This document shows, one piece after another, positions 1 through 64,000 of a DNA stretch of 64,000 bases; position 1 is the stretch's first letter; every line of letters begins with the position of its first letter. The notes under the pieces were generated by a model. That model did not search any database and had not been told where the DNA came from. It worked only from the letters and a program-made list of their open reading frames with translations. Made by a program: the position numbers and the translations under genes. The DNA is from Spirulinaceae cyanobacterium SM2_1_0 (GTDB taxonomy: Bacteria; Cyanobacteriota; Cyanobacteriia; Cyanobacteriales; Spirulinaceae): positions 124,001-188,000 of the forward strand of contig JAAUTY010000002.1 in assembly GCA_012031265.1 (NCBI GenBank). The letters are read 5' to 3'.

Positions 1-104
1 TTAAATGAAAATTTAAGATTTAAAACAAATTGACCGGGATCGCCGCTCGCGTCCGTAAAGTTGATGGTGAAGATCGCTGCCCCGATGCGGGAGTGTCTAT
101 TGTG

Positions 105-389
105 ATGAAACGTCCACTCCATATCCTGCGATCACTATCGCTAACCGCCTTTTTCAGCTTTGCGACGCCGATCGTCCTCGCCGGTTCAGCACTGATGCTC
201 CTGGCTGGGATCGGTCTTTTGCCTGGCTTGCAGGCGATCGCCCACTCTGGCACGCTGAGCGTGCTCTATTTTCTCGCCACCTTCGGCAGTGGCCACCCGC
301 TCACCGGCAGTCTCGTGATTGGCCTGACTTGGAGCCTTGTCGGCGTCCTGTTCGACTTTTGCACGGTCTATCGTTACGAACTGCCCTAG
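105..389 (+). CDS. small multi-pass membrane protein of unknown function
   Basis: A 94-residue protein starting at ATG 105 (a GTG at 102 is equally possible). The longer in-frame extension back to position 30 reads as unconvincing, hydrophilic sequence. Three hydrophobic stretches are visible: around residues 10-38 (after MKRPLHILR), around 50-60 (VLYFLATFGSG) and around 67-88, ending in a short polar tail with CTVYRYELP. It looks like a family of small cyanobacterial inner-membrane proteins with a conserved aromatic C-terminus, but I cannot assign a function. The gene stands alone and faces a small convergent ORF (408-521) on the other strand. Confidence 0.6.
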   Translation: MKRPLHILRSLSLTAFFSFATPIVLAGSALMLLAGIGLLPGLQAIAHSGTLSVLYFLATFGSGHPLTGSLVIGLTWSLVGVLFDFCTVYRYELP

Positions 390-407
390 CGGCGATCGCC
401 AGCACGC

Positions 408-521
408 CTACTGGCTGACGAAGCCCGTCAGCACAATCAACACACCACTGGCGGCAGCCAAGAGCAGTAGCACCTTCCCCGCATTGGGGCTGCCCTGCCA
501 AGAATGATTTTTCTCTGCCAT
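408..521 (-). CDS. candidate 37-residue single-span membrane protein
   Basis: On the minus strand, ATG at 521 opens a 37-codon frame ending with TAG at 408-410. The product starts MAEKNHSWQGSPNAGK and continues with one hydrophobic helix (about residues 17-35) ending GFVSQ. A purine-rich GAAG lies about six bases upstream of the ATG. Size and layout (short polar N-terminus, one helix) resemble the small subunits of thylakoid complexes, but it matches none of PsbI, PsbX, PetN, PetG, PsaM or Psb30 that I can recall. It could still be chance, because only 37 codons are open. Confidence 0.45.
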   Translation of the reverse strand: MAEKNHSWQGSPNAGKVLLLLAAASGVLIVLTGFVSQ

Positions 522-642
522 GACGCTTCACACTTCTTTAAAGATCTATGACTATGATTACATTTCCGGCGGTGATTACCCAACCGTCAGGCGTAATTTT
601 AGTTAACGTAACTTAGCCTCATCTCAGCCGCAATCTGCTCCG

Positions 643-1290
643 GTGCCGACCTACCTTTATCTCCACGGCTTCGCCTCCAGCCCCCAGTCCGCCAAGGCTC
701 AGTATCTGAGCGCCCGCTTCGCGGAGTGCGGCGAATCCCTGCGCATCCTCGATCTCAATCAGGGCGGCTTCTGCCACCTCACCCTCAGCCGCCAACTTGC
801 CCAGGCGAAGGCAGCACTGCCGCTACAGGAACCGGCGATCGCCATCGGCTCCAGTTTTGGGGGTCTGACCGTTGCCTGGCTTGCGGAGCAATGCCCGCAG
901 ATCGAGCGGCTGATCGGTCTCGCACCCGCTTTCAACTTCCTGCCTACCTGGCGATCGCGCCTCAGTGCCACTCAGTGGCAGCAATGGCAGACCACCCGGC
1001 GGCTGAGCGTCTACCACTACGGCGAGCAGCGCCAGCAAGAGCTGGACTACGGCTTTATCGAAGATTTGGCGAATTACGACGAGACGGCGCTGCAACGCCC
1101 CCTGCCGACATTAATTTTGCACGGTCGGCAGGATGCGATTGTCCCCATACAGGCAGCACGAGACTACCAGCGCGATCGCCCCTGGGTCGAACTCGTACAA
1201 CTGGACAGCGACCACAGCTTGGGCAATGTGCGGCCGCAGATTTGGCAAGCGATCGCCCGTTTCTGTCCTGAATTAGCCTTGGCTGGTTGA
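643..1290 (+). CDS. YqiA/YcfP-like alpha/beta-hydrolase (UPF0227-type esterase)
   Basis: A 215-residue protein with GTG start at 643. The N-terminal YLYLHGFASSP is the usual beta-strand plus oxyanion-hole His-Gly loop. The nucleophile elbow is GSSFGG with Ser71; the likely acid is Asp164 in HGRQDAIVP and the likely base is His191 in DSDHSLGN, so the catalytic triad is complete and in order. The length fits the YqiA/YcfP family of small esterases, which cleave short-chain esters in vitro and whose natural substrate is unclear. It stands alone before glpD. No good Shine-Dalgarno is visible; the start was chosen because homologues begin just before the LHGF strand. Confidence 0.75.
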   Translation: MPTYLYLHGFASSPQSAKAQYLSARFAECGESLRILDLNQGGFCHLTLSRQLAQAKAALPLQEPAIAIGSSFGGLTVAWLAEQCPQIERLIGLAPAFNFLPTWRSRLSATQWQQWQTTRRLSVYHYGEQRQQELDYGFIEDLANYDETALQRPLPTLILHGRQDAIVPIQAARDYQRDRPWVELVQLDSDHSLGNVRPQIWQAIARFCPELALAG

Positions 1291-1485
1291 CGGAACCTCG
1301 CCGACCGGCCTGACCCAGTGCATCGGGTCAATTTCGATCCTGGCTCGCCACCCCCAAGCTGGGCATCAAAAATTCACGGCTGCGTCCAGTCCCCAAACCG
1401 ACCGCCAGCCCAAAAGAAGCATTAGCATAAGGGAGAAAAGCTGGATACGGCTTCCTCAGCTTACTTGCCGTTATTGCCAACGATC

Positions 1486-3165
1486 ATGCGCGATTTTTCA
1501 GCGATCCAAAATGAGACCTACGACCTGATCGTCATCGGTGGCGGTGTGAATGGTGCCGCTGCGGCGCGCGATGCCGCGATGCGCGGTCTGAAAACGATTC
1601 TGATCGAGAAAAATGACTTCGCCAGCGGCTCTTCAAGCTGGTCTACCCGTCTCGTCCACGGGGGGCTGCGCTATCTCGAATATTTTGAATTTCCCCTTGT
1701 GCGCGAATCGCTCCGCGAGCGCGAACTGTTGCTGCGGAATGCGCCCCACCTAGTCAAGCCGCTGATGCTGACCGTGCCGGTCTATGGCGAGCGATCGCGC
1801 CCTTATTGGAAAATCTGGGCCGGCATGATCCTCTACGACATCTTCAGCTACGACAAAACCGTGCCCCTGCACCGGATGCTGCAAAAACAAGCCTTTGAGC
1901 AACTCTTTCGCGCCCTCGACACCGACCAGCTCAAAGGCGGCGCACAGTATTACGACGCCCAGGCCGAATACGCCGAGCGGCTCTGTCTTGAAAATATCTT
2001 CGACGCCCGCGCGCATGGGGCGACGGTGCTGAACTATGTCGAAGTGACTAGCTTGGGACGCGAGGGTGAGCGCCTATCCCAGCTTGAATGCCGCGATCGC
2101 CTCACAGACACCCCCTTCACCCTCAACAGCCTTGACCAAACAGTCATCGTCAATACAGCCGGCCCCTGGGTCGATCGCGTCCTTGCTCAGGGGCAACCCC
2201 AAGCGATCAGCAAAACGCGCAAGATCGGCGGCACCAAGGGTAGCCACATCCTCGTGGATCGCTTCGCGGGGATGCCCGACACCGCGCTCTATGTCGAAGC
2301 CAAGACCGATGGGCGACCCTTCTTCATCCTGCCGTTCCTGGGTAAAGTGCTGATTGGCACGACTGACTTGCCCTTCACGGGCGATCTCGACTGCCTCAAG
2401 GCCGACAACGCGGAAATCGACTACCTCCTCACCGAAACCAACCACATCATCACCACAGCGAATCTCACCCGCGCCGATGTCAAGTTCACCTACTCCGGCG
2501 TGCGGCCGCTGCCCTATGCCGAAGGCAAAAAACCAAGTGAACTGACCCGCAGCCACATCCTCTACGACCACCAGTCGGAAGGGGTACAAAACCTCGTCTC
2601 GCTGATCGGCGGCAAGCTGACGACCTATCGCCACGTTGGCGAAGAGCTGGTGGATTGGGCATTCAAGCGCCTGAACCGGACGGCTCCCCCCTGCCCGACC
2701 CTGAAAACGGCACTACCCGGTTGCATTTTGCCGACCGATGCACGCATCAAGGCGGCGGTAAACCACTATCGCCACTGGGTCAGCGCCGAAACTGTTTTGC
2801 ACCTCTTCACGCTTTACGGCGCGCAAGCGGGTGAGGTGCTGGCGCTGCTCGAATCAGACCCAGACTTGGCCGCCCCGATCGTCCCCGCCCTGCCGGATAT
2901 TCGTGCCCAGATTGTCTATGCAGTGCGGGCTGAACTGGCTCATACCTTTCTCGACATCACGCGCCGCCGCACGACGATCGCCATCCAAGCTGACTACGGC
3001 TTCCCGGCGCTGCCCGCGTTGCGAGAGACCTTGCAGCGCTATTGCGGTTGGGATGACGAGCGCTGCGATCGCAATACAGCCGAATACACGGCCTATATGC
3101 ACCGCAACTGCGTCCCAGACTATGCCCGCGTTGAGACCTCGGCAGCGGTTGTCCAGCCCGTGTAG
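1486..3165 (+). CDS. glpD: FAD-dependent glycerol-3-phosphate dehydrogenase
   Basis: A 559-residue enzyme that oxidises sn-glycerol 3-phosphate to dihydroxyacetone phosphate and passes electrons to the quinone pool at the membrane. The Rossmann FAD motif YDLIVIGGGVNGAAAARDA is at residues 12-30, followed by the family signatures TRLVHGGLRYLEYF and, further on, GGKLTTYRHVGEELV. Length and motif order are normal for GlpD. ATG 1486 is preferred to the TTG at 1465 because the seven extra residues are not family-like. It is monocistronic: a roughly 195-base spacer precedes it and repeat-rich DNA follows. No glpK or glpF is adjacent. Confidence 0.95.
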   Translation: MRDFSAIQNETYDLIVIGGGVNGAAAARDAAMRGLKTILIEKNDFASGSSSWSTRLVHGGLRYLEYFEFPLVRESLRERELLLRNAPHLVKPLMLTVPVYGERSRPYWKIWAGMILYDIFSYDKTVPLHRMLQKQAFEQLFRALDTDQLKGGAQYYDAQAEYAERLCLENIFDARAHGATVLNYVEVTSLGREGERLSQLECRDRLTDTPFTLNSLDQTVIVNTAGPWVDRVLAQGQPQAISKTRKIGGTKGSHILVDRFAGMPDTALYVEAKTDGRPFFILPFLGKVLIGTTDLPFTGDLDCLKADNAEIDYLLTETNHIITTANLTRADVKFTYSGVRPLPYAEGKKPSELTRSHILYDHQSEGVQNLVSLIGGKLTTYRHVGEELVDWAFKRLNRTAPPCPTLKTALPGCILPTDARIKAAVNHYRHWVSAETVLHLFTLYGAQAGEVLALLESDPDLAAPIVPALPDIRAQIVYAVRAELAHTFLDITRRRTTIAIQADYGFPALPALRETLQRYCGWDDERCDRNTAEYTAYMHRNCVPDYARVETSAAVVQPV

Positions 3166-3400
3166 GGAGGGGGAATGCTGGGGTGAACGGGAGCACCAGG
3201 CTAGTAAAGGACAGCATAAATGGCGATGCGATTCAAGCTGTCATTGCTCCCCAATCCTGTGCTTGGCACCCAAGTCGCCGCCCTCATCCCCAGCCCTGCT
3301 CCCAAGCCAAGAGCAGAGAGCCAGAAGCCCTCTCCCAGCTTGGGTTGGGTGAGGGTCTTCAATTACTGGAGACCGGATTGAATCTGGGTTCGCCCCCACC

Positions 3401-3535
3401 GGCAATGAGATGCCCATTCAAAATCCCCAGGATTCCCGGATTGCAGGCACTCAGAACTCAAAACTCCGCAACGCGGTTATTGCAGGCACTCAAAACTCAA
3501 AACTCAGAACTCAAAACTCCGCAACGCGGTACTAG
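3401..3535 (-). repeat. dispersed stop-codon-abutting repeat, copy A (with internal duplication)
   Basis: Read on the minus strand this copy starts at the TAG stop of the 54-residue ORF (3532-3534) and runs through TACCGCGTTGCGGAG and TTCTGAGTTTTGAG tracts to CAATCCGGGAATCCTGGG and CATCTCATTGCC. A segment of about 37 bases (TTGCAGGCACTCA...CGCGGT) is duplicated in tandem inside this copy. The left end is degraded and lacks the CTAGTAC seen in other copies; a weak relic of that end may lie near 3199 (CTAGTAAAGGACAGC). The rest of the 3166-3400 spacer holds only degenerate repeat-like sequence and no ORF I would support. Confidence 0.8.
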
Positions 3536-3696
3536 TCGCCGAGGCACCAACTGATGCCCAGCGCCAGCAGCGCGATCGCCCCCCATTTCAACAACGGCCC
3601 GAGCCCGAGGGAGAAGAGTTCGATCGGTTCGATGATCAGATTGCGGCAGAACAGATTAGCGGCGATCGCCAAGATAACAAGAAGGAATAGCGACAT
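3532..3696 (-). CDS. 54-residue membrane protein coupled to the AtzF-C-like gene
   Basis: ATG at 3696 opens 54 codons ending at TAG 3532-3534. The product starts MSLFLLVILAIAANLFC, continues with a polar loop containing NLIIEPIELF, and ends with a second helix (KWGAIALLALGISWCLGD). The ATG lies one base after the stop codon of the upstream gene, so translation is very likely coupled. The same tight pairing supports it as a real gene despite its size. Its stop codon coincides with the end of repeat copy A. Function unknown; probably a two-helix inner- or thylakoid-membrane protein. Confidence 0.65.
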   Translation of the reverse strand: MSLFLLVILAIAANLFCRNLIIEPIELFSLGLGPLLKWGAIALLALGISWCLGD

Positions 3697-3697
3697 C

Positions 3698-4117
3698 CTA
3701 ACCCCCAGCCAGCGCCTCTACGCCACTCTGATCGCGTTGGGCGACATAGCGACGCCAGCCACCCCACTGGGTAATCTCGCACGCACCGGCACAGCAGTGC
3801 GCTTCACCCAGCACGCCCAGGACGATTTCGCCGTCGGCAAGTTGAATTTTGCCCACGCAGAGACCCGGCGGCTCTTGTTGCAGGATTTGCAGCAGACCGG
3901 CGGCGGAGACGCGCCAGACTTCTAGGGCGATCGCGGCACCGCCACTCGCGACCCGCTGCATCGCGGGGTGGCGATCGCCGATCGACCACAGGCGATAGCA
4001 GGGAGCAGTCACAGCCTCACGCTCAAACTGAGCACCCACCGCCAGCAGATTTTGATTCAGCTCCAGTCCTCGCATCAGCGTCCCATTGACCGCTAGCAAA
4101 ACAGCCGCTGGCTCCAT
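3698..4117 (-). CDS. allophanate hydrolase C-terminal-domain-like protein (AtzF-C fold)
   Basis: A 139-residue protein, start ATG 4117 (MEPAAVLLAVNGTLMRG); a longer N-terminus back to 4177 is less family-like. The opening VNGTLMRGLELNQNL and the later RLWSIGDRHPAM plus VWRVSAAGLLQIL resemble the C-terminal domain of allophanate hydrolase (a gamma-glutamylcyclotransferase-like beta barrel) found as a free-standing protein in many cyanobacteria. No amidase domain is present, so allophanate cleavage itself is not implied. It lies one base upstream of the small membrane protein at 3532-3696, forming a two-gene unit. Confidence 0.65.
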   Translation of the reverse strand: MEPAAVLLAVNGTLMRGLELNQNLLAVGAQFEREAVTAPCYRLWSIGDRHPAMQRVASGGAAIALEVWRVSAAGLLQILQQEPPGLCVGKIQLADGEIVLGVLGEAHCCAGACEITQWGGWRRYVAQRDQSGVEALAGG

Positions 4118-5013
4118 GCTTGTTTTTTGATCCCCAGTTGATTTTCCCATCCTAGCGCTAGCCGACCGTGCCCCCAACTGGCGAGAGCGCGGGCGATCAG
4201 CAGCGGCTCGATCGCGTTCGTCATAGCTGGCAAATCTGCATGGACTGCACCGGCCCTCTTTGCGTATCGACCTTGAAAACCTGCTTGTAGCGCGGGCGAT
4301 CGTCGATCACAGCGCGACTCAAGGATAATTCGTGAGCGTTGGCGTTTTAGCATTGGCGTTTTGATGAGGACGCCATACGCGAGCGTCACGAGCCAATACG
4401 GCTCGCCCGCTGAGATTTCTACTGCTTCCAGTGGCTTCTGCCATCATCCTGGGAGCAATTGCTCCTAATAATTAGGAAATTTTCTATGTTGCAGCTCAAA
4501 GGTTGCAATGAAATCTGAGACGCCTACTATCGACTGCTCAAAATGTAAAAATACTGAGGAATCGGGTGGGTTGCGATCGCCATAAACCACCCAAGCATCG
4601 CCAAGCATACCGCCGATTTTGGGCTTTTCGAGGTGCCCCACGGAGCGATCGCCCCCCTGATGCCCGCCTAATTTTATGAATTTTTGTAAAGGTGCGGCAG
4701 CGCGGCTCACCCTGCCACAAGGGGACAATCGCCCGCTGTGCCAGCGCCCTACCGTCGCTCGCGACGCGCTTGGGAGTCAGCAGCGATGACGAAAAATCCC
4801 CCACCCCCCGATCGGGAAATGAGGCGCTTTTCTGTAGGATTAAGAGATTAAGAAACAAAACTAGGTTCACTCGCTGTCGTACGTTCGGCGCGACAGAGGA
4901 GTGATCGTCTCACCGGCAATGACTCCTGGATGCTTTCCGGGAGGAGCACGGCTGCCGCCGATCGACTCTGCGGCAAATGAACTGTGTCAGGAACCAAGTC
5001 TAGCGTGTCGTCC
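4118..5013. other. intergenic stretch of about 900 bases, no supported gene
   Basis: Open frames on both strands here have arginine/serine-rich, low-plausibility translations and no family motif. Around 4450-4480 there is an inverted repeat (GGAGCAATTGCTCC) followed by an A/T-rich tract, which could be a terminator or a relic. HIP1 sites are present, so this is native DNA rather than recent acquisition. The end near 4900-5000 probably holds the promoter of the DICT-GAF histidine kinase. Confidence 0.4.
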
Positions 5014-7028
5014 ATGAACCCTTCGACTTCTGTACTCGCGCAGTTGTTGCAAGCCCTTCCTGACGCGCGGCCGCAAATATTCTTCAAAACCTCGCTCACG
5101 GCGCTATCGCACGCGATGGAAGACCAGGTCTTGGCGAATGAGACTGCGCCGCTCGTCATCGCCAGCTTCCAGCAGGAACGCTTTTATCGCCAAGAAGCGC
5201 ACCGCTATGAGCGCATCGCGGCCAAAAGTGAGCAAGTGTATGTCTTGGCAGCTCCTGAAACCGAGTTTCGTCACCACTCTGGCGTTTACGAAACTGTTGC
5301 CTTTGAGGCCGAGGACGCTCTGGCTCGAGAGTGGCACTTGGTCGTCCTCAGCCAGCAGTATGCCAACTGCCTGATCTGCCGCGAACGGACTTCGTTGGCT
5401 GGTCGCAGTGAGGAGCTGGCGCTGGACTCCAATCGTCGTTTTGAAGGGGTTTGGACGTTTGACCGCACGGTGGCGATGCAAGCGGCCTCGCTCTTGCTCG
5501 ACCGGATTGCTCGCTATCGACCGGAGTTGCAGACGAAGCTCGCAGCGGCGCGCGATCGCTATCTGTGCGACCTCGACCGACCTAGGGCGCGATCGCACCC
5601 AGCCCCGGACGCTGTGACCGCCTTCAACAACCCCGATCCCTTTGTCAGCCGCCTCGTCAGCTACCTCCAGGTCAGTCAGTACAAGCTGCTCAAGGCCTAT
5701 CGCTCGATCGCTGCTAAAGAGCAACGCGAGCGCCTGATTCACCTGATGACCGTGGCGATTCGTCGCTCCCTCAATCCCGATGAAGTGCTGGAAATCGCTT
5801 GCCGCGAGCTGGGGCAGGTGCTCGGCGCTGGTCGTTGCATCATCTACCGCTGTCGCGAGGAGGATACACAGGCGACGATCAGCCACGAGTTTCGCAACAC
5901 CAACGTGCGCTCGCTGGCGGGCGAGACTTGGCTGCTGGCGGCGAATCCGCTGTTCCAGGCGATCGCCCGGGAAGTGAATCGATCAGCGTCGAAGATGTCC
6001 CCAACGAGCCACGTCTGCAAGCGGCGAGCCGACCGATGCAACGCCTGTTGCAGGATGCGGCTTTGGTCTCTTGGCTGCTGGTGCCCATCTCCTACCAAGA
6101 CCAACTGCTGGGTATGGTGGAACTGCACCACTGCGGGCCGACGCTGGAGCGCTGGACAACGGAGGAGGTTGGCTTGGTGGAGGCGATCGCCGCACAAATC
6201 GGCACGGCGTCCATCCAGGCCGAAGCCTATGCCAGCCTAGAAACCCTCAGTGAACAGCTTGCTGCCCTCGACCGCACCCGCACCAACCTCGTCGCGATCA
6301 CCGGGCATGAACTCCGCACCCCCTTATCAACCATCCAGGTCTGCCTCGAAAGCCTCGCCAGTGAGCCGGAGATGTCGGCGGAGTTGCGGCAGGTGATGCT
6401 GAGTACGGCGCTGACGGATGCGGAGCGGTTGCGCAAGCTAGTGCAGGACTTTCTCACCCTCTCGAAGCTCGAAAGCGGCCGCGTTGATTGGCATCCTGAG
6501 GCGCTGAGCCTACAGGAGTGCGCCGATCTCGGCCTTAGCCATATTAATGCCCGCCAGCGCCAGGAGAACTTACCGGAACTGCGAGTGGCGATCGCCGCTG
6601 ATCTCCCGCTCGTGCGGGCCGATGGTGAGTGGCTCGTCGAGGTCTTGGCAAAATTGCTCGACAATGCCTGCAAGTTCACTCCTCCTAGTGGCTCAGTCAC
6701 CTTAGCCGCGCACCAGACGGCAACGGGTGTCGAGGTCATCGTGGCGGATACGGGGCGCGGGATCGAGCCGGATCGCTTGGAAACGATCTTCGATCTGTTC
6801 TATCAGGAAGAGGGCGCGTTGCAACGCACTACGGGCGGCACCGGCCTCGGTCTAGCAATCTGCCGCCAGATCGTCACGCGCTGGGGCGGTCGTATCTGGG
6901 CGGAGTCGGCAGGCCGCGCTCAGGGCAGTCGCTTCTACTTCACCATTCCACTCGCTGAGACCCCGGTAGTTCCAGTTCGTCGGGCGGCGGCGGTTTCGAC
7001 GCCCAGCACTCGTCGGCGCGCTCGTTAA
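5014..7028 (+). pseudogene. DICT-GAF sensor histidine kinase, frameshifted in the GAF domain
   Basis: Two overlapping frames together form one sensor kinase. The first (ATG 5014; alternatives GTG 5005 or 4984) carries a DICT sensory domain (about residues 1-190) and the start of a GAF domain. Homology leaves this frame near 5955-5985, after FQAIARE, and resumes in the -1 frame at SISVEDVPNEP. The second frame holds the rest of GAF, HisKA with the phospho-acceptor in ITGHELRTPLSTI, and an intact HATPase with LDNACKF, VADTGRGIEPD and GGTGLGLAICRQIV. One missing base explains the break. No slippery heptamer is seen, so a mutation or sequencing error is likelier than programmed shifting. No response regulator is adjacent. 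Confidence 0.8.
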
Positions 7029-7141
7029 AACTACTCTGGTCAATTTGCTAGTCGTCTCTTGAACATAATCGACGCTCGGCCGCTGTCAAATCGGTCTCGG
7101 CTCACTAGGATAGAAGCGATCCTAACTCCCTCCTCCCTGTT

Positions 7142-8404
7142 GTGAACTTTGCGTCTCCTCGCCGTTGGCTGCGTGCCCTGGTCGTTCTGGGTCTCGCCTT
7201 GAGTTTTGCGCTGGGTTTTTGGTGGCAGCGCCCGGCTCCTCCTGCTCCCACTGCCGTTGAGCAGCGGGGTGTCTGGCTGACCAATGTTGCGAGTGGCGTG
7301 TTGTATGTACCCTGGGGTATTTCCCGAGCGATCGCCCGCCTCGCCGATCTCCACTTCAACACCCTCTATCCCGTTGTTTGGAATCGGGGACTGACCCTAC
7401 ATCCCAGCGCGATCGCCCAGCAAGCCAGCGGTCGTCCGCGAATGCCGCTGGTCGCCCTCCTCCATCTGGGCACCGATCCGCTCGCCACCTTAATCCGTGT
7501 GGGTCATCAGCGGGGCTTTCGCGTCTTGCCCTGGTTTGAGTACGGGCTGATGACCCCGGTGAACTCGGCCCTGGCGCGCCAGCATCCGGATTGGCTGACA
7601 CATGGCCGCGATCGCCAGACCGAGAGCGAGTACACCGACGCGCTTGAGCGGGAGCTGGGCGATCGCGCGCCGGTCTGGCAGCTCCTGCAAGTGCAGCAAG
7701 CCTGGCTCAATCCTCTGCATCCCGAGGTGCAGGAATTTATCAAAAACCTAATCCTGGAAGTAGTCGAGAACTACAACCTCGACGGGATCCAGCTCGATGA
7801 CCATTTTGGGATGCCGGTGGAAATGGGCTATGACCCCTACACGGTTGAGCTGTATCAGCGCGAGCACAACAGTTTTGACCCGCCCGATGATCCTCGCGAC
7901 CCGCAGTGGATGGGCTGGCGGGCGAATAAGCTCACTGAGCTGATGGCGGACATCTACGCCGCGATCAAAGCCGTGAAGCCGAGTTGCATCGTTTCGCTCT
8001 CGCCCAACTCGCAGAGCTATTCCTTTGAGCATTACCTGCAAAACTGGCGAGCTTGGGTCGAGCAGGGGATTGTGGACGAGATCATTTTGCAGGCCTATCG
8101 CTTTGATCGCGATCGCTTCCTCGCCGAACTCGAACAACCCGCCGTGACTTTTGCCCGCGAACGGGTGCCGGTGAGTATCGGCATTCTCAGCGGCACGCTA
8201 CGGCGACCAATGCCGATGCCGATGATCCAGGAGCAAGTAACGCTGGCGCGTGAGCGTGGTTTTCCCGGTGTGGCTTTTTTCTACTGGGAAAGCCTCTGGG
8301 GCTATATCACGCCAGAAGCGCCAGCGAAGCGCCGTCAGGGTTTTCGCGCGCTGTTCCCGGAGCCAGCGCGATCGCCGCAGATTAGGGCGACACCGCCCAA
8401 TTAG
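7142..8404 (+). CDS. exported GH10-like (DUF187/YddW-type) glycoside hydrolase
   Basis: A 420-residue protein with GTG start at 7142. An N-terminal signal/anchor helix (about residues 11-30, LVVLGLALSFALGFWW) is followed at residue 40 by EQRGVWLTNVASGVLY, the typical opening of the glycosyl-hydrolase-like 10 family. Further family motifs are NTLYPVVWNRG, NYNLDGIQLDDHFG and SLSPNSQSYS. Members act outside the cytoplasm on polysaccharides, possibly peptidoglycan; the substrate here is not known. The C-terminus is short and polar. The gene is isolated between the kinase and the phosphonate transporter. Confidence 0.8.
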   Translation: MNFASPRRWLRALVVLGLALSFALGFWWQRPAPPAPTAVEQRGVWLTNVASGVLYVPWGISRAIARLADLHFNTLYPVVWNRGLTLHPSAIAQQASGRPRMPLVALLHLGTDPLATLIRVGHQRGFRVLPWFEYGLMTPVNSALARQHPDWLTHGRDRQTESEYTDALERELGDRAPVWQLLQVQQAWLNPLHPEVQEFIKNLILEVVENYNLDGIQLDDHFGMPVEMGYDPYTVELYQREHNSFDPPDDPRDPQWMGWRANKLTELMADIYAAIKAVKPSCIVSLSPNSQSYSFEHYLQNWRAWVEQGIVDEIILQAYRFDRDRFLAELEQPAVTFARERVPVSIGILSGTLRRPMPMPMIQEQVTLARERGFPGVAFFYWESLWGYITPEAPAKRRQGFRALFPEPARSPQIRATPPN

Positions 8405-8808
8405 CGCTGCGGTGCATTCCTCAGCCTGATTCCCCAGGCTGACAACCGGCAGCACAGCTCTGGCAATTAGCCGCTGAACCCTGGGTGAACCGCTGTTTTG
8501 AAAGCGGCGATGGGCATGAAGATGTCCTCGAAGCGCGCTGGCGAACCTTGCTCACTCACGATGCAAGCTGACATCACAGCCTTGACCCACTATTCCTGGT
8601 GGCTGGCATGACAATCCTCCTTATTTCAAAGGCGGGTCATTCAAATTCGGTATCGATGGCGGCTCACGAGCAACGGCGAGCCTGTCTCAGCATTCTCCAA
8701 CCTTAGACTCAACTACTCCTCAGGTTGAATCTGCTACCTTGAAGCCTGGTTCTGCCATTGCTGTGATTTGATAAATCCTCTATCTACCATTTGCAAGGTT
8801 TACACGTG
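8405..8808. other. intergenic stretch upstream of the phn operon
   Basis: No gene is supported. Just after the glycosidase there is an inverted repeat, TCAGCCTG at 8421-8428 and CAGGCTGA at 8435-8442, which could act as a weak 3' hairpin but has no T-run. Nearer phnD there is an imperfect CAACCT...AGGTTG pair around 8700-8726. I could not identify a convincing Pho box, so phosphate control of the operon is only a possibility. Confidence 0.4.
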
Positions 8809-9717
8809 ATGACTGTTCGCCGTTGGTTTCAGTATCTGATTCTGGGCTGTCTGAGCCTCGTGCTAGCAGTTGCTTGCACCACCTCGCCCGCGACCGATGA
8901 TGCGGCTGAGTTGACCGAATTGCGCTTTGGCGTCGGGCCGTATTTCCCCACACCCAATGAGACTAGCGACCAGTTCGTGCCGTTTTTTGAATATTTAGCC
9001 GCGTCCGTCGGCCTCGAAGCCGATGTCACCGTCACCGAAGACTGGGTGGGTATCTCGGAAGCTCTCCGCGCCGGAACTCTGGATGTGGCTTGGCTTGGTC
9101 CCTGGGGCTATGTGCTGGCAAACCACGAGACCCCGGAGATCCAGGCGATCGCTACCGTCAAGTACAAAGATGAACCTACCTACTTCTCCGTGCTCATGGC
9201 ACGCGCCGATGCACCTTTTGAGACCCTGGACGAAGCGATCGAGCAAAGCCAAGCGGCTGACGCACCGCTGAAGATTAGCCTGGCGGATGTTGGTTCAACC
9301 TCCGGCTGGCTGGTGCCGACCGCTGAGTTTGAGCGTCGGGGTCTTGATCCTAAGCAAGTCTTTGAATACAACGAGGGCGCTTCACACGCTGCACAGGCGA
9401 TCGCCGTGCTCAGCGAGCAAGTAGACATCGCCTCCGACTTTGACCGCAACCTGGATGTGCTCGACAGCACCGAGCGCATTGATAAAGATGAGCTGAAAAT
9501 CATCTGGGAATCGGAGCCGCTGCCCAATGACCCGATTGCGGTGCGAGGCGGCTTGCCAGAAGAAATTATTGCGGGTTTGCAAGCCGCGCTCGAGGGCATC
9601 GATGCGGCGAAGGCTGAGGAATTGCTGCCAGAAAATTACACCGGTTTCGTCAGCTCCGATGGCTCGAACTACGAGCCGATCCAGGCGGCTGGCCAAGCGG
9701 TTGGCAAACTGGAGTAG
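8809..9717 (+). CDS. phnD: phosphonate/phosphite-type ABC transporter substrate-binding lipoprotein
   Basis: A 302-residue periplasmic binding lipoprotein starting at ATG 8809 (GTG 8806 is also possible). The signal peptide ends in the lipobox LAVACT. The mature protein has the PhnD features LRFGVGPYFPTPNE, the ligand-site region DVAWLGPWGYVLA, LADVGSTSGWLVPTAEF and SHAAQAIAVLSEQVDIAS. It feeds ligand to the PhnE/PhnC permease encoded downstream. The family transports phosphonates, phosphite or phosphate; the exact ligand cannot be read from sequence. It is the first gene of a three-gene operon, about 30 bases ahead of phnE. Confidence 0.88.
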   Translation: MTVRRWFQYLILGCLSLVLAVACTTSPATDDAAELTELRFGVGPYFPTPNETSDQFVPFFEYLAASVGLEADVTVTEDWVGISEALRAGTLDVAWLGPWGYVLANHETPEIQAIATVKYKDEPTYFSVLMARADAPFETLDEAIEQSQAADAPLKISLADVGSTSGWLVPTAEFERRGLDPKQVFEYNEGASHAAQAIAVLSEQVDIASDFDRNLDVLDSTERIDKDELKIIWESEPLPNDPIAVRGGLPEEIIAGLQAALEGIDAAKAEELLPENYTGFVSSDGSNYEPIQAAGQAVGKLE

Positions 9718-9749
9718 GGGACTGACGCTGACCTGAACCTGAATGAGTG

Positions 9750-10628
9750 ATGTCAAAACTTCCCCAGCACAGTGCGGCGGCGGGCGATCGCCCGCCGCGA
9801 TCGCCCTTGCCTGCCACCCCCTGCGACATTGAGGCGCGGCTACAGGCACAACTGCGGCGACAAAACCGTCCGCGCCAGCTTGTGTTGCGGAGTCTAGCGC
9901 TGGCGATCGCCGTCGCAATTCTCATCGCCAGTTGGCGCACCGCCGAGATTGAACCCGGTGAGCTGTGGCAGGGCTTGCCGCGCCTCGCCGCTTGGACGAC
10001 ACGGATTTGGCCGCCGGATTTTTCGGAGTTGCCGAGCTTTCTCTGGGCGACTTGGGAGACACTGGCGATCGCCATCATCGGCACCGGACTGGCGATGCTT
10101 GTGGCTAGCCCCTTGGCAATTCTCGTGGCGCGCAACACGACACCTTGGCCGTGGCTGGCGACCCCCTTGCGGATCTTGCTCAATCTCTTGCGCGGCATTG
10201 ACACAGCAATTTTCGCCCTCTTCTTTGTTGCCGTGGTCGGACTGGGCCCTTTTGCCGGCGTGCTGGGCGTTGCCTTCCATACCACTGGCTCGATGGCGAA
10301 GCTCTACGCCGAATTGATTGAAACGCTGCCAGCGGAGCCGATTGTTGCCATCGAAGCGACGGGGAGCGATCGCTGGCGAACCTTTGCCTTTGCAGTCTGG
10401 CCGGAGGCGCTGCCCGGTTTGATCAGCATCAGCCTTTACCTTTGGGAATTCAATGTGCGCTCATCGGTGATTCTCGGCATCGTCGGCGCGGGCGGTATTG
10501 GCTACGAGTTGCTCGTCAGCCTGAAACTCCTCGACTTTGCCCGCTTGGCGACAATTTTGCTGCTGATCCTGCTGATGGTCAGCGGCATCGACGCCCTCAG
10601 CGCCACACTGCGACGGCGCTGGCAATAA
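9750..10628 (+). CDS. phnE: phosphonate ABC transporter permease
   Basis: A 292-residue inner-membrane permease; GTG 9747 and ATG 9750 are both usable starts. A basic cytoplasmic N-terminus precedes about six hydrophobic spans. The EAA loop that docks the ATPase is visible as IEATGSDRWRTFAFAVWPEALPG, followed by SSVILGIVGAGGIGYEL, which is diagnostic of PhnE. It lies between phnD and phnC, with a 36-base gap to phnC, so all three are almost certainly one transcript. Confidence 0.88.
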   Translation: MSKLPQHSAAAGDRPPRSPLPATPCDIEARLQAQLRRQNRPRQLVLRSLALAIAVAILIASWRTAEIEPGELWQGLPRLAAWTTRIWPPDFSELPSFLWATWETLAIAIIGTGLAMLVASPLAILVARNTTPWPWLATPLRILLNLLRGIDTAIFALFFVAVVGLGPFAGVLGVAFHTTGSMAKLYAELIETLPAEPIVAIEATGSDRWRTFAFAVWPEALPGLISISLYLWEFNVRSSVILGIVGAGGIGYELLVSLKLLDFARLATILLLILLMVSGIDALSATLRRRWQ

Positions 10629-10664
10629 CATTTAACTCTCGGCAAGCTTACCGCTGTTTTACCC

Positions 10665-11399
10665 ATGCTAGTAGTCGAAAACTTGACCAAAACCTATGCC
10701 GGGCGATCGGTACTGCAAAACATCAGCTTTGCCATCCGACCGCAGAGTTTTACCGTCGTGCTGGGGCCGAGTGGCGCGGGTAAAACGACGCTGATGCGGA
10801 CGATTTTGCAGTTAGTGCGGCTGGAGCAGGGGCGGATTTGGTTTGGCGATCATGATCTGACCCGCTGCTCACCCACACAACTGCGAGCAAGCCGCGCCCA
10901 CATCGCCACCGTGGCACAGCAATTCAATCTCGTGCGCCGCCGCACAGCTCTAGAAAATTGCCTCGGCGGGCGCTTGTCGGAGTTGCCACTGTGGCGCTGC
11001 TGGTTGGGGCACTTTCCGCTCAGCTTGCAGCGGGAGGCACTGCTGGCACTAGAACGGGTGCGATTACTGGAGGTAGCCTTTCAGCGTGCTGACCAGCTCT
11101 CAGGTGGGCAACAGCAACGGGTGGCGATCGCCCGTGCCCTGACCCAGCGCGCCCGCTTGCTCCTCGCCGATGAGCCAGTCGCCAGCCTTGACCCCGAAAC
11201 AGCGCACACAATCCTGCAACTGTTGACCTCGCTCTGCGCCCGCGAAGGCCTGACAATTGTTTGTAATCTGCATCAGGTCGAGCTAGCGCGGCAATACGGC
11301 GACCACGTCCTCGGCATCCGTGCCGGACGGCTAGTGCTCGACAAACCGACGGCACAGTTGACCGACCACGATATCGACTGCATTTACAGTCACCCTTGA
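10665..11399 (+). CDS. phnC: phosphonate ABC transporter ATP-binding protein
   Basis: A 244-residue ATPase. The Walker A motif [12 protein letters not shown] begins near residue 34; the ABC signature [15 protein letters not shown] and Walker [14 protein letters not shown] are intact, with the switch histidine in [11 protein letters not shown]. It energises PhnE. The stop codon TGA at 11397-11399 sits directly on an IS200/IS605-like end, so the native terminator may have been replaced. No C-P lyase genes follow; the operon is a transporter only. Confidence 0.9.
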
Positions 11400-11460
11400 C
11401 ATCCTCCCCGCCCTAGCAGGGCGACGATTCCTAGTGGAGCCGCAGAATATCTGCGCGGGT
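11396..11460. mobile_element. IS200/IS605-like terminal fragment with two hairpins
   Basis: The sequence TTGACATCCTCCCCGCCCT beginning at 11396, followed by a stem CGCCCT/AGGGCG around AGC (11409-11423) and GATTCCTAG, closely resembles the subterminal ends commonly seen beside TnpB-type IS200/IS605 elements. A second small hairpin, CGCAGA/TCTGCG with loop ATA, is at 11441-11455. No tnpA or tnpB is present, so this is an end-only relic. It overlaps the phnC stop codon and may now serve as its terminator. Assignment is by motif memory, not alignment. Confidence 0.4.
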
Positions 11461-11467
11461 CAGGAAT

Positions 11468-11578
11468 CTAGTACAAGGCGGCGGAAATGAGATGCCTATT
11501 CAAAATCCCCAGGCTTCCCGTATTGCAGGCACTCAAACCTCAAAACCCAGAACTCAAAATTCCCCGTAGCGGTACTAG
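11468..11578 (-). repeat. dispersed stop-codon-abutting repeat, copy B
   Basis: A complete copy bounded by CTAG at both ends (11468-11471 and 11575-11578). On the minus strand it reads TAGTACCGCTACGGGG at the gene-proximal end and ends CCGCCTTGTACTAG. The TAG at 11575-11577 is the stop codon of the 63-residue gene to the right. The internal core shares AATCCCCAGG and TTCCCGTATTGCAGGCACTC with copies A and D. It lies immediately beside the IS-like end at 11396-11460. Confidence 0.85.
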
Positions 11579-11766
11579 GCGTCGGCAAGGTGACGATCAA
11601 CCGCTTGTCGTTCTTGCTTGGAGTCTTGGTAGGCTTGCCAGATGGGGGCCGTGGGTTGTGGTGCGGGCTGAAGCGATCGCACCAACACCAAAACTTTCGC
11701 CAAGTCAGTCTCTGGGATTTGGTCGAGCGCGGCGTCTAGCTCGTCTCTGAGGGTCGTCACGGTCAT
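11575..11766 (-). CDS. 63-residue protein of unknown function, possibly antitoxin-like
   Basis: Starts at ATG 11766 (MTVTTLRDELDAALDQIPE) and ends at the TAG shared with repeat copy B. The sequence is short, helical and acidic in its first half, with EIP-type wording (DQIPETDLAKVLVLVRSLQP) reminiscent of small cyanobacterial antitoxin or anti-sigma-like proteins, but no toxin partner is adjacent. It follows the WD40 gene by 42 bases on the same strand and could be co-transcribed with it. No function is assigned. Confidence 0.45.
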   Translation of the reverse strand: MTVTTLRDELDAALDQIPETDLAKVLVLVRSLQPAPQPTAPIWQAYQDSKQERQAVDRHLADA

Positions 11767-11808
11767 CTCCTGGAGAGTGGCTCGATGGCTAACATGGCGG
11801 GCTGCCGC

Positions 11809-13225
11809 TCAGCGCGGGCCGGGGTCGGATCGGCGGCTGGTGGGTGCGGCGATCGCGGGACAGAGCGGCTGGCGCTCCGCCTCGCTGCCAACCTGGTTGA
11901 GTTCGGGGCGGGCGCGCAGGTAGGCGGCGAGATAGGTGCAGCCCCGCGCCAGCAATTGGTCGAGGTCTTGGATCGGCCAGAAGCTAATGCTGCCGTCAGC
12001 CGCATAGGTAAAGACGATCGGATTGTTCGGATCGTCATTGAGCACCGCACCGCGCACCGCCGCCGGGTGCTCGATCGTGCCCAGCTCCTGCCCCTGCCAG
12101 GTCCAAACCCGCGCCGTGTTGTCCTCGGAATAAGTAATCAGGCGCTGGCCGTCGGCGCTGAGCACGACGCCCCGAGCCGGAGCCTGATGTTGCAGGCTGG
12201 CTTGTTCGCGGCCCTGCCAGTCCCAGATTTTCGCGGTGCCGTCCTCGGCGGTGATGATGAATTGGTCATGGGAGCCAATGGCGCGACCGGTCACCATGCC
12301 GCGATCCAGCAGTGTTTGCAAGGTGTAGATCGGGCCAGCCGTGGGCAGATCGGCGAGTGAGCTGGGGTCGGCGATGGTCTGCAACCGCCGCCCCGCTCGC
12401 AGCGCCGCCACCAGGGCGGCTTCTGGGCGAGCTTCTGCCTGCCGCAAGATCTGACTGCTCTGCCGCTCCAGCTCGGTCGCCACGGCCACCTCGTCCCGGA
12501 GCTGTAGTGCTTGCTGCGCCTGCGCGTCTGCCGCCGTCGCTCGTTGGTCGGCGTCCTGGGCCTGCCGCCGCGAGGCCCATGCTTGCACCTCGGCTTGTCG
12601 GAGGCATTGTCGAGCAGTCGTGGCGAGTTGTCCGGCGCGACTCGCCGCCGCCGTCGCCGCCCGCTCTTGCTGCTGCGCCGCTGTCGTTTCTGCTTGGGCT
12701 TGTTGCGCCGCCGCTGCGGCCTCAGCTGCTAAGCGGTCGGCTGCTGTTTGCAGCCGGCCTGCGTCCTTGGCGGCGGTCTGCGCTTGCTCTGCCTCGGTCT
12801 TGGCTTGCTCTGCTTGCCGTTGAGCCGCTTGCTGCTCATCCTCGGCGGCTTGCATCGCCTCAGTGGCGGTTGCTGCTTCCTGGGTGGCGGTTGTCCTGAC
12901 GGGCTTCCCGCGCCCACAGCCCCGCCCCACCCGCGACCACCAACATCGCCGCCAGCGCCCCTGTCCCCAGCCGCAGCCGCCGATCGGCCTTGCGATTCTT
13001 GACCGTTGCGGCGCGGTTCGCGTCCGCGAGCACTTGGTTCGCCGCCGCCAGGGTTTCCCGCTCCCGCTGCGCCTGCTGTCGCTGCGCCTGCTCCGTCGCC
13101 AGTCGCTGCTCCAGCCCGTATTCTTGCCGCACCAGCGCCGCGATGTAGTATTGGCGATCGCGTTGGTAGTCCAGCGTCTTGCTCGGGTTGCACGCCCGGA
13201 AGAACCGACCCACATCAAAGGCCAT
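11809..13225 (-). pseudogene. membrane-anchored coiled-coil WD40 protein, frameshifted
   Basis: Start ATG 13225 gives MAFDVGRFFRACNPSKTL, the N-terminal motif of a large cyanobacterial WD40/AAA family, then DRQYYIAALVRQEYG, a coiled coil and one membrane span (LGTGALAAMLVVAGGAGLWA). The frame then closes; homology resumes one base away near 12890-12905 at RTTATQEAATATEAM. The second part is a long Ala/Gln/Glu coiled coil followed by only about three WD40 repeats (FIITAEDGTAKIWDWQG, LITYSEDNTARVWTWQG) and the usual tail DLDQLLARGCTYL. Relatives usually have many more repeats, so the gene has both a frameshift and probable loss of blades. A sequencing error could explain the frameshift but not the short propeller. 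Confidence 0.7.
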
Positions 13226-13370
13226 CTCGCTGCCTCCACTAGAATCCTGCGAATCGCACTCCCCAGCCATTTGCACACAAGCTACATTAGAAACAAGTGC
13301 TGTCTGGAGTCTTGCTCTCGGCAGTTCCTCAAAATCTTAGCGCGTTGTTGTTTGGGAGAAATAACATTCC

Positions 13371-14057
13371 ATGACGGCTGTAACTGTTGCCCAGGCGCGA
13401 CCGAGCGAACGCGCCGACTTTATCCGCAAGACCTACCTCCATCTCGCTGGCGCGGTTGCCGCGTTCTTGGTGCTGGAGATCCTCCTCGTGCCGCTGCTCG
13501 GCCCCGTGATGATCAACATTGCCAGCAGCGGCATTGGCTGGATGCTGGTCTTGGGGGCCTTTGTGCTCCTGGGCTGGATGGCGCGGAGTCTGGCGCGGAG
13601 CACTTCATCGCTGCAATTGCAGTATCTCGGTCTTGGTCTCTACGTTCTGTTTGAGGCGATCATCTTCATTCCGCTGATTTTTATTGCGGTGGCTTACTCT
13701 GATCCCACGGTGCTGCCGACGGCGGCGGTGCTGACGGGGTTGATGTTTGCCGGCCTGACGGCGATCGCCTTCATCACCCGCAAGGACTTTTCCTTCCTCA
13801 GCGGCATTCTCACCCTGGGCGGCTTCCTGGCATTGGGCTTGATCATTTGCAGCTTCATCTTTGGCTTTAGCCTCGGGCTGCTGTTCTCCGTCTTCATGGT
13901 TGCCCTCGCCAGCGGCGCGATCCTCTACGACACCTCGAATATCATTCACCACTACCGACCCGGTCAGCACGTAGCGGCTTCGCTGGAGCTGTTTGCCTCG
14001 GTCGCCCTGCTGTTCTGGTACATCCTGCGGATCGTCATGGCCTTGTCGCGCGACTAG
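13371..14057 (+). CDS. Bax inhibitor-1/YccA family membrane protein
   Basis: A 228-residue protein with about seven membrane spans starting at ATG 13371. The family pattern is clear: RKTYLHLAGAVAAFLVLE near the N-terminus, an internal FITRKDFSFLSGIL loop, and SGAILYDTSNIIHHYRPGQHVAA near residues 180-202, containing the conserved Asp/His region before the last span. Members are thought to be calcium-leak or stress-modulating channels; the bacterial role is poorly defined. Its TAG stop is the first codon of repeat copy C. A second, broken copy of its 3' end lies 0.8 kb downstream. Confidence 0.85.
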   Translation: MTAVTVAQARPSERADFIRKTYLHLAGAVAAFLVLEILLVPLLGPVMINIASSGIGWMLVLGAFVLLGWMARSLARSTSSLQLQYLGLGLYVLFEAIIFIPLIFIAVAYSDPTVLPTAAVLTGLMFAGLTAIAFITRKDFSFLSGILTLGGFLALGLIICSFIFGFSLGLLFSVFMVALASGAILYDTSNIIHHYRPGQHVAASLELFASVALLFWYILRIVMALSRD

Positions 14058-14147
14058 TCCCGCTACAAGGAGTTCTGAGTGCTCGCAATGCGGGAATCCC
14101 GGGGATTTTGCATGGGACTCTCATTGCCGCCATCTTGTACGAGCTAG
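14054..14147 (+). repeat. dispersed stop-codon-abutting repeat, copy C
   Basis: Plus-strand copy beginning with CTAG at 14054-14057, where TAG is the stop codon of the Bax-inhibitor gene. It continues as TCCCGCTACAAGGAGTTCTG, then AATGCGGGAATCCCGGGG, CTCTCATTGCCGCC and CTTGTACGAGCTAG. It is shorter than copies A and B because fewer TTCTGAG/TTTTGAG units are present. The terminal CTAG at 14144-14147 mirrors the left end. Confidence 0.8.
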
Positions 14148-14236
14148 GCTGGTGGGTCACGACCGATTCAGGTAGTGACTACCCTACTCCTTGCCTTTCA
14201 GTACTGCCGCCCGGGGCAGGCTGAGAGGCAAATTCA

Positions 14237-14440
14237 ATTTTAGAGAAATTAGCAGCACTACCGGAGTCGCTGCAAGCAGAGGTACTGCACTACATTGAGG
14301 TTTTGTCTGAGCGATATGCAGCCACCCATGCAGAGAACAAGTCTATCCAGAAAAAACGCCAAGCAGGGCTACTGAAGGGAAGAATTTGGATGGCCGACGA
14401 TTTCGATGCGCCTCTAGAAGACTTCAAAGGTTACAGATAA
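14237..14440 (+). CDS. DUF2281-like (VapB-type) antitoxin with no standard start codon
   Basis: An open frame ending at TAA 14438-14440 encodes LEKLAALPESLQAEVLHYIE, a helical core, then KRQAGLLKGRIWMADDFDAP and EDFKGYR. This matches the two-part layout of small DUF2281-type antitoxins (N-terminal dimerisation helices, C-terminal LKGKI...DFDAPLEDF toxin-binding tail). The partner toxin follows with a one-base overlap (TAATG). No ATG, GTG or TTG exists in frame before the core; the frame is closed by TGA at 14222. ATT at 14237, eight bases after GAGAGG, is the best start, giving 67 residues; alternatively the 5' end has been lost. Confidence 0.6.
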   Translation: MLEKLAALPESLQAEVLHYIEVLSERYAATHAENKSIQKKRQAGLLKGRIWMADDFDAPLEDFKGYR

Positions 14441-14817
14441 TGCTTCTTGATACCCATACTCTACTATGGTTTCTGAGTGACGATTCAAGGTTGAGAGCAA
14501 GTGTTAAAAGTGACATTGAGAATGTCGATGACGTTACAGTCAGTATCGTCAGCTTATGGGAAATAGCCATAAAGCTCTCAATCCAAAAGCTAGAACTGGA
14601 TTTCCTTTTTTCAGAACTGTCTGATTTCTTGACGCAACTGGAAATTGGGATTTTGCCACTTTCCTTTGCTGACCTTGAGCATTACCTATCCTTACCACTG
14701 CACCATCGCGATCCGTTCGACCGTATGCTGGCTTCCCAGGCAATTACAAATTTGTTGATTGTTGTGAGCGCCGATGCAGCTTTTGATGCCTATCCTATTC
14801 AGCAGCTATGGGTGTGA
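14440..14817 (+). CDS. vapC: VapC-type PIN-domain ribonuclease toxin
   Basis: A 125-residue PIN-domain protein starting at ATG 14440. The opening MLLDTHTLLWFL supplies the first catalytic Asp; Glu in VSLWEIAIKLSIQKLEL, Asp in HHRDPFDRMLASQA and the late Asp in VVSADAAFDAY complete the acidic metal site. Such toxins cleave tRNA or rRNA and are held inactive by the upstream antitoxin, to which this gene is translationally coupled. Base composition is visibly more AT-rich than neighbouring genes, consistent with acquisition. An upstream extension to 14386 exists but would overlap the antitoxin heavily and is rejected. Confidence 0.85.
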   Translation: MLLDTHTLLWFLSDDSRLRASVKSDIENVDDVTVSIVSLWEIAIKLSIQKLELDFLFSELSDFLTQLEIGILPLSFADLEHYLSLPLHHRDPFDRMLASQAITNLLIVVSADAAFDAYPIQQLWV

Positions 14818-14845
14818 GCAAGCTGCAAATCTCTGACTGGGTATC

Positions 14846-14950
14846 GCTCTCGCCAGCGGCGCGATCCTTTATGACACCTCGAATATCATGCGCCACTACC
14901 GGCCCGGCCAGCACGTGGCGGCCTCACTGGAGCTGTTTGCCTCCGTTTAA
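14846..14950 (+). pseudogene. remnant of a second Bax inhibitor-1 gene
   Basis: Positions 14846-14950 encode ALASGAILYDTSNIM and RHYRPGQHVAASLELFASV, then TAA. This matches the 3' part of the intact gene at about 13905-14010. The roughly 100-base match differs mostly at third codon positions plus two residues (Ile-His to Met-Arg), so the copy evolved as a functional paralogue before being cut down. It begins directly after vapC and lacks its own start and the last span. Confidence 0.75.
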
Positions 14951-15064
14951 GATTGTCAGCGGGCGATCGCGCCGATTCGGGCCGATGCTGTCTATCATGA
15001 GGATTGCAAACAAGCCGACCCGCCGTTCTCAAACCGCTGTGGCGAATCTTGTACCCTCATTGCT

Positions 15065-17332
15065 ATGGTTTCCAACCTGAATTCTCAACCTCCCTTTCCT
15101 GGCGGGGCACCATTGCCGCCGGGTGCGATCACCGACGGTTCGGGCGGGCTCAAGGCAGGAGAAGACGCCCTCAATCTTCGTCAGGCGCTTTCGGTGCTGC
15201 GGCGGCGCTGGTGGCTGCTGTTTTTGGTGAGCGCGGCGGTCGGTTCGGTCGTGATCGTGCGGGTAATCAACGAAATCCCTACCTACCGCAGCCAGTTTCG
15301 GCTGCTGGTGGAGCCGATCGCCAGCGACGAGCGCTTTGACCGATTTAGCGATCGCCTCCTCGGTCAATTGGGTTTGCAACTCGACTATGACACCCAGATC
15401 GAGGTGCTGATCAGCCCCGAACAGATGGGGCCGATTGTTGAAAATATTCAGGAGCGCTATCCCGAAGTCGATTACGACAGCCTCATGAACGGCATCGGCA
15501 TCGGTCGCTTACTGGAAACCAAGATCATTGAGGTCAGCTACCAAGATTCCGACCCCGAAAAAATCAAATTCGTCCTCGACGAAATTGCGAACGGCTTCAT
15601 CGCCTATTCGCAGGTTGAGCAACAGACCGGCAACCGCAAAGGCCTCAATTTTGTGGAGGAGCAAATCCCGGAGCTGGAAAGCCGCGTCGATGATTTACAG
15701 GCCGAGTTACAAGCCTTTCAGCAAGAGAACAATCTGCTCGATCCCGATGCTCAGGGACAGGCGGCGGCGAACCGCCTGAATGAAGTCCGTGAGGAGCGCA
15801 CCAATACCACCACCGAACTGCGCGAGGCCCGCACGCTCAAACAGGAACTCGACCAACAACTGGATCTAGAACTGGAGCAAGCGATTACCGTCGCGGCACT
15901 GAGCGAAGCGCCGCGCTACCAAACCTTGCTCAATGAATTGCAGCGCCTCGAAACCGAGATCGCCCTGGAATCCGCTCGCTTCACCGCCAGCAACCCCCAA
16001 TTGCAAGTGCTGTATGACCGTCGCGATAATCTGCTGCCCTTGTTGCGCCAGGAAGCGGCGGCGGTGCTGGGCACTGAGGCGGTGGGCGATCGCACCGAAG
16101 CGATGGTCGCCTCACCCAACCCGATTCGCCTCGACCTGACCAAACAACTGATCGACACCACCAACCGCGAACAGACTCTCAACGTCCGCGCTGCCGCCTT
16201 GGCGCTGGCCGAAGTCGAAGCCCGCCGCCGCGTCCAAGAAATGGCCGCCCTCGAACGCCAGCACACCGATCTCGAACGCCGCCTCGAGGTCGCCACCGAA
16301 AGCCTCAATCGCTTGCTCTCCGTGCAGGAGGACTTACAAATCGAAGCCGCCCAGTCGGGAATGTCCTGGGAGTTACTGCTCGCGCCCCAGATGCCCTACT
16401 ACCCGATCGCGCCGGATGTGCCCCGAGGCATCCTGCTGGGGGCAGTCGCGGGGCTGCTGGCGGGCATCGGCGCAACACTGGTGGCGGAGAAGTTGGATGT
16501 ACGCTTCCACTCGCCCGAAGACCTCAAGGACAGTGTCAAGCTGCCTCTGCTCGGCGTCGTCCCTTACCGCAAAGACTTCAAGGCGCGACGCGGCGGCGAA
16601 CGCGCTGCGCCGGTGACGCTGCCGTCCCCCGGTCGCCGCTATCGTGCCTCGCCCTTCCTCGAGGCCTTCCGCACGCTCAATGCCAACCTTTCATTCCTAA
16701 CCCCCGACAAGCCGCTGCAAACGCTGGTGATCAGCTCCTCGGTGCCCCTTGAGGGCAAGTCCACGACCGCCGTTCACCTGGCGCAGGCGGCAGCCGCCAT
16801 GGGTCAGCGGGTGCTGCTGATCGATGCCGATTTGCGCCGCCCGCAGATCCACGCCATGACCGACCTGCCCAATGTCTGGGGTCTGTCGCACGCGATCTCG
16901 ATGGACATTGAGGTTGATGATGTGATTCAGCGATCGCCCCTTGATGACAACCTGTTCATCCTCGCCTCTGGCCAGATCCCCCCTGACCCGACGCGCCTGC
17001 TCTCGTCCCAGAAAATGCGCCGTTTAATCGACCACTTCCGCAGTCGCTTCGATCTGGTCATCTTCGACACGCCGCCGCTGCTCGGTCTCGCCGACGCTAA
17101 GTTTCTCGCCGCGCAGGTGGATGTGATGCTGCTGGTAGCCCGTCTGGGCTGGACCGATCGCACGCTGCTGAAACAGACGATCGAAGGGCTAAAAGTCGGT
17201 CAAGCCTCGGTGACTGGCATCATCGCCAATGGCGCGAAGAACTACCGCTCTGGCTCCTACTACTACTACCACCGCTACTTCAGTGCCGACGCTGAGGATG
17301 CTGTGGGCGATCGCCAGGGAGAACGGCCGTGA
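15065..17332 (+). CDS. Wzc-like polysaccharide co-polymerase with BY-kinase domain
   Basis: A 755-residue inner-membrane protein controlling exopolysaccharide chain length and export. N-terminal Wzz domain with a first span in RWWLLFLVSAAVGSVVIV (about residues 45-65), a long periplasmic coiled coil (about 190-445), a second span (ILLGAVAGLLAGIGATLVA), then a cytoplasmic tyrosine autokinase with Walker A PLEGKSTTAVHLAQ, Walker A' LLIDADLRRP and Walker B LVIFDTPP. The C-terminal tail has a tyrosine cluster, YRSGSYYYYHRYFS, the usual autophosphorylation site. Its TGA overlaps the GTG start of the export gene by four bases. Confidence 0.9.
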   Translation: MVSNLNSQPPFPGGAPLPPGAITDGSGGLKAGEDALNLRQALSVLRRRWWLLFLVSAAVGSVVIVRVINEIPTYRSQFRLLVEPIASDERFDRFSDRLLGQLGLQLDYDTQIEVLISPEQMGPIVENIQERYPEVDYDSLMNGIGIGRLLETKIIEVSYQDSDPEKIKFVLDEIANGFIAYSQVEQQTGNRKGLNFVEEQIPELESRVDDLQAELQAFQQENNLLDPDAQGQAAANRLNEVREERTNTTTELREARTLKQELDQQLDLELEQAITVAALSEAPRYQTLLNELQRLETEIALESARFTASNPQLQVLYDRRDNLLPLLRQEAAAVLGTEAVGDRTEAMVASPNPIRLDLTKQLIDTTNREQTLNVRAAALALAEVEARRRVQEMAALERQHTDLERRLEVATESLNRLLSVQEDLQIEAAQSGMSWELLLAPQMPYYPIAPDVPRGILLGAVAGLLAGIGATLVAEKLDVRFHSPEDLKDSVKLPLLGVVPYRKDFKARRGGERAAPVTLPSPGRRYRASPFLEAFRTLNANLSFLTPDKPLQTLVISSSVPLEGKSTTAVHLAQAAAAMGQRVLLIDADLRRPQIHAMTDLPNVWGLSHAISMDIEVDDVIQRSPLDDNLFILASGQIPPDPTRLLSSQKMRRLIDHFRSRFDLVIFDTPPLLGLADAKFLAAQVDVMLLVARLGWTDRTLLKQTIEGLKVGQASVTGIIANGAKNYRSGSYYYYHRYFSADAEDAVGDRQGERP

Positions 17333-18726
17333 AGTCATTGAAACCGCCACTCGCCGCGAGCGCGATCGCCCTGCTGCTGTGGGTAAACCCGATGCTCGCC
17401 CATGCTGAAACGTCGGTTGCCCAACTGCCGCAGTTTGAACCCGTCCCCGTGAGCTTGCCGACTAATGCGTCGTACACGCTGGGAGCGGGCGATCGCGTCC
17501 GCATCGACATCTTCATCGTGCCGGAATACAGCGACGAGTACCCGGTGCTAGTCGATGGCACGTTGAATCTGCCGCTGGTCGGCACAGTTTCAGTACAAGA
17601 CCTCACCCTCGAGCAGGCCGCGACCCGCCTCGCGGATCGCTACCGCGAGTTTTTGGTGCGGCCAATTGTCACCGTGGGTCTGGTGTCGCCCCGTCCGGTG
17701 AAGCTGGCGATCGCCGGTGAAGTCCGGCAACCCGGTTCCTACACGGTGAATCTCGACGGCAACCGCCAATTTCCCACGATCACCGAAGTGATCGGGCTGG
17801 CGGCGGGCGTCACGCTCGCCGCCGATGTGCGCCAAATCGAGATCCGCCGTAACTATCAGGGCACTCCCCAAACCTTTAGCGTTGACCTCTGGAACTTGCT
17901 GCGCGAGGGCGACCTGAGCCAGGACATCGTGTTGCGCGATGGCGATCAGGTCTTTATCCCTACCGCGACGGAGATCGATGCGATCGCCACCCGCCAACTC
18001 GCCGATGCTAGCTTTGCCCCCGGCGATACCGCACCATTCCAGATCGCGGTCGTCGGCGAAGTGACCCGCCCCGGCTCCTATACCGTCGGCGCGGACAGCG
18101 AAGAACCGCCGACAGTCACCCGCGCGATCACCGTTGCCGGTGGCATTGCACCCACCGCCGATGTGCGCCGCCTGCGCCTGCGCCGCACCACCCGCGACGG
18201 CACGATCGAGGAGGTGGACATCGACCTCTGGCAACTGCTTCAGGCCGGAGACCTCAGCCAAGACCCGCTACTGCAAGCGGGCGACACGATCCTGATCCCG
18301 GAGGCGGCGGCCATTGATGTCACCGAAGCGCAGTCGCTGGCGACCGCCAACTTCTCGCCCGACACGATTCGCGTCAATGTCGTCGGCGAGGTCGTCAGCG
18401 GTGGCACCCAAGAGCTACCGCCCAATACACCCCTCAATCAGGCGCTACTGGCGGCGGGTGGTTTTAACAATCGCGCCCGTCGCTCCAGCATCGAACTGAT
18501 CCGGCTCAATACCAATGGTACGGTCAGCAAGCGCGAAATCGAGGTCGATCTGGCGAGCAACGTCAACCCGGAGGACAATCCGGTGCTCCTGAACAATGAC
18601 ATCGTGATCGTCAACCGCTCGGCGCTCAGCAGCGTTTCCGACGCGCTCGGTGCCGTCCTCGCGCCCGTCGGCGGCTTCTTCAGCTTTATTAATTTCTTCA
18701 ATATCTTTGACAATCTGCTCCAGTGA
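17329..18726 (+). CDS. Wza-like polysaccharide export protein with SLBB domains
   Basis: A 465-residue periplasmic/outer-membrane export protein, GTG start overlapping the wzc-like stop (GTGA). A signal peptide (ASAIALLLWVNPMLAHA) precedes the polysaccharide-export domain (SYTLGAGDRVRIDIF, VDGTLNLPLVGTV) and three SLBB-type repeats beginning VKLAIAGEVRQPGSYTV, QIAVVGEVTRPGSYTVG and IRVNVVGEVVSGGTQEL. It should form the translocon partner of the upstream kinase. No lipobox cysteine is seen, unlike enterobacterial Wza. No glycosyltransferases are adjacent. Confidence 0.88.
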   Translation: MKSLKPPLAASAIALLLWVNPMLAHAETSVAQLPQFEPVPVSLPTNASYTLGAGDRVRIDIFIVPEYSDEYPVLVDGTLNLPLVGTVSVQDLTLEQAATRLADRYREFLVRPIVTVGLVSPRPVKLAIAGEVRQPGSYTVNLDGNRQFPTITEVIGLAAGVTLAADVRQIEIRRNYQGTPQTFSVDLWNLLREGDLSQDIVLRDGDQVFIPTATEIDAIATRQLADASFAPGDTAPFQIAVVGEVTRPGSYTVGADSEEPPTVTRAITVAGGIAPTADVRRLRLRRTTRDGTIEEVDIDLWQLLQAGDLSQDPLLQAGDTILIPEAAAIDVTEAQSLATANFSPDTIRVNVVGEVVSGGTQELPPNTPLNQALLAAGGFNNRARRSSIELIRLNTNGTVSKREIEVDLASNVNPEDNPVLLNNDIVIVNRSALSSVSDALGAVLAPVGGFFSFINFFNIFDNLLQ

Positions 18727-18766
18727 GCCGCCTCAAGCCCAGAGCCTGACCCCGCTCATGGAAGCC

Positions 18767-19474
18767 TCAGGCCACTGAAGCTAACGCTTGGTTGTTCTGT
18801 CGCTCAACCTCGTGCAGGGCTTTCAGCGCCAGCTCGAGATCAGCGGTCAGATGCTTGGAGTCGCGCTTGAGCGAGCCGTGGTAGTAGTCGATCGCGTCAA
18901 TCGGTTCACCAATATCAACCCGCGCATTACTCCCCCAGCGGGGATACTCATCGGAGTAGTGCAGGCTGATCGGGACAATCTTGACGGTTTGTTGCTTCAA
19001 CTTTGCTTGCGCTTGCAACGCGGCCACCGCGACACCGCGCTTGAGCGGACTGACGGTCGGTTGGCGAAAGATATTGCCCTCCGGAAAGATCGTCAGCATC
19101 TCGCCCTGGCAGAGCAACTCAACCGTGTGACGTAGACTTTCAAGCCCGGGACTCTGCGGATTGACCGGGAAGCCGCCGAGGCGACGGATGAACCAGCCCT
19201 GCAAACCACACATCTCGTCGGCTGAGACCATGAAGCGCAGGTAGCGACCGCTGACCAAACGCCCGGTGGCATGAGGGACAATAATCGCATCCCAACGCGA
19301 GCGGTGGGTCGGCGCGAGGATGGTCGGGCCGCAGCGCGGAATATTCTCCTGCCCTGAGATGTCGATCCGACCAAAATAGAGCGGTAACAGGGCATAGCTA
19401 CCGAGCGGGTAGACCAGGCGGCCGAGCCAGGGGGAGATGCGGGATGAGATGGTGATGTCGCTGGATGAGGTCAT
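18767..19474 (-). CDS. PlsC-type 1-acylglycerol-3-phosphate acyltransferase
   Basis: A 235-residue acyltransferase beginning MTSSSDITISSRISPWL. The catalytic box is PTHRSRWDAIIV (the HX4D motif, with Arg-Ser-Arg-Trp as the four residues), followed by the substrate-binding FPEGNIFRQ and a later VPISLHYSDEYPRWG. It probably acylates lysophosphatidate or a related lipid at the membrane. Divergence from standard PlsC means the acceptor could be something else. It is convergent with the polysaccharide operon and not linked to it by function. Confidence 0.8.
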   Translation of the reverse strand: MTSSSDITISSRISPWLGRLVYPLGSYALLPLYFGRIDISGQENIPRCGPTILAPTHRSRWDAIIVPHATGRLVSGRYLRFMVSADEMCGLQGWFIRRLGGFPVNPQSPGLESLRHTVELLCQGEMLTIFPEGNIFRQPTVSPLKRGVAVAALQAQAKLKQQTVKIVPISLHYSDEYPRWGSNARVDIGEPIDAIDYYHGSLKRDSKHLTADLELALKALHEVERQNNQALASVA

Positions 19475-19756
19475 GGCAAACTGCGTGCGGTCTGTCGGTC
19501 AGCAAGCGTCAGCTCAGTGGCTGAACTCCTTTTTACCCTAGGGGCGATGCCGAGTGCTACTGTCCATCGGCAGGACAGTTAACGCATTGGCAAGTGGAGC
19601 CACCAGCGCGATCGCCCGCAGACCGTTCTAAACCGTCCCGACGCCAGCGCCATGGCGAGAGCTAGCGCTGGGCCGATTGCCGAACTGTCTTGTGCTTGGC
19701 GATCGCTCGATACCGCTCGCTATGGTAGCGCAGACTTTGCAAAACTTCATACTGCG

Positions 19757-19866
19757 ATCAACAACCGTCTCAGCTTACGGTTGCCACTCCAGCTTTTCCC
19801 CAGAGCGATTCTCACGCCACTCGCACTTATCAACAACCGTCTCAGCTTACGGTTGCCACTCCAGCT
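19757..19866. repeat. two 38-bp direct repeats copying the end of the next gene
   Basis: The 38 bases at 19757-19794 (ATCAACAACCGTCTCAGCTT to CACTCCAGCT) recur exactly at 19829-19866, a 72-base period. The right copy contains the TAA stop and last codons of the minus-strand gene at 19847-20638; the left copy is a non-coding duplicate just downstream of it. The rest of the 19475-19846 spacer holds no supported gene. Confidence 0.9.
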
Positions 19867-20638
19867 GCACCGAGGTTTCCGCTGGACGTGCCGAGGAAAG
19901 TCCGGGATTGAGCCGGGCATCGCTGCCGTCCAAGTTGGTGTGGTACGTCCAGCCGCGATCGCCACTCTCGCTCTCGATCACCAGTTGCCAGCCGGGGATG
20001 GCCTGCATGGTACAAGGCTGGGCAGGACGCTCATAAATGCCAAAGCAGCCGCCCCAAACCTTGGGATAGGCCAGGGTCAGGCGCAATTGTTCCGCCGCGA
20101 CGCCATAGTCGGTCGCAATCTGAGCGAACACCGCTGTTCGGGTCGCAGCCGGCAGTACTTCGACGCCATTTTCCAACAAGGTGAACCCCTGTTGCATCTC
20201 CGGGGTTTCACCAGCCGTCTCCCGCCAGGGTTCATTGGTGCGATAGCGCCACTCCTGCCCGTCCACGGTCAAGGTAATCTGCCAGCCCGGCGTTTCCGCC
20301 GCCAAGCAAGCCGTATCCGGCAGATATAGCCCCAAGCAACCGTCTGACCAGCGCTGTCGCTCGGCACTCACCAGCGCGATCGCTTCAAGCGGCTGTTGCG
20401 ACCAATTTGCGACCTGCCGACGCAGCCGCGCAATCAGTTCAGTGGGCTGGTTGGCATCGCCTTGAGCAGTGTCGGGAATGACTTCGAGGCGCTGACTCAG
20501 CGGCGTGGGTTGGGTGCTCGGCAAGAGACTGCAAGCCTGGATGAATTGAGGGGCGATCGCCATTGTGCTGAGGGCGATCACGCTGCCCAAGGTGGCGATG
20601 CTCAGCCAATGACGGCAAGTCTGAGGTCGTAAAATCAT
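19847..20638 (-). CDS. exported protein with two tandem cysteine-containing repeats
   Basis: A 263-residue protein taking ATG 20638 as start, because it places a hydrophobic signal segment (HWLSIATLGSVIALSTMAIA) at the N-terminus; the longer frame to 20761 adds a non-family basic leader. The body has two related units: WSDGCLGLYLPDTAC then PGWQITLTVDGQEWRYRTN, and WGGCFGIYERPAQPC then PGWQLVIESESGDRGWTYHTN. Each has a Cys pair and a closing Trp/Tyr-Asn motif, suggesting a duplicated disulphide-bonded domain. Similar proteins occur in cyanobacteria; no function is known to me. The stop lies in a 38-bp direct repeat. Confidence 0.7.
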   Translation of the reverse strand: MILRPQTCRHWLSIATLGSVIALSTMAIAPQFIQACSLLPSTQPTPLSQRLEVIPDTAQGDANQPTELIARLRRQVANWSQQPLEAIALVSAERQRWSDGCLGLYLPDTACLAAETPGWQITLTVDGQEWRYRTNEPWRETAGETPEMQQGFTLLENGVEVLPAATRTAVFAQIATDYGVAAEQLRLTLAYPKVWGGCFGIYERPAQPCTMQAIPGWQLVIESESGDRGWTYHTNLDGSDARLNPGLSSARPAETSVQLEWQP

Positions 20639-20806
20639 CAGTGATTTCCTGCAACTCAAAATTCTGGGGGGACATTGAGGCACATGGCGAGCGGTATGGC
20701 ATGGGGTATTTCGCAGTGCCTTGGCCTCAATCCGATTAAAACGGCTCTTGTGGGGATTCATGGTCGGGGTTGCCGTTTTCGCAACGCGCTGCGCGCCCAG
20801 GTTGGC

Positions 20807-22834
20807 TTAAAAGGGAATTTCGTCGTCCTCACTGGCGATCGCCACATCCGGCTCCGGTATTGGCAACGCGACTATCGGCTGGCTTGGCCGAGTCCCGACA
20901 TTCAAATCGAGATCCAGCTCGATCACTTCCCCCTTAAACGTGGTCGCAAACTTTTGTGCCGCCGCCTCGATGTCACTGAGAGCGAGGGGCGGTGGCTCGG
21001 GGGCGATGGCCGGAGCTGCTCCGCTTGGCTCCAAGGTGGGTGGGGTCGCAGCGGGGGCGGGTTCTGTCGCGATCACCGCTGACGGCACAGACGGGTTGAC
21101 CGACGCATCGGCGCGATCGCCATTTTGTGAGCTTGGGGCGGGTTCTGGGTCGAGATCAGGCGGGTCAGGCAATGGCGGTGGTGCAAGTGGCTCGGCCTCG
21201 CGGACGCTGGGCGTGGCGTGGCGCGGGCGGGGGTCGTACGGGCTTGATGTCGGTGCGTTGGCCGCCTTCGCCCCAGCCGCCGCAACCTGCAACTCCACCT
21301 TGACAGGCGGTGTCAACACTTGGTCGAAGGCGGTTTGAATATTTTCTTCCCTGCTTTTGACGATCTTCAGCATCGCCGGTTTTTTGACCCCGACGATGGC
21401 GATCGCCGCCGCCGGTTCGACGCTGAGGAGCAGACAGTGCTGACTGATCAAAGCCTTGGCGCTGTTGGGTTGTACCTGATCGAGCACCTGTTGCCACAGC
21501 GCCAGCAGATGCTCTGGCTCCAGCTCAGCCGGGATACTGGGTTCCGGTACGGTGGCGGGTTCTGGTTGTACCGGCGGCTCTGGCTCTGGCGGTGAGAGAG
21601 ACGGTGTCACATCAACCGCTGGTGACGGTTTCGAGGACGCAGCGACTGGGGTGGGCAATGGTGCGGCAGTCGTGGGATCCGATGTTGTGACCGGAGTGAC
21701 CGGACGAGCAGCGATCGCCCCGGTTGGTTCCTGAATCCCCTCCCTCGCAGCGGGCAGCAGCGCTAGGAGCGCGACCTCCAGCCAGAGGCGCGGCTGGGTC
21801 GTCTGGCGCAGTTGACCCTCGCTGGCTTTGAGCTGTTGCTGCCCGCGCAAAATCTCCGGAACTGACCAAGCTGCCGCTTCCTGGCACAGCGCCGTCCAAG
21901 TCGCCTGGGTGACGGCGATCAGGTCACCGCGCTGAGGGGCCGTTTTGGCAATGAGCAGATGCAGATAAAAATTCGCCAAACTCTGCAAGACCGCCAGTGG
22001 CTCGCGGCCGCGATCCAACAAGTGGCGGCAACGGTCGAGCACGGCCTCCGGGGAACCGTTGCGGAGCGCCTGCAACAGCGCCAGCAAATCGCGTTCGGGC
22101 ACGGCACCGACGAGATCCCAGACCGCTTCTGGCGTGATCGGCGGCGGCAGCAGGCTGAGCTGGTCGAGCAGGCTCTCGGCATCGCGCAGGCCGCCGTTGG
22201 CGATCTGGGCAACGAGGGTGAGGGCAGTGGGGTCAATGTTGATCGATTCTTGCTGGGCGATCGCTCGCAAATGTGCAACCATCGCCGCCAGCGGGATGCG
22301 GCGATAGTCGAAGCGTTGGCAGCGGGAAATGATCGTCGGCAGCACGCGCTGCGGATCGGTAGTCGCCAGGACAAAGACGACGCGGGGCGGCGGTTCTTCG
22401 ATCGTCTTTAGCAGGGCATTGAAGGCGGCGGTGCTGAGCATATGGCACTCGTCGATGACGTAGACCTTGTAGCGGCTGCTGACCGGCGCAAATTGGGCGC
22501 GTTCGATCAGGTCACGGATGTTGTCCACGCCGGTGTTGCTGGCGGCGTCGATTTCAATCACATCCAGCGAGGAGCCGTTGGCGATCGCCCGACAAGATTC
22601 ACACTGCCCGCAGGGTTCCGCCGTGGGGGCCTCGCTGCGCTGGCAGTTGAGCGATTTTGCCAGGATACGCGCCGACGAGGTTTTGCCGGTGCCGCGCGGG
22701 CCAGTGAAGAGGTAGGCGGGGGCAATGCGGCGGCTAGCGATCGCATTGGTCAGGGTGGCGGCGATCGCTGCCTGGCCCACGAGCTGCGCGAAGGTCTGCG
22801 GACGGTATTTGTGGTGGAGCGGGTGATAAGGCAT
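20807..22834 (-). CDS. dnaX: DNA polymerase III subunit gamma/tau
   Basis: A 675-residue clamp-loader ATPase. The N-terminus MPYHPLHHKYRPQTFAQLVG is followed by Walker A GPRGTGKTSSARILAK (about 45-60), zinc-binding cysteines at about 64, 75, 78 and 81, Walker B VYVIDECHML (about 124-133), and sensor-1 VFVLATTDPQRVLPTI. From about residue 350 the protein becomes a Pro/Glu/Ser-rich linker, a tau-like helical region, and ends DVAIASEDDEIPF. The gene is uninterrupted; no intein is present, although cyanobacterial dnaX genes often carry one. It is monocistronic. Confidence 0.93.
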   Translation of the reverse strand: MPYHPLHHKYRPQTFAQLVGQAAIAATLTNAIASRRIAPAYLFTGPRGTGKTSSARILAKSLNCQRSEAPTAEPCGQCESCRAIANGSSLDVIEIDAASNTGVDNIRDLIERAQFAPVSSRYKVYVIDECHMLSTAAFNALLKTIEEPPPRVVFVLATTDPQRVLPTIISRCQRFDYRRIPLAAMVAHLRAIAQQESINIDPTALTLVAQIANGGLRDAESLLDQLSLLPPPITPEAVWDLVGAVPERDLLALLQALRNGSPEAVLDRCRHLLDRGREPLAVLQSLANFYLHLLIAKTAPQRGDLIAVTQATWTALCQEAAAWSVPEILRGQQQLKASEGQLRQTTQPRLWLEVALLALLPAAREGIQEPTGAIAARPVTPVTTSDPTTAAPLPTPVAASSKPSPAVDVTPSLSPPEPEPPVQPEPATVPEPSIPAELEPEHLLALWQQVLDQVQPNSAKALISQHCLLLSVEPAAAIAIVGVKKPAMLKIVKSREENIQTAFDQVLTPPVKVELQVAAAGAKAANAPTSSPYDPRPRHATPSVREAEPLAPPPLPDPPDLDPEPAPSSQNGDRADASVNPSVPSAVIATEPAPAATPPTLEPSGAAPAIAPEPPPLALSDIEAAAQKFATTFKGEVIELDLDLNVGTRPSQPIVALPIPEPDVAIASEDDEIPF

Positions 22835-23085
22835 GGCTACGAGCGCCGAAATGGGGACGGCCTTCTCATTGTAGGGCGGTGCTCACGCCACCCTCGGCAT
22901 GGCTAGTTCCCCAGCCATCGCTCTCCCGCGAAGCAAGCCTTTAACCCGCCCAATTGTGTGCATCGTTCAGACTTGCAGCAAGGTCAATACATCGAATTGA
23001 TGGCGTGAAGTGACCGCCATCGTCTCGCCAGCAATGAACGTCTGACGATTCTGGCGCTCTAGCGCGATCATTGTCTGCTGTGCGC

Positions 23086-23688
23086 TCACGAACAACTGGT
23101 GTAGGGGTTCGCACACTGATCCTGGGGAGCAAGCCAGCCTTGGGTTGTTTCGGTTTCTACCTTCACCCAATCGCGATCACAACTCACCAAGGTCACCGGA
23201 TAATCAGCCGGGAGCTGGGCTAGCACCTGGCTCTCCTCGTTGGCGCTGGCGTAGAGGGGCACGCCGTCGGTGTCGTAGCCCTTGGTGCGGAGGCTGAGCT
23301 GCTCAGCCGGTGTCCAGCCCTGACCGGCAAACTCCAGGCGGTCGGCTTCGCTCACGGCGCGGTCAACGCGCAGCCATTCGTCCTGGGCAATCACGATCGT
23401 CACAGTCAACTCGATCACCGCTTCATCCGGCAGGGCGACGATCACCGGAGCTTCTTCATTTGGCTCAGTCCGCAGTTCCAAACTCGTCGGTTGTGGGTCA
23501 CGGGCATAGGCCATAACCTCGCATTCGCTACGGCTCAGCTCCAGCGCGAGCGAATTCACCTCATCGGCGGTGGGTACGCGGCTCGCGCCGGTCGCGCTAC
23601 AGCTCGACAGCGTGACAGTTAGGCCGACAGCCAGCCAGAGTCGGCGTTGACGTTGATGGTTGATCCAAAGAGCAGTCGCTGGTTGCAC
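23086..23688 (-). CDS. SH3-like-domain lipoprotein
   Basis: A 200-residue protein with GTG start 23688. The signal peptide LWLAVGLTVTLSSCSATG contains a lipobox-like cysteine, so it is probably a lipoprotein. Two bacterial SH3-type segments follow: TSLELRTEPNEEAPVIVALP with DEWLRVDR, and GVPLYASANEESQVLAQLP with DRDWVKVET. Such domains bind peptidoglycan or other envelope ligands. A pair of cysteines near the end (QCANPYTSCS) may form a disulphide. The function is otherwise unknown; neighbours give no clue. The 22835-23085 spacer holds no other gene. Confidence 0.7.
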   Translation of the reverse strand: MQPATALWINHQRQRRLWLAVGLTVTLSSCSATGASRVPTADEVNSLALELSRSECEVMAYARDPQPTSLELRTEPNEEAPVIVALPDEAVIELTVTIVIAQDEWLRVDRAVSEADRLEFAGQGWTPAEQLSLRTKGYDTDGVPLYASANEESQVLAQLPADYPVTLVSCDRDWVKVETETTQGWLAPQDQCANPYTSCS

Positions 23689-23795
23689 GCGATTTATCCT
23701 ATGCGATCGCTCGCCAGTGCGAGGAAACGCTTACCGGTCATTGTGCGATAGGACTCCCAACTTGTGCAACTTTTGGGGTAATTGGCGATCATCAC

Positions 23796-24773
23796 TTAGA
23801 CCTCGGATGGACTGGGATCAAGTGATGGACTGGGATCCAGACTGGTAGAGCCTTGCCAATGTCGCAGGCAAGGGGCAAGGGTGATCAGGTCTTCGATATT
23901 GATCTGCATAGTGCGGCAGATGTCGTCCAGCGGCAAATCATTGGTGTCGTAGCCAAAGGGGTTCTCAATTTGAATCCCGATTTCCTCGATCCCGAAGGCG
24001 GTAAAGCTGATCAGCGCTGTCAGCAGCGCTGTCCACCAACCAAAGGTATCCACCATTTGCAGCGGCAATGACAAACAGTAGATCAGCAGCATTTGCTTGA
24101 GATGGATCGAGTAGGAAAGCGGGATCGGCGTTTTCAGGATGCGCTCGCAGGCACCCAGGACATTGACCATCGCGTCCAGAAGCTGAAACATGGCGGTCAA
24201 CTGGTAGGTATTCAGGCATTGCCGCTCGTGTTGCTGCTGGAGATAGTCGCCGATCCAGAAGGCAATCTCCAGCGGCGGATTGTGCATCGTCTTCAGTTTT
24301 TGCCACCAGGCATCTGGCATCAGCGGTCTCAGCTCGGCATTCACTTCTTCGGCGCGCAGGTGCAGTTTGGTGGCGATCGCAAAGGCTATGAGCAAGCGCA
24401 GGGTGGCGATTTTCGTTTGCCGATCGGGCGGCTCCTCCTCAGCGATCGCCACCCAAATTTGCCGAGCCAAGTTGCGAACGGTGTTGACCAGCATCCCCCA
24501 CTGCTTGCGCCCTTCCCAAAAACGCTCATAGGCGGTGTTGGTCCGAAAGACCAACATCAGGCTCAGCACCAGACTCGGTACGACACTGGTTTCTGCTGGC
24601 AGCGCCACCGGCCAACCGGCTGCACGGGCTGCCGCGACGACGAGACCAAAGCTGCCGCAGAGCAGCACCCGCGGCCAGATGACCGGGATCACCGAGTTGC
24701 GGACTTGCATCGCAATCCACAGCCAACGCCGCTTTTCGCGATGCCAAAGGTTAATTTCTGAGAGTGAAGGCAT
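23796..24773 (-). CDS. bestrophin-family anion channel
   Basis: A 325-residue membrane protein, start ATG 24773 (MPSLSEINLWHREKRRWLW). Typical features are four main hydrophobic segments and the motif SLMLVFRTNTAYERFWEGRKQWGMLVN, then RLLIAFAIATKLHLR and, near the C-terminus, EEIGIQIENPFGYDTNDLPLDD, the calcium-clasp-like acidic region. Bacterial and thylakoid bestrophins form pentameric chloride or bicarbonate channels. The tail is repetitive (SLDPSPSLDPSPSEV), a small duplication. It follows the MOSC gene by about 20 bases and is likely co-transcribed. Confidence 0.85.
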   Translation of the reverse strand: MPSLSEINLWHREKRRWLWIAMQVRNSVIPVIWPRVLLCGSFGLVVAAARAAGWPVALPAETSVVPSLVLSLMLVFRTNTAYERFWEGRKQWGMLVNTVRNLARQIWVAIAEEEPPDRQTKIATLRLLIAFAIATKLHLRAEEVNAELRPLMPDAWWQKLKTMHNPPLEIAFWIGDYLQQQHERQCLNTYQLTAMFQLLDAMVNVLGACERILKTPIPLSYSIHLKQMLLIYCLSLPLQMVDTFGWWTALLTALISFTAFGIEEIGIQIENPFGYDTNDLPLDDICRTMQINIEDLITLAPCLRHWQGSTSLDPSPSLDPSPSEV

Positions 24774-24792
24774 GAGCAAGGGGGCCGGGCAC

Positions 24793-25644
24793 TCAGGCGG
24801 CTGGAGCACGCTGGGCAATAACCTCGACCGGATCGCCCACGTGGATCACACCGGTGCAGCGGGCGATCGCATTCACCCCGAACAAGACGCCACGCTGCGG
24901 GACTTTGCGGAAGCTCGCGAGGGTTTTGAGCGGCTCGCCGAGCGGGCTGCGCTGTCCACTCCGCTGGTCGGTAGTGGGAATGACACAGCGCTCACAGGGC
25001 TTGACCGTATCGAAGATAATCTCGCCAATTCTCACCGCCTGCCATTCATCTTCAGCAAAGGGGATGTCGCTGGCGATCGCAATATTCGGCCGGAAGCGAT
25101 TCATTGGCACGGCAAGCGTCTCCTGGGGATAAGTGGCCTGCAAGCGATGGTTAAGGTCAGCCAGGGAAGCCGTGTTGGTGATCAGAAACGGATAGCCATC
25201 GGCGAAGCTGACCGGTTGCTGGGGCTGCGTGGCGTAGTGGGGGTCGATGGGTCGCACGTATTTGGGGGTCTGCCGCAGTAGACGGACGGGAGTGTCGAGT
25301 TGCAGGGCTTGTTGCAACCATTGGGCAGCGGCATCGCCTTGGTCGATGGCAGTGGTGCGATCGCGGAAGATCTGTACCGGATGCTCTAGCCCGGTCAAGG
25401 TTGGCGTCAGTGTCAGCGGTTTTAGGCTGACAGCAGGTGCAGCGAGGATGAGATCCTCACCTGAGCACCGTACTTCGATCTGGGCGAGTTGGGGCAGTTG
25501 GCGCTGGGTCAGAAACTGTCCCTCGGCATCCGTGATGATGAATTCGCGATCGCGCTCAAAGCCAGTCGGGGCGATCGCGGCCTCGGCAAGCAGGATACCG
25601 CGACAGGATTTGATCGGGTAGATCGCCAGCTCAACAACTTGCAT
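24793..25644 (-). CDS. MOSC-domain protein with MOSC N-terminal beta-barrel
   Basis: A 283-residue protein starting at ATG 25644 (MQVVELAIYPIKSCRGILL). The N-terminal barrel shows GFERDREFIITDAEGQFLTQRQ; the MOSC domain shows FRPNIAI, GEIIFDTVKPCERCVIPTTDQ with the key cysteine(s), and FGVNAIARCTGVIHVGDPV. The family binds molybdenum cofactor or sulphur (mARC/YcbX-like) and serves in reduction of N-hydroxylated compounds or sulphur transfer. It is the upstream partner of the bestrophin gene. Start at 25653 is possible but adds only three residues. Confidence 0.85.
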   Translation of the reverse strand: MQVVELAIYPIKSCRGILLAEAAIAPTGFERDREFIITDAEGQFLTQRQLPQLAQIEVRCSGEDLILAAPAVSLKPLTLTPTLTGLEHPVQIFRDRTTAIDQGDAAAQWLQQALQLDTPVRLLRQTPKYVRPIDPHYATQPQQPVSFADGYPFLITNTASLADLNHRLQATYPQETLAVPMNRFRPNIAIASDIPFAEDEWQAVRIGEIIFDTVKPCERCVIPTTDQRSGQRSPLGEPLKTLASFRKVPQRGVLFGVNAIARCTGVIHVGDPVEVIAQRAPAA

Positions 25645-26026
25645 CAGCAGCAAAACCTCTGCTTGTCAACAGAGTATTCAGGGCTAGAGGCAATCCTAGC
25701 AGGTTTTTTCAGCGCCAGTATTTGCAGCCGTATTAGCCGTGCGCGCTGTAGACCGTAGGCTAGTTCAGCGTTACTGAATCTGGATGCTCCCTCCTCGACT
25801 GATCGTAAAGACGCGACATCGGAATCCATCCCCCCGGAAGCATCCCACTTTGGCACTCTCCATACCTTTTAAACTCCAGACCCCCCAGTCCCCCTAAAAG
25901 GAGGCATTTTGAGGTGCGGTTTTCCTAGCCCAGTTTCGGTGTGGCGGGAGCGATCGCACAGAGGGGTTTAGCGGAGCCTATTCCACAGGAACGTAGATCT
26001 GCCAATCGTAGGATGCTTCCCTGAGA
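25645..26026. other. intergenic stretch between MOSC and htpG genes
   Basis: No gene is supported. The stretch contains degenerate C/A-rich wording near 25870-25910 (CCCCCCAGTCCCCCTAAAAG) typical of worn dispersed repeats, and one HIP1-like site. The left part should hold the promoter of the MOSC-bestrophin unit, which is read leftwards. Confidence 0.4.
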
Positions 26027-27988
26027 CTACAAACGCTGCGTCACTTGCGTCAGCAAACGGTTTGAACGCTCAATGAAAGCATTCATACTATCTGCATCAA
26101 AGGTCTTCTGAGAAATCAGCGCCAGATCATAAATATGCTGGCAAAGCTGCTTCACCAACTCGCCCATACTCGATTCACCGGCACCACCGACGATGCTGCC
26201 TTGGTTGAGATTGATCAGGTTTTGAATCGTCGGATGCGCCGTATTCACCAGCAGCGTGTGCATGACTGGGAATTCCACATTCGTCTGCTGCAACAACGCC
26301 GTCATCTCCTGCAAGCGGCGCATTTCTTCCGGCAGAATAATCATCGCCGGTGGCGTATTCTGCTGGTCATCTGCTTTCAGCGACTCGGTACGGATCGTCA
26401 CCTTGTCATTGTCCAGCGCCTGCTCAAAGAGTTCCTTGACCACCTCATTGCGAGTTTTGTTGGTCTTCGGATCGACGATTTCAGCCGACTTATCCGACTC
26501 GATCAGCGTGTCATCGAGATCCGAGTCAACACGCGAGAACTTGACCTCCGAATACTCCCGCTCTAGGAAGGGAATGAAGTAATTGGTATCGATAAAGGTG
26601 TCCATAAACAGGACTTCAATGCCCTGCTTTTTGTACAGCTCCACATAGGTCGCTTGGGTCGCCGAGTCGGTGCAATAAAAGACGCGCTTCTCGTGCTTCG
26701 CCTGGTTACGGTCGAGGTAGTCCTGAAGCGTCGTATAGCCGTCATTGCTATCCGCTTGCGCGTCCTGCCAGGCATCGTCGCCTTCAGCTTGAACCTCAAC
26801 CTTGGGTTCTGCCGGATCGCTGGCTCCGTAGGTGGACTTGAAGACGATGATGTCTTCGACCTGCTTCTTGAACTTATCGTCCTTGAGCGAGCCAAACTTG
26901 ACAAACGTGCCGACATCTTGCCAGCAACGGATATATTCCGTCCGACTGTCACGGTAGATTTGCTTGAGCCGATCGGCGATCTTCTTGGCGATGTAGTCTG
27001 TAATGCGACGAACTGTGCGGTCATTGGTCAGCGCACTACGAGAGACATTCAGGGGAATGTCGGTGCTATCGATCACGCCTCGCAGTGGCCGCAAAAATTC
27101 GGGGATAATTTCATCGCAGCGATCGCTCACGAAAACCTGATTGCAGAACAGCTTGATCTGCCCTTTATTAACATCGACATCCGGCTTGATCGGCGGGAAG
27201 TAAAGGATACCGTTCAAAATGAAGGGATAGTCGGTATTGAGATGCACCCACAGCAGCGGATCTTCCTGGAACGGATACAGGTAGCGATAGAACTCCAGAT
27301 AATCCTCGTCTTTGAGATTCTGGGGCGATTCTTTCCAGATCGCCTGTTGCTTGTTGATCTGCTCTCCATCGAGCTTGATCGATACCGGCATGAAGTCGCA
27401 GTAGGTTTTCACCAACTGCTTGATGCGCTCCGCCTCGAGGTACTCTACCTCTTCGTCCATGAGCGTCAAGGTCACCGTTGTTCCCACCTGCGTGCGGGTC
27501 GAATCGGTCAGCTCAAACGCGGGCGAACCGTCGCAAGACCAATGCACGGCCTGGGCATCGGGCTGATAGGACAGGGTGTCGATCTCAACCCGCTTCGCCA
27601 CCATAAACGAGGAATAGAAACCGAGACCAAAGTGACCAATGATCGGTTGATCCGCATTGTCTTGGTACTTTTTGACAAATTCTTCGGCGCTAGAAAAGGC
27701 AACCTGGTTGATGTATTGCTTGATGTCCTCAGCGGTCATGCCGATGCCATTGTCAGAGACCGAGAGCGTCTTTTGTTCGGAGTCAATCTTCAGTTCGATT
27801 TCTGGCTCGGGTAGGTCACCGTTAATTTCGCCCGCCCGCGAGATCCATTTGAGTTTGGCGATCGCGTCAACGCTGTTAGAAATCAGCTCTCGGAGAAAAA
27901 TCTCGTGGTCTGTGTAGAGTGACTTTTTGATGATCGGGAAAATATTCTCGGTATGAATCGTGATATTTCCTTGTTCTAGTACCGTCAT
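26027..27988 (-). CDS. htpG: molecular chaperone HtpG (Hsp90)
   Basis: A 653-residue Hsp90. The N-terminal GHKL ATPase shows FLRELISNSVDAIAKL (Glu for hydrolysis, Asn for Mg), VSDNGIGMT and a lid region followed by IGHFGLGFYSSFMVA. The middle domain carries the phosphate-contacting arginine in PLNVSRSALTNDR; the C-terminal dimerisation domain ends with DADSMNAFIERSNRLLTQVTQRL. It is complete and cytosolic; in cyanobacteria it protects against heat and light stress and assists phycobilisome assembly. No heat-shock operator such as CIRCE was recognised upstream. Confidence 0.95.
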   Translation of the reverse strand: MTVLEQGNITIHTENIFPIIKKSLYTDHEIFLRELISNSVDAIAKLKWISRAGEINGDLPEPEIELKIDSEQKTLSVSDNGIGMTAEDIKQYINQVAFSSAEEFVKKYQDNADQPIIGHFGLGFYSSFMVAKRVEIDTLSYQPDAQAVHWSCDGSPAFELTDSTRTQVGTTVTLTLMDEEVEYLEAERIKQLVKTYCDFMPVSIKLDGEQINKQQAIWKESPQNLKDEDYLEFYRYLYPFQEDPLLWVHLNTDYPFILNGILYFPPIKPDVDVNKGQIKLFCNQVFVSDRCDEIIPEFLRPLRGVIDSTDIPLNVSRSALTNDRTVRRITDYIAKKIADRLKQIYRDSRTEYIRCWQDVGTFVKFGSLKDDKFKKQVEDIIVFKSTYGASDPAEPKVEVQAEGDDAWQDAQADSNDGYTTLQDYLDRNQAKHEKRVFYCTDSATQATYVELYKKQGIEVLFMDTFIDTNYFIPFLEREYSEVKFSRVDSDLDDTLIESDKSAEIVDPKTNKTRNEVVKELFEQALDNDKVTIRTESLKADDQQNTPPAMIILPEEMRRLQEMTALLQQTNVEFPVMHTLLVNTAHPTIQNLINLNQGSIVGGAGESSMGELVKQLCQHIYDLALISQKTFDADSMNAFIERSNRLLTQVTQRL

Positions 27989-28125
27989 AACTACGCCTCG
28001 CTCGCATACATAATTTGTTTACCGATTTTGACCGATCGCCTCGCTGCACGCCTGCGCGTCGGAGATACGGATTCCTCTACTGCTCACCAGGGTAAACCGT
28101 AACCGTCGCGTTGGCGATCGCGGCC

Positions 28126-28536
28126 TCACGCCGACCCATCGACCCACTGCGCGATCGCCCCCGGCAGATCGCAGCGCTGGCGGCTGGCGCGCTGGATGCA
28201 GACATGGCGGGTGCGGGCGCGGGCGAGCAGGCGATCACGATTGTCCTGAGCGAACAGGTGATACCGAACCGAAAACTCACTGGCGCGGAGCCGCTTCGGG
28301 GTGAGGATGATGAGTAGGCGATCGCCGCAAAACATCGGCGCGAGGAGATCAGCCGAACTGTGGACGACCGGCAGCACCAACTCGCTCTGTTGCAGCATCT
28401 GCCGCCAGTCGCATCCCAGAGCGAGCAAGGCTTCCTCGTAGGCCTCGTGACAAATCCGCAACACTTCGGCGAAATAAACCACACCGGCCGCGTCGGTATC
28501 GGCCAGCCGGAGCGTGTAGGGATATTCAAATGGCAT
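28126..28536 (-). CDS. 1,4-dihydroxy-2-naphthoyl-CoA hydrolase (hotdog thioesterase)
   Basis: A 136-residue hotdog-fold thioesterase, start ATG 28536 (MPFEYPYTLRLADTDAAGVV). The active-site region DTDAAGVVYFAEVLRICHEAYEEAL carries the conserved Asp, as in the 4-hydroxybenzoyl-CoA-thioesterase-like DHNA-CoA hydrolases. In cyanobacteria this enzyme releases DHNA for phylloquinone, the A1 electron acceptor of photosystem I, so it serves the same complex as psaA and psaB in this window. The C-terminal VDGSA is close to the normal end of the family. Confidence 0.85.
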   Translation of the reverse strand: MPFEYPYTLRLADTDAAGVVYFAEVLRICHEAYEEALLALGCDWRQMLQQSELVLPVVHSSADLLAPMFCGDRLLIILTPKRLRASEFSVRYHLFAQDNRDRLLARARTRHVCIQRASRQRCDLPGAIAQWVDGSA

Positions 28537-28621
28537 CAGCAACCCGCCCAGGAATTTCAGCAAGCAGAATTCAGAAGGCTCAACGGGGGTTACTCATTGA
28601 TGATCGTTATGGGCACAACCT

Positions 28622-28646
28622 CAGAGACGCGACCAGTCGCATCTCT
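28622..28646 (-). terminator. hairpin downstream of ilvC
   Basis: AGAGACGCGAC and GTCGCATCTCT form a stem of about eleven pairs with one mismatch around a two-base loop, 50 bases after the ilvC stop in the direction of its transcription. There is no T-run, so it may be an mRNA-stabilising 3' hairpin rather than an intrinsic terminator. Confidence 0.4.
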
Positions 28647-28694
28647 AGCTCCCAATTGACCATCAGATTTCATCCTGCGGATTCAGCAAGGCCG

Positions 28695-29690
28695 CTATAC
28701 CTTCTTCAGCCAGCTAAACATGGCGCGCAGGTCTTGACCGACAGCCTCGATCGGGTGCTCGGCTTCTTGGCGGCGCATGGCGGTGAAGCCCGGCTTACCA
28801 GCCTGATTTTCTAGCACGAACTCGCGGGCGAACTGACCGCTCTGGATTTCGCGCAACACTTTGCGCATCTCGGCGCGGGTCTCGTCGGTGACGATGCGGG
28901 GGCCGCGTGTGTAGTCGCCGTATTCCGCTGTGGTCGAGATGCTGTCGCGCATTTTCGCCAAGCCGCCTTCGACGACGAGATCGACGATCAGCTTCACCTC
29001 ATGCAGACATTCAAAATAAGCCAGCTCCGGTTGATAACCAGCAGCAACCAGGGTTTCAAACCCGGCTTTGATCAGCGCGCTCAGGCCGCCGCAAAGTACG
29101 GCTTGCTCGCCGAAGAGATCCGTTTCAGTCTCTTCGCGGAAGCTGGTTTCCAAAATCCCGGCGCGGGTGCCGCCGATGCCTTTGGCGTAGGACATGGCGC
29201 GATCGCGAGCCTCACCCGAAGCATCCTGTGACACAGCGAATAGGCAGGGCACGCCTTCCCCTTGTTCATAGGTGCGGCGCACGAGATGTCCCGGCCCTTT
29301 CGGCGCGACCATGATCACATCGACCTCGGGGGGCGGCATGATTTGACCGAAGTGAATGTTGAAGCCATGGGCAAAGGCGAGGACTTTGTTGGCGCTCAGA
29401 TGCGGCAGAATTTCGGCGGTGTAGACCGACTTCTGCACTTCATCGGGCAGCAGGATCATGATCAAATCAGCCGTCTGCGCGGCTTCGGCCACGGTCAGCA
29501 CCGACAACCCATCGGCCTCCGCCTTCGCCTGCGAGCGACTGCCCGGATACAAGCCGACCACGACCTTGACGCCGCTGTCGTGCAAGTTCAAGGCATGGGC
29601 ATGACCTTGGGAACCGTAACCGATGATCGCCACCGTCTTGTTCATGAGCAAGTCGAGATTGGCGTCTTCGTCGTAATACATCCGAGCCAT
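28695..29690 (-). CDS. ilvC: ketol-acid reductoisomerase
   Basis: A 331-residue class I enzyme that isomerises and reduces 2-acetolactate (and 2-aceto-2-hydroxybutyrate) with NADPH in branched-chain amino acid synthesis. The nucleotide fold is [19 protein letters not shown]; the catalytic core shows [44 protein letters not shown] (Mg-binding acidic residues) and the C-terminal SNTAEYG-like [16 protein letters not shown]. Length is normal. The gene is separate from other ilv/leu genes. Confidence 0.95.
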
Positions 29691-29769
29691 GTCGCACTCT
29701 CCTCCCTATGGAAATAACACGCGCTTGCAAACTCAGAATTATAGCAAGCTACGGCTGACTTGGAACCAT

Positions 29770-29804
29770 AAAAATACCCGCTGCTGGACGTGACCAACAG
29801 CGGG
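29770..29804 (-). terminator. intrinsic terminator of the 74-residue gene
   Basis: Read leftwards, CCCGCTGTTGG and CCAGCAGCGGG pair over eleven positions (one G-U) around TCACGT, followed by TATTTTT. This is a standard intrinsic terminator 30 bases after the stop of the small gene at 29837-30061, separating it from ilvC. Confidence 0.75.
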
Positions 29805-29836
29805 AGCGATCGCAGATTGTGGCTGCGAGCAAAAAC

Positions 29837-30061
29837 TTAGTTGTGAACGTGTTGCTCTGTCCTCTGGCGGCGCTGCTCAAGCGCGCGGAGTTGCTGGAGG
29901 AGTACCTCAACCTCGGCTTGGAGGTGCAGGTATTTCAATTGTTGATCGGCTTGATACGACTGGGCGAGCTTCGCGAGTCGCTCGCGATCGCCGGTCGAAT
30001 TCAGCAATGTCTCGGTTTTCAAAGGCTGATTTTGAACAGAAACTAGATTTAATGCTGCCAT
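29837..30061 (-). CDS. 74-residue conserved cyanobacterial protein of unknown function
   Basis: ATG 30061 starts MAALNLVSVQNQPLKTETLL. The second half is a predicted coiled coil (LAQSYQADQQLKYLHLQAEVEVLLQQLRALEQ). The LAxxYxADQQxKYLHLQAE wording is one I associate with a small family widespread in cyanobacteria. It has its own terminator and about 190 bases of upstream spacer, so it is transcribed alone. No function is known. Confidence 0.7.
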   Translation of the reverse strand: MAALNLVSVQNQPLKTETLLNSTGDRERLAKLAQSYQADQQLKYLHLQAEVEVLLQQLRALEQRRQRTEQHVHN

Positions 30062-30248
30062 TACTTGCTCAACTGCCAGAACTGGCTCAACTCACACCAA
30101 TAAGGCATTGTACTCCGATCGTGTTTACAAGTCGTAACTTTATGTGGCGCTTTCGGGAGTGGACGACCTTGCTGAACCCGATTCGACTGGCTGGCTGATG
30201 TGCCAAACACCTGTAATGCCTAGCTTTTTAGCCGACCCCGCCGAGAGC

Positions 30249-31679
30249 TTACGCAACAGTTATTTTGTTCCCGAGCGGCAAAAAGATCGTCAGCACTTCA
30301 CCACGACAGGCGTGCTGACGTACCGTTAGCTTGCCCCCCATGGCTTGAAAGAGATTCTTGGTGACATTGAGATTGAGACTAAGGCTGCCGGTTTCGGGTT
30401 GGAACATCAGTAATTGCCCCAGGGCCTGCGAGCTACTAAAGGCGGCTTCCTCCGAGCGCAATTGGAGTTTGAGTTGATGACCTGCGGTCGCCACCTGCAC
30501 CTGGATCTGGCCGCCGAGCGGCAGGTTACGGGTCAGGCTTTCCATCAAGCCCATGAGCACCTTGTCGAGCATGATCGGATTGCTCACCACCGTTGGCAAT
30601 TGATCCGGCATCAACACGTCTAGGGTGACGTTGCGACGTTGCGCTTGTTTTTGCCACTGAGGGACGCATTGCTGGATCAGTTGCTGGAGGGCGATCGGGG
30701 CGAGGGGCACATCTTCCGAAGCGGGCGATCGCGTTTCCAACTCCACCGCCCGGAAGATCAGTTCCATGCGGTTGATTTGCTCGGTGCATTCTTGGTCGAT
30801 CGTCTCTAGGCGTTCGACCGCCTCCTTGGTCAGATTGCCACGCTTCTTCAACAGCAGGCGCGTCAACATCCGAATCGTCGTCAACGGCGTACGGATTTCG
30901 TGCGTCAAGGCCTGCAACAGTTCGAGTTCGCCACTGAGTTCGCCGTCGGTCTCGAGGGCCGCCGAAGCCTCGAGCAACCCTGAGCTGCCCTGACGTGGGC
31001 CTGACTCGGCACGCGGCACGCTCGCGGCGGGCAGGCAATTTAACAAATCATTGCCAAAGGCGGTGACGAGGCGGTAGTCAGGGATCACGGGCGGAAACTG
31101 GGCAACACAGACCTCCAGTGCCGGAAGCTGCTGCGGGCTGGCGAGTTGCACGCGCGATCGCAGCACCTGCCAAGCCTGCTGCACGACCTCAGGGGCGAAC
31201 TCAAAGTAGAATTTGCTATTGCCGTGATCATCTTCGCCAATGGCGATCAGCAAGGAAAACGGCGCGGTCAGCACCAAGCAAAACTGTTCGCTCGCCAGCG
31301 GGTCGATGGGAAACAGCGGATACTCTGTGATCGCCATCGGCGTCGGTGAGGCGGTCGCCGCTGGCAACCGCAAGGAGCGCCACATCAATTGGGTGAGAGC
31401 CTGAGGCGCAAAGGTGCCGACATGCAAGCGCGCCAGTAGCTCTGGCTGGCTGAGGATCGGGGTCGGTGCCGACAGGATCAGTCCAGCCTGCTGGTCACCG
31501 GCTGGTAGGCTGCGTGCCAATAAGCGTTCTAGGGACGCGATCGCCCCGCACCAGTGCCGCTGTGCACGCGCCAAAGCCGATTCTGGCGAGCGATCTGCTG
31601 CCATTGCAGGCTGCCCATCGCCAGCCTGACGACTCAAAACCTGGTTGATTGTTTGTGCCAGCCAATCGGCATCTCTCAT
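30249..31679 (-). CDS. HisKA sensor kinase-like protein with degenerate ATPase domain
   Basis: A 476-residue cytosolic protein. The first half (about 1-240) has a sensory-like region with LAMDRSPESAL-type loops and no recognised domain. HisKA follows with the phospho-acceptor His in LLQALTHEIRTPLTTIRMLT. The HATPase part keeps the fold outline (PIMLDKVLMGLMESLTRNLP in place of the N box; MGGKLTVRQHACRGEVLTIFLP at the end) but I cannot find a DxGxG or a clear GxGxG motif. It may therefore be a weak or non-ATP-binding kinase. No response regulator is adjacent. Complete in length. Confidence 0.75.
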   Translation of the reverse strand: MRDADWLAQTINQVLSRQAGDGQPAMAADRSPESALARAQRHWCGAIASLERLLARSLPAGDQQAGLILSAPTPILSQPELLARLHVGTFAPQALTQLMWRSLRLPAATASPTPMAITEYPLFPIDPLASEQFCLVLTAPFSLLIAIGEDDHGNSKFYFEFAPEVVQQAWQVLRSRVQLASPQQLPALEVCVAQFPPVIPDYRLVTAFGNDLLNCLPAASVPRAESGPRQGSSGLLEASAALETDGELSGELELLQALTHEIRTPLTTIRMLTRLLLKKRGNLTKEAVERLETIDQECTEQINRMELIFRAVELETRSPASEDVPLAPIALQQLIQQCVPQWQKQAQRRNVTLDVLMPDQLPTVVSNPIMLDKVLMGLMESLTRNLPLGGQIQVQVATAGHQLKLQLRSEEAAFSSSQALGQLLMFQPETGSLSLNLNVTKNLFQAMGGKLTVRQHACRGEVLTIFLPLGNKITVA

Positions 31680-31943
31680 GCCTTCCCCCGTACCGCGATC
31701 GCGCCCGGCCGCTTATGCCCAGATCCCGGTCAACCGGCCATCTGCACGTCACCCCAAGCTCTAATGCAACCCTACGATGGTATCGGCTGGCGGCATGATT
31801 CGCGAGAGTAGAACCGAACCGTGGCAGCGCGATCGCCGCCCGCTGATGGGGATCGGGTTGACAGACAAAACTCTCACCCCAACCCCTTGTATTTTGAAAC
31901 CAGGAACGGGAGAGGGGCTTTGAAGCTAAGAGTTGTACACTCT

Positions 31944-32080
31944 TCACCGTAATTCCAGGAGAGCTCCGCGATCATAGGCTTCTGTGGTCACCCAGATGAC
32001 GATCTGCGCTTCCAGACCCGCCAGATAAGTCAAGATTTGCTCTAAGTGTGTATGGTCAGTCCCGGCGAGCTGGCTCAAAC
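31944..32080 (-). pseudogene. fragment resembling a DUF4268/PD-(D/E)XK-type protein
   Basis: On the minus strand an open segment reads SQLAGTDHTHLEQILTYLAG and then LEAQIVIWVTTEAYDRG before a stop. This resembles the core wording NQLxxTDHxHLGQLLTYxAG...VIWIA of DUF4268-type nuclease-like proteins. Only about 45 codons remain, without start or continuation; a second frame just upstream looks like debris. The surrounding 31680-32404 spacer holds no intact gene. Assignment is by recalled motif only. Confidence 0.4.
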
Positions 32081-32404
32081 ACCGCCCGAAACTCCGCAAA
32101 AGGCCCGGTGCTCCAACGTGCCCAGATCATCAACCCTCGAAAGCCAATCATTTCGCATCGTGCTCGCCTTCTCCCTGGGGGATAGTGATTCGAGGAGTTG
32201 AAAATCGGTTGCTCGAAAAAGCGAACACTCAGGGATGGAGTTTTGATTTTGCGCCTCGACCCGGGCGAGAGCCAACTAAGATGGAGAGGGTACGATTGTT
32301 CTTAAGTATATCGGTTCTCACGATCCCCAATCCGCGCAGCCCATTTCTCAAAAGGGTTTCGCTATAATTTTGCCGCTAAGCTGCGACCGATCATCCTGTT
32401 CATC

Positions 32405-33730
32405 ATGCCCAAACTCCCCAAGCGCGTGTCCACTGCCCTGCTCAATGCCCTCGCCGCTGGGGTTGTACCGCGTGTCGGTTTGGAGCAGATTGCGGTCGGG
32501 CGCGAGGCCGAGTTGCAGGCTGTTAAACAGGATCTGGCCAATATTGCCGCTGGGGGAGCTGCCTTTCGCTTCGTGGTCGGGCGCTATGGCGCGGGCAAGA
32601 GCTTCATGCTGCAACTGATCCGCAACGCCGCGATGGAAGCCGGTTTCGTGGTCGCCGATGCCGATATTTCACCAGAACTTAGGCTGGCGGGCAGTCGGCA
32701 ACAGGCGGTGGCAACTTATCGCGAGTTGCTGAAAAATCTGGCGACGCGCACCTGTCCGCGTGGGGGGGCGATCGCCCTGATCTTGGAAAAATGGCTCAGC
32801 AGCATCCTCAACCAAGTCGCGCAAACTACCGACGGCCGTCCCGGCGACTCCGAATTTGACCAACAGGTGGAAGCCAGCATTCGCACCGTGGTCAGTAATC
32901 TCGAAGGGCTGGTGCATGGCTTCGACTTTGCTAACGTGATCGTTGCCTACTGGCGCGGCTATCGTGAAGATGACACCGCCAAGAAGGATGCCGTCCTGCG
33001 CTGGCTGCGCGGCGAATTTGCCAGCAAGGTCGAGGCGCGGGCGGCGCTGGATGTACGCGCAGTCGTCGATGACGACACCTGGTACGACTATTTGAAGTTG
33101 CTGGCGAAATTTGCGGCCGACATCGGCTATCGCGGTCTGATTGTCATTCTTGACGAGGTGGTACATCTCTACAAGGTCTCGCACAGCCGCTCGCGCCAGA
33201 GCAACTACGACCGTTTGCTGGCGATGTTCAACGACACGATCCAGGGCAAGGCCGATTCGCTGGGCTTTTTTATCGGCGGTACGCCGCAGTTCGTGGAAGA
33301 TGAGCGGCGCGGTCTCTATAGCGATCCGGCTTGGCGATCGCGACTGGAGCGTAGCCGCTTTTTGCAAAATGGCTTGCAGGACAATACGGCACCGACGATC
33401 GTGCTTGATCCGCTGAGTGCGGCGCAGATCACAGCGCTGTTGCAGCAGTTGGCGGCGATCCATCGTCAGCATTATGGCTATGCCGGGGGGGTGGGCGATC
33501 GCGAGATCCAGACCTTTCAACAAGCAGTCACCAGCCGTCTCGGCGCTGATTTACTCCTCACGCCGCGCGAGATTGTCCGCGATTTCATCAGCATTCTCAA
33601 TGTCTTGCAGCAAAACCCGCCGCTCCAGTTCGCTGATCTGCTGAATCGCATCGGCCTGCAATATTCAACCGCTGCCGCGACGGCTACCCAGGCTGACGAG
33701 AGCGACGAGTTTGCCGAGTTTACGCTTTAA
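32405..33730 (+). CDS. BREX-type ATP-binding protein (DUF2791, BrxC/BrxD-like), solitary
   Basis: A 441-residue P-loop ATPase. ATG 32405 starts MPKLPKRVSTALLNALAAGV. Walker A is GRYGAGKSFMLQ (about residues 59-66) and Walker B is IVILDEVVHLYK (Asp250-Glu251). HYGYAG, LLTPREIVRDFISILNVL and the acidic tail match the DUF2791 ATPase family. Relatives sit in BREX loci or in operons with TerB-domain proteins and an Lhr-like helicase, thought to be anti-phage. Here neither partner is present: upstream lies a 0.7-kb spacer with a nuclease-like fragment, and downstream a convergent TPR-like gene 21 bases away. Confidence 0.75.
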   Translation: MPKLPKRVSTALLNALAAGVVPRVGLEQIAVGREAELQAVKQDLANIAAGGAAFRFVVGRYGAGKSFMLQLIRNAAMEAGFVVADADISPELRLAGSRQQAVATYRELLKNLATRTCPRGGAIALILEKWLSSILNQVAQTTDGRPGDSEFDQQVEASIRTVVSNLEGLVHGFDFANVIVAYWRGYREDDTAKKDAVLRWLRGEFASKVEARAALDVRAVVDDDTWYDYLKLLAKFAADIGYRGLIVILDEVVHLYKVSHSRSRQSNYDRLLAMFNDTIQGKADSLGFFIGGTPQFVEDERRGLYSDPAWRSRLERSRFLQNGLQDNTAPTIVLDPLSAAQITALLQQLAAIHRQHYGYAGGVGDREIQTFQQAVTSRLGADLLLTPREIVRDFISILNVLQQNPPLQFADLLNRIGLQYSTAAATATQADESDEFAEFTL

Positions 33731-33751
33731 GCAACAATCACAAACGTCACT

Positions 33752-34855
33752 TTACTCGGGTAGCTGGGTGCGCGCCTGCACCTGGCGGCGATAGGCGACC
33801 CGTGCCGCGTGCAGTGCGGCCTCGCCCCAGCGTATGGCTAACCCGTCGAGCAGCTCGACAATCTGGCGACCAAAGACCGTTTGACCTTCGCGTTCGAGGG
33901 TGGTTTTGCCGGTGAGCAAGATTTCGATGACGCCGGGGCGATCGCCCAGCCCATCCCGCGCAAAAGCGATGAAGATACAGGCAAACAGGTAGCGCAGATA
34001 GTGAATATCGTCGCGACTGGCAAGCGCATTGCGGCGAGCACTTTCGGCAAGGGTGAGCACCTGGCGGTACTCTTTTTTCTGCAAGGCTTGCAGGGCACGT
34101 TGGAGGACGCGATCGCCTGCAATCGGCAGATCTCCCGTCTGCATCGTCTGGGCCAGCAGCGCCGAAAAGGGATCACCGGCCTCAGCCGCCGCCTGCTGGC
34201 TGAGCAAAGTGCGGCGCAGAGTCTCGATCTGGGCAACCAGATCAGCATCGTCACTCGCCGCCGCTGATGCTACTGCCGCTTGCAAGCTGGCTGTCAACTG
34301 CTCCGGCTCGCTAGTCAGCCAAGCCAGCTTGGCGCGATTGGCGTGCAGTTGCGCCTGCTGGCTGGCTCCAGCCTCGGCAGCCGACTCCAGCAAGGCATTG
34401 AGGTCACGTCCGAGGCGCGCCGTGATTTCCGCAAACCACACTTGCCAACGCTCAGGGTCACTGGGAGCAAACGCGGGAGCGCTTGGGGCAGCGAGTTGAG
34501 CGCGAATTTGGGCGGCTTGTTCTGGGTTGCCCGTCGCGGCAAAGTGCTGGGCGGCTTGTTCATAAATGGTGCGAGCGGCGTCGCTTTGGTCGGAGTGGCG
34601 TTCGAGGGCGATCGCCTGGGCATAGCGAGCTTGGGCGACGAGATCCCAGCGACCATCCTGTTCAGCCAACTCAGCGGCGCGGCCAAAAGCTTGCTCAGAC
34701 TGCTGCCAATCCTGCTCGGTTAGCCAGTAGAGTGCTTTTTGTAACTGGGCTGTGGCTTCGCGGGGGCGATCGCCCGCTGCCTGCGCTGCCGTAATCTGAG
34801 CGTCTAAATCTGCAAGCAGCCAAGCGGCCGCTGCCGAATCCTGGTTCTGACTCAT
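33752..34855 (-). CDS. TPR-like alpha-helical repeat protein of unknown function
   Basis: A 367-residue soluble protein. ATG 34855 (MSQNQDSAAAAWLLADL) is preferred to the longer frame to 34987, whose leader is not helical. The N-terminal half has helical hairpins typical of tetratricopeptide repeats (EATAQLQKALYWLTEQDWQQ, WDLVAQARYAQAIALERH, DAARTIYEQAAQHFAATGNP). The C-terminal half (EYRQVLTLAESARRNAL, DDIHYLRYLFACIFIAFARD) is a further helical bundle conserved enough to look functional. Probably a scaffold; partners unknown. It converges on the DUF2791 gene with no visible terminator between. Confidence 0.65.
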   Translation of the reverse strand: MSQNQDSAAAAWLLADLDAQITAAQAAGDRPREATAQLQKALYWLTEQDWQQSEQAFGRAAELAEQDGRWDLVAQARYAQAIALERHSDQSDAARTIYEQAAQHFAATGNPEQAAQIRAQLAAPSAPAFAPSDPERWQVWFAEITARLGRDLNALLESAAEAGASQQAQLHANRAKLAWLTSEPEQLTASLQAAVASAAASDDADLVAQIETLRRTLLSQQAAAEAGDPFSALLAQTMQTGDLPIAGDRVLQRALQALQKKEYRQVLTLAESARRNALASRDDIHYLRYLFACIFIAFARDGLGDRPGVIEILLTGKTTLEREGQTVFGRQIVELLDGLAIRWGEAALHAARVAYRRQVQARTQLPE

Positions 34856-34983
34856 GACTGACCTCCTGCCTTGCTTTCCCTCAAAATACCGCTCCGGCGG
34901 CCGGTCAGCCAGGGCAAATTTTGGCGCGTCGCCAGCGGGGTGGGGATACTGAATAAGGAGCGACAATCCCGGGCTGGTTACGG

Positions 34984-35888
34984 TCACTCACGCTCCGGAT
35001 CGTGAGGATTGCGGCGTGATCGCCATGGCCGCAATACGAACTGCACCACCTGCGGCTGAGTCAACAGGCCCTCACGGGGACTGAACAAAAACGCCAGCCC
35101 AAAAAATCCGGTCGCCACCAGCACGATCGCCGGCCCTGAGGGCAGATTGTAAAAATAGCTCAGATACAGCCCGCTGAGACTCGCCAGCACCCCGAGACCG
35201 ACGCCCACCGCCATCATTTGGTGCAGGCGAGGCACGAGCAGATAGGCCGTAGCCGCCGGGGTGATCAGCAGCGAGAGCACGAGGATGACGCCCACGGCTT
35301 TGAGGCTGGCAACAATGGTCAGGCTCATCAAGACCATGAGGCTGAGATCCAGCCAGCGCACCGGCAGCCCGACCGCCTGCGCTCCGCCTTTATCAAAGGT
35401 GTAGAAGAGGAGTTCTTTGTACAGTACAGCGGTCAGAATGATCACCAGGATGGCGACGAGCAGCGTATCGCGCACATCGCTGGCGGTGACGCCGAGGATG
35501 TTGCCGAATAGGAAGTGATTGAGGTCGATTTTGTGATCTTTTGAATCACCGTGATCAGAGTGATGCCTAGGGCAAAGAAGGCCGAAAAGACAATCCCCAT
35601 CGCCGTGTCTTCCTTGATCGGCGAGTAGAGGTGAATGAGGGTGATGCAGGTGGTCGCGACGACACAGGCCGCAAACGCACCGATGAAGATATTGCCGCCG
35701 AGCCAAAAGGCGATCGCCAGTCCCGGCAGCACTGAATGGCTGATCGCATCGCCGAGGAGCGCCAGTCGCTGCACGATCAGGTAGCTGCCGACGATTGCCC
35801 CAATCGCGCCGACGGCGATCGCCACGATCAGCGATCGCTGCATGAAGCTGTATTGCAGCGGTTCGAGCAGCAGATTCAGGCTGTCCAT
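34984..35888 (-). pseudogene. Mn/Zn ABC transporter permease (MntB/ZnuB type), frameshifted
   Basis: The gene starts at ATG 35888, overlapping the ATPase stop by one base (TAATG). The first frame gives MDSLNLLLEPLQYSFMQRSL and membrane spans up to ITLITVIQK; the second frame continues DHKIDLNHFLFGNILGVTAS and further spans to the C-terminus. The break lies at a run of four A residues (35539-35542 on the plus strand as TTTT), where five would restore QKDHKIDLNHFLFGN. Thus one base is missing from a homopolymer: a real mutation, slippage, or a sequencing error. With it corrected the protein is about 300 residues, normal for an ABC-3 permease. Confidence 0.8.
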
Positions 35889-36643
35889 TACGCCGCCTGC
35901 ATCGCCGCGCCTTGGAAGAAGCTGATATGACCACCGTAGGCGCGGTAGAGGTTTTCGGGGCGCATGACTTCGTGGCGGGGGCCGACAGCGATCAGCTCGC
36001 GATTGAGCAGGACGAGGTTGTCGAAGTTGGCGATCGCTTCGCCCAGATCGTGATGCACGACCAGCACAGTTTTGCCCGCTGCGGCCAGCGCTTGAAACAC
36101 CTGGAATAGCGTCGCCTCGGTCTTGCGATCCACGCCCGTGAAGGGTTCATCAAAGCAGAAAATCTGGGCATCCTGTGCCAGCGAGCGAGCGAGGAAGACG
36201 CGCTGTTGTTGACCGCCAGAGAGTTGACCGATGGGGCGATCACAATAGTCCGCCATTTCGACGCGCGCCAGCGCCTGCCGAGCAATGTGGCGACTCGCGG
36301 CTGAGTAGCGACGCAGCCAGCCAGTGCGGCGAACCCGACCCATCATCACGACATCCCAGACAGTAGCGGGATAGGTCCAGTCGATCTGCGATCGCTGCGG
36401 GACGTAGGCAACTTCAGCGAGTTGCTCTTGCAGCGGGCGATCGCCATAACAGGCCGGTTCGCCAGCCACGGGGATCAGACCCAACAATGCTTTGAGCAAC
36501 GTGCTTTTACCCGCACCATTGGGGCCGATGATGCCAGTGAGGTGACCCGGTGGCAAATCGAGATTGATTTGATGCAAAGCCTCGACGCTACGGTACTGGA
36601 CACTGAGAGCGCGGGCGGTGAGCATGGCGGGTTGACTAGACAT
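35888..36643 (-). CDS. Mn/Zn-type ABC transporter ATP-binding protein
   Basis: A 251-residue ATPase, start ATG 36643 (MSSQPAMLTARALSVQYRSV). Walker A is IIGPNGAGKSTLLKALLG, the signature [16 protein letters not shown], Walker B IFCFDEPFTGVD and the switch region VVHHDLGEA. YVPQRSQIDWTYPATVWDVVMMGR is typical of the MntA/ZnuC/TroB metal-transport subfamily. It is coupled to the permease gene. The solute-binding protein, which should complete the importer, is not in the adjacent DNA, so it is either elsewhere or lost. Confidence 0.88.
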   Translation of the reverse strand: MSSQPAMLTARALSVQYRSVEALHQINLDLPPGHLTGIIGPNGAGKSTLLKALLGLIPVAGEPACYGDRPLQEQLAEVAYVPQRSQIDWTYPATVWDVVMMGRVRRTGWLRRYSAASRHIARQALARVEMADYCDRPIGQLSGGQQQRVFLARSLAQDAQIFCFDEPFTGVDRKTEATLFQVFQALAAAGKTVLVVHHDLGEAIANFDNLVLLNRELIAVGPRHEVMRPENLYRAYGGHISFFQGAAMQAA

Positions 36644-36738
36644 CAGGTCACACCCCGCACGGAAGTCGGGGCAACAAAATGGGTTCTCTCTGGTTTCCAG
36701 GATAGCCAAAAATGAAACAATTATGATAAAAATTGTGC

Positions 36739-36771
36739 GGGTAGGAGCGGGTTTAAAACCCGCTCCTACCC
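36739..36771. repeat. 33-bp near-perfect palindrome abutting a stop codon
   Basis: GGGTAGGAGCGGG and CCCGCTCCTACCC pair over thirteen or more bases around TTTAAAA. It directly follows the TAG stop (36771-36773) of the gene to the right, read leftwards. Similar GGGTTT-n-AAACCC palindromes are common dispersed repeats in cyanobacteria; a related one occurs at 57051-57076. It may act as a 3' hairpin, but no T-run follows. Confidence 0.75.
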
Positions 36772-37211
36772 TACAAATGCCGACTTTGGCGAACTTGGCT
36801 CACAGTACTCGGCAAGACACCAATCAACAACGCAAAAGCATCGTCCGGGATGCGCTCGGTAATCTCCGCGCTGAACCACATCTCAAAGCGCTCGATGATT
36901 TCGCGGGCGCGCTCCTCGGGATCGGGCTGGCTCGTGATCTGCCGCGTCTGCAAAATCCACTGGCGGCGCGTTTTGTAGGCGTGCTGGCGCTGCTCTGAAT
37001 CTTCGGGCACAGTCAACATCAGATTGCCGATCGGCAGGACATCTTCAACGTCATCAAAAATGCCGCCAACAATCGCCCCCGGACCGGCAAATTCGGCGTG
37101 ACGGCGTTTGAAGAGAATCAAGCCATTGCGGCGACGACCGACAACAAGTATCCGGCCCTGACGCAGTTGCTCAAGGATGTTTTCGGGGTCGGGACTGATT
37201 TCGTTAGACAT
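36771..37211 (-). CDS. 146-residue conserved cyanobacterial protein of unknown function
   Basis: Start ATG 37211 (MSNEISPDPENILEQLRQGR). The first half is a small beta-rich region (ILVVGRRRNGLILFKRRHAEF, PGAIVGGIFDDVEDVLPIGN), the second is helical and charged (EERAREIIERFEMWFSAEIT) and ends in IGVLPSTVSQVRQSRHL, which could be a helix-turn-helix-like turn. No domain is recognised. It is divergent from nothing and lies between the metal transporter and the ABC1 kinase on the same strand. Its stop codon runs into a palindrome. Confidence 0.6.
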   Translation of the reverse strand: MSNEISPDPENILEQLRQGRILVVGRRRNGLILFKRRHAEFAGPGAIVGGIFDDVEDVLPIGNLMLTVPEDSEQRQHAYKTRRQWILQTRQITSQPDPEERAREIIERFEMWFSAEITERIPDDAFALLIGVLPSTVSQVRQSRHL

Positions 37212-37402
37212 CAGGCAAGAACTCAGAGGAGGGAAATCCACGGCCTAGGCATCGGAAGTAGCCGCGATCACCAGACCCGGCTACTCTCAGCTTAACGAGA
37301 CTGACCAGCGAATCGCGACTACCGCTCCCAAAACCGCATCAGATCAAAACATTGCCAAGGTTGCTAGACCCAGCCGGGGCCGCACGCCGCCACTAAAATA
37401 AC

Positions 37403-37439
37403 GACTGCTGGTAGCGGCGTCAAGCCACCACCAGCAGTC
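37403..37439 (-). terminator. hairpin in the spacer after the ABC1 kinase gene
   Basis: GACTGCTGGT (37403-37412) and ACCAGCAGTC (37430-37439) form a ten-pair stem around 17 bases. In the leftward direction it is followed by GTTATTTTAG, a weak T-rich tail. It could end the ABC1-kinase transcript, 165 bases after that gene. The remainder of the 37212-37606 spacer holds no gene I can support. Confidence 0.5.
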
Positions 37440-37606
37440 ATGAGCGCCTACCCGCTCGGGGCAAATGCCCACCTAACTTAAAGCCGCACTCACCGGGAGC
37501 GATCGCGGCAGCGCCGGCTGAGCAACCACGACTCGTTGGCGCTTGGGAGGGTGAGCAGCACGGCCATTCCCATTTGCCACAGGAGAATCTAGGAAAAGAC
37601 TGCGGA

Positions 37607-39553
37607 TCAGCGCGCGGCCAAACGCTGTGCCAAGCCGCTCGCCACCTTCTGGCCTAGTTCCTGAATTTCGGGCTTGACTAGGACTTGCGGCAGTACCGCC
37701 AGCACGCGCGTGGCATCGAACCCAGGCATTTCTGCTAGGATGCCCCAGATATTCTGCAAATGCTGCCAGCTATCAGTCGCTGGGGCAGAAGTTGGAGACA
37801 CAGACGAGGGCGTTGTCGATTCGGGGGCTTGACCATTCGTGAGCAGACTAAGGCGATCACGCAGCGACGTGGAGAAGTCACTCCAGGTCTGCCGACTGTA
37901 TTGATCAATGGCCTGAACCAGTTCCTCAGCGAGGCGATCGCGAATGAACTCGCCCCGCTCGGAGAACAAGAAATCCACAGCCTGATCTAGCGTGCGCTCG
38001 AAGTCAAAGTCATCAGAACTGCCCGCATTACGGAGCAAATTTTCCAAGCGATTCCAGCGGAAGCTGCCATCCCGGAACAACAGCTCGCGGAGCGAGGTGC
38101 GAAGCTGGGGCGAGGGATCAGTGAGCAGACGCTTGGCAACATAGGGATAGGCCTTACTCAAGACTTTGAACTCTGGATCGATGCCAATGGCGATCCCTTC
38201 CAGAGTGACCAACGAGCGGATGATCAGTGCATAGTAGGCCGGAACCCGAAACGGAAATTCGTACATGATCTCCGACATTTGGTCGGTGATACTCTTGAAG
38301 TTCAGTTCCGCGACGCTGGCACCGAGGGCATTGCCAAAGACATTAGCGAGGGCAGGAATAATTGGGCGCAGATCAGTGCCTTCATCCAAAAACTCCAACT
38401 GCACATAGTCATGTGCCAGGGACTCAAAATCGCGATTGACCAGATGAACGATCGCCTCGATCAAGCCGTAGCGCTGATAGGGCTTGATACGACTCATCAT
38501 GCCAAAGTCCAGGTAGGCCAGCTTGCCATCCGGTGTCGCCAGCAAGTTGCCGGGGTGAGGATCGGCGTGGAAAAAGCCGTGTTCTAGTAACTGGCGCAAG
38601 GAGCAGGCGACGCCGATTTCGACAAGGTGAGTGGCACTTGAACCTTGCGCCTCAATTTTTTCCGGCTTGGTGAGCTTGGTGCCATTGATCCATTCCATCG
38701 TCAGCACCCGCCGCCCGGTATAGTCCCAATAGATGCGCGGCACGTAGATTTCGGGCAGGTAGCCGTAGAGTTCAGCAAATTCTTCCGCATTGCGTCCCTC
38801 GAGGGCATAGTCCATTTCCTCGAAGATACGGCCGGCAAATTCATCGACGATCGCCACAAGGTCGCTCCGCAGGCGCTTAACATTTCGCTGTGCCCAAGCA
38901 GCGAGACCACGAATCAGATAGACATCACGGGTGATCCGGCGCACCAAGTCGGGGCGTTGGACTTTGACGGCAACGGTCTCGCCAGTTTTTAGCTCACCCT
39001 TATAGACCTGACCCAGGGAGGCAGCCGCGACCGGGTCAGGGGTGAGCTTAGCGTAGATCTCGGCGGGTGGTTTCCCCAGTTCTTCTTCGATGAAGCGGTA
39101 AGCCATTTCGTTGGGAAATGGCGGCAGCTGATCCTGCAACTGCGATAGCTCGCTCATGTAGATGCTCGACACGAGATCGGGGCGGGTCGAGAGTGCCTGA
39201 CCAATCTTGATGTAAGTCGGGCCGAGGTTGGTCAGGATCTCGCGGAGCTGAATGGCACGGGCCTGCTCGTTTCGCTGGAGGCGATCGCGAAGTTTGTCCC
39301 AGAGCAGATTCCAGCCAAAGGAGAGCAGCGGCAGCACGATGTCGCCGATACGCGCCAAAACTTGCAGAGGATGGCGGCGATAGTAAGCGTTAATCAGGTT
39401 GGGATCGTAGTGACCGATTTCGCTAGCGGAGAGAGTATCCGCGTCGAGGACACTACGAATCTGCTCCGGTTGCAATTCAATCGTGGTCTCGCTGGCAAGC
39501 GGAGCGGCTGGGGATGAATCGCGGCTTGCGACAGACACAGCAGAGTCAGGCAT
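37607..39553 (-). CDS. ABC1/AarF/UbiB family atypical kinase
   Basis: A 648-residue protein starting at ATG 39553 (MPDSAVSVASRDSSPAAP); the longer frame to 39685 is possible but starts in AT-rich spacer. The kinase-like domain shows the family A-rich loop (PVAAASLGQVYKGELKTGE), the lysine in VAVKVQRPDLV, the ExD-type YALEGRNAEEFA, the catalytic HADPHPGNLLA and the DFG-like YLDFGMMSRI. Two C-terminal helices may anchor it to the membrane. ABC1 kinases support quinone/prenyl-lipid metabolism; in cyanobacteria and plastids several affect plastoquinone and tocopherol. Confidence 0.9.
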   Translation of the reverse strand: MPDSAVSVASRDSSPAAPLASETTIELQPEQIRSVLDADTLSASEIGHYDPNLINAYYRRHPLQVLARIGDIVLPLLSFGWNLLWDKLRDRLQRNEQARAIQLREILTNLGPTYIKIGQALSTRPDLVSSIYMSELSQLQDQLPPFPNEMAYRFIEEELGKPPAEIYAKLTPDPVAAASLGQVYKGELKTGETVAVKVQRPDLVRRITRDVYLIRGLAAWAQRNVKRLRSDLVAIVDEFAGRIFEEMDYALEGRNAEEFAELYGYLPEIYVPRIYWDYTGRRVLTMEWINGTKLTKPEKIEAQGSSATHLVEIGVACSLRQLLEHGFFHADPHPGNLLATPDGKLAYLDFGMMSRIKPYQRYGLIEAIVHLVNRDFESLAHDYVQLEFLDEGTDLRPIIPALANVFGNALGASVAELNFKSITDQMSEIMYEFPFRVPAYYALIIRSLVTLEGIAIGIDPEFKVLSKAYPYVAKRLLTDPSPQLRTSLRELLFRDGSFRWNRLENLLRNAGSSDDFDFERTLDQAVDFLFSERGEFIRDRLAEELVQAIDQYSRQTWSDFSTSLRDRLSLLTNGQAPESTTPSSVSPTSAPATDSWQHLQNIWGILAEMPGFDATRVLAVLPQVLVKPEIQELGQKVASGLAQRLAAR

Positions 39554-39704
39554 GGGTACCAAGATAAAGAAATTCTGAAATTGGCGGCTAGCCTTAGTAA
39601 AGTATTGTAACAATCGCCGCCGTTGTCCGACCGCAAGTCGGGCGATCGTCGTATCGCTCACCTCGACGCAGCCCTGCAAGCCCACCTAATTTCGATGCGG
39701 TCGG

Positions 39705-39932
39705 TCATGAATCAGCGGAGAGATTACGCTTGCTCCGTTGCTCTTCAGCAAATTCTTGAAAAGAACGGCAGCGACCAGCCGCAAAATCCTCCAACCCTTT
39801 TTGAATACCTTCAATAGATTCTTCTAGATCCTGTTCTTCCCATTGCAGGATACTGGCGAGTAATTCAGACGCAACGAGACTGACAACTTGACCGCGCTGA
39901 GCCGCCGTAGTCTGACGAAAAACGCTCCCCAA
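39705..39932 (-). CDS. small antitoxin-like protein, possibly 5'-truncated
   Basis: A 75-codon frame whose only usual start is TTG at 39932, lying inside the psaB terminator hairpin; no later ATG, GTG or TTG precedes the conserved part. The C-terminal half, SIEGIQKGLEDFAAGRCRSF and QEFAEEQRSK, resembles the tail of small ribbon-helix-helix-type or Phd-like antitoxins (GLxDxxAGRxxSxEE). No toxin gene follows. It may be a decapitated antitoxin relic that happens to sit after psaB. Confidence 0.4.
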   Translation of the reverse strand: MGSVFRQTTAAQRGQVVSLVASELLASILQWEEQDLEESIEGIQKGLEDFAAGRCRSFQEFAEEQRSKRNLSADS

Positions 39933-39952
39933 CCTAAAGGCTGAGGAGCGTT
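39918..39952 (-). terminator. intrinsic terminator of psaB
   Basis: Read leftwards: AACGCTCC, loop TCAGCCTTTAGGTTGG, GGAGCGTT and then TTTCG (a run of five T starting in the stem). It lies 36-70 bases after the psaB stop and fits an intrinsic terminator for the psaA-psaB transcript. Confidence 0.8.
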
Positions 39953-39987
39953 GCGATTAATCTAACCAGTCAGTCGCTGGGAGCGCG

Positions 39988-42216
39988 CTAACCGTAGATA
40001 GCTGCCGTTGAGGCAATCAGGAAGGCGGCATAGGTCAGAATGTAGCCGACCGTGAAGTGCGCCAGACCCACCAAGCGAGCTTGGACGATCGAGAGTGCCA
40101 CCGGCTTGTCCTTCCAGCGAACCAGGTTCGCCAGCGGGGTGCGCTCGTGCGCCCAGACGATGGTTTCGATCAGCTCTTGCCAGTAACCGCGCCAAGAGAT
40201 CAGGAACATGAAGCCGGTCGCCCAGACCAGGTGTCCGAAGAGGAACATCCAAGCCCAAACCGAGAGGTTATTCACGCCATACGGGTTGTAACCGTTGATC
40301 AGCTGAGCAGAGTTTGCCCAGAGGTAGTCGCGGAACCAGCCCATCAGGTAGGTCGAGTTCTCGTTGAACTGCGCCACATTGCCCGACCAGACACCGAGGT
40401 GCTTCCAGTGCCAGTAGAAGGTCAGCCAGCCTAGCGTATTCAGCATCCAGAACATGGCGAGGTAGAAGGCATCCCACGCAGAGATGTCGCAAGTACCGCC
40501 ACGGCCGGGGCCGTCGCAAGGGAAGGAATAGCCGAAGTCCTTCTTGTCCGGCATCAGCTTGGAGCCACGGGCGTCCAGAGCGCCTTTCACCAGGATCAGG
40601 GTCGTGGTGTGCAGGCCGAGGGCGATCGCATGGTGAACCAAGAAGTCGCCAGGGCCGATGGTCAAGAACAGCGAGTTCGCGCCGCTATTGATCGCATCCA
40701 GCCAACCCGGCAGCCAGACCGCACCATTGTTCGGCCAAGCCGTGGTGGCGATGCTGTCCGGATTTGAGAGCAGCAGATCCATGCCGTAGAGCACTTTACC
40801 GTGCGAGGCTTGGATGAACTGAGCAAACACCGGCTCGATCAGGATTTGCTTCTCCGGCGTACCGAAGGCAACCACGACGTCGTTGTGGACGTAGAGGCCC
40901 AGGGTGTGGAAGCCGAGGAAGAGCGAGACCCAGCTTAGGTGCGAGATGATCGCTTCCTTGTGCTGGAGGACGCGGTCGAGGACGTTGCCCTTATTTTGTT
41001 CGGGGTCGTAGTCACGCACCAAGAAGATGGCACCGTGAGCAAACGCACCCACCATCAGGAAGCCAGCAATGTACTGGTGGTGCGTGTACAGAGCCGCCTG
41101 CGTCGTATGGTCTTGTGCGATGAAGGCATACGGCGGCAGCGAGTACATATGCTGAGCCACCAGCGAGGTGATGACGCCCAGAGACGCTAGCGCCAGCGCG
41201 AGCTGGAAGTGTAGCGAGTTGTTCAGGGTGTCATACAGACCTTGGTGAGGCAGATTGAACTGACCTTCACTCTTACCGCCCAGCAGACCAGCCTTGGAGT
41301 TCAGCATCTCTTTGATGCTGTGACCAATGCCGAAGTTGGTGCGGTACATATGACCAGCAATGATGAACAGCACAGCGATCGCCAAGTGGTGATGCGCCAT
41401 GTCGGTCAGCCAGAGGGATTCCGTCTGCGGGTGGAAGCCACCGAGGAAGGTCAAGATTGCCGTGCCCGCGCCTTCGGACGTGCCGAAAACATGGCTCGTG
41501 GTATCCGGGTTCTGTGCGTACACGCCCCAGTTACCGGTAAAGAACGGCATCAGACCCGCCGGGTGCGGCTTCACGGAGAGGAAGTTATCCCAACCCACGT
41601 GTTGACCGCGTGATTCCGGGATCGCGACGTGGATCAGGTGACCCGCCCAAGCCAACGAGCTAACGCCAAACAGCGCTGACAGGTGGTGATTCAGACGGTG
41701 CTCTGCTTTCTTAAACCAAGACAGGCTCGGACGGAACTTGGGTTGCAAGTGCAGCCAGCCCGCGAAGAGCATGACGGACGAGAGCAAGAGCAAGAAAATC
41801 GAGCCTTGATACAAGTCGTTATTGGTCGTCATGCCAATGGTGTAGAACCAGTGGTAGACGCCGGAATAGGCAATATTAACGGGGTTGGCAGCGCCAGCCT
41901 GCGTGAAGGCATCGACAGCCCCTTCACCGAATTGGGGATCCCAGATCGCATGGGCGATCGGGCGGACATTCAGCGGATCTTTGATCCACTGCTCAAAGTT
42001 ACCTTGCCAGGCGACGTGGAACAGGGTGCCCGAAGTCCAGAGGAAGATGATCGCGATATGACCGAAGTGGGAGGCGAAGATCTTTTGGTAAAGATTCTCC
42101 TCCGTCATGCCGTCATGGCTTTCAAAATCGTGGGCTGTAGCAATCCCGTACCAAATCCGACGAGTTGTCGGGTCCTGGGCAAGATCCTGGCTGAACTTGG
42201 GAAATTTAGTCGCCAT
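39988..42216 (-). CDS. psaB: photosystem I P700 apoprotein A2
   Basis: A 742-residue thylakoid protein that pairs with PsaA to carry P700, the primary chlorophyll and phylloquinone acceptors and the shared 4Fe-4S cluster FX. It starts [20 protein letters not shown] and has eleven hydrophobic spans. The FX loop [20 protein letters not shown] supplies two cluster cysteines. The C-terminus ends IASTAAIYG, typical for PsaB. It lies 174 bases downstream of psaA on the same strand and ends at a strong terminator, so the two form the usual psaAB operon. Confidence 0.99.
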
Positions 42217-42390
42217 AAATCCTTTCAGGAAATCTCCTACTTAAACCACTGTGAGAGCGCCAATGGCGCGTCTCATCGTTGTTGTTGTTGCCCGCTACCT
42301 TGCGACTAAGGAGGCTTAGCCGCAGCCAGGAGCGGAAAGCGGCAGCAGGCTTGTAACCGAATGGCTACAACGCTAGCCGCTTTCGGGTCG

Positions 42391-44652
42391 TTACCCCACC
42401 GCCAGAATGCGCGCGAGGAAGAACGCCCAAGTCGTCACAATCCCTCCTAGGAGGTAGTGAGCTACACCAACAGCACGACCCTGAACAATGCTCAGAGCGC
42501 GCGGTTGAATCGCTGGCGCAACTTTCAACTTATTATGCGCCCAGACAATCGACTCGATCAACTCTTGCCAGTAGCCCCGTCCGCTGAACAGGAACATCAG
42601 GCTGAAGGCGAAGACAAAGTGACCGGCGAGGAACATGATGCCGTAAGCCGACAGTGCCGAGCCGTACGAGGTGATCACCTGCGAGGCTTGTGCCCACAGG
42701 AAGTCTCGTAGCCAACCATTGATGGTGATGGCGCTCTGTGCCCAGTTGCCAGCCGTGATGTGTGACACCGTGCCGTCGGGCGAGACCGTTCCCCAGACAT
42801 CCGACTGCATTTTCCAACTGAAGTGGAAGATCACAATCGAGAGGGAGTTGTACATCCAGAACAAGCCGAGGAAGACGTGATCCCAGCCAGAAACCTGGCA
42901 GGTACCGCCGCGACCCGGACCGTCACAGGGGAAACGGAAGCCGAGTTCGGCTTTGTCCGGAATCAGGCGCGAGCTGCGAGCGTAGAGCACGCCCTTGAGC
43001 AGAATCAGCGCCGTGACGTGGATCGTGAAGGCGTGGATGTGGTGAACCATGAAGTCCGCCGTACCCAGCGCAATCGGCATCATCGCGACCTTGCCACCGA
43101 CAGCAACGACGCTACCGCCGAAGGCATAGCTCGCCGGTTCTAGCGCATTGGGCGCGGTACCGCCTGGAGCCATGGTGTGCAGGTGTTGCACCCACTGGGC
43201 AAAGATCGGCTGGAGTTGGATCCCCGTGTCGGAGAACATATCCTGGGGCCGACCGAAGGCGCGCATCGTATCGTTGTGGACGTACAAGCCGAAGCTGTGG
43301 AAGCCCAAGAAGATGCACACCCAGTTCAGGTGAGAAATGATGGCATCGCGGTGGCGGATCACCCGGTCGAGAACGTTATTGACATTCTTAGCGGGGTCGT
43401 AGTCGCGCACCATGAAGATGGCACCGTGCGCGCCAGCACCAACGATGAGGAAACCACCGATCCACATGTGGTGCGTGAAGATGGAGAGTTGCGTGCCGTA
43501 GTCCGTTGCCAAATAGGGGTACGGCGGCATCGCGTACATATGCTGCGCGACGATAATCGTCAGCGAGCCGAGCATCGCCAGGTTAACGGCGAGTTGCGCG
43601 TGCCAGGAGGTGGTCAGGATCTCGTAGAGACCTTTGTGACCTTCACCGCCAATTAATAGCGGATCCTTGTGCGCTTCGAGGATCTCCTTCATGCTGTGGC
43701 CGATGCCCCAGTTGGTGCGGTACATGTGACCGGCAATGATGAAGAGGACGGCGATCGCCAAGTGATGGTGTGCCGTATCCGTCAGCCACAAGCCACCGGT
43801 CACAGGATTGAGACCGCCCTTGAAGGTCAAGAAGTCAGAGTAGACGCCCCAGTTCAAGGTGAAGAAGGGCTTCAGACCTTGCGCAAAGCTGGGGTACAGC
43901 TCGGACATCAACTGCGAATTCAAGATGAACTCGTGCGGCAGCGGAATATCTTCCGGTGCCACGCCCGCGTTCAGCAGCTTGTTAATCGGCAGCGAGACGT
44001 GGATCTGGTGACCCGCCCAACCCAGCGAGCCGCAACCAAGCAGCACCGACAGGTGGTGGTTCAGCATCGATTCCACATTCTGGAACCATTCCAGCTTCGG
44101 AGCACGCTTGTGGTAGTGGAACCAGCCCGCAAAGATGCAGAGCGCGGCCATCACCAGACCGCCAATCGCGGTGCAGTAAAGCTGGAACTCGTTGGTGAAG
44201 CCAGACGCGCGCCAGAGCTGGAAGAAGCCTGACGTGATCTGGATGCCATGGAAGCCACCACCAACATCAGCGTTGAGGATGTCCTGACCGACAATGGGCC
44301 AGACCACCTGGGCGCTGGGTTTGATATTGATCGGGTCTTGTAGCCAAGCCGTGTAGTTTGAGAAGCGGGCACCATGGAAGTACATACCGCTCAACCACAC
44401 GAAGACGACTGCCAAGTGCCCGAAGTGGGCGCTGAAAATCTTGCGCGAGATGTCTTCGAGATCGCTGGTTTGACTATCGAAGTCGTGGGCGTCGGCGTGT
44501 AGGTTCCAAATCCAGGTTGTGGTTTTGGGGCCTTTCGCCAGCGTACGGTCGAAATGACCGGGCTTGCCCCACTTCTCAAATGAAGTAGGTACCGGGTCAT
44601 TATCGACCGTTACTTTAACCTTTGCCTCTCGTTGTGGAGGACTAATTGTCAT
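42391..44652 (-). CDS. psaA: photosystem I P700 apoprotein A1
   Basis: A 753-residue partner of PsaB in the photosystem I reaction centre. It starts [20 protein letters not shown] and has eleven spans. [20 protein letters not shown] carries its two FX cysteines; the C-terminus is [18 protein letters not shown], as expected. A GGAGGA ribosome site lies about ten bases upstream. The promoter region (44653-45114) is shared in part with the divergent lipoprotein gene. Expression is usually light-regulated, but no regulator site could be named from sequence. Confidence 0.99.
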
Positions 44653-44693
44653 GAGGGTTCTCCTCCCTAGACAACTGTGAGCAATTTGGGATC

Positions 44694-44711
44694 TATCCCC
44701 CGGAGGGGATA
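44694..44711 (-). promoter_or_regulatory. stem-loop in the psaA leader
   Basis: TATCCCC and GGGGATA form a seven-pair stem with a four-base loop about 40-60 bases before the psaA start. It could influence mRNA stability or translation, but this is inference. The rest of the spacer to 45114 contains A/T-rich blocks that probably include the psaA promoter; I could not place it reliably. Confidence 0.35.
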
Positions 44712-45114
44712 TGTGCTTAAAAACTGCGAGTCACTAGTTTGGAGCCGCTAGTAAGCTCGCTACATCCCTAAAAATTAAGCAATTCAGGATGTTCGTCTTA
44801 ACACAGGTTTGTGGAACATCTTAACTGTAGATGATAAATCGTGCCTTTTCTGAGCAAAGGGGCGACTTAACAATATTTAAACTTGCTCCAGCTCTCATCT
44901 TCAGCGGGTTTCAGCCTTCGGCGGCGGCTGCAAAAGTCAAGGCCACTCCACGTTTCTTTACAATTCGCAATACAACCTTAATCTTAATAAAGCACCGCAA
45001 TGGGGTATGTAAACTGGGCCGTCTGAGCGTTCCGGTTTCCGTTATAGTGCCATACGAGGGAAGACCGCTCTGAGCAAGATTCCTGGACACACTGGTAGGA
45101 GTCAGAAGGGGATT

Positions 45115-46479
45115 ATGGCGATCGCGAATCAACACCCAACACTCATGAAAAACTGGCTGGTTGGACTATTGACGCTGCTCTTATGCCTCGGTTTGGGTGG
45201 CTGTGGAGGCGGCGATCGCATCCCCAACACCACGGGCACGACCCTCGACGCTCAAACCGGCACCGGCAACCTATCGGAAGCCGCGCCCCCTGCCGTGATT
45301 CGCCAACTGCAACCGGCGCTCGCCAACTATCAGCCGCAGGTGGCGATCGCCAGCCCCGCCAACGGCGCAACGCTCCAAGACACCCGCGTCGCGGTCGAAC
45401 TGACGGTCAGCGACTTACCTATATATAAGGATGCAACCCTCGGCCTCGGCCCACATTTGCACCTCTACCTTGACGAGCAGCCGCCCCAAGACATCTACGA
45501 CCTCGATCAGCCCATCGTTTTCGATGACCTCGAACCAGGCACGCACACCCTGCGCGTCTTCGCCGTCCGCCCCTGGCAAGAGAGCTTCAAAAATGCCGGT
45601 GCTTATGCCGAGAGCAGCTTCAACGTCTTCACTCCCACGCCCGGTCATACCCCCGCCGCCGATCAACCGGTCCTGACCTACAGCAGTCCTCGGGGTCGCT
45701 ACGGCGCGGAACCGATTCTGCTCGACTTCTACTTGGCGAACGCGCCGCTGCACCTCGTGGCTCAGGAAGACCCCGACGACGCAGTGCGCGACTGGCGGGT
45801 GCGGGTCACCGTGAATAATCAGAGCTTCACGCTCAATGAGTGGCAGCCCGTCTATCTTCAGGGCTTCCAACCGGGAACCAACTGGCTCAAGCTCGAACTC
45901 ATCGACGAAGATGGCTTGCCGCTGGGTAATTCGTTCAATGCCACGGCGCGATTGATCACCTATGACCCCGACTTTGAGGATGCGATCGCCCAGCTCACCC
46001 GGGGCGAACTCTCCGTCGAGGCAGCCCGTGGCATCGTCGAACCCGGCTATCAGCCGCCCGCTCCCGAACCTAGTAAGTCAGCAGTCTCCCCGACTGACTC
46101 GCAGGTCACTCCGCCGGAGCCCCCGGCTGAACCTGAAGCCCCAACCACACCAGAACTGACTGAGGATGAACCTGAGTCGCCGCCCTCTCTCCCTGAACCC
46201 GCTGATGAATCGGAATCTACCGCCACCTCCCCAGAAACATCGCTGGAGCCAGAAATCTCCACCCCCTCGACAACGCTACCGGTAATGGATGAGGGAGCGG
46301 CGGCGGATGAAGTGCCTGCGATGACCCCTGAGTCAGACGCGGCGGCGGAGACCGAACCGGAAACCGTGCCTGAAACGGGTGTCGATTCGATTGATGAGAG
46401 TGATGGCGATGCAGCGGCGGCTGTCCCAGCCACAGAACCGACGCTCCCGACTCAACCTGAAGCACTGTTTGCAGGCTAG
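45115..46479 (+). CDS. lipoprotein with acidic proline-rich tail, unknown function
   Basis: A 454-residue protein if started at ATG 45115 (preceded by AAGGGG); ATG 45145 would give 444. The lipobox is in LLCLGLGGCGGG. Residues about 75-300 form a beta-rich region with two similar units: QVAIASPANGATLQDTRVAV with GPHLHLYLDEQPPQDI, and ILLDFYLANAPLHLV with WQPVYLQGFQPGTNWLKLEL. The last 130 residues are low-complexity Pro/Glu/Ser/Thr sequence with no fold. The protein looks exported and wall- or membrane-bound; its role is unknown. It is divergent from psaA. Confidence 0.7.
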   Translation: MAIANQHPTLMKNWLVGLLTLLLCLGLGGCGGGDRIPNTTGTTLDAQTGTGNLSEAAPPAVIRQLQPALANYQPQVAIASPANGATLQDTRVAVELTVSDLPIYKDATLGLGPHLHLYLDEQPPQDIYDLDQPIVFDDLEPGTHTLRVFAVRPWQESFKNAGAYAESSFNVFTPTPGHTPAADQPVLTYSSPRGRYGAEPILLDFYLANAPLHLVAQEDPDDAVRDWRVRVTVNNQSFTLNEWQPVYLQGFQPGTNWLKLELIDEDGLPLGNSFNATARLITYDPDFEDAIAQLTRGELSVEAARGIVEPGYQPPAPEPSKSAVSPTDSQVTPPEPPAEPEAPTTPELTEDEPESPPSLPEPADESESTATSPETSLEPEISTPSTTLPVMDEGAAADEVPAMTPESDAAAETEPETVPETGVDSIDESDGDAAAAVPATEPTLPTQPEALFAG

Positions 46480-46609
46480 GGGTCGTGCCCGGAATCAGCA
46501 TTTTTTTGGTATGGAAAACCCTGTCGCCGTCGTAGCCTGAGATTACGAACCAGTTCTCGCCGCGATCGCGATAGTTAATCTCGCGCCTCTATCTCGCCAG
46601 TTCCGCCTG

Positions 46610-46903
46610 CTACAGGGCGTTCAGGTCAAGCTGGTTAAAGTTATGCGCTCCGAATACGGTCATCACAATGTCACCGCTCACTGCAACGAAGCGCCGACCA
46701 TCACCATTGGCGGGTGGCGGTTGCGGTTCCAGGACGGTCGGTGGGTAGAGGACTGCATATCCAAAGCGCGGGTTGATATAAAGCTGGTAGCTCAGCTCGC
46801 GGGCGATCGCCTGGGTGAGCGCCACTGCGGTTGATGGCGGTGTCATCACCGCCCCACCGACCACTAGCGGCATCAGCCAGAACCAAATCGGCCGTATCTT
46901 CAT
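46610..46903 (-). CDS. short exported protein, probably C-terminally truncated
   Basis: ATG 46903 starts MKIRPIWFWLMPLVVGGAVM, a signal peptide, followed by YQLYINPRFGYAVLYPPTVL and PANGDGRRFVAVSGDIVMTVFG. The wording (NxRFGYxxxYP...NGDGRxF) belongs to a family of exported proteins that normally run on for another 80 or more residues. Here TAG closes the frame after NQLDLNAL, giving 97 residues. So the gene is likely truncated or decayed; alternatively a short form. It lies on the opposite strand to the lipoprotein. Confidence 0.5.
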   Translation of the reverse strand: MKIRPIWFWLMPLVVGGAVMTPPSTAVALTQAIARELSYQLYINPRFGYAVLYPPTVLEPQPPPANGDGRRFVAVSGDIVMTVFGAHNFNQLDLNAL

Positions 46904-47061
46904 GACCCACTCCACCGCTCCGGCCCTTTGCCGAAAGTACAGTTCGCGGCTCACCGAGCTAGCCACCGCACCCTTACCGACCAATTCTCCCGTTCAACCT
47001 GAGATGGGCGTCCCAGGTCAAATGGCAATTCTGGCGATGTCTGGGTAACGCGGCGAGTGAG

Positions 47062-47412
47062 TTAAAACGTCGCGCCGTTCCAGCCCCACATCGAACGTTC
47101 AGCATTGGCAAACTCGATATAGATCCGCTCAACCGGCACGCCTAAAGCCGCATTCACCTGCTGGCAGAAATCTTGGCTCATCGCCTTGGTTTGCGAGGCG
47201 CTCATGGTGCCGATGCTCTTCACCTCCATAAAGCAGGTGGGATCTGTCGTTCCGGCAAAGGTCATGGGGACATCTGGCTCAAACGCCGTCATCACGTAGG
47301 ACTCTGGCTTCCCCAAGTGACTGGCAAGTTTGCCCGACAGGGACTTCAGCAAGCTCTCGACCTGGCTGCGGTCGGGACTCGCGGCTGATGACTGCACTTT
47401 GATAAATGGCAT
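47062..47412 (-). CDS. MIF-like phenylpyruvate tautomerase
   Basis: A 116-residue protein of the macrophage migration inhibitory factor family, starting MPFIKVQSSAASPDRSQVES. The N-terminal Pro2 is the catalytic base after methionine removal. The family motifs KPESYVMTAFEPDVPMTFAG, CFMEVKSIG and ERIYIEFANAERSMWGWNG are all present, so the fold and active site appear complete. The physiological substrate in cyanobacteria is unknown. It precedes nothing obvious and is transcribed leftwards. Confidence 0.9.
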   Translation of the reverse strand: MPFIKVQSSAASPDRSQVESLLKSLSGKLASHLGKPESYVMTAFEPDVPMTFAGTTDPTCFMEVKSIGTMSASQTKAMSQDFCQQVNAALGVPVERIYIEFANAERSMWGWNGATF

Positions 47413-47496
47413 GATGGCATCCTCCTACAGGGTCAATATTCTCTCAATCGGTATCCAGCTAGTAATGTTGGGGGCGATCGCAACGCTCACATTGCC

Positions 47497-48036
47497 TCAG
47501 CCACCATACTTCCAGCCGGTGCTCTCCAGCAGCAGCGGCTCACCTTCGCGGTGAATGCCCGCCCCCACGACCTTACCGACAAAGACTGTGTGATCGCCTT
47601 CCTCAACAGCGCCGACCACTTCACATTCGACATATCCCAACGAATCCTCCAGCACCGGACAGCCCGTAACCGCGCCTAGCTTGAACTCAATGTCTGCCAG
47701 CTTATTGCCGACGCGATGCTGGGGTTTGAAGAACTTCGCTGCGACCTCTTTCTGACCCGCTTCTAGAACTGTGAGCGTAAAAACTCCACTTTTCTTGAGC
47801 ATGGCATTGGAACCCGAATCGCCGCGCACGCAGTTCACCACCAGCGGCGGCTCAAAGGAGGCCTGCATCACCCAGCTAGCAGTGAAGGCGTTTAAGTCCT
47901 CACCATCCTTGACCCCGCAGACATAGAGACCGTGCGGGATCTTCAGGAGCATTTCCTTCTTGGCTTTCTTGGCTTGTTCGTCTAGCACCAGCTTTGTCTC
48001 GTCGGTAACAACTTTCCCGCCTAGTTTATCAAGCAT
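47497..48036 (-). CDS. flavin reductase-like FMN-binding protein
   Basis: A 179-residue protein starting at ATG 48036 (MLDKLGGKVVTDETKLVLD); the track back to 48135 adds poor sequence. The flavin-reductase fold is evident from IPHGLYVCGVKDGEDLNAFT, ASWVMQASFEPPLVVNCVRG, VFTLTVLEAGQKEVAAKFF, and GYVECEVVGAVEEGDHTVFV near the end. Its nearest relatives seem to be the C-terminal modules of cyanobacterial flavodiiron proteins and their stand-alone versions, which use NAD(P)H and FMN. It lies upstream (in its own direction) of the MIF-like gene. Confidence 0.85.
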   Translation of the reverse strand: MLDKLGGKVVTDETKLVLDEQAKKAKKEMLLKIPHGLYVCGVKDGEDLNAFTASWVMQASFEPPLVVNCVRGDSGSNAMLKKSGVFTLTVLEAGQKEVAAKFFKPQHRVGNKLADIEFKLGAVTGCPVLEDSLGYVECEVVGAVEEGDHTVFVGKVVGAGIHREGEPLLLESTGWKYGG

Positions 48037-48115
48037 CCCTGGGCGCGGGTCACTTCGCTGCCTCAGTGCGGATACTTCTGCTTCGCCCCAGTCAACAGGG
48101 GAACAAATTTGCAAG

Positions 48116-48219
48116 CTAGTACAGGACGGCGGCAATGAGAGACCTATTCAAAATCCCCAGGATTCCCGTATTGCAAGTACTTAGAATTCAGAACTCAGAA
48201 CTCCGCGCAGCGGTACTAG
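48116..48219 (-). repeat. dispersed stop-codon-abutting repeat, copy D
   Basis: A complete 104-bp copy with CTAG at both ends (48116-48119 and 48216-48219). On the minus strand it opens TAGTACCGCTGCGCGGAG, where TAG is the stop codon of the DUF3769 gene, and closes GCCGTCCTGTACTAG. The core includes ATACGGGAATCCTGGGG. This is the cleanest copy for defining the ends. Confidence 0.85.
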
Positions 48220-51110
48220 CGGGTGACCCCCTGAACAACCGACCGGATACCGGAGCCACCGAAGGGTTCCGGGGTGCCGAGCCAGTTGAAGTCGCCGACA
48301 CGGACGAGGAATGAAGCGACTGAGAGTACGGGATTGTAGCGAAGGATGACGCCGAAGGTGCGGCGACTATATTCCAACGTGTAGTCGGTGCTGATTTCTT
48401 GACCTGTATCCAGGTTGTAGGAGGTCTGAAAGCCGACGCGGAATGGCCCGTAGAGCTGCTGGGTGACGCCGAAGGAGACGACTTGCTGATCCACGAAGCG
48501 GTCGAAGAGGAAGGGGGAGCGATCGCCCACCAATGAATTGGAATAGCTGACATTAAACGCCGTGTAATCCAGATACGAGCGTGAAAAATGCCCAAACTGC
48601 CCCTGCAAGCCAATCGTGCCGCTGACCAGTTCCTGGCGATCGCCATTGCTGTAGCGCGCCGCCACCGTCGTCAGACCGGTCGTGAGATTCACAAACGGGC
48701 GCACCGGTCGCGGCGTGAAGCGCAGGCCCTCATCGGGAGTCGGCGGCAATGCCTCACCACTCCAGAGCGTGAAGCCGCGCGTGACGGAGGCCGCCCCCTG
48801 GTAGCGGGTCAGGGTGATGCGGTCGTCCTCGCGGTCGGGGAGCAGTAGGTCAGCGCGATCCGTATCGGCGGTGATACGTTGGACGCTGGCTTGGTAGGTG
48901 AGATTGACGCCACTCGTGCCGAGGGCAATGACCGGCGAGGTGAAGATGGCCCCGAAGCTGCTCTGCACGGTTTGGAAGCCGAGTGAGCCGTTGAAGAGGC
49001 GATCGCGAAAAGTGTATTGCAGGGTCAGGAAATGCGGACGATCCAGGCGACCGAGCGCTCGCTGCAAGCGGAGGTCATTGCGTAAGGTTTCCCGATAGCG
49101 AGTGACATCCAGGCTAGTCAGCGAGGTGGCAGCGGTCAGGGTCGTGCGCTCGTCGAAGAAGACATCGAAGTTGCTACGGACGCCGAGGGAATCGAGATCC
49201 AAGAAGCCTTCTTCAAAAATCGCCCGCTGGACAAAGTACTGCGGCGTTAGTCGCCAGCGGATGCGCGGCGTATTGACGATGGTGAAACCCCGCTCGATGA
49301 ACAGACCGCCGCGATCATCGTCATCGAAGCCAATATTGAACAAGCCCGGTTCTTGCTCGCGGCGATCGATCAGGATGCGATCTTGAAAAATCGGCACTGA
49401 AAATACCTGATCAAACACCAGCCGCGAGTTGGTGGTGATGATTTCATCCTGGAACTCATTGAGCCGTGTCAGCTCAGCGGTGTCGGCGCGCACCTCCAGT
49501 TCCGGCGGCGAGAAGGGATCGTTGGTGAAGCGGATATTGGTCGCTTGCCAGCCCTCGGAGTCGAATTCGACATAATCCGCCTCAAAGCGAACCCGGTAGA
49601 CATCGCCGCGCGTGCCCGTTTGCACCGTCGGACTACCTAGGGTGCCGTCGGGGTTGGATTGAACTGACAGCCCGCCGAGGATGAGTTGGAAGCCTTCTTC
49701 CGGGGTCGGGACGACCGGCTGATCGGCGAGGACGCGATCGCTCAGCGGTCGCGTGGGTAAAATCGTATCTGCTGCTGGGTCATTCGCCAGCACCGGCGCA
49801 AAATCGAGGTCAGTGCGGCGTTGGTTGACCTCGCCGCGCGCATTGAAGACGATGCCCTGGTCTTGAACAATCTGATACTCGAAGCGATCGCCCCGCAAAA
49901 CCTGCTCACCCCGCCGCAGTGCGACATCCCCTTCAGCGACCAAATAGCGATTGGGCAGATTCACCCGCACACGGTCGGCAGTGAGAATCCCTTTCGCTAG
50001 GCGCACGACTACCTCCCCCTGCGCCGTCACAATCCGCTGACGCTCGTTGAACTGCTGGCGATCGGCGCTAATTTCAATCGCATCGGCTGGCTCAACCGTG
50101 GCATCCGGCAAAGGAGCCGGCTCGGGCACACGCGGCGGGTCTTCGATCAGGCGCTCCAGCTCAGTGCGCCCATCTTCGGTATCTGCTTCTGTCGCTGCTG
50201 CGCCCGCTTCCTCAGCCTCATCCACCGTGTCAGCCGCTTCCTCAGCCGGCGAGCGAAACTCAAACTCGCGCAACTCACCGTCGCGGCTTTGGGCACGCAG
50301 ACGCGCGGGCGGAGTCGGCTGCAATGAACCAGCGGCTTCACCCCAGTCCAGTTGCGCCTGATCGAGAGTAGCCAGCGGCGCAGTTGCGGGGGCTGGCAGC
50401 TCAATGGTCAGCGGCGCAAAGTTATAGCTTGGCTCGATGGCAAAGTCGGGCAGCACCCCAAAGACATCGGGTGGTGGGGTATAGCCGATGGAAATTGGTC
50501 GGCCCAGCTCCGAGGCCGTACCCGGCGCACCACTCGCCGGTGGCAGGACATTGGGATCGGTTGCGGCCGCAGCCAACTCGGCAGGCTGGGCGATCGCCGC
50601 TTCAGGCGCTGGGGGGGGAAGATCAACGTGCATGGGGAAGGAAAAAATCTCAGAGACCGCACCCTCTGATGACGTTTTTTCGGGCGTCGCGGCCCCACTC
50701 AGGGTGAAAAGCGTCTGTACTGCTGCTAAATCGCGTTCGAGGTGATCGAACCATGGTGATGGGCTGGGCTTCACCTGGAGAGCACGTAACGCTTTCGGTT
50801 CACCTGTTGGGGGGTGGGCATGGAGAGACGGTGTTTCTGGAGACTGGCTCGCGTCGGACACCATCGTCGGAGTGCCAGGGGTTACAGTGGATGGTGCTTC
50901 TGAGTCGGGCTGCCCGCTGAGTACAGTCGAGGGCGGCGGTGCGTTTCTAGGGGAGGCGATCGCCCGTTCCGTCGTGATCGGCAGTGATGGTGGAGCCGCC
51001 ACAGCCGCCGTGAGCGCGTCAGCCGCAGGCGCAAAGATTGAAGGGACAGCAGCGGCGGGCGCAACCTGAATCACAGGGGCAGACTCAGGCGGTGGAGCGG
51101 GTTGGGACAT
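48216..51110 (-). CDS. DUF3769/LptD-like outer-membrane protein
   Basis: A 964-residue protein. The first third is Pro/Ala/Thr-rich and poorly conserved; it is followed by an OstA/LptD-like domain (ADRQQFNERQRIVTAQGEVV, NLPNRYLVAEGDVALRRGE) and a long beta-rich region predicted to form an outer-membrane barrel (alternating YTFRDRLFNGSLGFQTVQSS, DYTLEYSRRTFGVILRYNP). In cyanobacteria this family is the LptD-type protein for lipopolysaccharide delivery. The start at 51110 has no clear ribosome site, so a later start is possible. The stop coincides with repeat copy D. Confidence 0.8.
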   Translation of the reverse strand: MSQPAPPPESAPVIQVAPAAAVPSIFAPAADALTAAVAAPPSLPITTERAIASPRNAPPPSTVLSGQPDSEAPSTVTPGTPTMVSDASQSPETPSLHAHPPTGEPKALRALQVKPSPSPWFDHLERDLAAVQTLFTLSGAATPEKTSSEGAVSEIFSFPMHVDLPPPAPEAAIAQPAELAAAATDPNVLPPASGAPGTASELGRPISIGYTPPPDVFGVLPDFAIEPSYNFAPLTIELPAPATAPLATLDQAQLDWGEAAGSLQPTPPARLRAQSRDGELREFEFRSPAEEAADTVDEAEEAGAAATEADTEDGRTELERLIEDPPRVPEPAPLPDATVEPADAIEISADRQQFNERQRIVTAQGEVVVRLAKGILTADRVRVNLPNRYLVAEGDVALRRGEQVLRGDRFEYQIVQDQGIVFNARGEVNQRRTDLDFAPVLANDPAADTILPTRPLSDRVLADQPVVPTPEEGFQLILGGLSVQSNPDGTLGSPTVQTGTRGDVYRVRFEADYVEFDSEGWQATNIRFTNDPFSPPELEVRADTAELTRLNEFQDEIITTNSRLVFDQVFSVPIFQDRILIDRREQEPGLFNIGFDDDDRGGLFIERGFTIVNTPRIRWRLTPQYFVQRAIFEEGFLDLDSLGVRSNFDVFFDERTTLTAATSLTSLDVTRYRETLRNDLRLQRALGRLDRPHFLTLQYTFRDRLFNGSLGFQTVQSSFGAIFTSPVIALGTSGVNLTYQASVQRITADTDRADLLLPDREDDRITLTRYQGAASVTRGFTLWSGEALPPTPDEGLRFTPRPVRPFVNLTTGLTTVAARYSNGDRQELVSGTIGLQGQFGHFSRSYLDYTAFNVSYSNSLVGDRSPFLFDRFVDQQVVSFGVTQQLYGPFRVGFQTSYNLDTGQEISTDYTLEYSRRTFGVILRYNPVLSVASFLVRVGDFNWLGTPEPFGGSGIRSVVQGVTR

Positions 51111-51164
51111 AGGAGGTTGACGTGGCTCAGGTCAGTATCGCACAAGCCCCGCAAACCGACACGC

Positions 51165-51191
51165 AAAAAGGGGCAAGTCAAAGCTTGCCCC
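51165..51191 (-). terminator. strong intrinsic terminator of psbI
   Basis: Read leftwards: GGGGCAAG, loop CTTTGA, CTTGCCCC, then TTTTT. An eight-pair perfect stem and T-run, 58 bases after the psbI stop, separates psbI from the LptD-like gene. Confidence 0.9.
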
Positions 51192-51248
51192 TCACGGAAA
51201 AATCGGCAGCGCAGCAGCGACTTCGCCACGCCAGCTACCGGAAATGGC

Positions 51249-51368
51249 TTAGGATTCGAGGTCGCGACGATTCGGCGTCCGCGCCGGGTCGTTGGACAAG
51301 AAGCCGAAAACAAACAAGCCCACGAAGCAGGCTACAACCACATAAACCACGATTTTGAGGGTCAGCAT
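51249..51368 (-). CDS. psbI: photosystem II reaction centre protein I
   Basis: A 39-residue single-span protein from ATG 51368 to TAA 51249-51251. [20 protein letters not shown], followed by [19 protein letters not shown], is the unmistakable PsbI sequence (helix, then FLSxDPxRxPxRxDLE). It sits beside D1 and antenna CP43 and aids photosystem II assembly. An AGGAGA site precedes the start. It has its own terminator, so it is probably a single-gene transcript. It is too short for usual gene-length cut-offs. Confidence 0.97.
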
Positions 51369-51498
51369 CAGTCTCTCCTAGAAAAAGTCGCGCAGATATT
51401 CAGGCGATCGCGCCGCCTACCCAGCGGGCGGGCACGCAAGATTGCTTTAATCTTCTTATCATACCGAAATGCGGTTCTGAGCTAAGGCCAATGACGGT

Positions 51499-52239
51499 TT
51501 ACCAAAACGCCCAGAACTGCCGCTGTTGCCACAGCATCAGCCCACCGCTGAGGGCGATGAAGACGATCACCAACTGCCGAAAGCGGTGCTCACTGACGTA
51601 CTGGAGCGCCTGCTGACCCAGCCAGTTGCCCGGTAGCGCGGCACAACCAATTGCCACGCCATAGCCGAGGTAGGGCAGCGGCAAGACGCCAAAAGCCGCA
51701 TAAGCCGCGAGTTTGACCGCGTGTACGACCAAGACGTGCAGCGATTTCGTCGCCAGTAATTCATCTTTCACCAAGCCGTAGCCCAAGTAGAACGGTTGCA
51801 ACATCGGCCCGGTGCTCCCAATCAGACCAGAGGCAAAGGCATAGAAGCCGCCCAGGGGTAAAAAATACCAAGCCCGTGGTTGCAAAAAGGGCACACTCTG
51901 GCCCAGCAGGTAGCCCAGGGCTGAACTGATTAGAAACAGGGCAAGCAAGAGGCTGAGCCATTCGATCTGAGTGCGGCTGAAGACAAAAGCGCCCAGCACT
52001 GCTCCAGAGATAGCACCGGGAAGATACCAGGCGGTCAGTGACCAGTTAACACTCGGCCAGTAGAGCCAGACGCGCTGACCGTTGCCAAAAATCATGCCCG
52101 TCGTAATCGTGGGTGGGATGGCTGCTGTGCCCAACAAAAAACTGATCGCCGGAATCAAGATTAGAGCGCTGCCACCGCCAGCCAGACTGCTCAAAAACCA
52201 AGCGCAGCCGCTGGTGAGCGTGAGCCAGAGAGTAATCAT
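51499..52239 (-). CDS. TauE/SafE family membrane permease
   Basis: A 246-residue protein with about seven or eight spans, start ATG 52239 (MITLWLTLTSGCAWFLSSLA). The hallmark tandem motifs are present: FLSSLAGGGSALILIPAI near the N-terminus and SGLIGSTGPMLQPFYLGYGL in the second half. Family members export sulphite, sulphoacetate or related anions, but substrate cannot be inferred. The longer frame to 52461 crosses the divergent gcvT promoter and is not used. Confidence 0.85.
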   Translation of the reverse strand: MITLWLTLTSGCAWFLSSLAGGGSALILIPAISFLLGTAAIPPTITTGMIFGNGQRVWLYWPSVNWSLTAWYLPGAISGAVLGAFVFSRTQIEWLSLLLALFLISSALGYLLGQSVPFLQPRAWYFLPLGGFYAFASGLIGSTGPMLQPFYLGYGLVKDELLATKSLHVLVVHAVKLAAYAAFGVLPLPYLGYGVAIGCAALPGNWLGQQALQYVSEHRFRQLVIVFIALSGGLMLWQQRQFWAFW

Positions 52240-52421
52240 CAAATTTGGGGGTAAGAATGGGTTGCAGTCAGTGAACTGTGGTTGCGGCGATCGCCGCGAG
52301 CCGCTCAGTCCGGTCGTAACGTTACAGATCTTAAACAAACTCGTCGCCCGCCGCACAACGGCTAACGGCCGGTGTTCTAAGCTGTTAGACAGCACATTCC
52401 ATCGCAACAGGAGGGCTAGCC

Positions 52422-53549
52422 GTGGCTCAGTCCGAATCGCCCGCATCACTTGCCAAAACACCGCTCTACGACCTGATCAAGGCGCAGAACGCTCGCATGA
52501 CCGACTTCGCAGGCTGGGAAATGCCAGTGCAATTCACAGGCCTCAATCAAGAGCACACTCAGGTGCGCCAACAGGCCGGGATCTTCGACATTTCCCACAT
52601 GGGCAAGTTCGCCCTGCGGGGTCGTGACTTGCTCGCCCATTTGCAAATGCTGGTTCCCTCCGACTTATCCCGCTTGCAGCCCGGTCGCGCCCAGTACACC
52701 GTGTTGCTCAATTCACACGCGGGCATCATTGACGATTTGATCATTTACTACCAAGGCGAGGACGAGAGCGGCGAGCAGCACGGCATGGCGATCGCCAACG
52801 CGGCCACCCGTGCTCGTGATAAAGCTTGGCTCCTCGCTCACTTCGAGTCCGAGCCGGTTGTCTTGACCGATCTCTCCAAAGAGCGGGTACTACTCGCCGT
52901 GCAAGGGCCGACCGCCCAGGCAAAACTGCAACCGTTGGTGAGTGCGGATCTCGACACGGTGCCGAACTTTGGGCATCTGACCGCGAATGTGTTGGGTCAG
53001 CCGGCATTTCTCGCTCGCACCGGCTACACAGGCGAAGATGGCTTTGAAATCATGCTCGCTCCAGCAGCCGGTCAAGCATTATGGTCAGTCCTCTGCGAGG
53101 CCGGTGTCGCCCCCTGCGGCCTGGGTGCCAGGGACACGCTGCGCCTAGAGGCGGCGATGGCACTCTACGGTCAGGATCTCGATGACCGGACGACGCCACT
53201 CGAGGCCGGTCTGCGCTGGCTGGTACATATGGAGACCAAAGGGGAATTTCTCGGTCGCCCCGTCCTCGAGCGCCAGCGGCAAGCAGGGGTCGAGCGCCGG
53301 TTGGTGGGGCTAGAAATGCAAGGTCGTCATATCGCCCGCCACGGCTATCCGGTCTTAGCAGACGGGCAATCGGTCGGGGTGGTCACGAGTGGCACCCTGT
53401 CGCCGACGCTCGGCAAGGCGATCGCCCTCGCCTATGTGCCGACCCCGTTGGCAAAAGTCGGGACGGAGTTGATGGTCGAGATTCGCGATCGCCCCTACCC
53501 TGCACGAGTGGTTAAGAAGCCGTTCTACCACTCACCTCACCGCCGTTAG
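52422..53549 (+). CDS. gcvT: aminomethyltransferase, T-protein of the glycine cleavage system
   Basis: A 375-residue tetrahydrofolate-dependent enzyme. GTG 52422 follows GGAGGGCTAGCC. Motifs: FAGWEMPVQFTGLNQEHTQV, GIFDISHMGKFALRG, YTVLLNSHAGIIDDLIIYY (catalytic Asp region), ARTGYTGEDGFEIM and the C-terminal GVVTSGTLSPTLGKAIALAY. It releases ammonia and methylene-THF from H-protein-bound aminomethyl groups, essential for photorespiratory glycine turnover. The gcvH and gcvP genes are not next to it. Its TAG stop begins repeat copy E. Confidence 0.95.
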   Translation: MAQSESPASLAKTPLYDLIKAQNARMTDFAGWEMPVQFTGLNQEHTQVRQQAGIFDISHMGKFALRGRDLLAHLQMLVPSDLSRLQPGRAQYTVLLNSHAGIIDDLIIYYQGEDESGEQHGMAIANAATRARDKAWLLAHFESEPVVLTDLSKERVLLAVQGPTAQAKLQPLVSADLDTVPNFGHLTANVLGQPAFLARTGYTGEDGFEIMLAPAAGQALWSVLCEAGVAPCGLGARDTLRLEAAMALYGQDLDDRTTPLEAGLRWLVHMETKGEFLGRPVLERQRQAGVERRLVGLEMQGRHIARHGYPVLADGQSVGVVTSGTLSPTLGKAIALAYVPTPLAKVGTELMVEIRDRPYPARVVKKPFYHSPHRR

Positions 53550-53643
53550 GAGCGCTACGCAGATTTCTGAGTTTTGATTTCTGAGTTTTGAGTATCTGCA
53601 ATACGGGAATCTTGTGGATTTTGAATCGGCATCTCATTTCCAA
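53546..53643 (+). repeat. dispersed stop-codon-abutting repeat, copy E
   Basis: A degraded copy that begins at the gcvT stop: TTAG at 53546-53549, then GAGCGCTACGCAGATTTCTG, TTTTGATTTCTGAGTTTTGAG, ATACGGGAATCTTG and GAATCGGCATCTCATTTCC. The right end (GTACTAG) is no longer recognisable. The remainder of the spacer to 54068 holds only short non-coding sequence; an AT-rich run suggests the promoter of the GH57 gene near 53950-54060. Confidence 0.7.
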
Positions 53644-54068
53644 AGCTGAATGGTCAGAAATGAAATGATTGGCGGCGATTTTTGATGAGCTAAAACAGTT
53701 TGTCTCGATCAATCTGCGATGAAATGTGTTGTCTGTTGCCACAGTTCACTGAGGGGGCTAAAATGATTGCAGGTTCTTCTCCTAATGCCGTAGTTGGGAG
53801 TGATCGCATTCCTGCAAGTCAGGGTTAATGAGCGGGTTCAGACCAGTTTTTAGCGTTTCTTCACATAAGGTCTGGTTTCTGGAGAGCGATCGCTCACAAA
53901 AACATCACGAACCGAGTCAAGCAACGTACAACTCTTAAAGCTTACGAGTCAACTGATTCCAGCCCAGATTTGTACGCTAGGATCGGCAGTAAATCACCTG
54001 TGTTGAATTGGGTGCAGTCAACCACGATTCGCCCAATCACCAGTGAATCCCAGTAAGGAACAGTATCT

Positions 54069-55568
54069 ATGATTGCTACCGCTCCCAATCCCAGCCTCGA
54101 TGGTTTTGAACCGTTACGAGCCGGTAAGCCCAACATCTGCGGCCACGAAGCTGAGATTCGTGCTCTCGTCCAACACGACGACCCCGTTTTTTTGCCCCAG
54201 ACCAATCTCAACTTTGATCAAATAACCGCCGGGTTTGCGTGCGCGCTCCATATGCACCAGCCCACCATTCCCGCCGGAGCCAACGGCGAGCCGATCTCGA
54301 ACCTCCAGCATATGTTCGAGCACCCCGACACGGGCGACAACCACAATGCGGGTACCTTTGCCTGGTGCTATAGCCGTATGGGCGACTGGATTCCAGAATT
54401 GGTTGCGAATGGCTGCAACCCCCGCATCATGCTCGACTACTCCGGCAACCTGTTCTGGGGCTTCCAGCAGATGCAGCGCCAGGACATCCTCGGCAAACTC
54501 CAGCGCCTCTGTGAGCCGCAATATCAGCCCTACGTCGAGTGGCTAGGAACCCTGTGGAGCCACGCGGTCGTCCCCTCGACGCCGATCCCGGACATCAAGC
54601 TGCATATCCAGTCCTGGCAGCACCATTTTGCCGCGACCTTCGGCGCTGACGCCCTCCGCCGCGTCAAGGGCTTCTCGCCGCCGGAAATGCACCTACCCAA
54701 CAACCCCGACACGCTCTATGAATACATCAAAGCCCTGAAGGAATGCGGCTACCGTTGGCTCTTGGTGCAAGAAGATTCTGTCGAGCGGCTAGATGGCTCG
54801 CGGTTGCATCACGAGGACAAATATCTACCCAATCGTCTGATCGCGCGCAACTCGCGCGGCGAAACCATCGACATTCTGGCGCTGATCAAAACTCAAGGCT
54901 CGGACACGAAGCTGGTGGCGCAAATGCAGCCCTATCATGAAGCGAAAGGGCGCGGCAAGCAGACCCTGGGCGATCGCCAAGTCCCCACCTGTGTCAGCCA
55001 GATCGCCGATGGCGAAAATGGTGGCGTGATGATGAACGAATACGCCCGCGACTTCCAGCCGCTCTGGTACGAGATCCAGGAAAACGGTCGCAGCACCGCC
55101 GGGGTCGTTGGGGTCAATGGCACCGAGTATCTCGAATTACTCGCAGCGGCGGGGGTGCGCCCAGAGGATTACCCGACCTGCCAAGCGATGCAACAGCATA
55201 AGATTTGGCAACGGGTTGATCCTGATGCGGCCACGCCAGAAGCTGTCGCCCAGGCGATCCAAGAACTCAATGACAGCGACCATCAATTCTCGATGGACGG
55301 CGCGTCCTGGACGAACGACCTGAGCTGGGTGCGCGGCTATGAAAATGTCTTAGCACCGATGAACCAGCTCAGCGCCAAGTTCCATGCCAAATTTGATCCG
55401 CTGGTGGCGCAAGATCCCGCCACGACGCAGCGGGAAGACTATCAAGAAGCGCTGCTATACAACCTGCTTGTCCAGACCAGTTGTTTCCGGTACTGGGGTC
55501 AGGGCGCTTGGACAGACTATGCCCGTGAGCTGTACCGGCGCGGTGAAGCTGCTTTAGCACGGAGCTAG
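54069..55568 (+). CDS. glycoside hydrolase family 57-like protein
   Basis: A 499-residue protein starting MIATAPNPSLDGFEPLRAGK. It contains FACALHMHQPTIPAGANGEP (the family's H-M-H-Q-P motif on strand 1), SFRYWGQGAWTDYARELYRR-type tail (here CFRYWGQGAWTDYA), and inner motifs KGFSPPEMHLPNN and RWLLVQEDSVERLDG. The H-M-H-Q-P and FSPPEM wording fits GH57 alpha-glucanases and their relatives. Role is probably in glycogen or other alpha-glucan metabolism. It is preceded by a 500-base spacer and followed by a large inverted repeat. Confidence 0.75.
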   Translation: MIATAPNPSLDGFEPLRAGKPNICGHEAEIRALVQHDDPVFLPQTNLNFDQITAGFACALHMHQPTIPAGANGEPISNLQHMFEHPDTGDNHNAGTFAWCYSRMGDWIPELVANGCNPRIMLDYSGNLFWGFQQMQRQDILGKLQRLCEPQYQPYVEWLGTLWSHAVVPSTPIPDIKLHIQSWQHHFAATFGADALRRVKGFSPPEMHLPNNPDTLYEYIKALKECGYRWLLVQEDSVERLDGSRLHHEDKYLPNRLIARNSRGETIDILALIKTQGSDTKLVAQMQPYHEAKGRGKQTLGDRQVPTCVSQIADGENGGVMMNEYARDFQPLWYEIQENGRSTAGVVGVNGTEYLELLAAAGVRPEDYPTCQAMQQHKIWQRVDPDAATPEAVAQAIQELNDSDHQFSMDGASWTNDLSWVRGYENVLAPMNQLSAKFHAKFDPLVAQDPATTQREDYQEALLYNLLVQTSCFRYWGQGAWTDYARELYRRGEAALARS

Positions 55569-55582
55569 ATCGTGGCATTTGT

Positions 55583-55650
55583 AGAGTGCTCCAGGAAGCA
55601 AATTATACGCCTGAGAAAGCGTCGGGATGATTGACTTTCTGGAGCACTCT
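55583..55650. repeat. inverted repeat after the GH57 gene
   Basis: AGAGTGCTCCAG (55583-55594) and CTGGAGCACTCT (55639-55650) are perfectly complementary, with further partial pairing (GAAG/CTTT) inside. The spacer is about 44 bases. It could be a 3' mRNA hairpin; there is no T-run, so it is not a standard terminator. Confidence 0.7.
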
Positions 55651-55832
55651 TAATTGAGTTGCCCAGTTGTTGCTCAGCCAATTTTCAGGTTGCCGGGTTT
55701 TAATAACTTCAGAGCCAAGAAAGCTCAGTCGCTGGGATTCGGAAGGTGTCGCCAATGGCATACCCCTTCGAGCCACCAGTGCCTTGTTTTTCCCAAAAAT
55801 GGAACGAGCGTTCAAAAAAGGAGAATCGAGTC

Positions 55833-56492
55833 ATGATCAATCTCACCCAAGAACTCGCTGACCTGCACCGTCAGATCGAAGCCAAGCTGCCAGAGGAGAT
55901 AAAAACCACCATGCAGGCGGCAGCTCGCGACCTGATTGAATCTGGCATTGCGACTCAGAGCGTCAATGTTGGCGATCGCGCCCCCCATTTCGCCCTCCCC
56001 AATGCCACCGGTACGACTGTTGATTTACAGGCACTGCTGGCTCAGGGCCCCGTCGTCATCGCCTTCTATCGCGGTCAGTGGTGCCCCTACTGCAACCTGC
56101 AACTGCGCGCCCTGCAACAAGCGCTGCCAGAAATCCAGCAACTGGGAGCCACCTTGGTCGCCATCTCGCCCCAGACGCCGGACAATTCACTCTCGACCGT
56201 CGAGAAGCACACCCTCGAGTTTGAAGTCCTCAGCGATGTTGGCAATCGCGTTGCACGAGATTTTGGTCTCGTCTTCCAGCTTCCGACTGAGCTGTGCGCC
56301 GTCTACGACAGCCTCGGCCTGGATCTGCCCGCGCACAATGGCGACGACAGCTTCGAGCTGCCACTGGCGGCCACCTACATCCTCGCGCCCGATGGCGTCG
56401 TGACTCGCGCTCACGTCCAGCCGGATTATAAGCAGCGCCTCGCGCCGGAAGAAATCATCGCGGCGCTTCAGGAGCTGACGGTGGCGGCTTAG
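55833..56492 (+). CDS. AhpC/TSA-family peroxiredoxin
   Basis: A 219-residue protein starting at ATG 55833 (MINLTQELADLHRQIEAKLP) after AAGGAG. The thioredoxin fold has VVIAFYRGQWCPYCNLQLRAL, with cysteines at about 84 and 87 (CPYC). This CxxC arrangement places it with the bacterioferritin-comigratory/PrxQ-like or AhpE-like branch. It should reduce hydrogen peroxide and alkyl hydroperoxides using thioredoxin. A thioredoxin gene follows 125 bases downstream, so the pair is likely functional together. Confidence 0.85.
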   Translation: MINLTQELADLHRQIEAKLPEEIKTTMQAAARDLIESGIATQSVNVGDRAPHFALPNATGTTVDLQALLAQGPVVIAFYRGQWCPYCNLQLRALQQALPEIQQLGATLVAISPQTPDNSLSTVEKHTLEFEVLSDVGNRVARDFGLVFQLPTELCAVYDSLGLDLPAHNGDDSFELPLAATYILAPDGVVTRAHVQPDYKQRLAPEEIIAALQELTVAA

Positions 56493-56618
56493 CGGGGTCG
56501 AGATTATCGCGGGGGGCGATCGCGCTCCCTCCGCGATGACACCCAGAACTGAAGCGACTCGCGCTCGACCCAAATCACAGCAAAAGTAAACCTCAAAAGT
56601 AAAGGGGAATTCCTCACA

Positions 56619-56981
56619 ATGAACACCAACTCCAACTCCAATCCCCAACCGATTACGCTGACGGCAGAGAACTTCGCGCCAATAGTTTTGCAAAGCGATC
56701 GCCTCGTGCTCGTCGATTTCTGGGCATCCTGGTGTGGCCCCTGTCGCGTCATGAACCCGATCGTCACTGACCTCGCCACCGAAGCCGCCGACTGGCTGAC
56801 CGTTGCCAAGCTCGATGTTGATGAATGGGGCGACCTCGCTAGCACCCACCATGTGCAAGCGATCCCGACGCTGATCGCGTTTCAAAATGGCGTGGAAGTG
56901 CAACGCTGGACGGGCGTAGTGCGTCTAGAGCCACTGCGGACTGCCCTCACCGCGTTGCGTGACACAGTAAAGGCAGCCTAG
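56619..56981 (+). CDS. thioredoxin
   Basis: A 120-residue thioredoxin, ATG 56619, with LVDFWASWCGPCRVMNPIVT holding the active-site Cys39-Gly-Pro-Cys42. The typical cis-Pro loop AIPTLIAFQNG is present. It is a divergent TrxM/TrxA-like protein: the N-terminus MNTNSNSNPQ is an extra flexible segment. It most likely serves the adjacent peroxiredoxin. Single gene spacing and shared strand suggest, but do not prove, co-transcription. Confidence 0.88.
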   Translation: MNTNSNSNPQPITLTAENFAPIVLQSDRLVLVDFWASWCGPCRVMNPIVTDLATEAADWLTVAKLDVDEWGDLASTHHVQAIPTLIAFQNGVEVQRWTGVVRLEPLRTALTALRDTVKAA

Positions 56982-57050
56982 CCGTCAACGGCCAATAATT
57001 GTGCAGAGATCGCGACAATCCCGGTTCTGGGGGTCATAACCCAGTCGGCG

Positions 57051-57076
57051 TCGGGGAGGGTTTCAAACCCTCCCGA
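57051..57076. repeat. short palindrome of the GGGTTT-AAACCC class
   Basis: TCGGGGAGGGTTT and AAACCCTCCCGA pair around a single C, with one unpaired G. It belongs to the same loose class as the palindrome at 36739-36771. It lies in the spacer between thioredoxin and pheT and has no T-run. Confidence 0.6.
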
Positions 57077-57192
57077 TATGGCGGCGTCGGGGGTTCACGA
57101 TACGGATTTGGGATCAGCCGCCAGCCAGCGACAAGCGATCGCCAGAACCGCTAAGATGATGGCTGGTTAAAGGTAAGGCACGCCACGCTGAT

Positions 57193-59628
57193 ATGTTGAT
57201 TTCGCTGAACTGGCTGCGCGAACTCGTCGCGGTGACCCTCCCCCCGGAAGCGCTGGCGAACCGGCTGACGATGGCGGGTTTTGAAGTCGAAGAAATCCGC
57301 GATCGCCGCCAGCTCGCCGATGGCGTCGTCGTCGGTCGCGTCCTGCAACGCCAGGCCCACCCCAACGCCGACAAGCTCAGCGTCTGCACCGTCGATCTCG
57401 GTCGTGAGGAACCGGCAACCATCGTCTGTGGCGCGAGCAATGTCCGCACCGATATTTTGGTGCCGGTCGCGCCGCCGGGAACCTATTTACCGACCATTGA
57501 CCTGAAGCTGAAACCGGCGAAGCTGCGCGGCGTTAAATCCGAGGGCATGATCTGCTCCCTGGCGGAACTGGGCCTGGAAACCAAGTCCGAGGGCATCCAC
57601 ATCTTCGACGATGCTAGCCTGGAGCCAGGAACCGATGTGCGACCGCTGCTCGGCCTCGACGACATCGTACTCGACCTCACCTCGACCGCGAACCGCGCCG
57701 ATGCCCTGAGCATGGTCGGCATCGCCCGCGAGACGGCGGCGCTCACAGGCGCAATGCTCAACTTGCCCGCGATTCAACCCCAGCCCCTCGCCAGCCAACC
57801 GGCGCTCACGGTCAACGTCAGTGATGCCACCGCCTGCCCGACCTACATCGGTACGGTGCTGGAAAATGTGAAAATTGCGCCGTCTCCGGCTTGGTTGCAG
57901 CAGCGGCTGCAAGCGGCGGGGGTACGACCGATCAACAACGTCGTGGACATCACCAACTACGTGCTGCTGGAGTGGGGGCAACCGCTGCACGCCTTCGATC
58001 GCGATCGCCTGCAAGCGGTCACCGGCCGCGAGAATCTGGCGATCGGCGTGCGGTTGGCAAAAGCAGGGGAAACGCTGCAAACCCTGGACGACCGCGATCG
58101 CGCCCTGACCGAACAAAATTTACTGATCACCGCCAACGACCAGCCGGTAGCGCTGGCGGGCGTCATGGGCGGCGCGAGCACCGAGGTCAACGCCGCGACC
58201 GTCAATGTCATGCTCGAAGCGGCCCTCTTCGACCCGGTGGCGATTCGCCGCTCGGCCCGCGCCCAGGGCTTGCGGACGGAGGCCTCGGCCCGCTACGAGC
58301 GCGGCGTCAATCAGGCCGAGCTGGCGCTGGCGAATGACCGGGCGATCGCGCTGATGGTGGAATTAGCGGGGGCGCAACCGACGATGCAGGCGATCGCCGA
58401 TGCCCGCCCACCGGCTGACCGCTGGACACGCCGCCTAGAGCTGCGACTGGCACGGGTGCAACAAATCCTGGGGCCGGTGAAAACAGAGGCGGGGCCAGGT
58501 CAACTCACCGCCGCCGATGTCGAACGCACCTTGACGGCGCTGAACTGTCAGCTCACACCGGTTGCCGGTTCAGAAACGGTCTGGACAGTCGAAATTCCCT
58601 CCTACCGTTATCGCGACCTCGAACGCGAGATTGACCTGATTGAAGAAGTGGCGCGGCTCTACGGCTATGACCGCTTCTACGAAACATTACCCAGCAAGAC
58701 GGCTCCCGGCGCACTGTCGCCCCAGGTTCAGGTTCGCAATCGTGTCCGAGCCGCGCTGCGGGCCGTGGGTCTGACGGAACTCATTCACTACTCGCTGGTG
58801 AAGCCGGAGCTTGCAGACATCCGCCTGGAAAATCCGCTGCTGAGCGAGTATGCGGCGCTACGTCGTGACCTGCTCGACGGCGTGCTGGATGCTCTGGCGT
58901 ACAATCTCTCGCAAGGCAATGGCGTCCTCAATGGTTTTGAGATTGGCAAAGTTTTCTACACCCCGGCTGACGGGGCGTTTCAGGAGCGGGAAGTGATTGC
59001 GGCGGTGTTTGGGGGCGATCGCCAGCCCCAGGGTCGCTGGAGCACGGGCGGCAAGCCGGTGCCAATGGATTGGTACGAGGCGAAAGGCCTGCTCGAAAGT
59101 GCCTTCGCGCGGCTGGGTCTCGAGGTAGACTACCAGCCCGACCCCAGCGAGCCACGGCTACACCCCGGCCGCACCGCCGCGCTCTGGCTTAATGGGGAAC
59201 AATTGGGCCGCTTTGGGCAACTGCATCCGCAGTTGCGGCGCGATCGCGATTTTCCCGACGCCGTGTATGCTCTCCAGCTCGAAGCCGGTCTCCTCTACGA
59301 CCAGATCGCGGCATTGGGCACCGTCCACTTCGCCGCCTATTCCCCCTACCCGGCGGTGGAGCGCGACCTAGCGTTCTTCGCGCCGATTGATCTCGCTGTT
59401 TCCGAGCTGACGCGCGCGATGCAGACAGCGGGAAAACCGCTTCTCGCCGCGATCGAGCTGTTCGACCGCTACCAGGGCGAAAATGTCCCAGCCGGTCAGC
59501 GTAGTCTCGCCTTTAGCCTCAGCTACCGCGCCGTTGACCGCACGCTGGCGGAGGCAGATGTCGAGCCAGTTCACCAAAAGGTGCGCGACAAGCTCGTCCA
59601 ACAGTTCCCAGTCACGCTTCGCAGCTAA
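57193..59628 (+). CDS. pheT: phenylalanyl-tRNA synthetase beta subunit
   Basis: An 811-residue protein. ATG 57193 starts [20 protein letters not shown]. Domain order is normal: EMAP/OB-type tRNA-binding ([20 protein letters not shown]), B3/B4 editing region ([20 protein letters not shown]), B5 ([11 protein letters not shown] with the [20 protein letters not shown] following), catalytic-like core and FDX-ACB anticodon-binding C-terminus ([17 protein letters not shown]). It pairs with PheS, encoded elsewhere. TAA at 59626-59628 is followed by parDE remnants. Confidence 0.95.
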
Positions 59629-59747
59629 GGATTTTGATTTTATGACGCAGTTTGGAGGCGCTAACGGTGTGAGATCGGGAGGCGCAGATTGCTGAGGAGG
59701 TGGCGCTACTGTTTAGAGCGCGGCGAGAGAACGAGGCTTAGAACCTG

Positions 59748-59949
59748 ATGCAGATTTAGTTGACACCTGCACAGGAGCAACTTGTCCAGCAGCAGTTGGC
59801 GAGCGGTCAGTTCGCAGATGCGACTGAGGTGGTGACGATGGCACTGCGGTTGTTGGCGGTGGTGCCGCTGGAGGCGTTAGCCTGGCTAGAGGCGACGCGG
59901 CAGAATCTGGACATCGCAGCAGCGGAATTGGCGCGGGGTGAGGGGATTG
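59748..59949 (+). pseudogene. parD: 5' part of a parD-type antitoxin gene, interrupted
   Basis: From TTG 59760 the frame encodes TPAQEQLVQQQLASGQFADA, TEVVTMALRLL and LAWLEATRQNLDIAAAELAR, ending GEGI. This is the ParD/CC2985 ribbon-helix-helix antitoxin layout. Just before it, ATG CAG ATT TAG at 59748-59759 reads Met-Gln-Ile-stop in the same frame, where relatives read MQITLTP; so the original start is blocked by a nonsense codon or the TTG is used. At 59949 the gene is cut by the island; the remainder resumes at 63836 as DGEVAIAQLREKLQ, restoring GEGI-DGE exactly. Confidence 0.75.
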
Positions 59950-60073
59950 TTAGACATCGCTGCCAATCCAAAAAATAGAGGACACATTTTAATTTTGTAA
60001 GGTTTTCATAAGATTCCAGGAGATTTAGGTATCGTAAGAGTAGAACGTATGGCTGTGGGCGACAGGTTGAAGA

Positions 60074-61120
60074 ATGAAGGGAGAGGTGTTAAAGCGTTTA
60101 TTCCGTGCTGTTGCCAGTGATGACTCACAGGCGATACAAAGCATGTTGTCCATCGTGGTAGAGGAAGAACGCAAGCTAGGGCATACCATCCTTGCTAATC
60201 AACTCGAAAGCATTCTGCGGAAAAGCACCCATCTTGCCAAATCCGAAAATTCATCATCAGACTCTGTACGAGAAAGCCCTTCAACTTCTTTAGAGAGAGC
60301 CGCGTCTAAAGCATCCGACACACATACTCTCACCCTCTTATCGAGTAAACATAGATTCAATCATCCGTTTATTGTTACGATTCCTCGTGACAATTTGCGG
60401 CATCATATGATCCTTGCCGATGCCGTAGAAACACGATTTCGCCGTATTGAACGGGAATACGCTGCTCGTGATCGACTTGCCCATCATGGGTTGCGCTATC
60501 GCCAAAAGATTTTGCTTTACGGTTCTCCAGGATGCGGCAAAACGATGGGAGCCGAGCGTATTGCTTGGAATACAGGTTTAACTTTGGTCAAAGTTCGCTT
60601 CGATGCAATGGTATCTTCCTATTTAGGAGAAACTGCTACTAACCTACGCGAAGTATTTGAGACTGCTACTGCATTTCCATGTTTGCTCTTTATTGATGAA
60701 TGTGATGCATTGGCAAAATCTCGCGAAGATAGCCAGGAAGTTGGTGAAATTAAACGGGTAGTTAATACATTCCTTCAGCTACTTGACGAGTATGAGGTCT
60801 CAAATGGGTTGCTAGTTGCTGCAACTAATCTAACTAAATTTCTAGACGAAGCTGTATGGCGAAGATTTGATGATGCTATTGAAGTACCAAAACCGACAGA
60901 GCGAGAAATTGAGGTTATCCTGAAGCAGACACTCTCTTCGGTTGAAGTTGGCTCAATCGATTGGAACTCGATTATTCAGAAGATGATCAATTTCTCGGCT
61001 GCACAGGTTGTCAGGGTTGCTCAAGACGCTGCGAAACGAGCCATTCTGGATCGAGAAGAGTTAGTCATCCAAGAGCATCTAGAAGAATCAATTCAAGACG
61101 TTTTAGCTTCTCATGTCTGA
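60074..61120 (+). CDS. AAA+ ATPase, IetA-like partner of an S8 protease
   Basis: A 348-residue AAA+ ATPase. Residues about 1-90 are a poorly conserved helical/charged leader. Motifs: Walker A GSPGCGKTMGAERIAWNTG (150-157), Walker B CLLFIDECDALAK (Asp208-Glu209), sensor-1 Asn252 in AATNLT, arginine fingers in VWRRFDDAIEVPKPTEREIE, and a helical sensor-2 region to the end. The type resembles FtsH/p97-like AAA ATPases. In the known IetAS anti-phage systems such an ATPase is paired with a subtilase. Its stop codon overlaps the start of the protease gene by eight bases. AT-rich codon use marks it as foreign. Confidence 0.85.
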   Translation: MKGEVLKRLFRAVASDDSQAIQSMLSIVVEEERKLGHTILANQLESILRKSTHLAKSENSSSDSVRESPSTSLERAASKASDTHTLTLLSSKHRFNHPFIVTIPRDNLRHHMILADAVETRFRRIEREYAARDRLAHHGLRYRQKILLYGSPGCGKTMGAERIAWNTGLTLVKVRFDAMVSSYLGETATNLREVFETATAFPCLLFIDECDALAKSREDSQEVGEIKRVVNTFLQLLDEYEVSNGLLVAATNLTKFLDEAVWRRFDDAIEVPKPTEREIEVILKQTLSSVEVGSIDWNSIIQKMINFSAAQVVRVAQDAAKRAILDREELVIQEHLEESIQDVLASHV

Positions 61121-63701
61121 GCGATCGGAACAATTCAAGCACATTCCACTAAGACTCACAAAAGCAGATTTTGCGCGTCCTGGAAGACCACCTCGGCGAT
61201 CTGATCGCTCTAATGCCAATCGAGGAGATGCAGGCGGCCATGGCGGGAAGCTCAAGTCTTCTGTATCCTCTATTATTTCTGATTGGAAAGATACCCTTGA
61301 AAAACGTCGGCAAGAAGGAATGCCGGATATTCCAAATGTCCCTTCATTTTTACTTCAAGTAGACCCAAAATCATTTGACGCAGATGAATTAAGAAAGTTT
61401 GGTATTGAAGTCATTCTTGAACTGGAAGATGGCTATATTCTTGGCGCTTCAGCGGATGCAGAGTTAACCCAGCTTCAGCAGAAAATCGAAAATTTTATTA
61501 CGGCTCAAGGTAACCTTCAAGTTGCTGAAATCTGGAACATATTGGAAGGTAGGTTTGCGCGTCTAGAATACATACTGTCGCCAGATTTGCTTGCTCGATG
61601 GGATCAGATTCTGGATGATCACATTTACATAGTCGATGTCAGCATTGCCTGTGTAGGTCTAAATTCTAAATTTTCAGAATATCCACGCCAACAAGAGAAT
61701 GAAGACCCTGAGAGATACGCTCGTAAGGTTGCTAGATGGACTGATAGGCGTGACCAAACTTTGCAGGAATGGGAAAAGCTACAACTCGATAGAGAAAATG
61801 ATTTTGAAGACTTTGTAAGAAAGCTTGATGGAACATTCCTTCTGCTTGGTGACCATGATGATCGTTCGCATCTTGCACTTTTGCCCGATAGTTTCTCTAG
61901 TCGCATTGAGATTTCTGGCAAGGGCTTGAAAGATTTAGTTGTCAATTATCCCTATGTTTTTGAGGTTAGCGAACCAGATCAAATTGCTGAACCATTAGCC
62001 GATCGTACTATAGCAACAAGTGATCAACCTCCATTTACACTTGAGCCGCCGCCGCCATTAGCTCCAAAGGTCTGCATCATTGACAGTGGCATCCAAGAAA
62101 GCCATCGTTTCTTACGAGTTGCTGTAGATAGCAATAACTCGCGATCATGGGTTCCTAATGAGACTGATCAAAAAGTAGATCGTGTATCAGGTGGTGGGCA
62201 TGGTACACGAGTCTCTGGAGCAGTTTTATATCCTCAAGGAGTTCCACGTACTGGTCGGCAAACAGCAATCTGTTGGCTTCAAAACGCCAGGGTTTTAGGA
62301 CAGGATTGCAAGTTTCCGGACAAATTATACATACCAGAAGTCTTAAATGACATTGTAGATTTCTATCATTCCCAAACAAGTACTCGCATCTTTAATCACT
62401 CAATTAATAGTTCAGCCCCTTGTCGAAGAACTTACATGAGTGCTTGGGCTGCTGAAATAGATTACCTTGCTTGGCAAAAGGACATTCTTTTTATTGTTTC
62501 AGCCGGAAACCTCCCTACTGTTCGACTTCCAGGACTGAGTATTACTCGCAAGGCTCTCACAAAGCACTTTGAGGAAGGGTGTGCATATCCAGATTTTTTA
62601 CTAAAGGATTCGTCTCGGATCGCTAATCCTGCCCAAAGCTTTCAAGCTTTAACTGTAGGATCGATCGCTCATTGTACCTATAATCGTCCACCGACTACTT
62701 CTGTGGCATTACAAGACTATCCTTCAGCATTTTCCTGCACAGGCTATGGCATTTGGGATTCGATAAAGCCTGAAGTCGTTGAGTATGGCGGAGATCTCGT
62801 CAAGGACGAGGGGAATCCGCCTAGCTTTTCTACACCTACGGATGTTTGCCCCGAGTTAGTAAGGACGACGATTGGGGGAGCGCCAGCAGTTGCAGCGGAT
62901 AATATCGGCACTTCCTTTGCAGCACCTAAAGTGACTCATATTGCAGCAGCCTTGGCATCTAATTTCCCACAGGAAAGTTGCTTGCTCTATAAAGCTTTGA
63001 TTGTGCAATCAGCAAGATTACCTGCATGGGCTAATGATGAACCTGATCTTTCCTCAGCTATCCGTATGATGGGATACGGTTTGCCTAATCTTGAGCGTGC
63101 GCTTGGTAATGCACCTAATCGTGTGACATTGATTACTAATGGGGATAGTCTAATCCAAGCGCGACAAGCACATATTTATCAAGTGATCATTCCAGAAGAA
63201 CTGCTATCTCCAGCAGAAGCTTTTGATATTCTTATTGAGATTACACTTTCTTATAAAGCTGAACCACGTCGAACACGGCGTAATAAACGCAAATATTTAT
63301 CCACTTGGTTACATTGGGAATGTAGTCAAAAAGAAGAATCACCAGATAGATTTTTAGATAGGGTTCTTGAAAAATACGAAGCTTCTGAGGATCAGGAAGA
63401 CGGAGCTGGATTATTCGACTGGACACTTGGACAGCAGAAAAATCATAGTAGACGGGTAAAAGACACTTCTAGAGGAGTTGGGACAATTCAGAAAGATTGG
63501 GCAGTAGTCAAATCTTTCGACTTGCGAGATACGTTCTGTATAGCAGTTGTAGCTCATAAAGGCTGGAATAATGATTTAACAGCTCAAGTGCCTTATGCTC
63601 TAGCTGTTAGTTTTGAAATCATAAATTCGGAAGTTTCTATTTACAATTCATTTGTCCAAGCTCAAGCCTCATTACAAGTGCAACAGCAAATTCATGTATG
63701 A
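61113..63701 (+). CDS. S8 subtilase-family serine protease, IetS-like
   Basis: An 862-residue protein, ATG 61113 overlapping the ATPase gene. After a charged N-terminal region of about 315 residues comes a subtilisin-like S8 domain: Asp324 in VCIIDSGIQESHRF, His363 in GGGHGTRVSGAV and Ser601 in GTSFAAPKVTH, with the oxyanion Asn in NHSINSSAP or SAGNLPT. Thus the triad is complete. The long C-terminal region (about 250 residues) lacks a known domain. No signal peptide is seen, so the protease should act in the cytoplasm, controlled by the coupled ATPase. Architecture matches IetS in IetAS systems. Confidence 0.85.
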   Translation: MSERSEQFKHIPLRLTKADFARPGRPPRRSDRSNANRGDAGGHGGKLKSSVSSIISDWKDTLEKRRQEGMPDIPNVPSFLLQVDPKSFDADELRKFGIEVILELEDGYILGASADAELTQLQQKIENFITAQGNLQVAEIWNILEGRFARLEYILSPDLLARWDQILDDHIYIVDVSIACVGLNSKFSEYPRQQENEDPERYARKVARWTDRRDQTLQEWEKLQLDRENDFEDFVRKLDGTFLLLGDHDDRSHLALLPDSFSSRIEISGKGLKDLVVNYPYVFEVSEPDQIAEPLADRTIATSDQPPFTLEPPPPLAPKVCIIDSGIQESHRFLRVAVDSNNSRSWVPNETDQKVDRVSGGGHGTRVSGAVLYPQGVPRTGRQTAICWLQNARVLGQDCKFPDKLYIPEVLNDIVDFYHSQTSTRIFNHSINSSAPCRRTYMSAWAAEIDYLAWQKDILFIVSAGNLPTVRLPGLSITRKALTKHFEEGCAYPDFLLKDSSRIANPAQSFQALTVGSIAHCTYNRPPTTSVALQDYPSAFSCTGYGIWDSIKPEVVEYGGDLVKDEGNPPSFSTPTDVCPELVRTTIGGAPAVAADNIGTSFAAPKVTHIAAALASNFPQESCLLYKALIVQSARLPAWANDEPDLSSAIRMMGYGLPNLERALGNAPNRVTLITNGDSLIQARQAHIYQVIIPEELLSPAEAFDILIEITLSYKAEPRRTRRNKRKYLSTWLHWECSQKEESPDRFLDRVLEKYEASEDQEDGAGLFDWTLGQQKNHSRRVKDTSRGVGTIQKDWAVVKSFDLRDTFCIAVVAHKGWNNDLTAQVPYALAVSFEIINSEVSIYNSFVQAQASLQVQQQIHV

Positions 63702-63756
63702 TTTTTGCTGAAGTTTGTTATTCTAAATCCTGCAAGTACACCATAAGTTAAACGAT

Positions 63757-63836
63757 GTCTAACAATGCGTTGGTGCGGACGAAACAGGGGTTATCGGTGA
63801 GAGCTTGAGGTTACTTACCGCCGCACAACTTCACCG
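63757..63836 (+). other. attC-like recombination site of the cassette
   Basis: GTCTAAC (63757-63763) is complementary to GTTAGAC at the cassette's left end. The spacer AATGC is followed by L'' GTTGGTGCGGACG (63769-63781), which pairs with L' CGCCGCACAAC (63819-63829) through eleven pairs, leaving two bulged bases (G63773 and A63779). This asymmetry between arms is a hallmark of attC sites. The loop is 37 bases. TTCACC then G complete the right end. The circularised site would be about 86 bases, within the known attC range. Confidence 0.7.
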
Positions 63837-63900
63837 ATGGCGAGGTGGCGATCGCCCAGCTCCGGGAGAAGTTGCAGCAGCAGCCAGAGTGGGTATCAAA
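63836..63900 (+). pseudogene. parD: 3' part of parD and a possible parE start
   Basis: GAT GGC GAG GTG... encodes DGEVAIAQLREKLQQQPE, the C-terminal toxin-binding region of ParD, resuming after the cassette. The frame then reads TGG where a stop might have been, and overlapping it, GTG 63889 starts MGIKRYILASAA, which resembles the first residues of ParE-type toxins. That frame soon runs antisense into hisE and has no further ParE features, so the toxin gene has been lost. ParE assignment is weak; ParD is well supported. Confidence 0.6.
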
Positions 63901-63913
63901 CGCTACATCCTTG

Positions 63914-64000
63914 CTAGCGCCGCCGTGCCTGGAGCTGCCGGTAGACATCGCGCGGCGTCACGCCGTGGTGCGCCATCGCTACCAGGGTGTGGTAGAGCAG
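63914..64000 (-). CDS. hisE: C-terminus of phosphoribosyl-ATP pyrophosphatase (HisE or HisIE)
   Basis: The last 28 codons lie in the window, reading LLYHTLVAMAHHGVTPRDVY then RQLQARRR and TAG at 63914-63916. This is the conserved end of HisE (DLLYHxLVxLxxxxVxxxDVxxxLxxR). The gene continues to the right beyond the window, so whether it is a single HisE or a fused HisIE cannot be seen. It is convergent with parD and pheT. The pathway is histidine biosynthesis. Confidence 0.85.
   Translation of the reverse strand: MLYHTLVAMAHHGVTPRDVYRQLQARRR

What the first reader, a model, noticed from the sequence alone, without database searches (positions are those of the whole stretch)
31944..33730. Solitary BREX/TerB-type ATPase beside a nuclease-like gene fragment
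DUF2791 ATPases normally work with PglZ/BrxX-type or TerB/helicase partners. Here the ATPase is intact but alone, next to a fragment that recalls DUF4268-type proteins. This could be the stump of a lost defence locus or an ATPase with a new role.
Basis: inference. Interest (0 to 1): 0.5.

Follow-up and report, generated by a model that had tools for sequence, protein, structure and literature searches.

The report
Dispersed Shango-type ATPase in cyanobacteria
The lone ATPase gene is probably not a leftover: it is the ATPase of a Shango-type phage-defence trio that many filamentous cyanobacteria carry, with its helicase often far away on the chromosome and its third partner matching a known cell-septum protein, SepT.

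Summary
Window 32405-33730 (+) is an intact 441-aa AAA+ ATPase with no partner beside it. A real 32-aa scrap of a DUF4268-like protein lies upstream on the other strand. The ATPase is SngB of the Shango system (559 bits; BrxD 196 bits), not a BREX gene.

It is probably not a stump. The same genome holds a SngC helicase and a SngA-like protein on other contigs, although SngC is split by one frameshift. In 59 related genomes SngB and SngC occur in the same 19, yet lie apart in 11. In 119 Nostocaceae, SngB is in 107 and SngC in 105 (103 share both); in 64 of the 103 the two are over 10 kb apart or on different contigs.

In 105 of 107 Nostocaceae with sngB, the gene directly upstream encodes a membrane-anchored coiled-coil protein with a TerB_C domain. 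That is the anatomy of SepT (All2460), a septal protein of Anabaena that co-precipitates with the downstream NTPase All2459. I infer that All2459 is SngB.

So this is a scattered, membrane-anchored Shango variant. Its helicase-loading mechanism and its role (septal DNA handling or standing defence) are inferred.

The parts
32405..33730 (+). sngB-like gene, 441 aa, AAA+ ATPase (Pfam BrxC_BrxD; PADLOC SngB)
   Evidence: AF2 model mean pLDDT 86.1
32579..32602 (+). Walker A motif GRYGAGKS (residues 59-66)
   Evidence: read from the translation; G59, G62, G64, K65, S66 invariant in 54 aligned proteins; the motif name is recalled
33137..33157 (+). Walker B motif ending in DE (residues 245-251)
   Evidence: D250, E251 invariant in 54 aligned proteins; the motif name is recalled
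33704..33727 (+). C-terminal tail DEFAEFTL after a low-confidence (probably flexible) linker; proposed docking peptide
   Evidence: F at -3 in 94 of 97, E at -4 in 91 of 97, A at -5 in 90 of 97, L at -1 in 87 of 97 SngB loci, a few of them from the same genome; residues 417-441 pLDDT below 50
31980..32075 (-). scrap of a DUF4268-like (PADLOC PDC-S11) gene, 32 aa, 56% identical to the intact protein of G005; not part of the system
31680..32404 (.). intergenic stretch upstream of sngB, where many relatives have a SepT-like (SngA-like) gene; here it holds no such gene

Best explanation
The gene encodes SngB of a dispersed, chromosomally resident Shango-type module of cyanobacteria. Shown: it is SngB by profile and tree; the genome also has SngC (Lhr-like helicase, with one frameshift) and a SngA-like protein (two membrane helices, coiled coil, TerB_C-like end) on separate contigs; and SngB and SngC are largely kept or lost together across relatives even when unlinked. 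Inferred: SngB is an ORC/Cdc6/TnsC-like AAA+ ATPase that assembles on DNA and loads or drives the SngC helicase; its conserved C-terminal tail docks a partner; and the SepT-type protein uses its TerB_C end to recruit SngB to the membrane and the division septum. The likely role is standing DNA surveillance or clearance at the membrane or septum. The module shares ancestry with the Shango defence system and has become part of the ordinary gene set in heterocyst-forming cyanobacteria.
For: Identity; in a tree of 63 chosen rows the 53 cyanobacterial SngB form one clade (100/99), with 10 rows that I labelled canonical outside it in 100% of 200 bootstrap trees. Partners in the same genome: SngC, SngA-like. 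Co-retention: the same 19 of 59 genomes. Nostocaceae: 103 both, 4 SngB only, 2 SngC only, 10 neither of 119; Fisher p 6e-10, not corrected for kinship. Of those six discordant genomes, G108 and G152 have a SngB with stops, G133 a SngC with nine stops, and G171 a SngB at a contig end. Linkage has changed repeatedly: 11-12 changes on the tree, at least 6 forced. SepT link: c1 lies directly upstream of sngB in 105 of 107; it has the anatomy of All2460. All2459 lies downstream of all2460, is a predicted P-loop NTPase and co-precipitates with SepT-GFP (PMC10653889). Fold: best Z 16.4, rmsd 3.5, 269 residues aligned, to archaeal ORC2.
Against: SngC of this very genome is split by one frameshift, so the trio may not work here; a sequence error is possible, since an ABC-3 permease in the window is split the same way. 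Its SngA-like copy is divergent, scores 24.6 bits against Pfam's TerB_C cut-off of 26.3, and is not beside sngB. Outside Nostocaceae the module is patchy: 40 of 59 genomes in the first sample lack it. The SngC model also rings in control genomes: 8 of 14 at E 1e-30, 4 of 14 at 1e-70. So I rely on score: 16 of 19 relatives reach 751 bits or more, but G000 scores in two pieces (445 and 288), G042 454 and G044 274; SngB of G042 and G044 is also weak (133 and 112 bits). In Nostocaceae 104 of 105 reach 790 bits, G133 495. SepT-type genes occur without sngB (9 of 12 Nostocaceae lacking sngB, three of these partial or with stops), so SepT does not need SngB. In G110 an intact SngB has no SngC, and in G191 SngC has neither SngB nor SepT-type gene. 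Fragmented assemblies inflate 'different contigs'. That All2459 is SngB is inferred from gene order and NTPase type; PCC 7120 sequence was not read here. A published model places the SepT coiled coils in the periplasm (PMC12096826), which would complicate a cytoplasmic SngB tether. Foldseek's own best matches are weak (TM 0.31-0.32 for ranks 1-4) and led by a mitoribosome protein and RdrA. DNA binding, helicase loading and docking are untested.
Confidence: 0.62

Rival explanations
1. Stump: the genome once had a working Shango or BREX locus; the ATPase is the last intact gene and is on its way out.
For: SngC in this genome is frameshifted; DUF815 was not found here though present in 47 of 59 genomes; a half SngB of the canonical type sits on a small contig beside a transposase; a nuclease-like scrap lies upstream.
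Against: sngB is intact with conserved motifs and tail. Eight other members of the window's family (G002, G004-G010) show the same separation with a full-length SngC elsewhere, as do 39 of 39 searched named genomes. The split SngC still reads openly on both sides of the break and is 52-55% identical to the 15 genomes compared. By eye in the alignment the half SngB resembles the canonical L035 rather than the window's protein.
Confidence: 0.17
2. Ordinary anti-phage Shango that has merely become scattered; septal association is incidental.
For: All three component types match Shango models. Shango reduces plating of several phages and protects cultures in PAO1 (PMC10250203). Distribution outside Nostocaceae is patchy (19 of 59). 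RdrA, a defence ATPase (recalled as part of RADAR), is among the best Foldseek matches.
Against: High frequency in Nostocaceae (107 of 119) and a tree that largely groups by cyanobacterial lineage are unlike a typical island system; the partner lacks TerB_N and is a membrane coiled-coil protein; I saw no defence gene among the nine neighbours scanned here.
Confidence: 0.25
3. Member of BREX: BrxD acting with a BrxHI-type helicase.
For: Pfam names the domain BrxC/BrxD; SngC also matches BrxHI (434 bits in L042).
Against: SngB and SngC models win by wide margins (558.9 vs 195.9 bits; 826 vs 434 bits); the usual neighbour is TerB_C-type; only two PF10923 matches exist in the genome at E 0.001.
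Confidence: 0.04

Closest known systems
Shango (SngA-SngB-SngC), anti-phage system of Pseudomonas and E. coli
   Same: SngB ATPase matches the PADLOC model at full length here, SngC in relatives; the SngA-like protein shares the C-terminal TerB_C part
   Different: Genes scattered; SngA-like protein has two membrane helices and a coiled coil in place of TerB_N; present in 107 of 119 Nostocaceae, in 105 of them as the only match; defence not shown
SepT locus of Anabaena sp. PCC 7120 (all2459-all2460-all2461)
   Same: Same layout as in my loci: P-loop NTPase (DUF815 in my loci), then a protein with two membrane helices, coiled coil and TerB_C, then a P-loop NTPase (SngB in my loci)
   Different: In the window's genome sngB and the SepT-like gene are on different contigs and DUF815 was not found; the SepT paper's main text contains no 'Shango', 'helicase', 'phage' or 'defense'
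BREX BrxD / BrxHI
   Same: Same ATPase family (PF10923) and related helicase
   Different: Scores far below the Shango models; TerB_C neighbour instead of BREX genes
ORC/Cdc6 and TnsC (AAA+ initiator type)
   Same: Highest-ranking solved folds of the SngB model by VIA-align (ORC/Cdc6 and TnsC rows Z 12.7-16.4)
   Different: 9-16% identity in those rows, no sequence match to any solved chain; fold likeness only, and Foldseek alone ranks it weakly

Membership tests
Shango | SngB ATPase | tested here: met
   PDLC03959, 558.9 bits, positions 5-439 of 439
Shango | SngC DEAD/DEAH helicase in the genome | tested here: inconclusive
   present at G000:C66:10109-12231 but split by one frameshift; full length in 16 of 19 relatives at 751 bits or more
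Shango | SngA with TerB_N plus TerB_C | tested here: not met
   no TerB_N match in own genome (none of its control genomes rang, but the model matches SngA of G001). The SngA model finds only a C-terminal part (355-523 of 528), 40.6 bits, in own genome, with G001 as positive control at 340.5 bits
Shango | three adjacent genes | tested here: not met
   three contigs: C75, C58, C66
Shango | anti-phage activity | not testable with these tools
   needs plaque assays
Shango | patchy, island-borne distribution | tested here: inconclusive
   107 of 119 Nostocaceae and 10 of 13 in the window's family, but 19 of 59 in the wider sample; no defence gene among nine neighbours; islands elsewhere not tested
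SepT-type locus | protein with two N-terminal membrane helices, coiled coil and TerB_C | tested here: inconclusive
   own copy L057:9294-10481 groups with SepT-like proteins and matches SngA; TerB_C scores 24.6 bits, under Pfam's 26.3; membrane helices and coiled coil were read by eye
SepT-type locus | adjacent to sngB and DUF815 | tested here: not met
   in this genome: different contig, DUF815 not found; adjacency to sngB holds in 105 of 107 Nostocaceae
BREX | BrxD-type ATPase best match | tested here: not met
   BrxD 195.9 bits against SngB 558.9
BREX | PglZ and methyltransferase | not tested

The most novel reading that the evidence does not exclude
SepT, SngB and SngC form a membrane- and septum-anchored DNA machine: a Shango-type immune system taken over by multicellular cyanobacteria for housekeeping. 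SepT's TerB_C domain would hold an ORC-like SngB ring that loads SngC on DNA caught at the closing septum, or on foreign DNA entering or spreading between cells. This would link the peptidoglycan and nanopore defects of sepT mutants to DNA handling.
Probability: 0.35. Interest if true: 0.87.

Novelty: new variant of a known kind. Interest (0 to 1): 0.7.

Why it matters
It joins two literatures that my searches found unconnected: a phage-defence system of unknown mechanism (Shango) and a septal protein of multicellular cyanobacteria (SepT) whose co-precipitating NTPase has no function named in the passages I read. If right, Shango's ATPase and helicase can be studied in a genetically tractable organism where the partner already has mutants, localisation and interaction data. 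It also suggests that defence-type genes can be broken up across a chromosome and still be kept together by selection, which tools that require adjacent genes would miss (inference).

Tried and rejected
BREX membership. The DUF4268-like scrap as a partner: rare (3 of 59), opposite strand, about 96 bp. A decayed SepT-like gene just upstream of sngB: no tblastn match above noise in the window. DUF815 as an obligate part: present in 47 of 59 genomes, far more than the 19 with SngB, and not found in the window's genome; treated as a frequent neighbour only. Conserved wider neighbourhood of sngB or sngC in the window's family: genes shared between several loci were mostly those of near relatives (L037/L038, L061/L062, L064/L066), apart from one small protein beside DUF815 in L043 and L048 and a few scattered matches. 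A flanking-gene test with PADLOC across many loci was not run. TerB_N in own genome: none, but no control genome rang; with G001 as positive control was added. BrxC (9zll) appears only at rank 50, Z 12.6; families missing from that list are not excluded. Distance correlation of SngB and SngC (r 0.79 in 10 unlinked genomes, r 0.62 in all 16) is not corrected for the species tree and is not used as proof of interaction.

Rows dropped before counts: five genomes with SngB matches between E 1e-5 and 1e-3 (G020, G021, G027, G033, G049) and the partial helicase match of G027 (119.6 bits) were not counted. Thresholds of 1e-30 and 1e-70 were chosen to keep out general AAA proteins and helicases. The two genome samples overlap: G129 has the same coordinates as G046. 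'Nostocaceae' is my name for the family of G063 (genome of Nostoc sp. XA010, L087); the 119 genomes were drawn from a larger group with completeness of at least 90 asked for.

Full report
WHAT IS THERE. The window holds an intact gene, 32405-33730 on the + strand, for a 441-residue AAA+ ATPase. Pfam's BrxC_BrxD family covers it almost end to end. The PADLOC models separate two relatives clearly: SngB of the Shango system at 558.9 bits over nearly its whole length, and BrxD at 195.9 bits. Walker A and Walker B residues are invariant in an alignment of 54 proteins. An AlphaFold2 model has mean pLDDT 86.1. Foldseek alone gives only weak matches (four with E below 0.001, TM 0.31-0.32, led by a mitoribosome protein, RdrA and TnsC). 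The second aligner ranks archaeal ORC/Cdc6 initiators first (best Z 16.4, rmsd 3.5, 269 residues aligned) with TnsC and other AAA+ proteins behind. No solved chain is related by sequence. The genome is a cyanobacterium, judging from PsaA/PsaB-like genes at 40-45 kb (recognised from memory) and from the named genomes nearest in SngB.

THE FRAGMENT. On the minus strand, a 60-residue open frame (32126-31947) matches PADLOC's PDC-S11 family at 8.5e-13 over 33 residues and no Pfam family. Its core (32075-31980) is 56% identical to an intact protein of genome G005, scoring 45.4 bits against 26.9 for the best of 500 shuffles. It is about 96 bp long. Of 59 genomes, 3 including this one show any such gene, so it is not a partner.

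NOT SOLITARY. The same genome has a SngC helicase (G000:C66:10109-12231) and a SngA-like protein (G000:C58, 398-residue frame). The SngA-like protein has two hydrophobic N-terminal helices and a coiled coil (read by eye) and a TerB_C-like end, 24.6 bits against Pfam's cut-off of 26.3. The three genes lie on three contigs. The SngC gene is split by a single frameshift, consistent with one base, in a run of C at a GGCGATCGCC site. Both sides are open and, joined for the comparison, 52-55% identical to the 15 genomes compared. An ABC-3 permease inside the window is split in the same manner, so a sequence error is possible; decay of sngC cannot be excluded.

KEPT TOGETHER THOUGH APART. In 59 genomes (this one included), strong SngB matches (E below 1e-30) occur in 19, and SngC matches in the same 19. 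Five weak SngB matches and one partial helicase match were not counted. The SngC model also rings on other Lhr-like helicases (8 of 14 control genomes at 1e-30, 4 of 14 at 1e-70), so score matters: 16 of the 19 reach 751 bits or more; G000 scores in two pieces, and G042 and G044 are weak for both proteins. In 11 of the 19 the two genes are apart (G000, G002, G004 at 17 kb, G005-G010, G034, G042), eight of these being on different contigs. A scan of named genomes kept the best 80 of 578 SngB loci. In 49 of them no SngC lay in the stretch held. Some of those stretches are short or end near a contig end.

In 119 Nostocaceae, SngB is found in 107 and SngC in 105: both in 103, SngB only in 4, SngC only in 2, neither in 10 (Fisher p 6e-10, not corrected for kinship). 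Of the six discordant genomes, G108 and G152 carry a SngB with stops, G133 a SngC with nine stops, and in G171 sngB is at a contig end; G110 and G191 are true exceptions. Of the 103, 39 have the genes within 10 kb (all on the same strand), 25 have them more than 10 kb apart on one contig (18 of these by more than 290 kb), and 39 on different contigs. Outside Nostocaceae the module is patchy: 40 of the 59 genomes of the first sample lack both genes.

A CYANOBACTERIAL CLADE. In a tree of 63 SngB proteins that I chose, the 53 cyanobacterial ones form one group (100/99), and 10 that I labelled canonical lie outside in all 200 bootstrap trees. The canonical set was four Paenibacillus, a Clostridia and a Limnochordia bin, Desulfobacca, two Asgard archaea and the canonical locus of G001. 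The window's protein sits with its family (smallest starred group 98/91; nine-member group 100/98). Linkage to sngC, judged from the stretches held, changes 11-12 times on the tree, at least 6 of them forced by well-supported branches.

THE THIRD PARTNER IS A SepT-TYPE PROTEIN. The protein encoded just upstream of sngB in most cyanobacterial loci held (c1) has two membrane helices, a coiled coil and TerB_C. It matches only the C-terminal half or so of the SngA model. SngA proteins of G001, Desulfobacca, one Paenibacillus, Hodarchaeum and a Clostridia bin carry TerB_N and TerB_C; the Heimdall frame shows TerB_C only. In Nostocaceae c1 occurs in 116 of 119 genomes, accompanies SngB in 107 of 107, and is directly upstream in 105. 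The SepT paper (PMC10653889; abstract, sections 7 and 12 and passages read) describes All2460 of Anabaena sp. PCC 7120 as having two N-terminal membrane domains, three coiled-coil regions and a TerB-C domain. It has two P-loop NTPase neighbours in a conserved block, with all2459 downstream. SepT-GFP sits at septa and the cell periphery, All2459 co-precipitates with SepT-GFP, and sepT mutants have altered septal peptidoglycan and nanopores but grow and form heterocysts. A later table gives All2460 as 426 residues (PMC12421839, passage), the size of c1. By anatomy, order and size, c1 is the SepT family and All2459 is very probably SngB. I did not read PCC 7120 sequence. The main text of that paper contains none of 'Shango', 'phage', 'defense', 'helicase'. 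Searches for Shango with cyanobacteria and defense systems, Shango with Nostoc and All2459 listed no paper that makes the link as far as listings and passages show; subscription papers and supplements were not searched.

HOW IT PROBABLY WORKS. Shown: component identity, co-retention and, in print, a SepT-All2459 co-precipitation. Inferred: SngB, an initiator-type AAA+ ATPase, assembles on DNA and loads or drives SngC. Nearly all SngB proteins end in a shared tail, in the window DEFAEFTL (F at -3 in 94 of 97 loci), after a low-confidence linker; I propose it docks SngC or TerB_C. SepT's membrane anchor would place the complex at the membrane and septum. SepT outlives SngB in 9 of 12 Nostocaceae that lack sngB, though three of these copies are partial or carry stops, so SepT has a role of its own and SngB-SngC is an added module. 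Two published views of SepT topology differ (C-terminus cytoplasmic in PMC10653889; coiled coils modelled in the periplasm in PMC12096826, passages). A SngB-binding TerB_C favours the first.

COMPARED WITH WHAT IS KNOWN. Shango is a three-gene TerB-helicase-ATPase system with modest plaque reduction and strong protection in liquid culture in PAO1 (PMC10250203, passages). A review table lists TerB among the domains of Shango (PMC10952713, passage). Shango is also reported in Asgard archaea (PMC11291487, passages). The cyanobacterial set shares SngB and SngC but often not gene adjacency, and not TerB_N. It works like, or shares ancestry with, Shango and should not be filed as canonical Shango.

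VERDICT. The finding is real and more interesting than a stump: one piece of a scattered Shango-type module whose third member is the septal protein family SepT. The role (septal DNA handling or standing defence) is open and testable in a laboratory strain.

Noticed in passing
window 34987-35888 (-): ABC-3 type metal transporter permease split by a frameshift: N-terminal half in 35445-35888, C-terminal half in the frame 34987-35934. Suggests frameshift-prone sequence or a broken gene.
   Followed up: partly
window 60000-64000: G+C falls from about 0.61-0.64 to 0.43-0.45 over an AAA ATPase (60074-61120) followed by a subtilase (61113-63701); looks like a recently acquired AAA-protease pair.
   Followed up: no
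L003 (G000:C122:1-3672): C-terminal half of a second, canonical-type SngB fused to an unrelated membrane-protein-like start, beside a DDE transposase and a weak SWIM zinc finger; a remnant or a chimeric contig.
   Followed up: partly
G000:C93:251-740 (L155-L157): Second DUF4268-like (PDC-S11) gene in this genome, matched in three separate pieces.
   Followed up: no
L072 (G026:C14:113276-115943) and other relatives: DUF815 ATPase and SepT-like gene form a pair away from sngB in G026; c1 and DUF815 matches also lie side by side in genomes without sngB such as G029, G035, G055; its own function is unknown.
   Followed up: partly
L150:11305-15749: Hodarchaeum bin has two SngC-like helicase frames in tandem behind sngB.
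   Followed up: no
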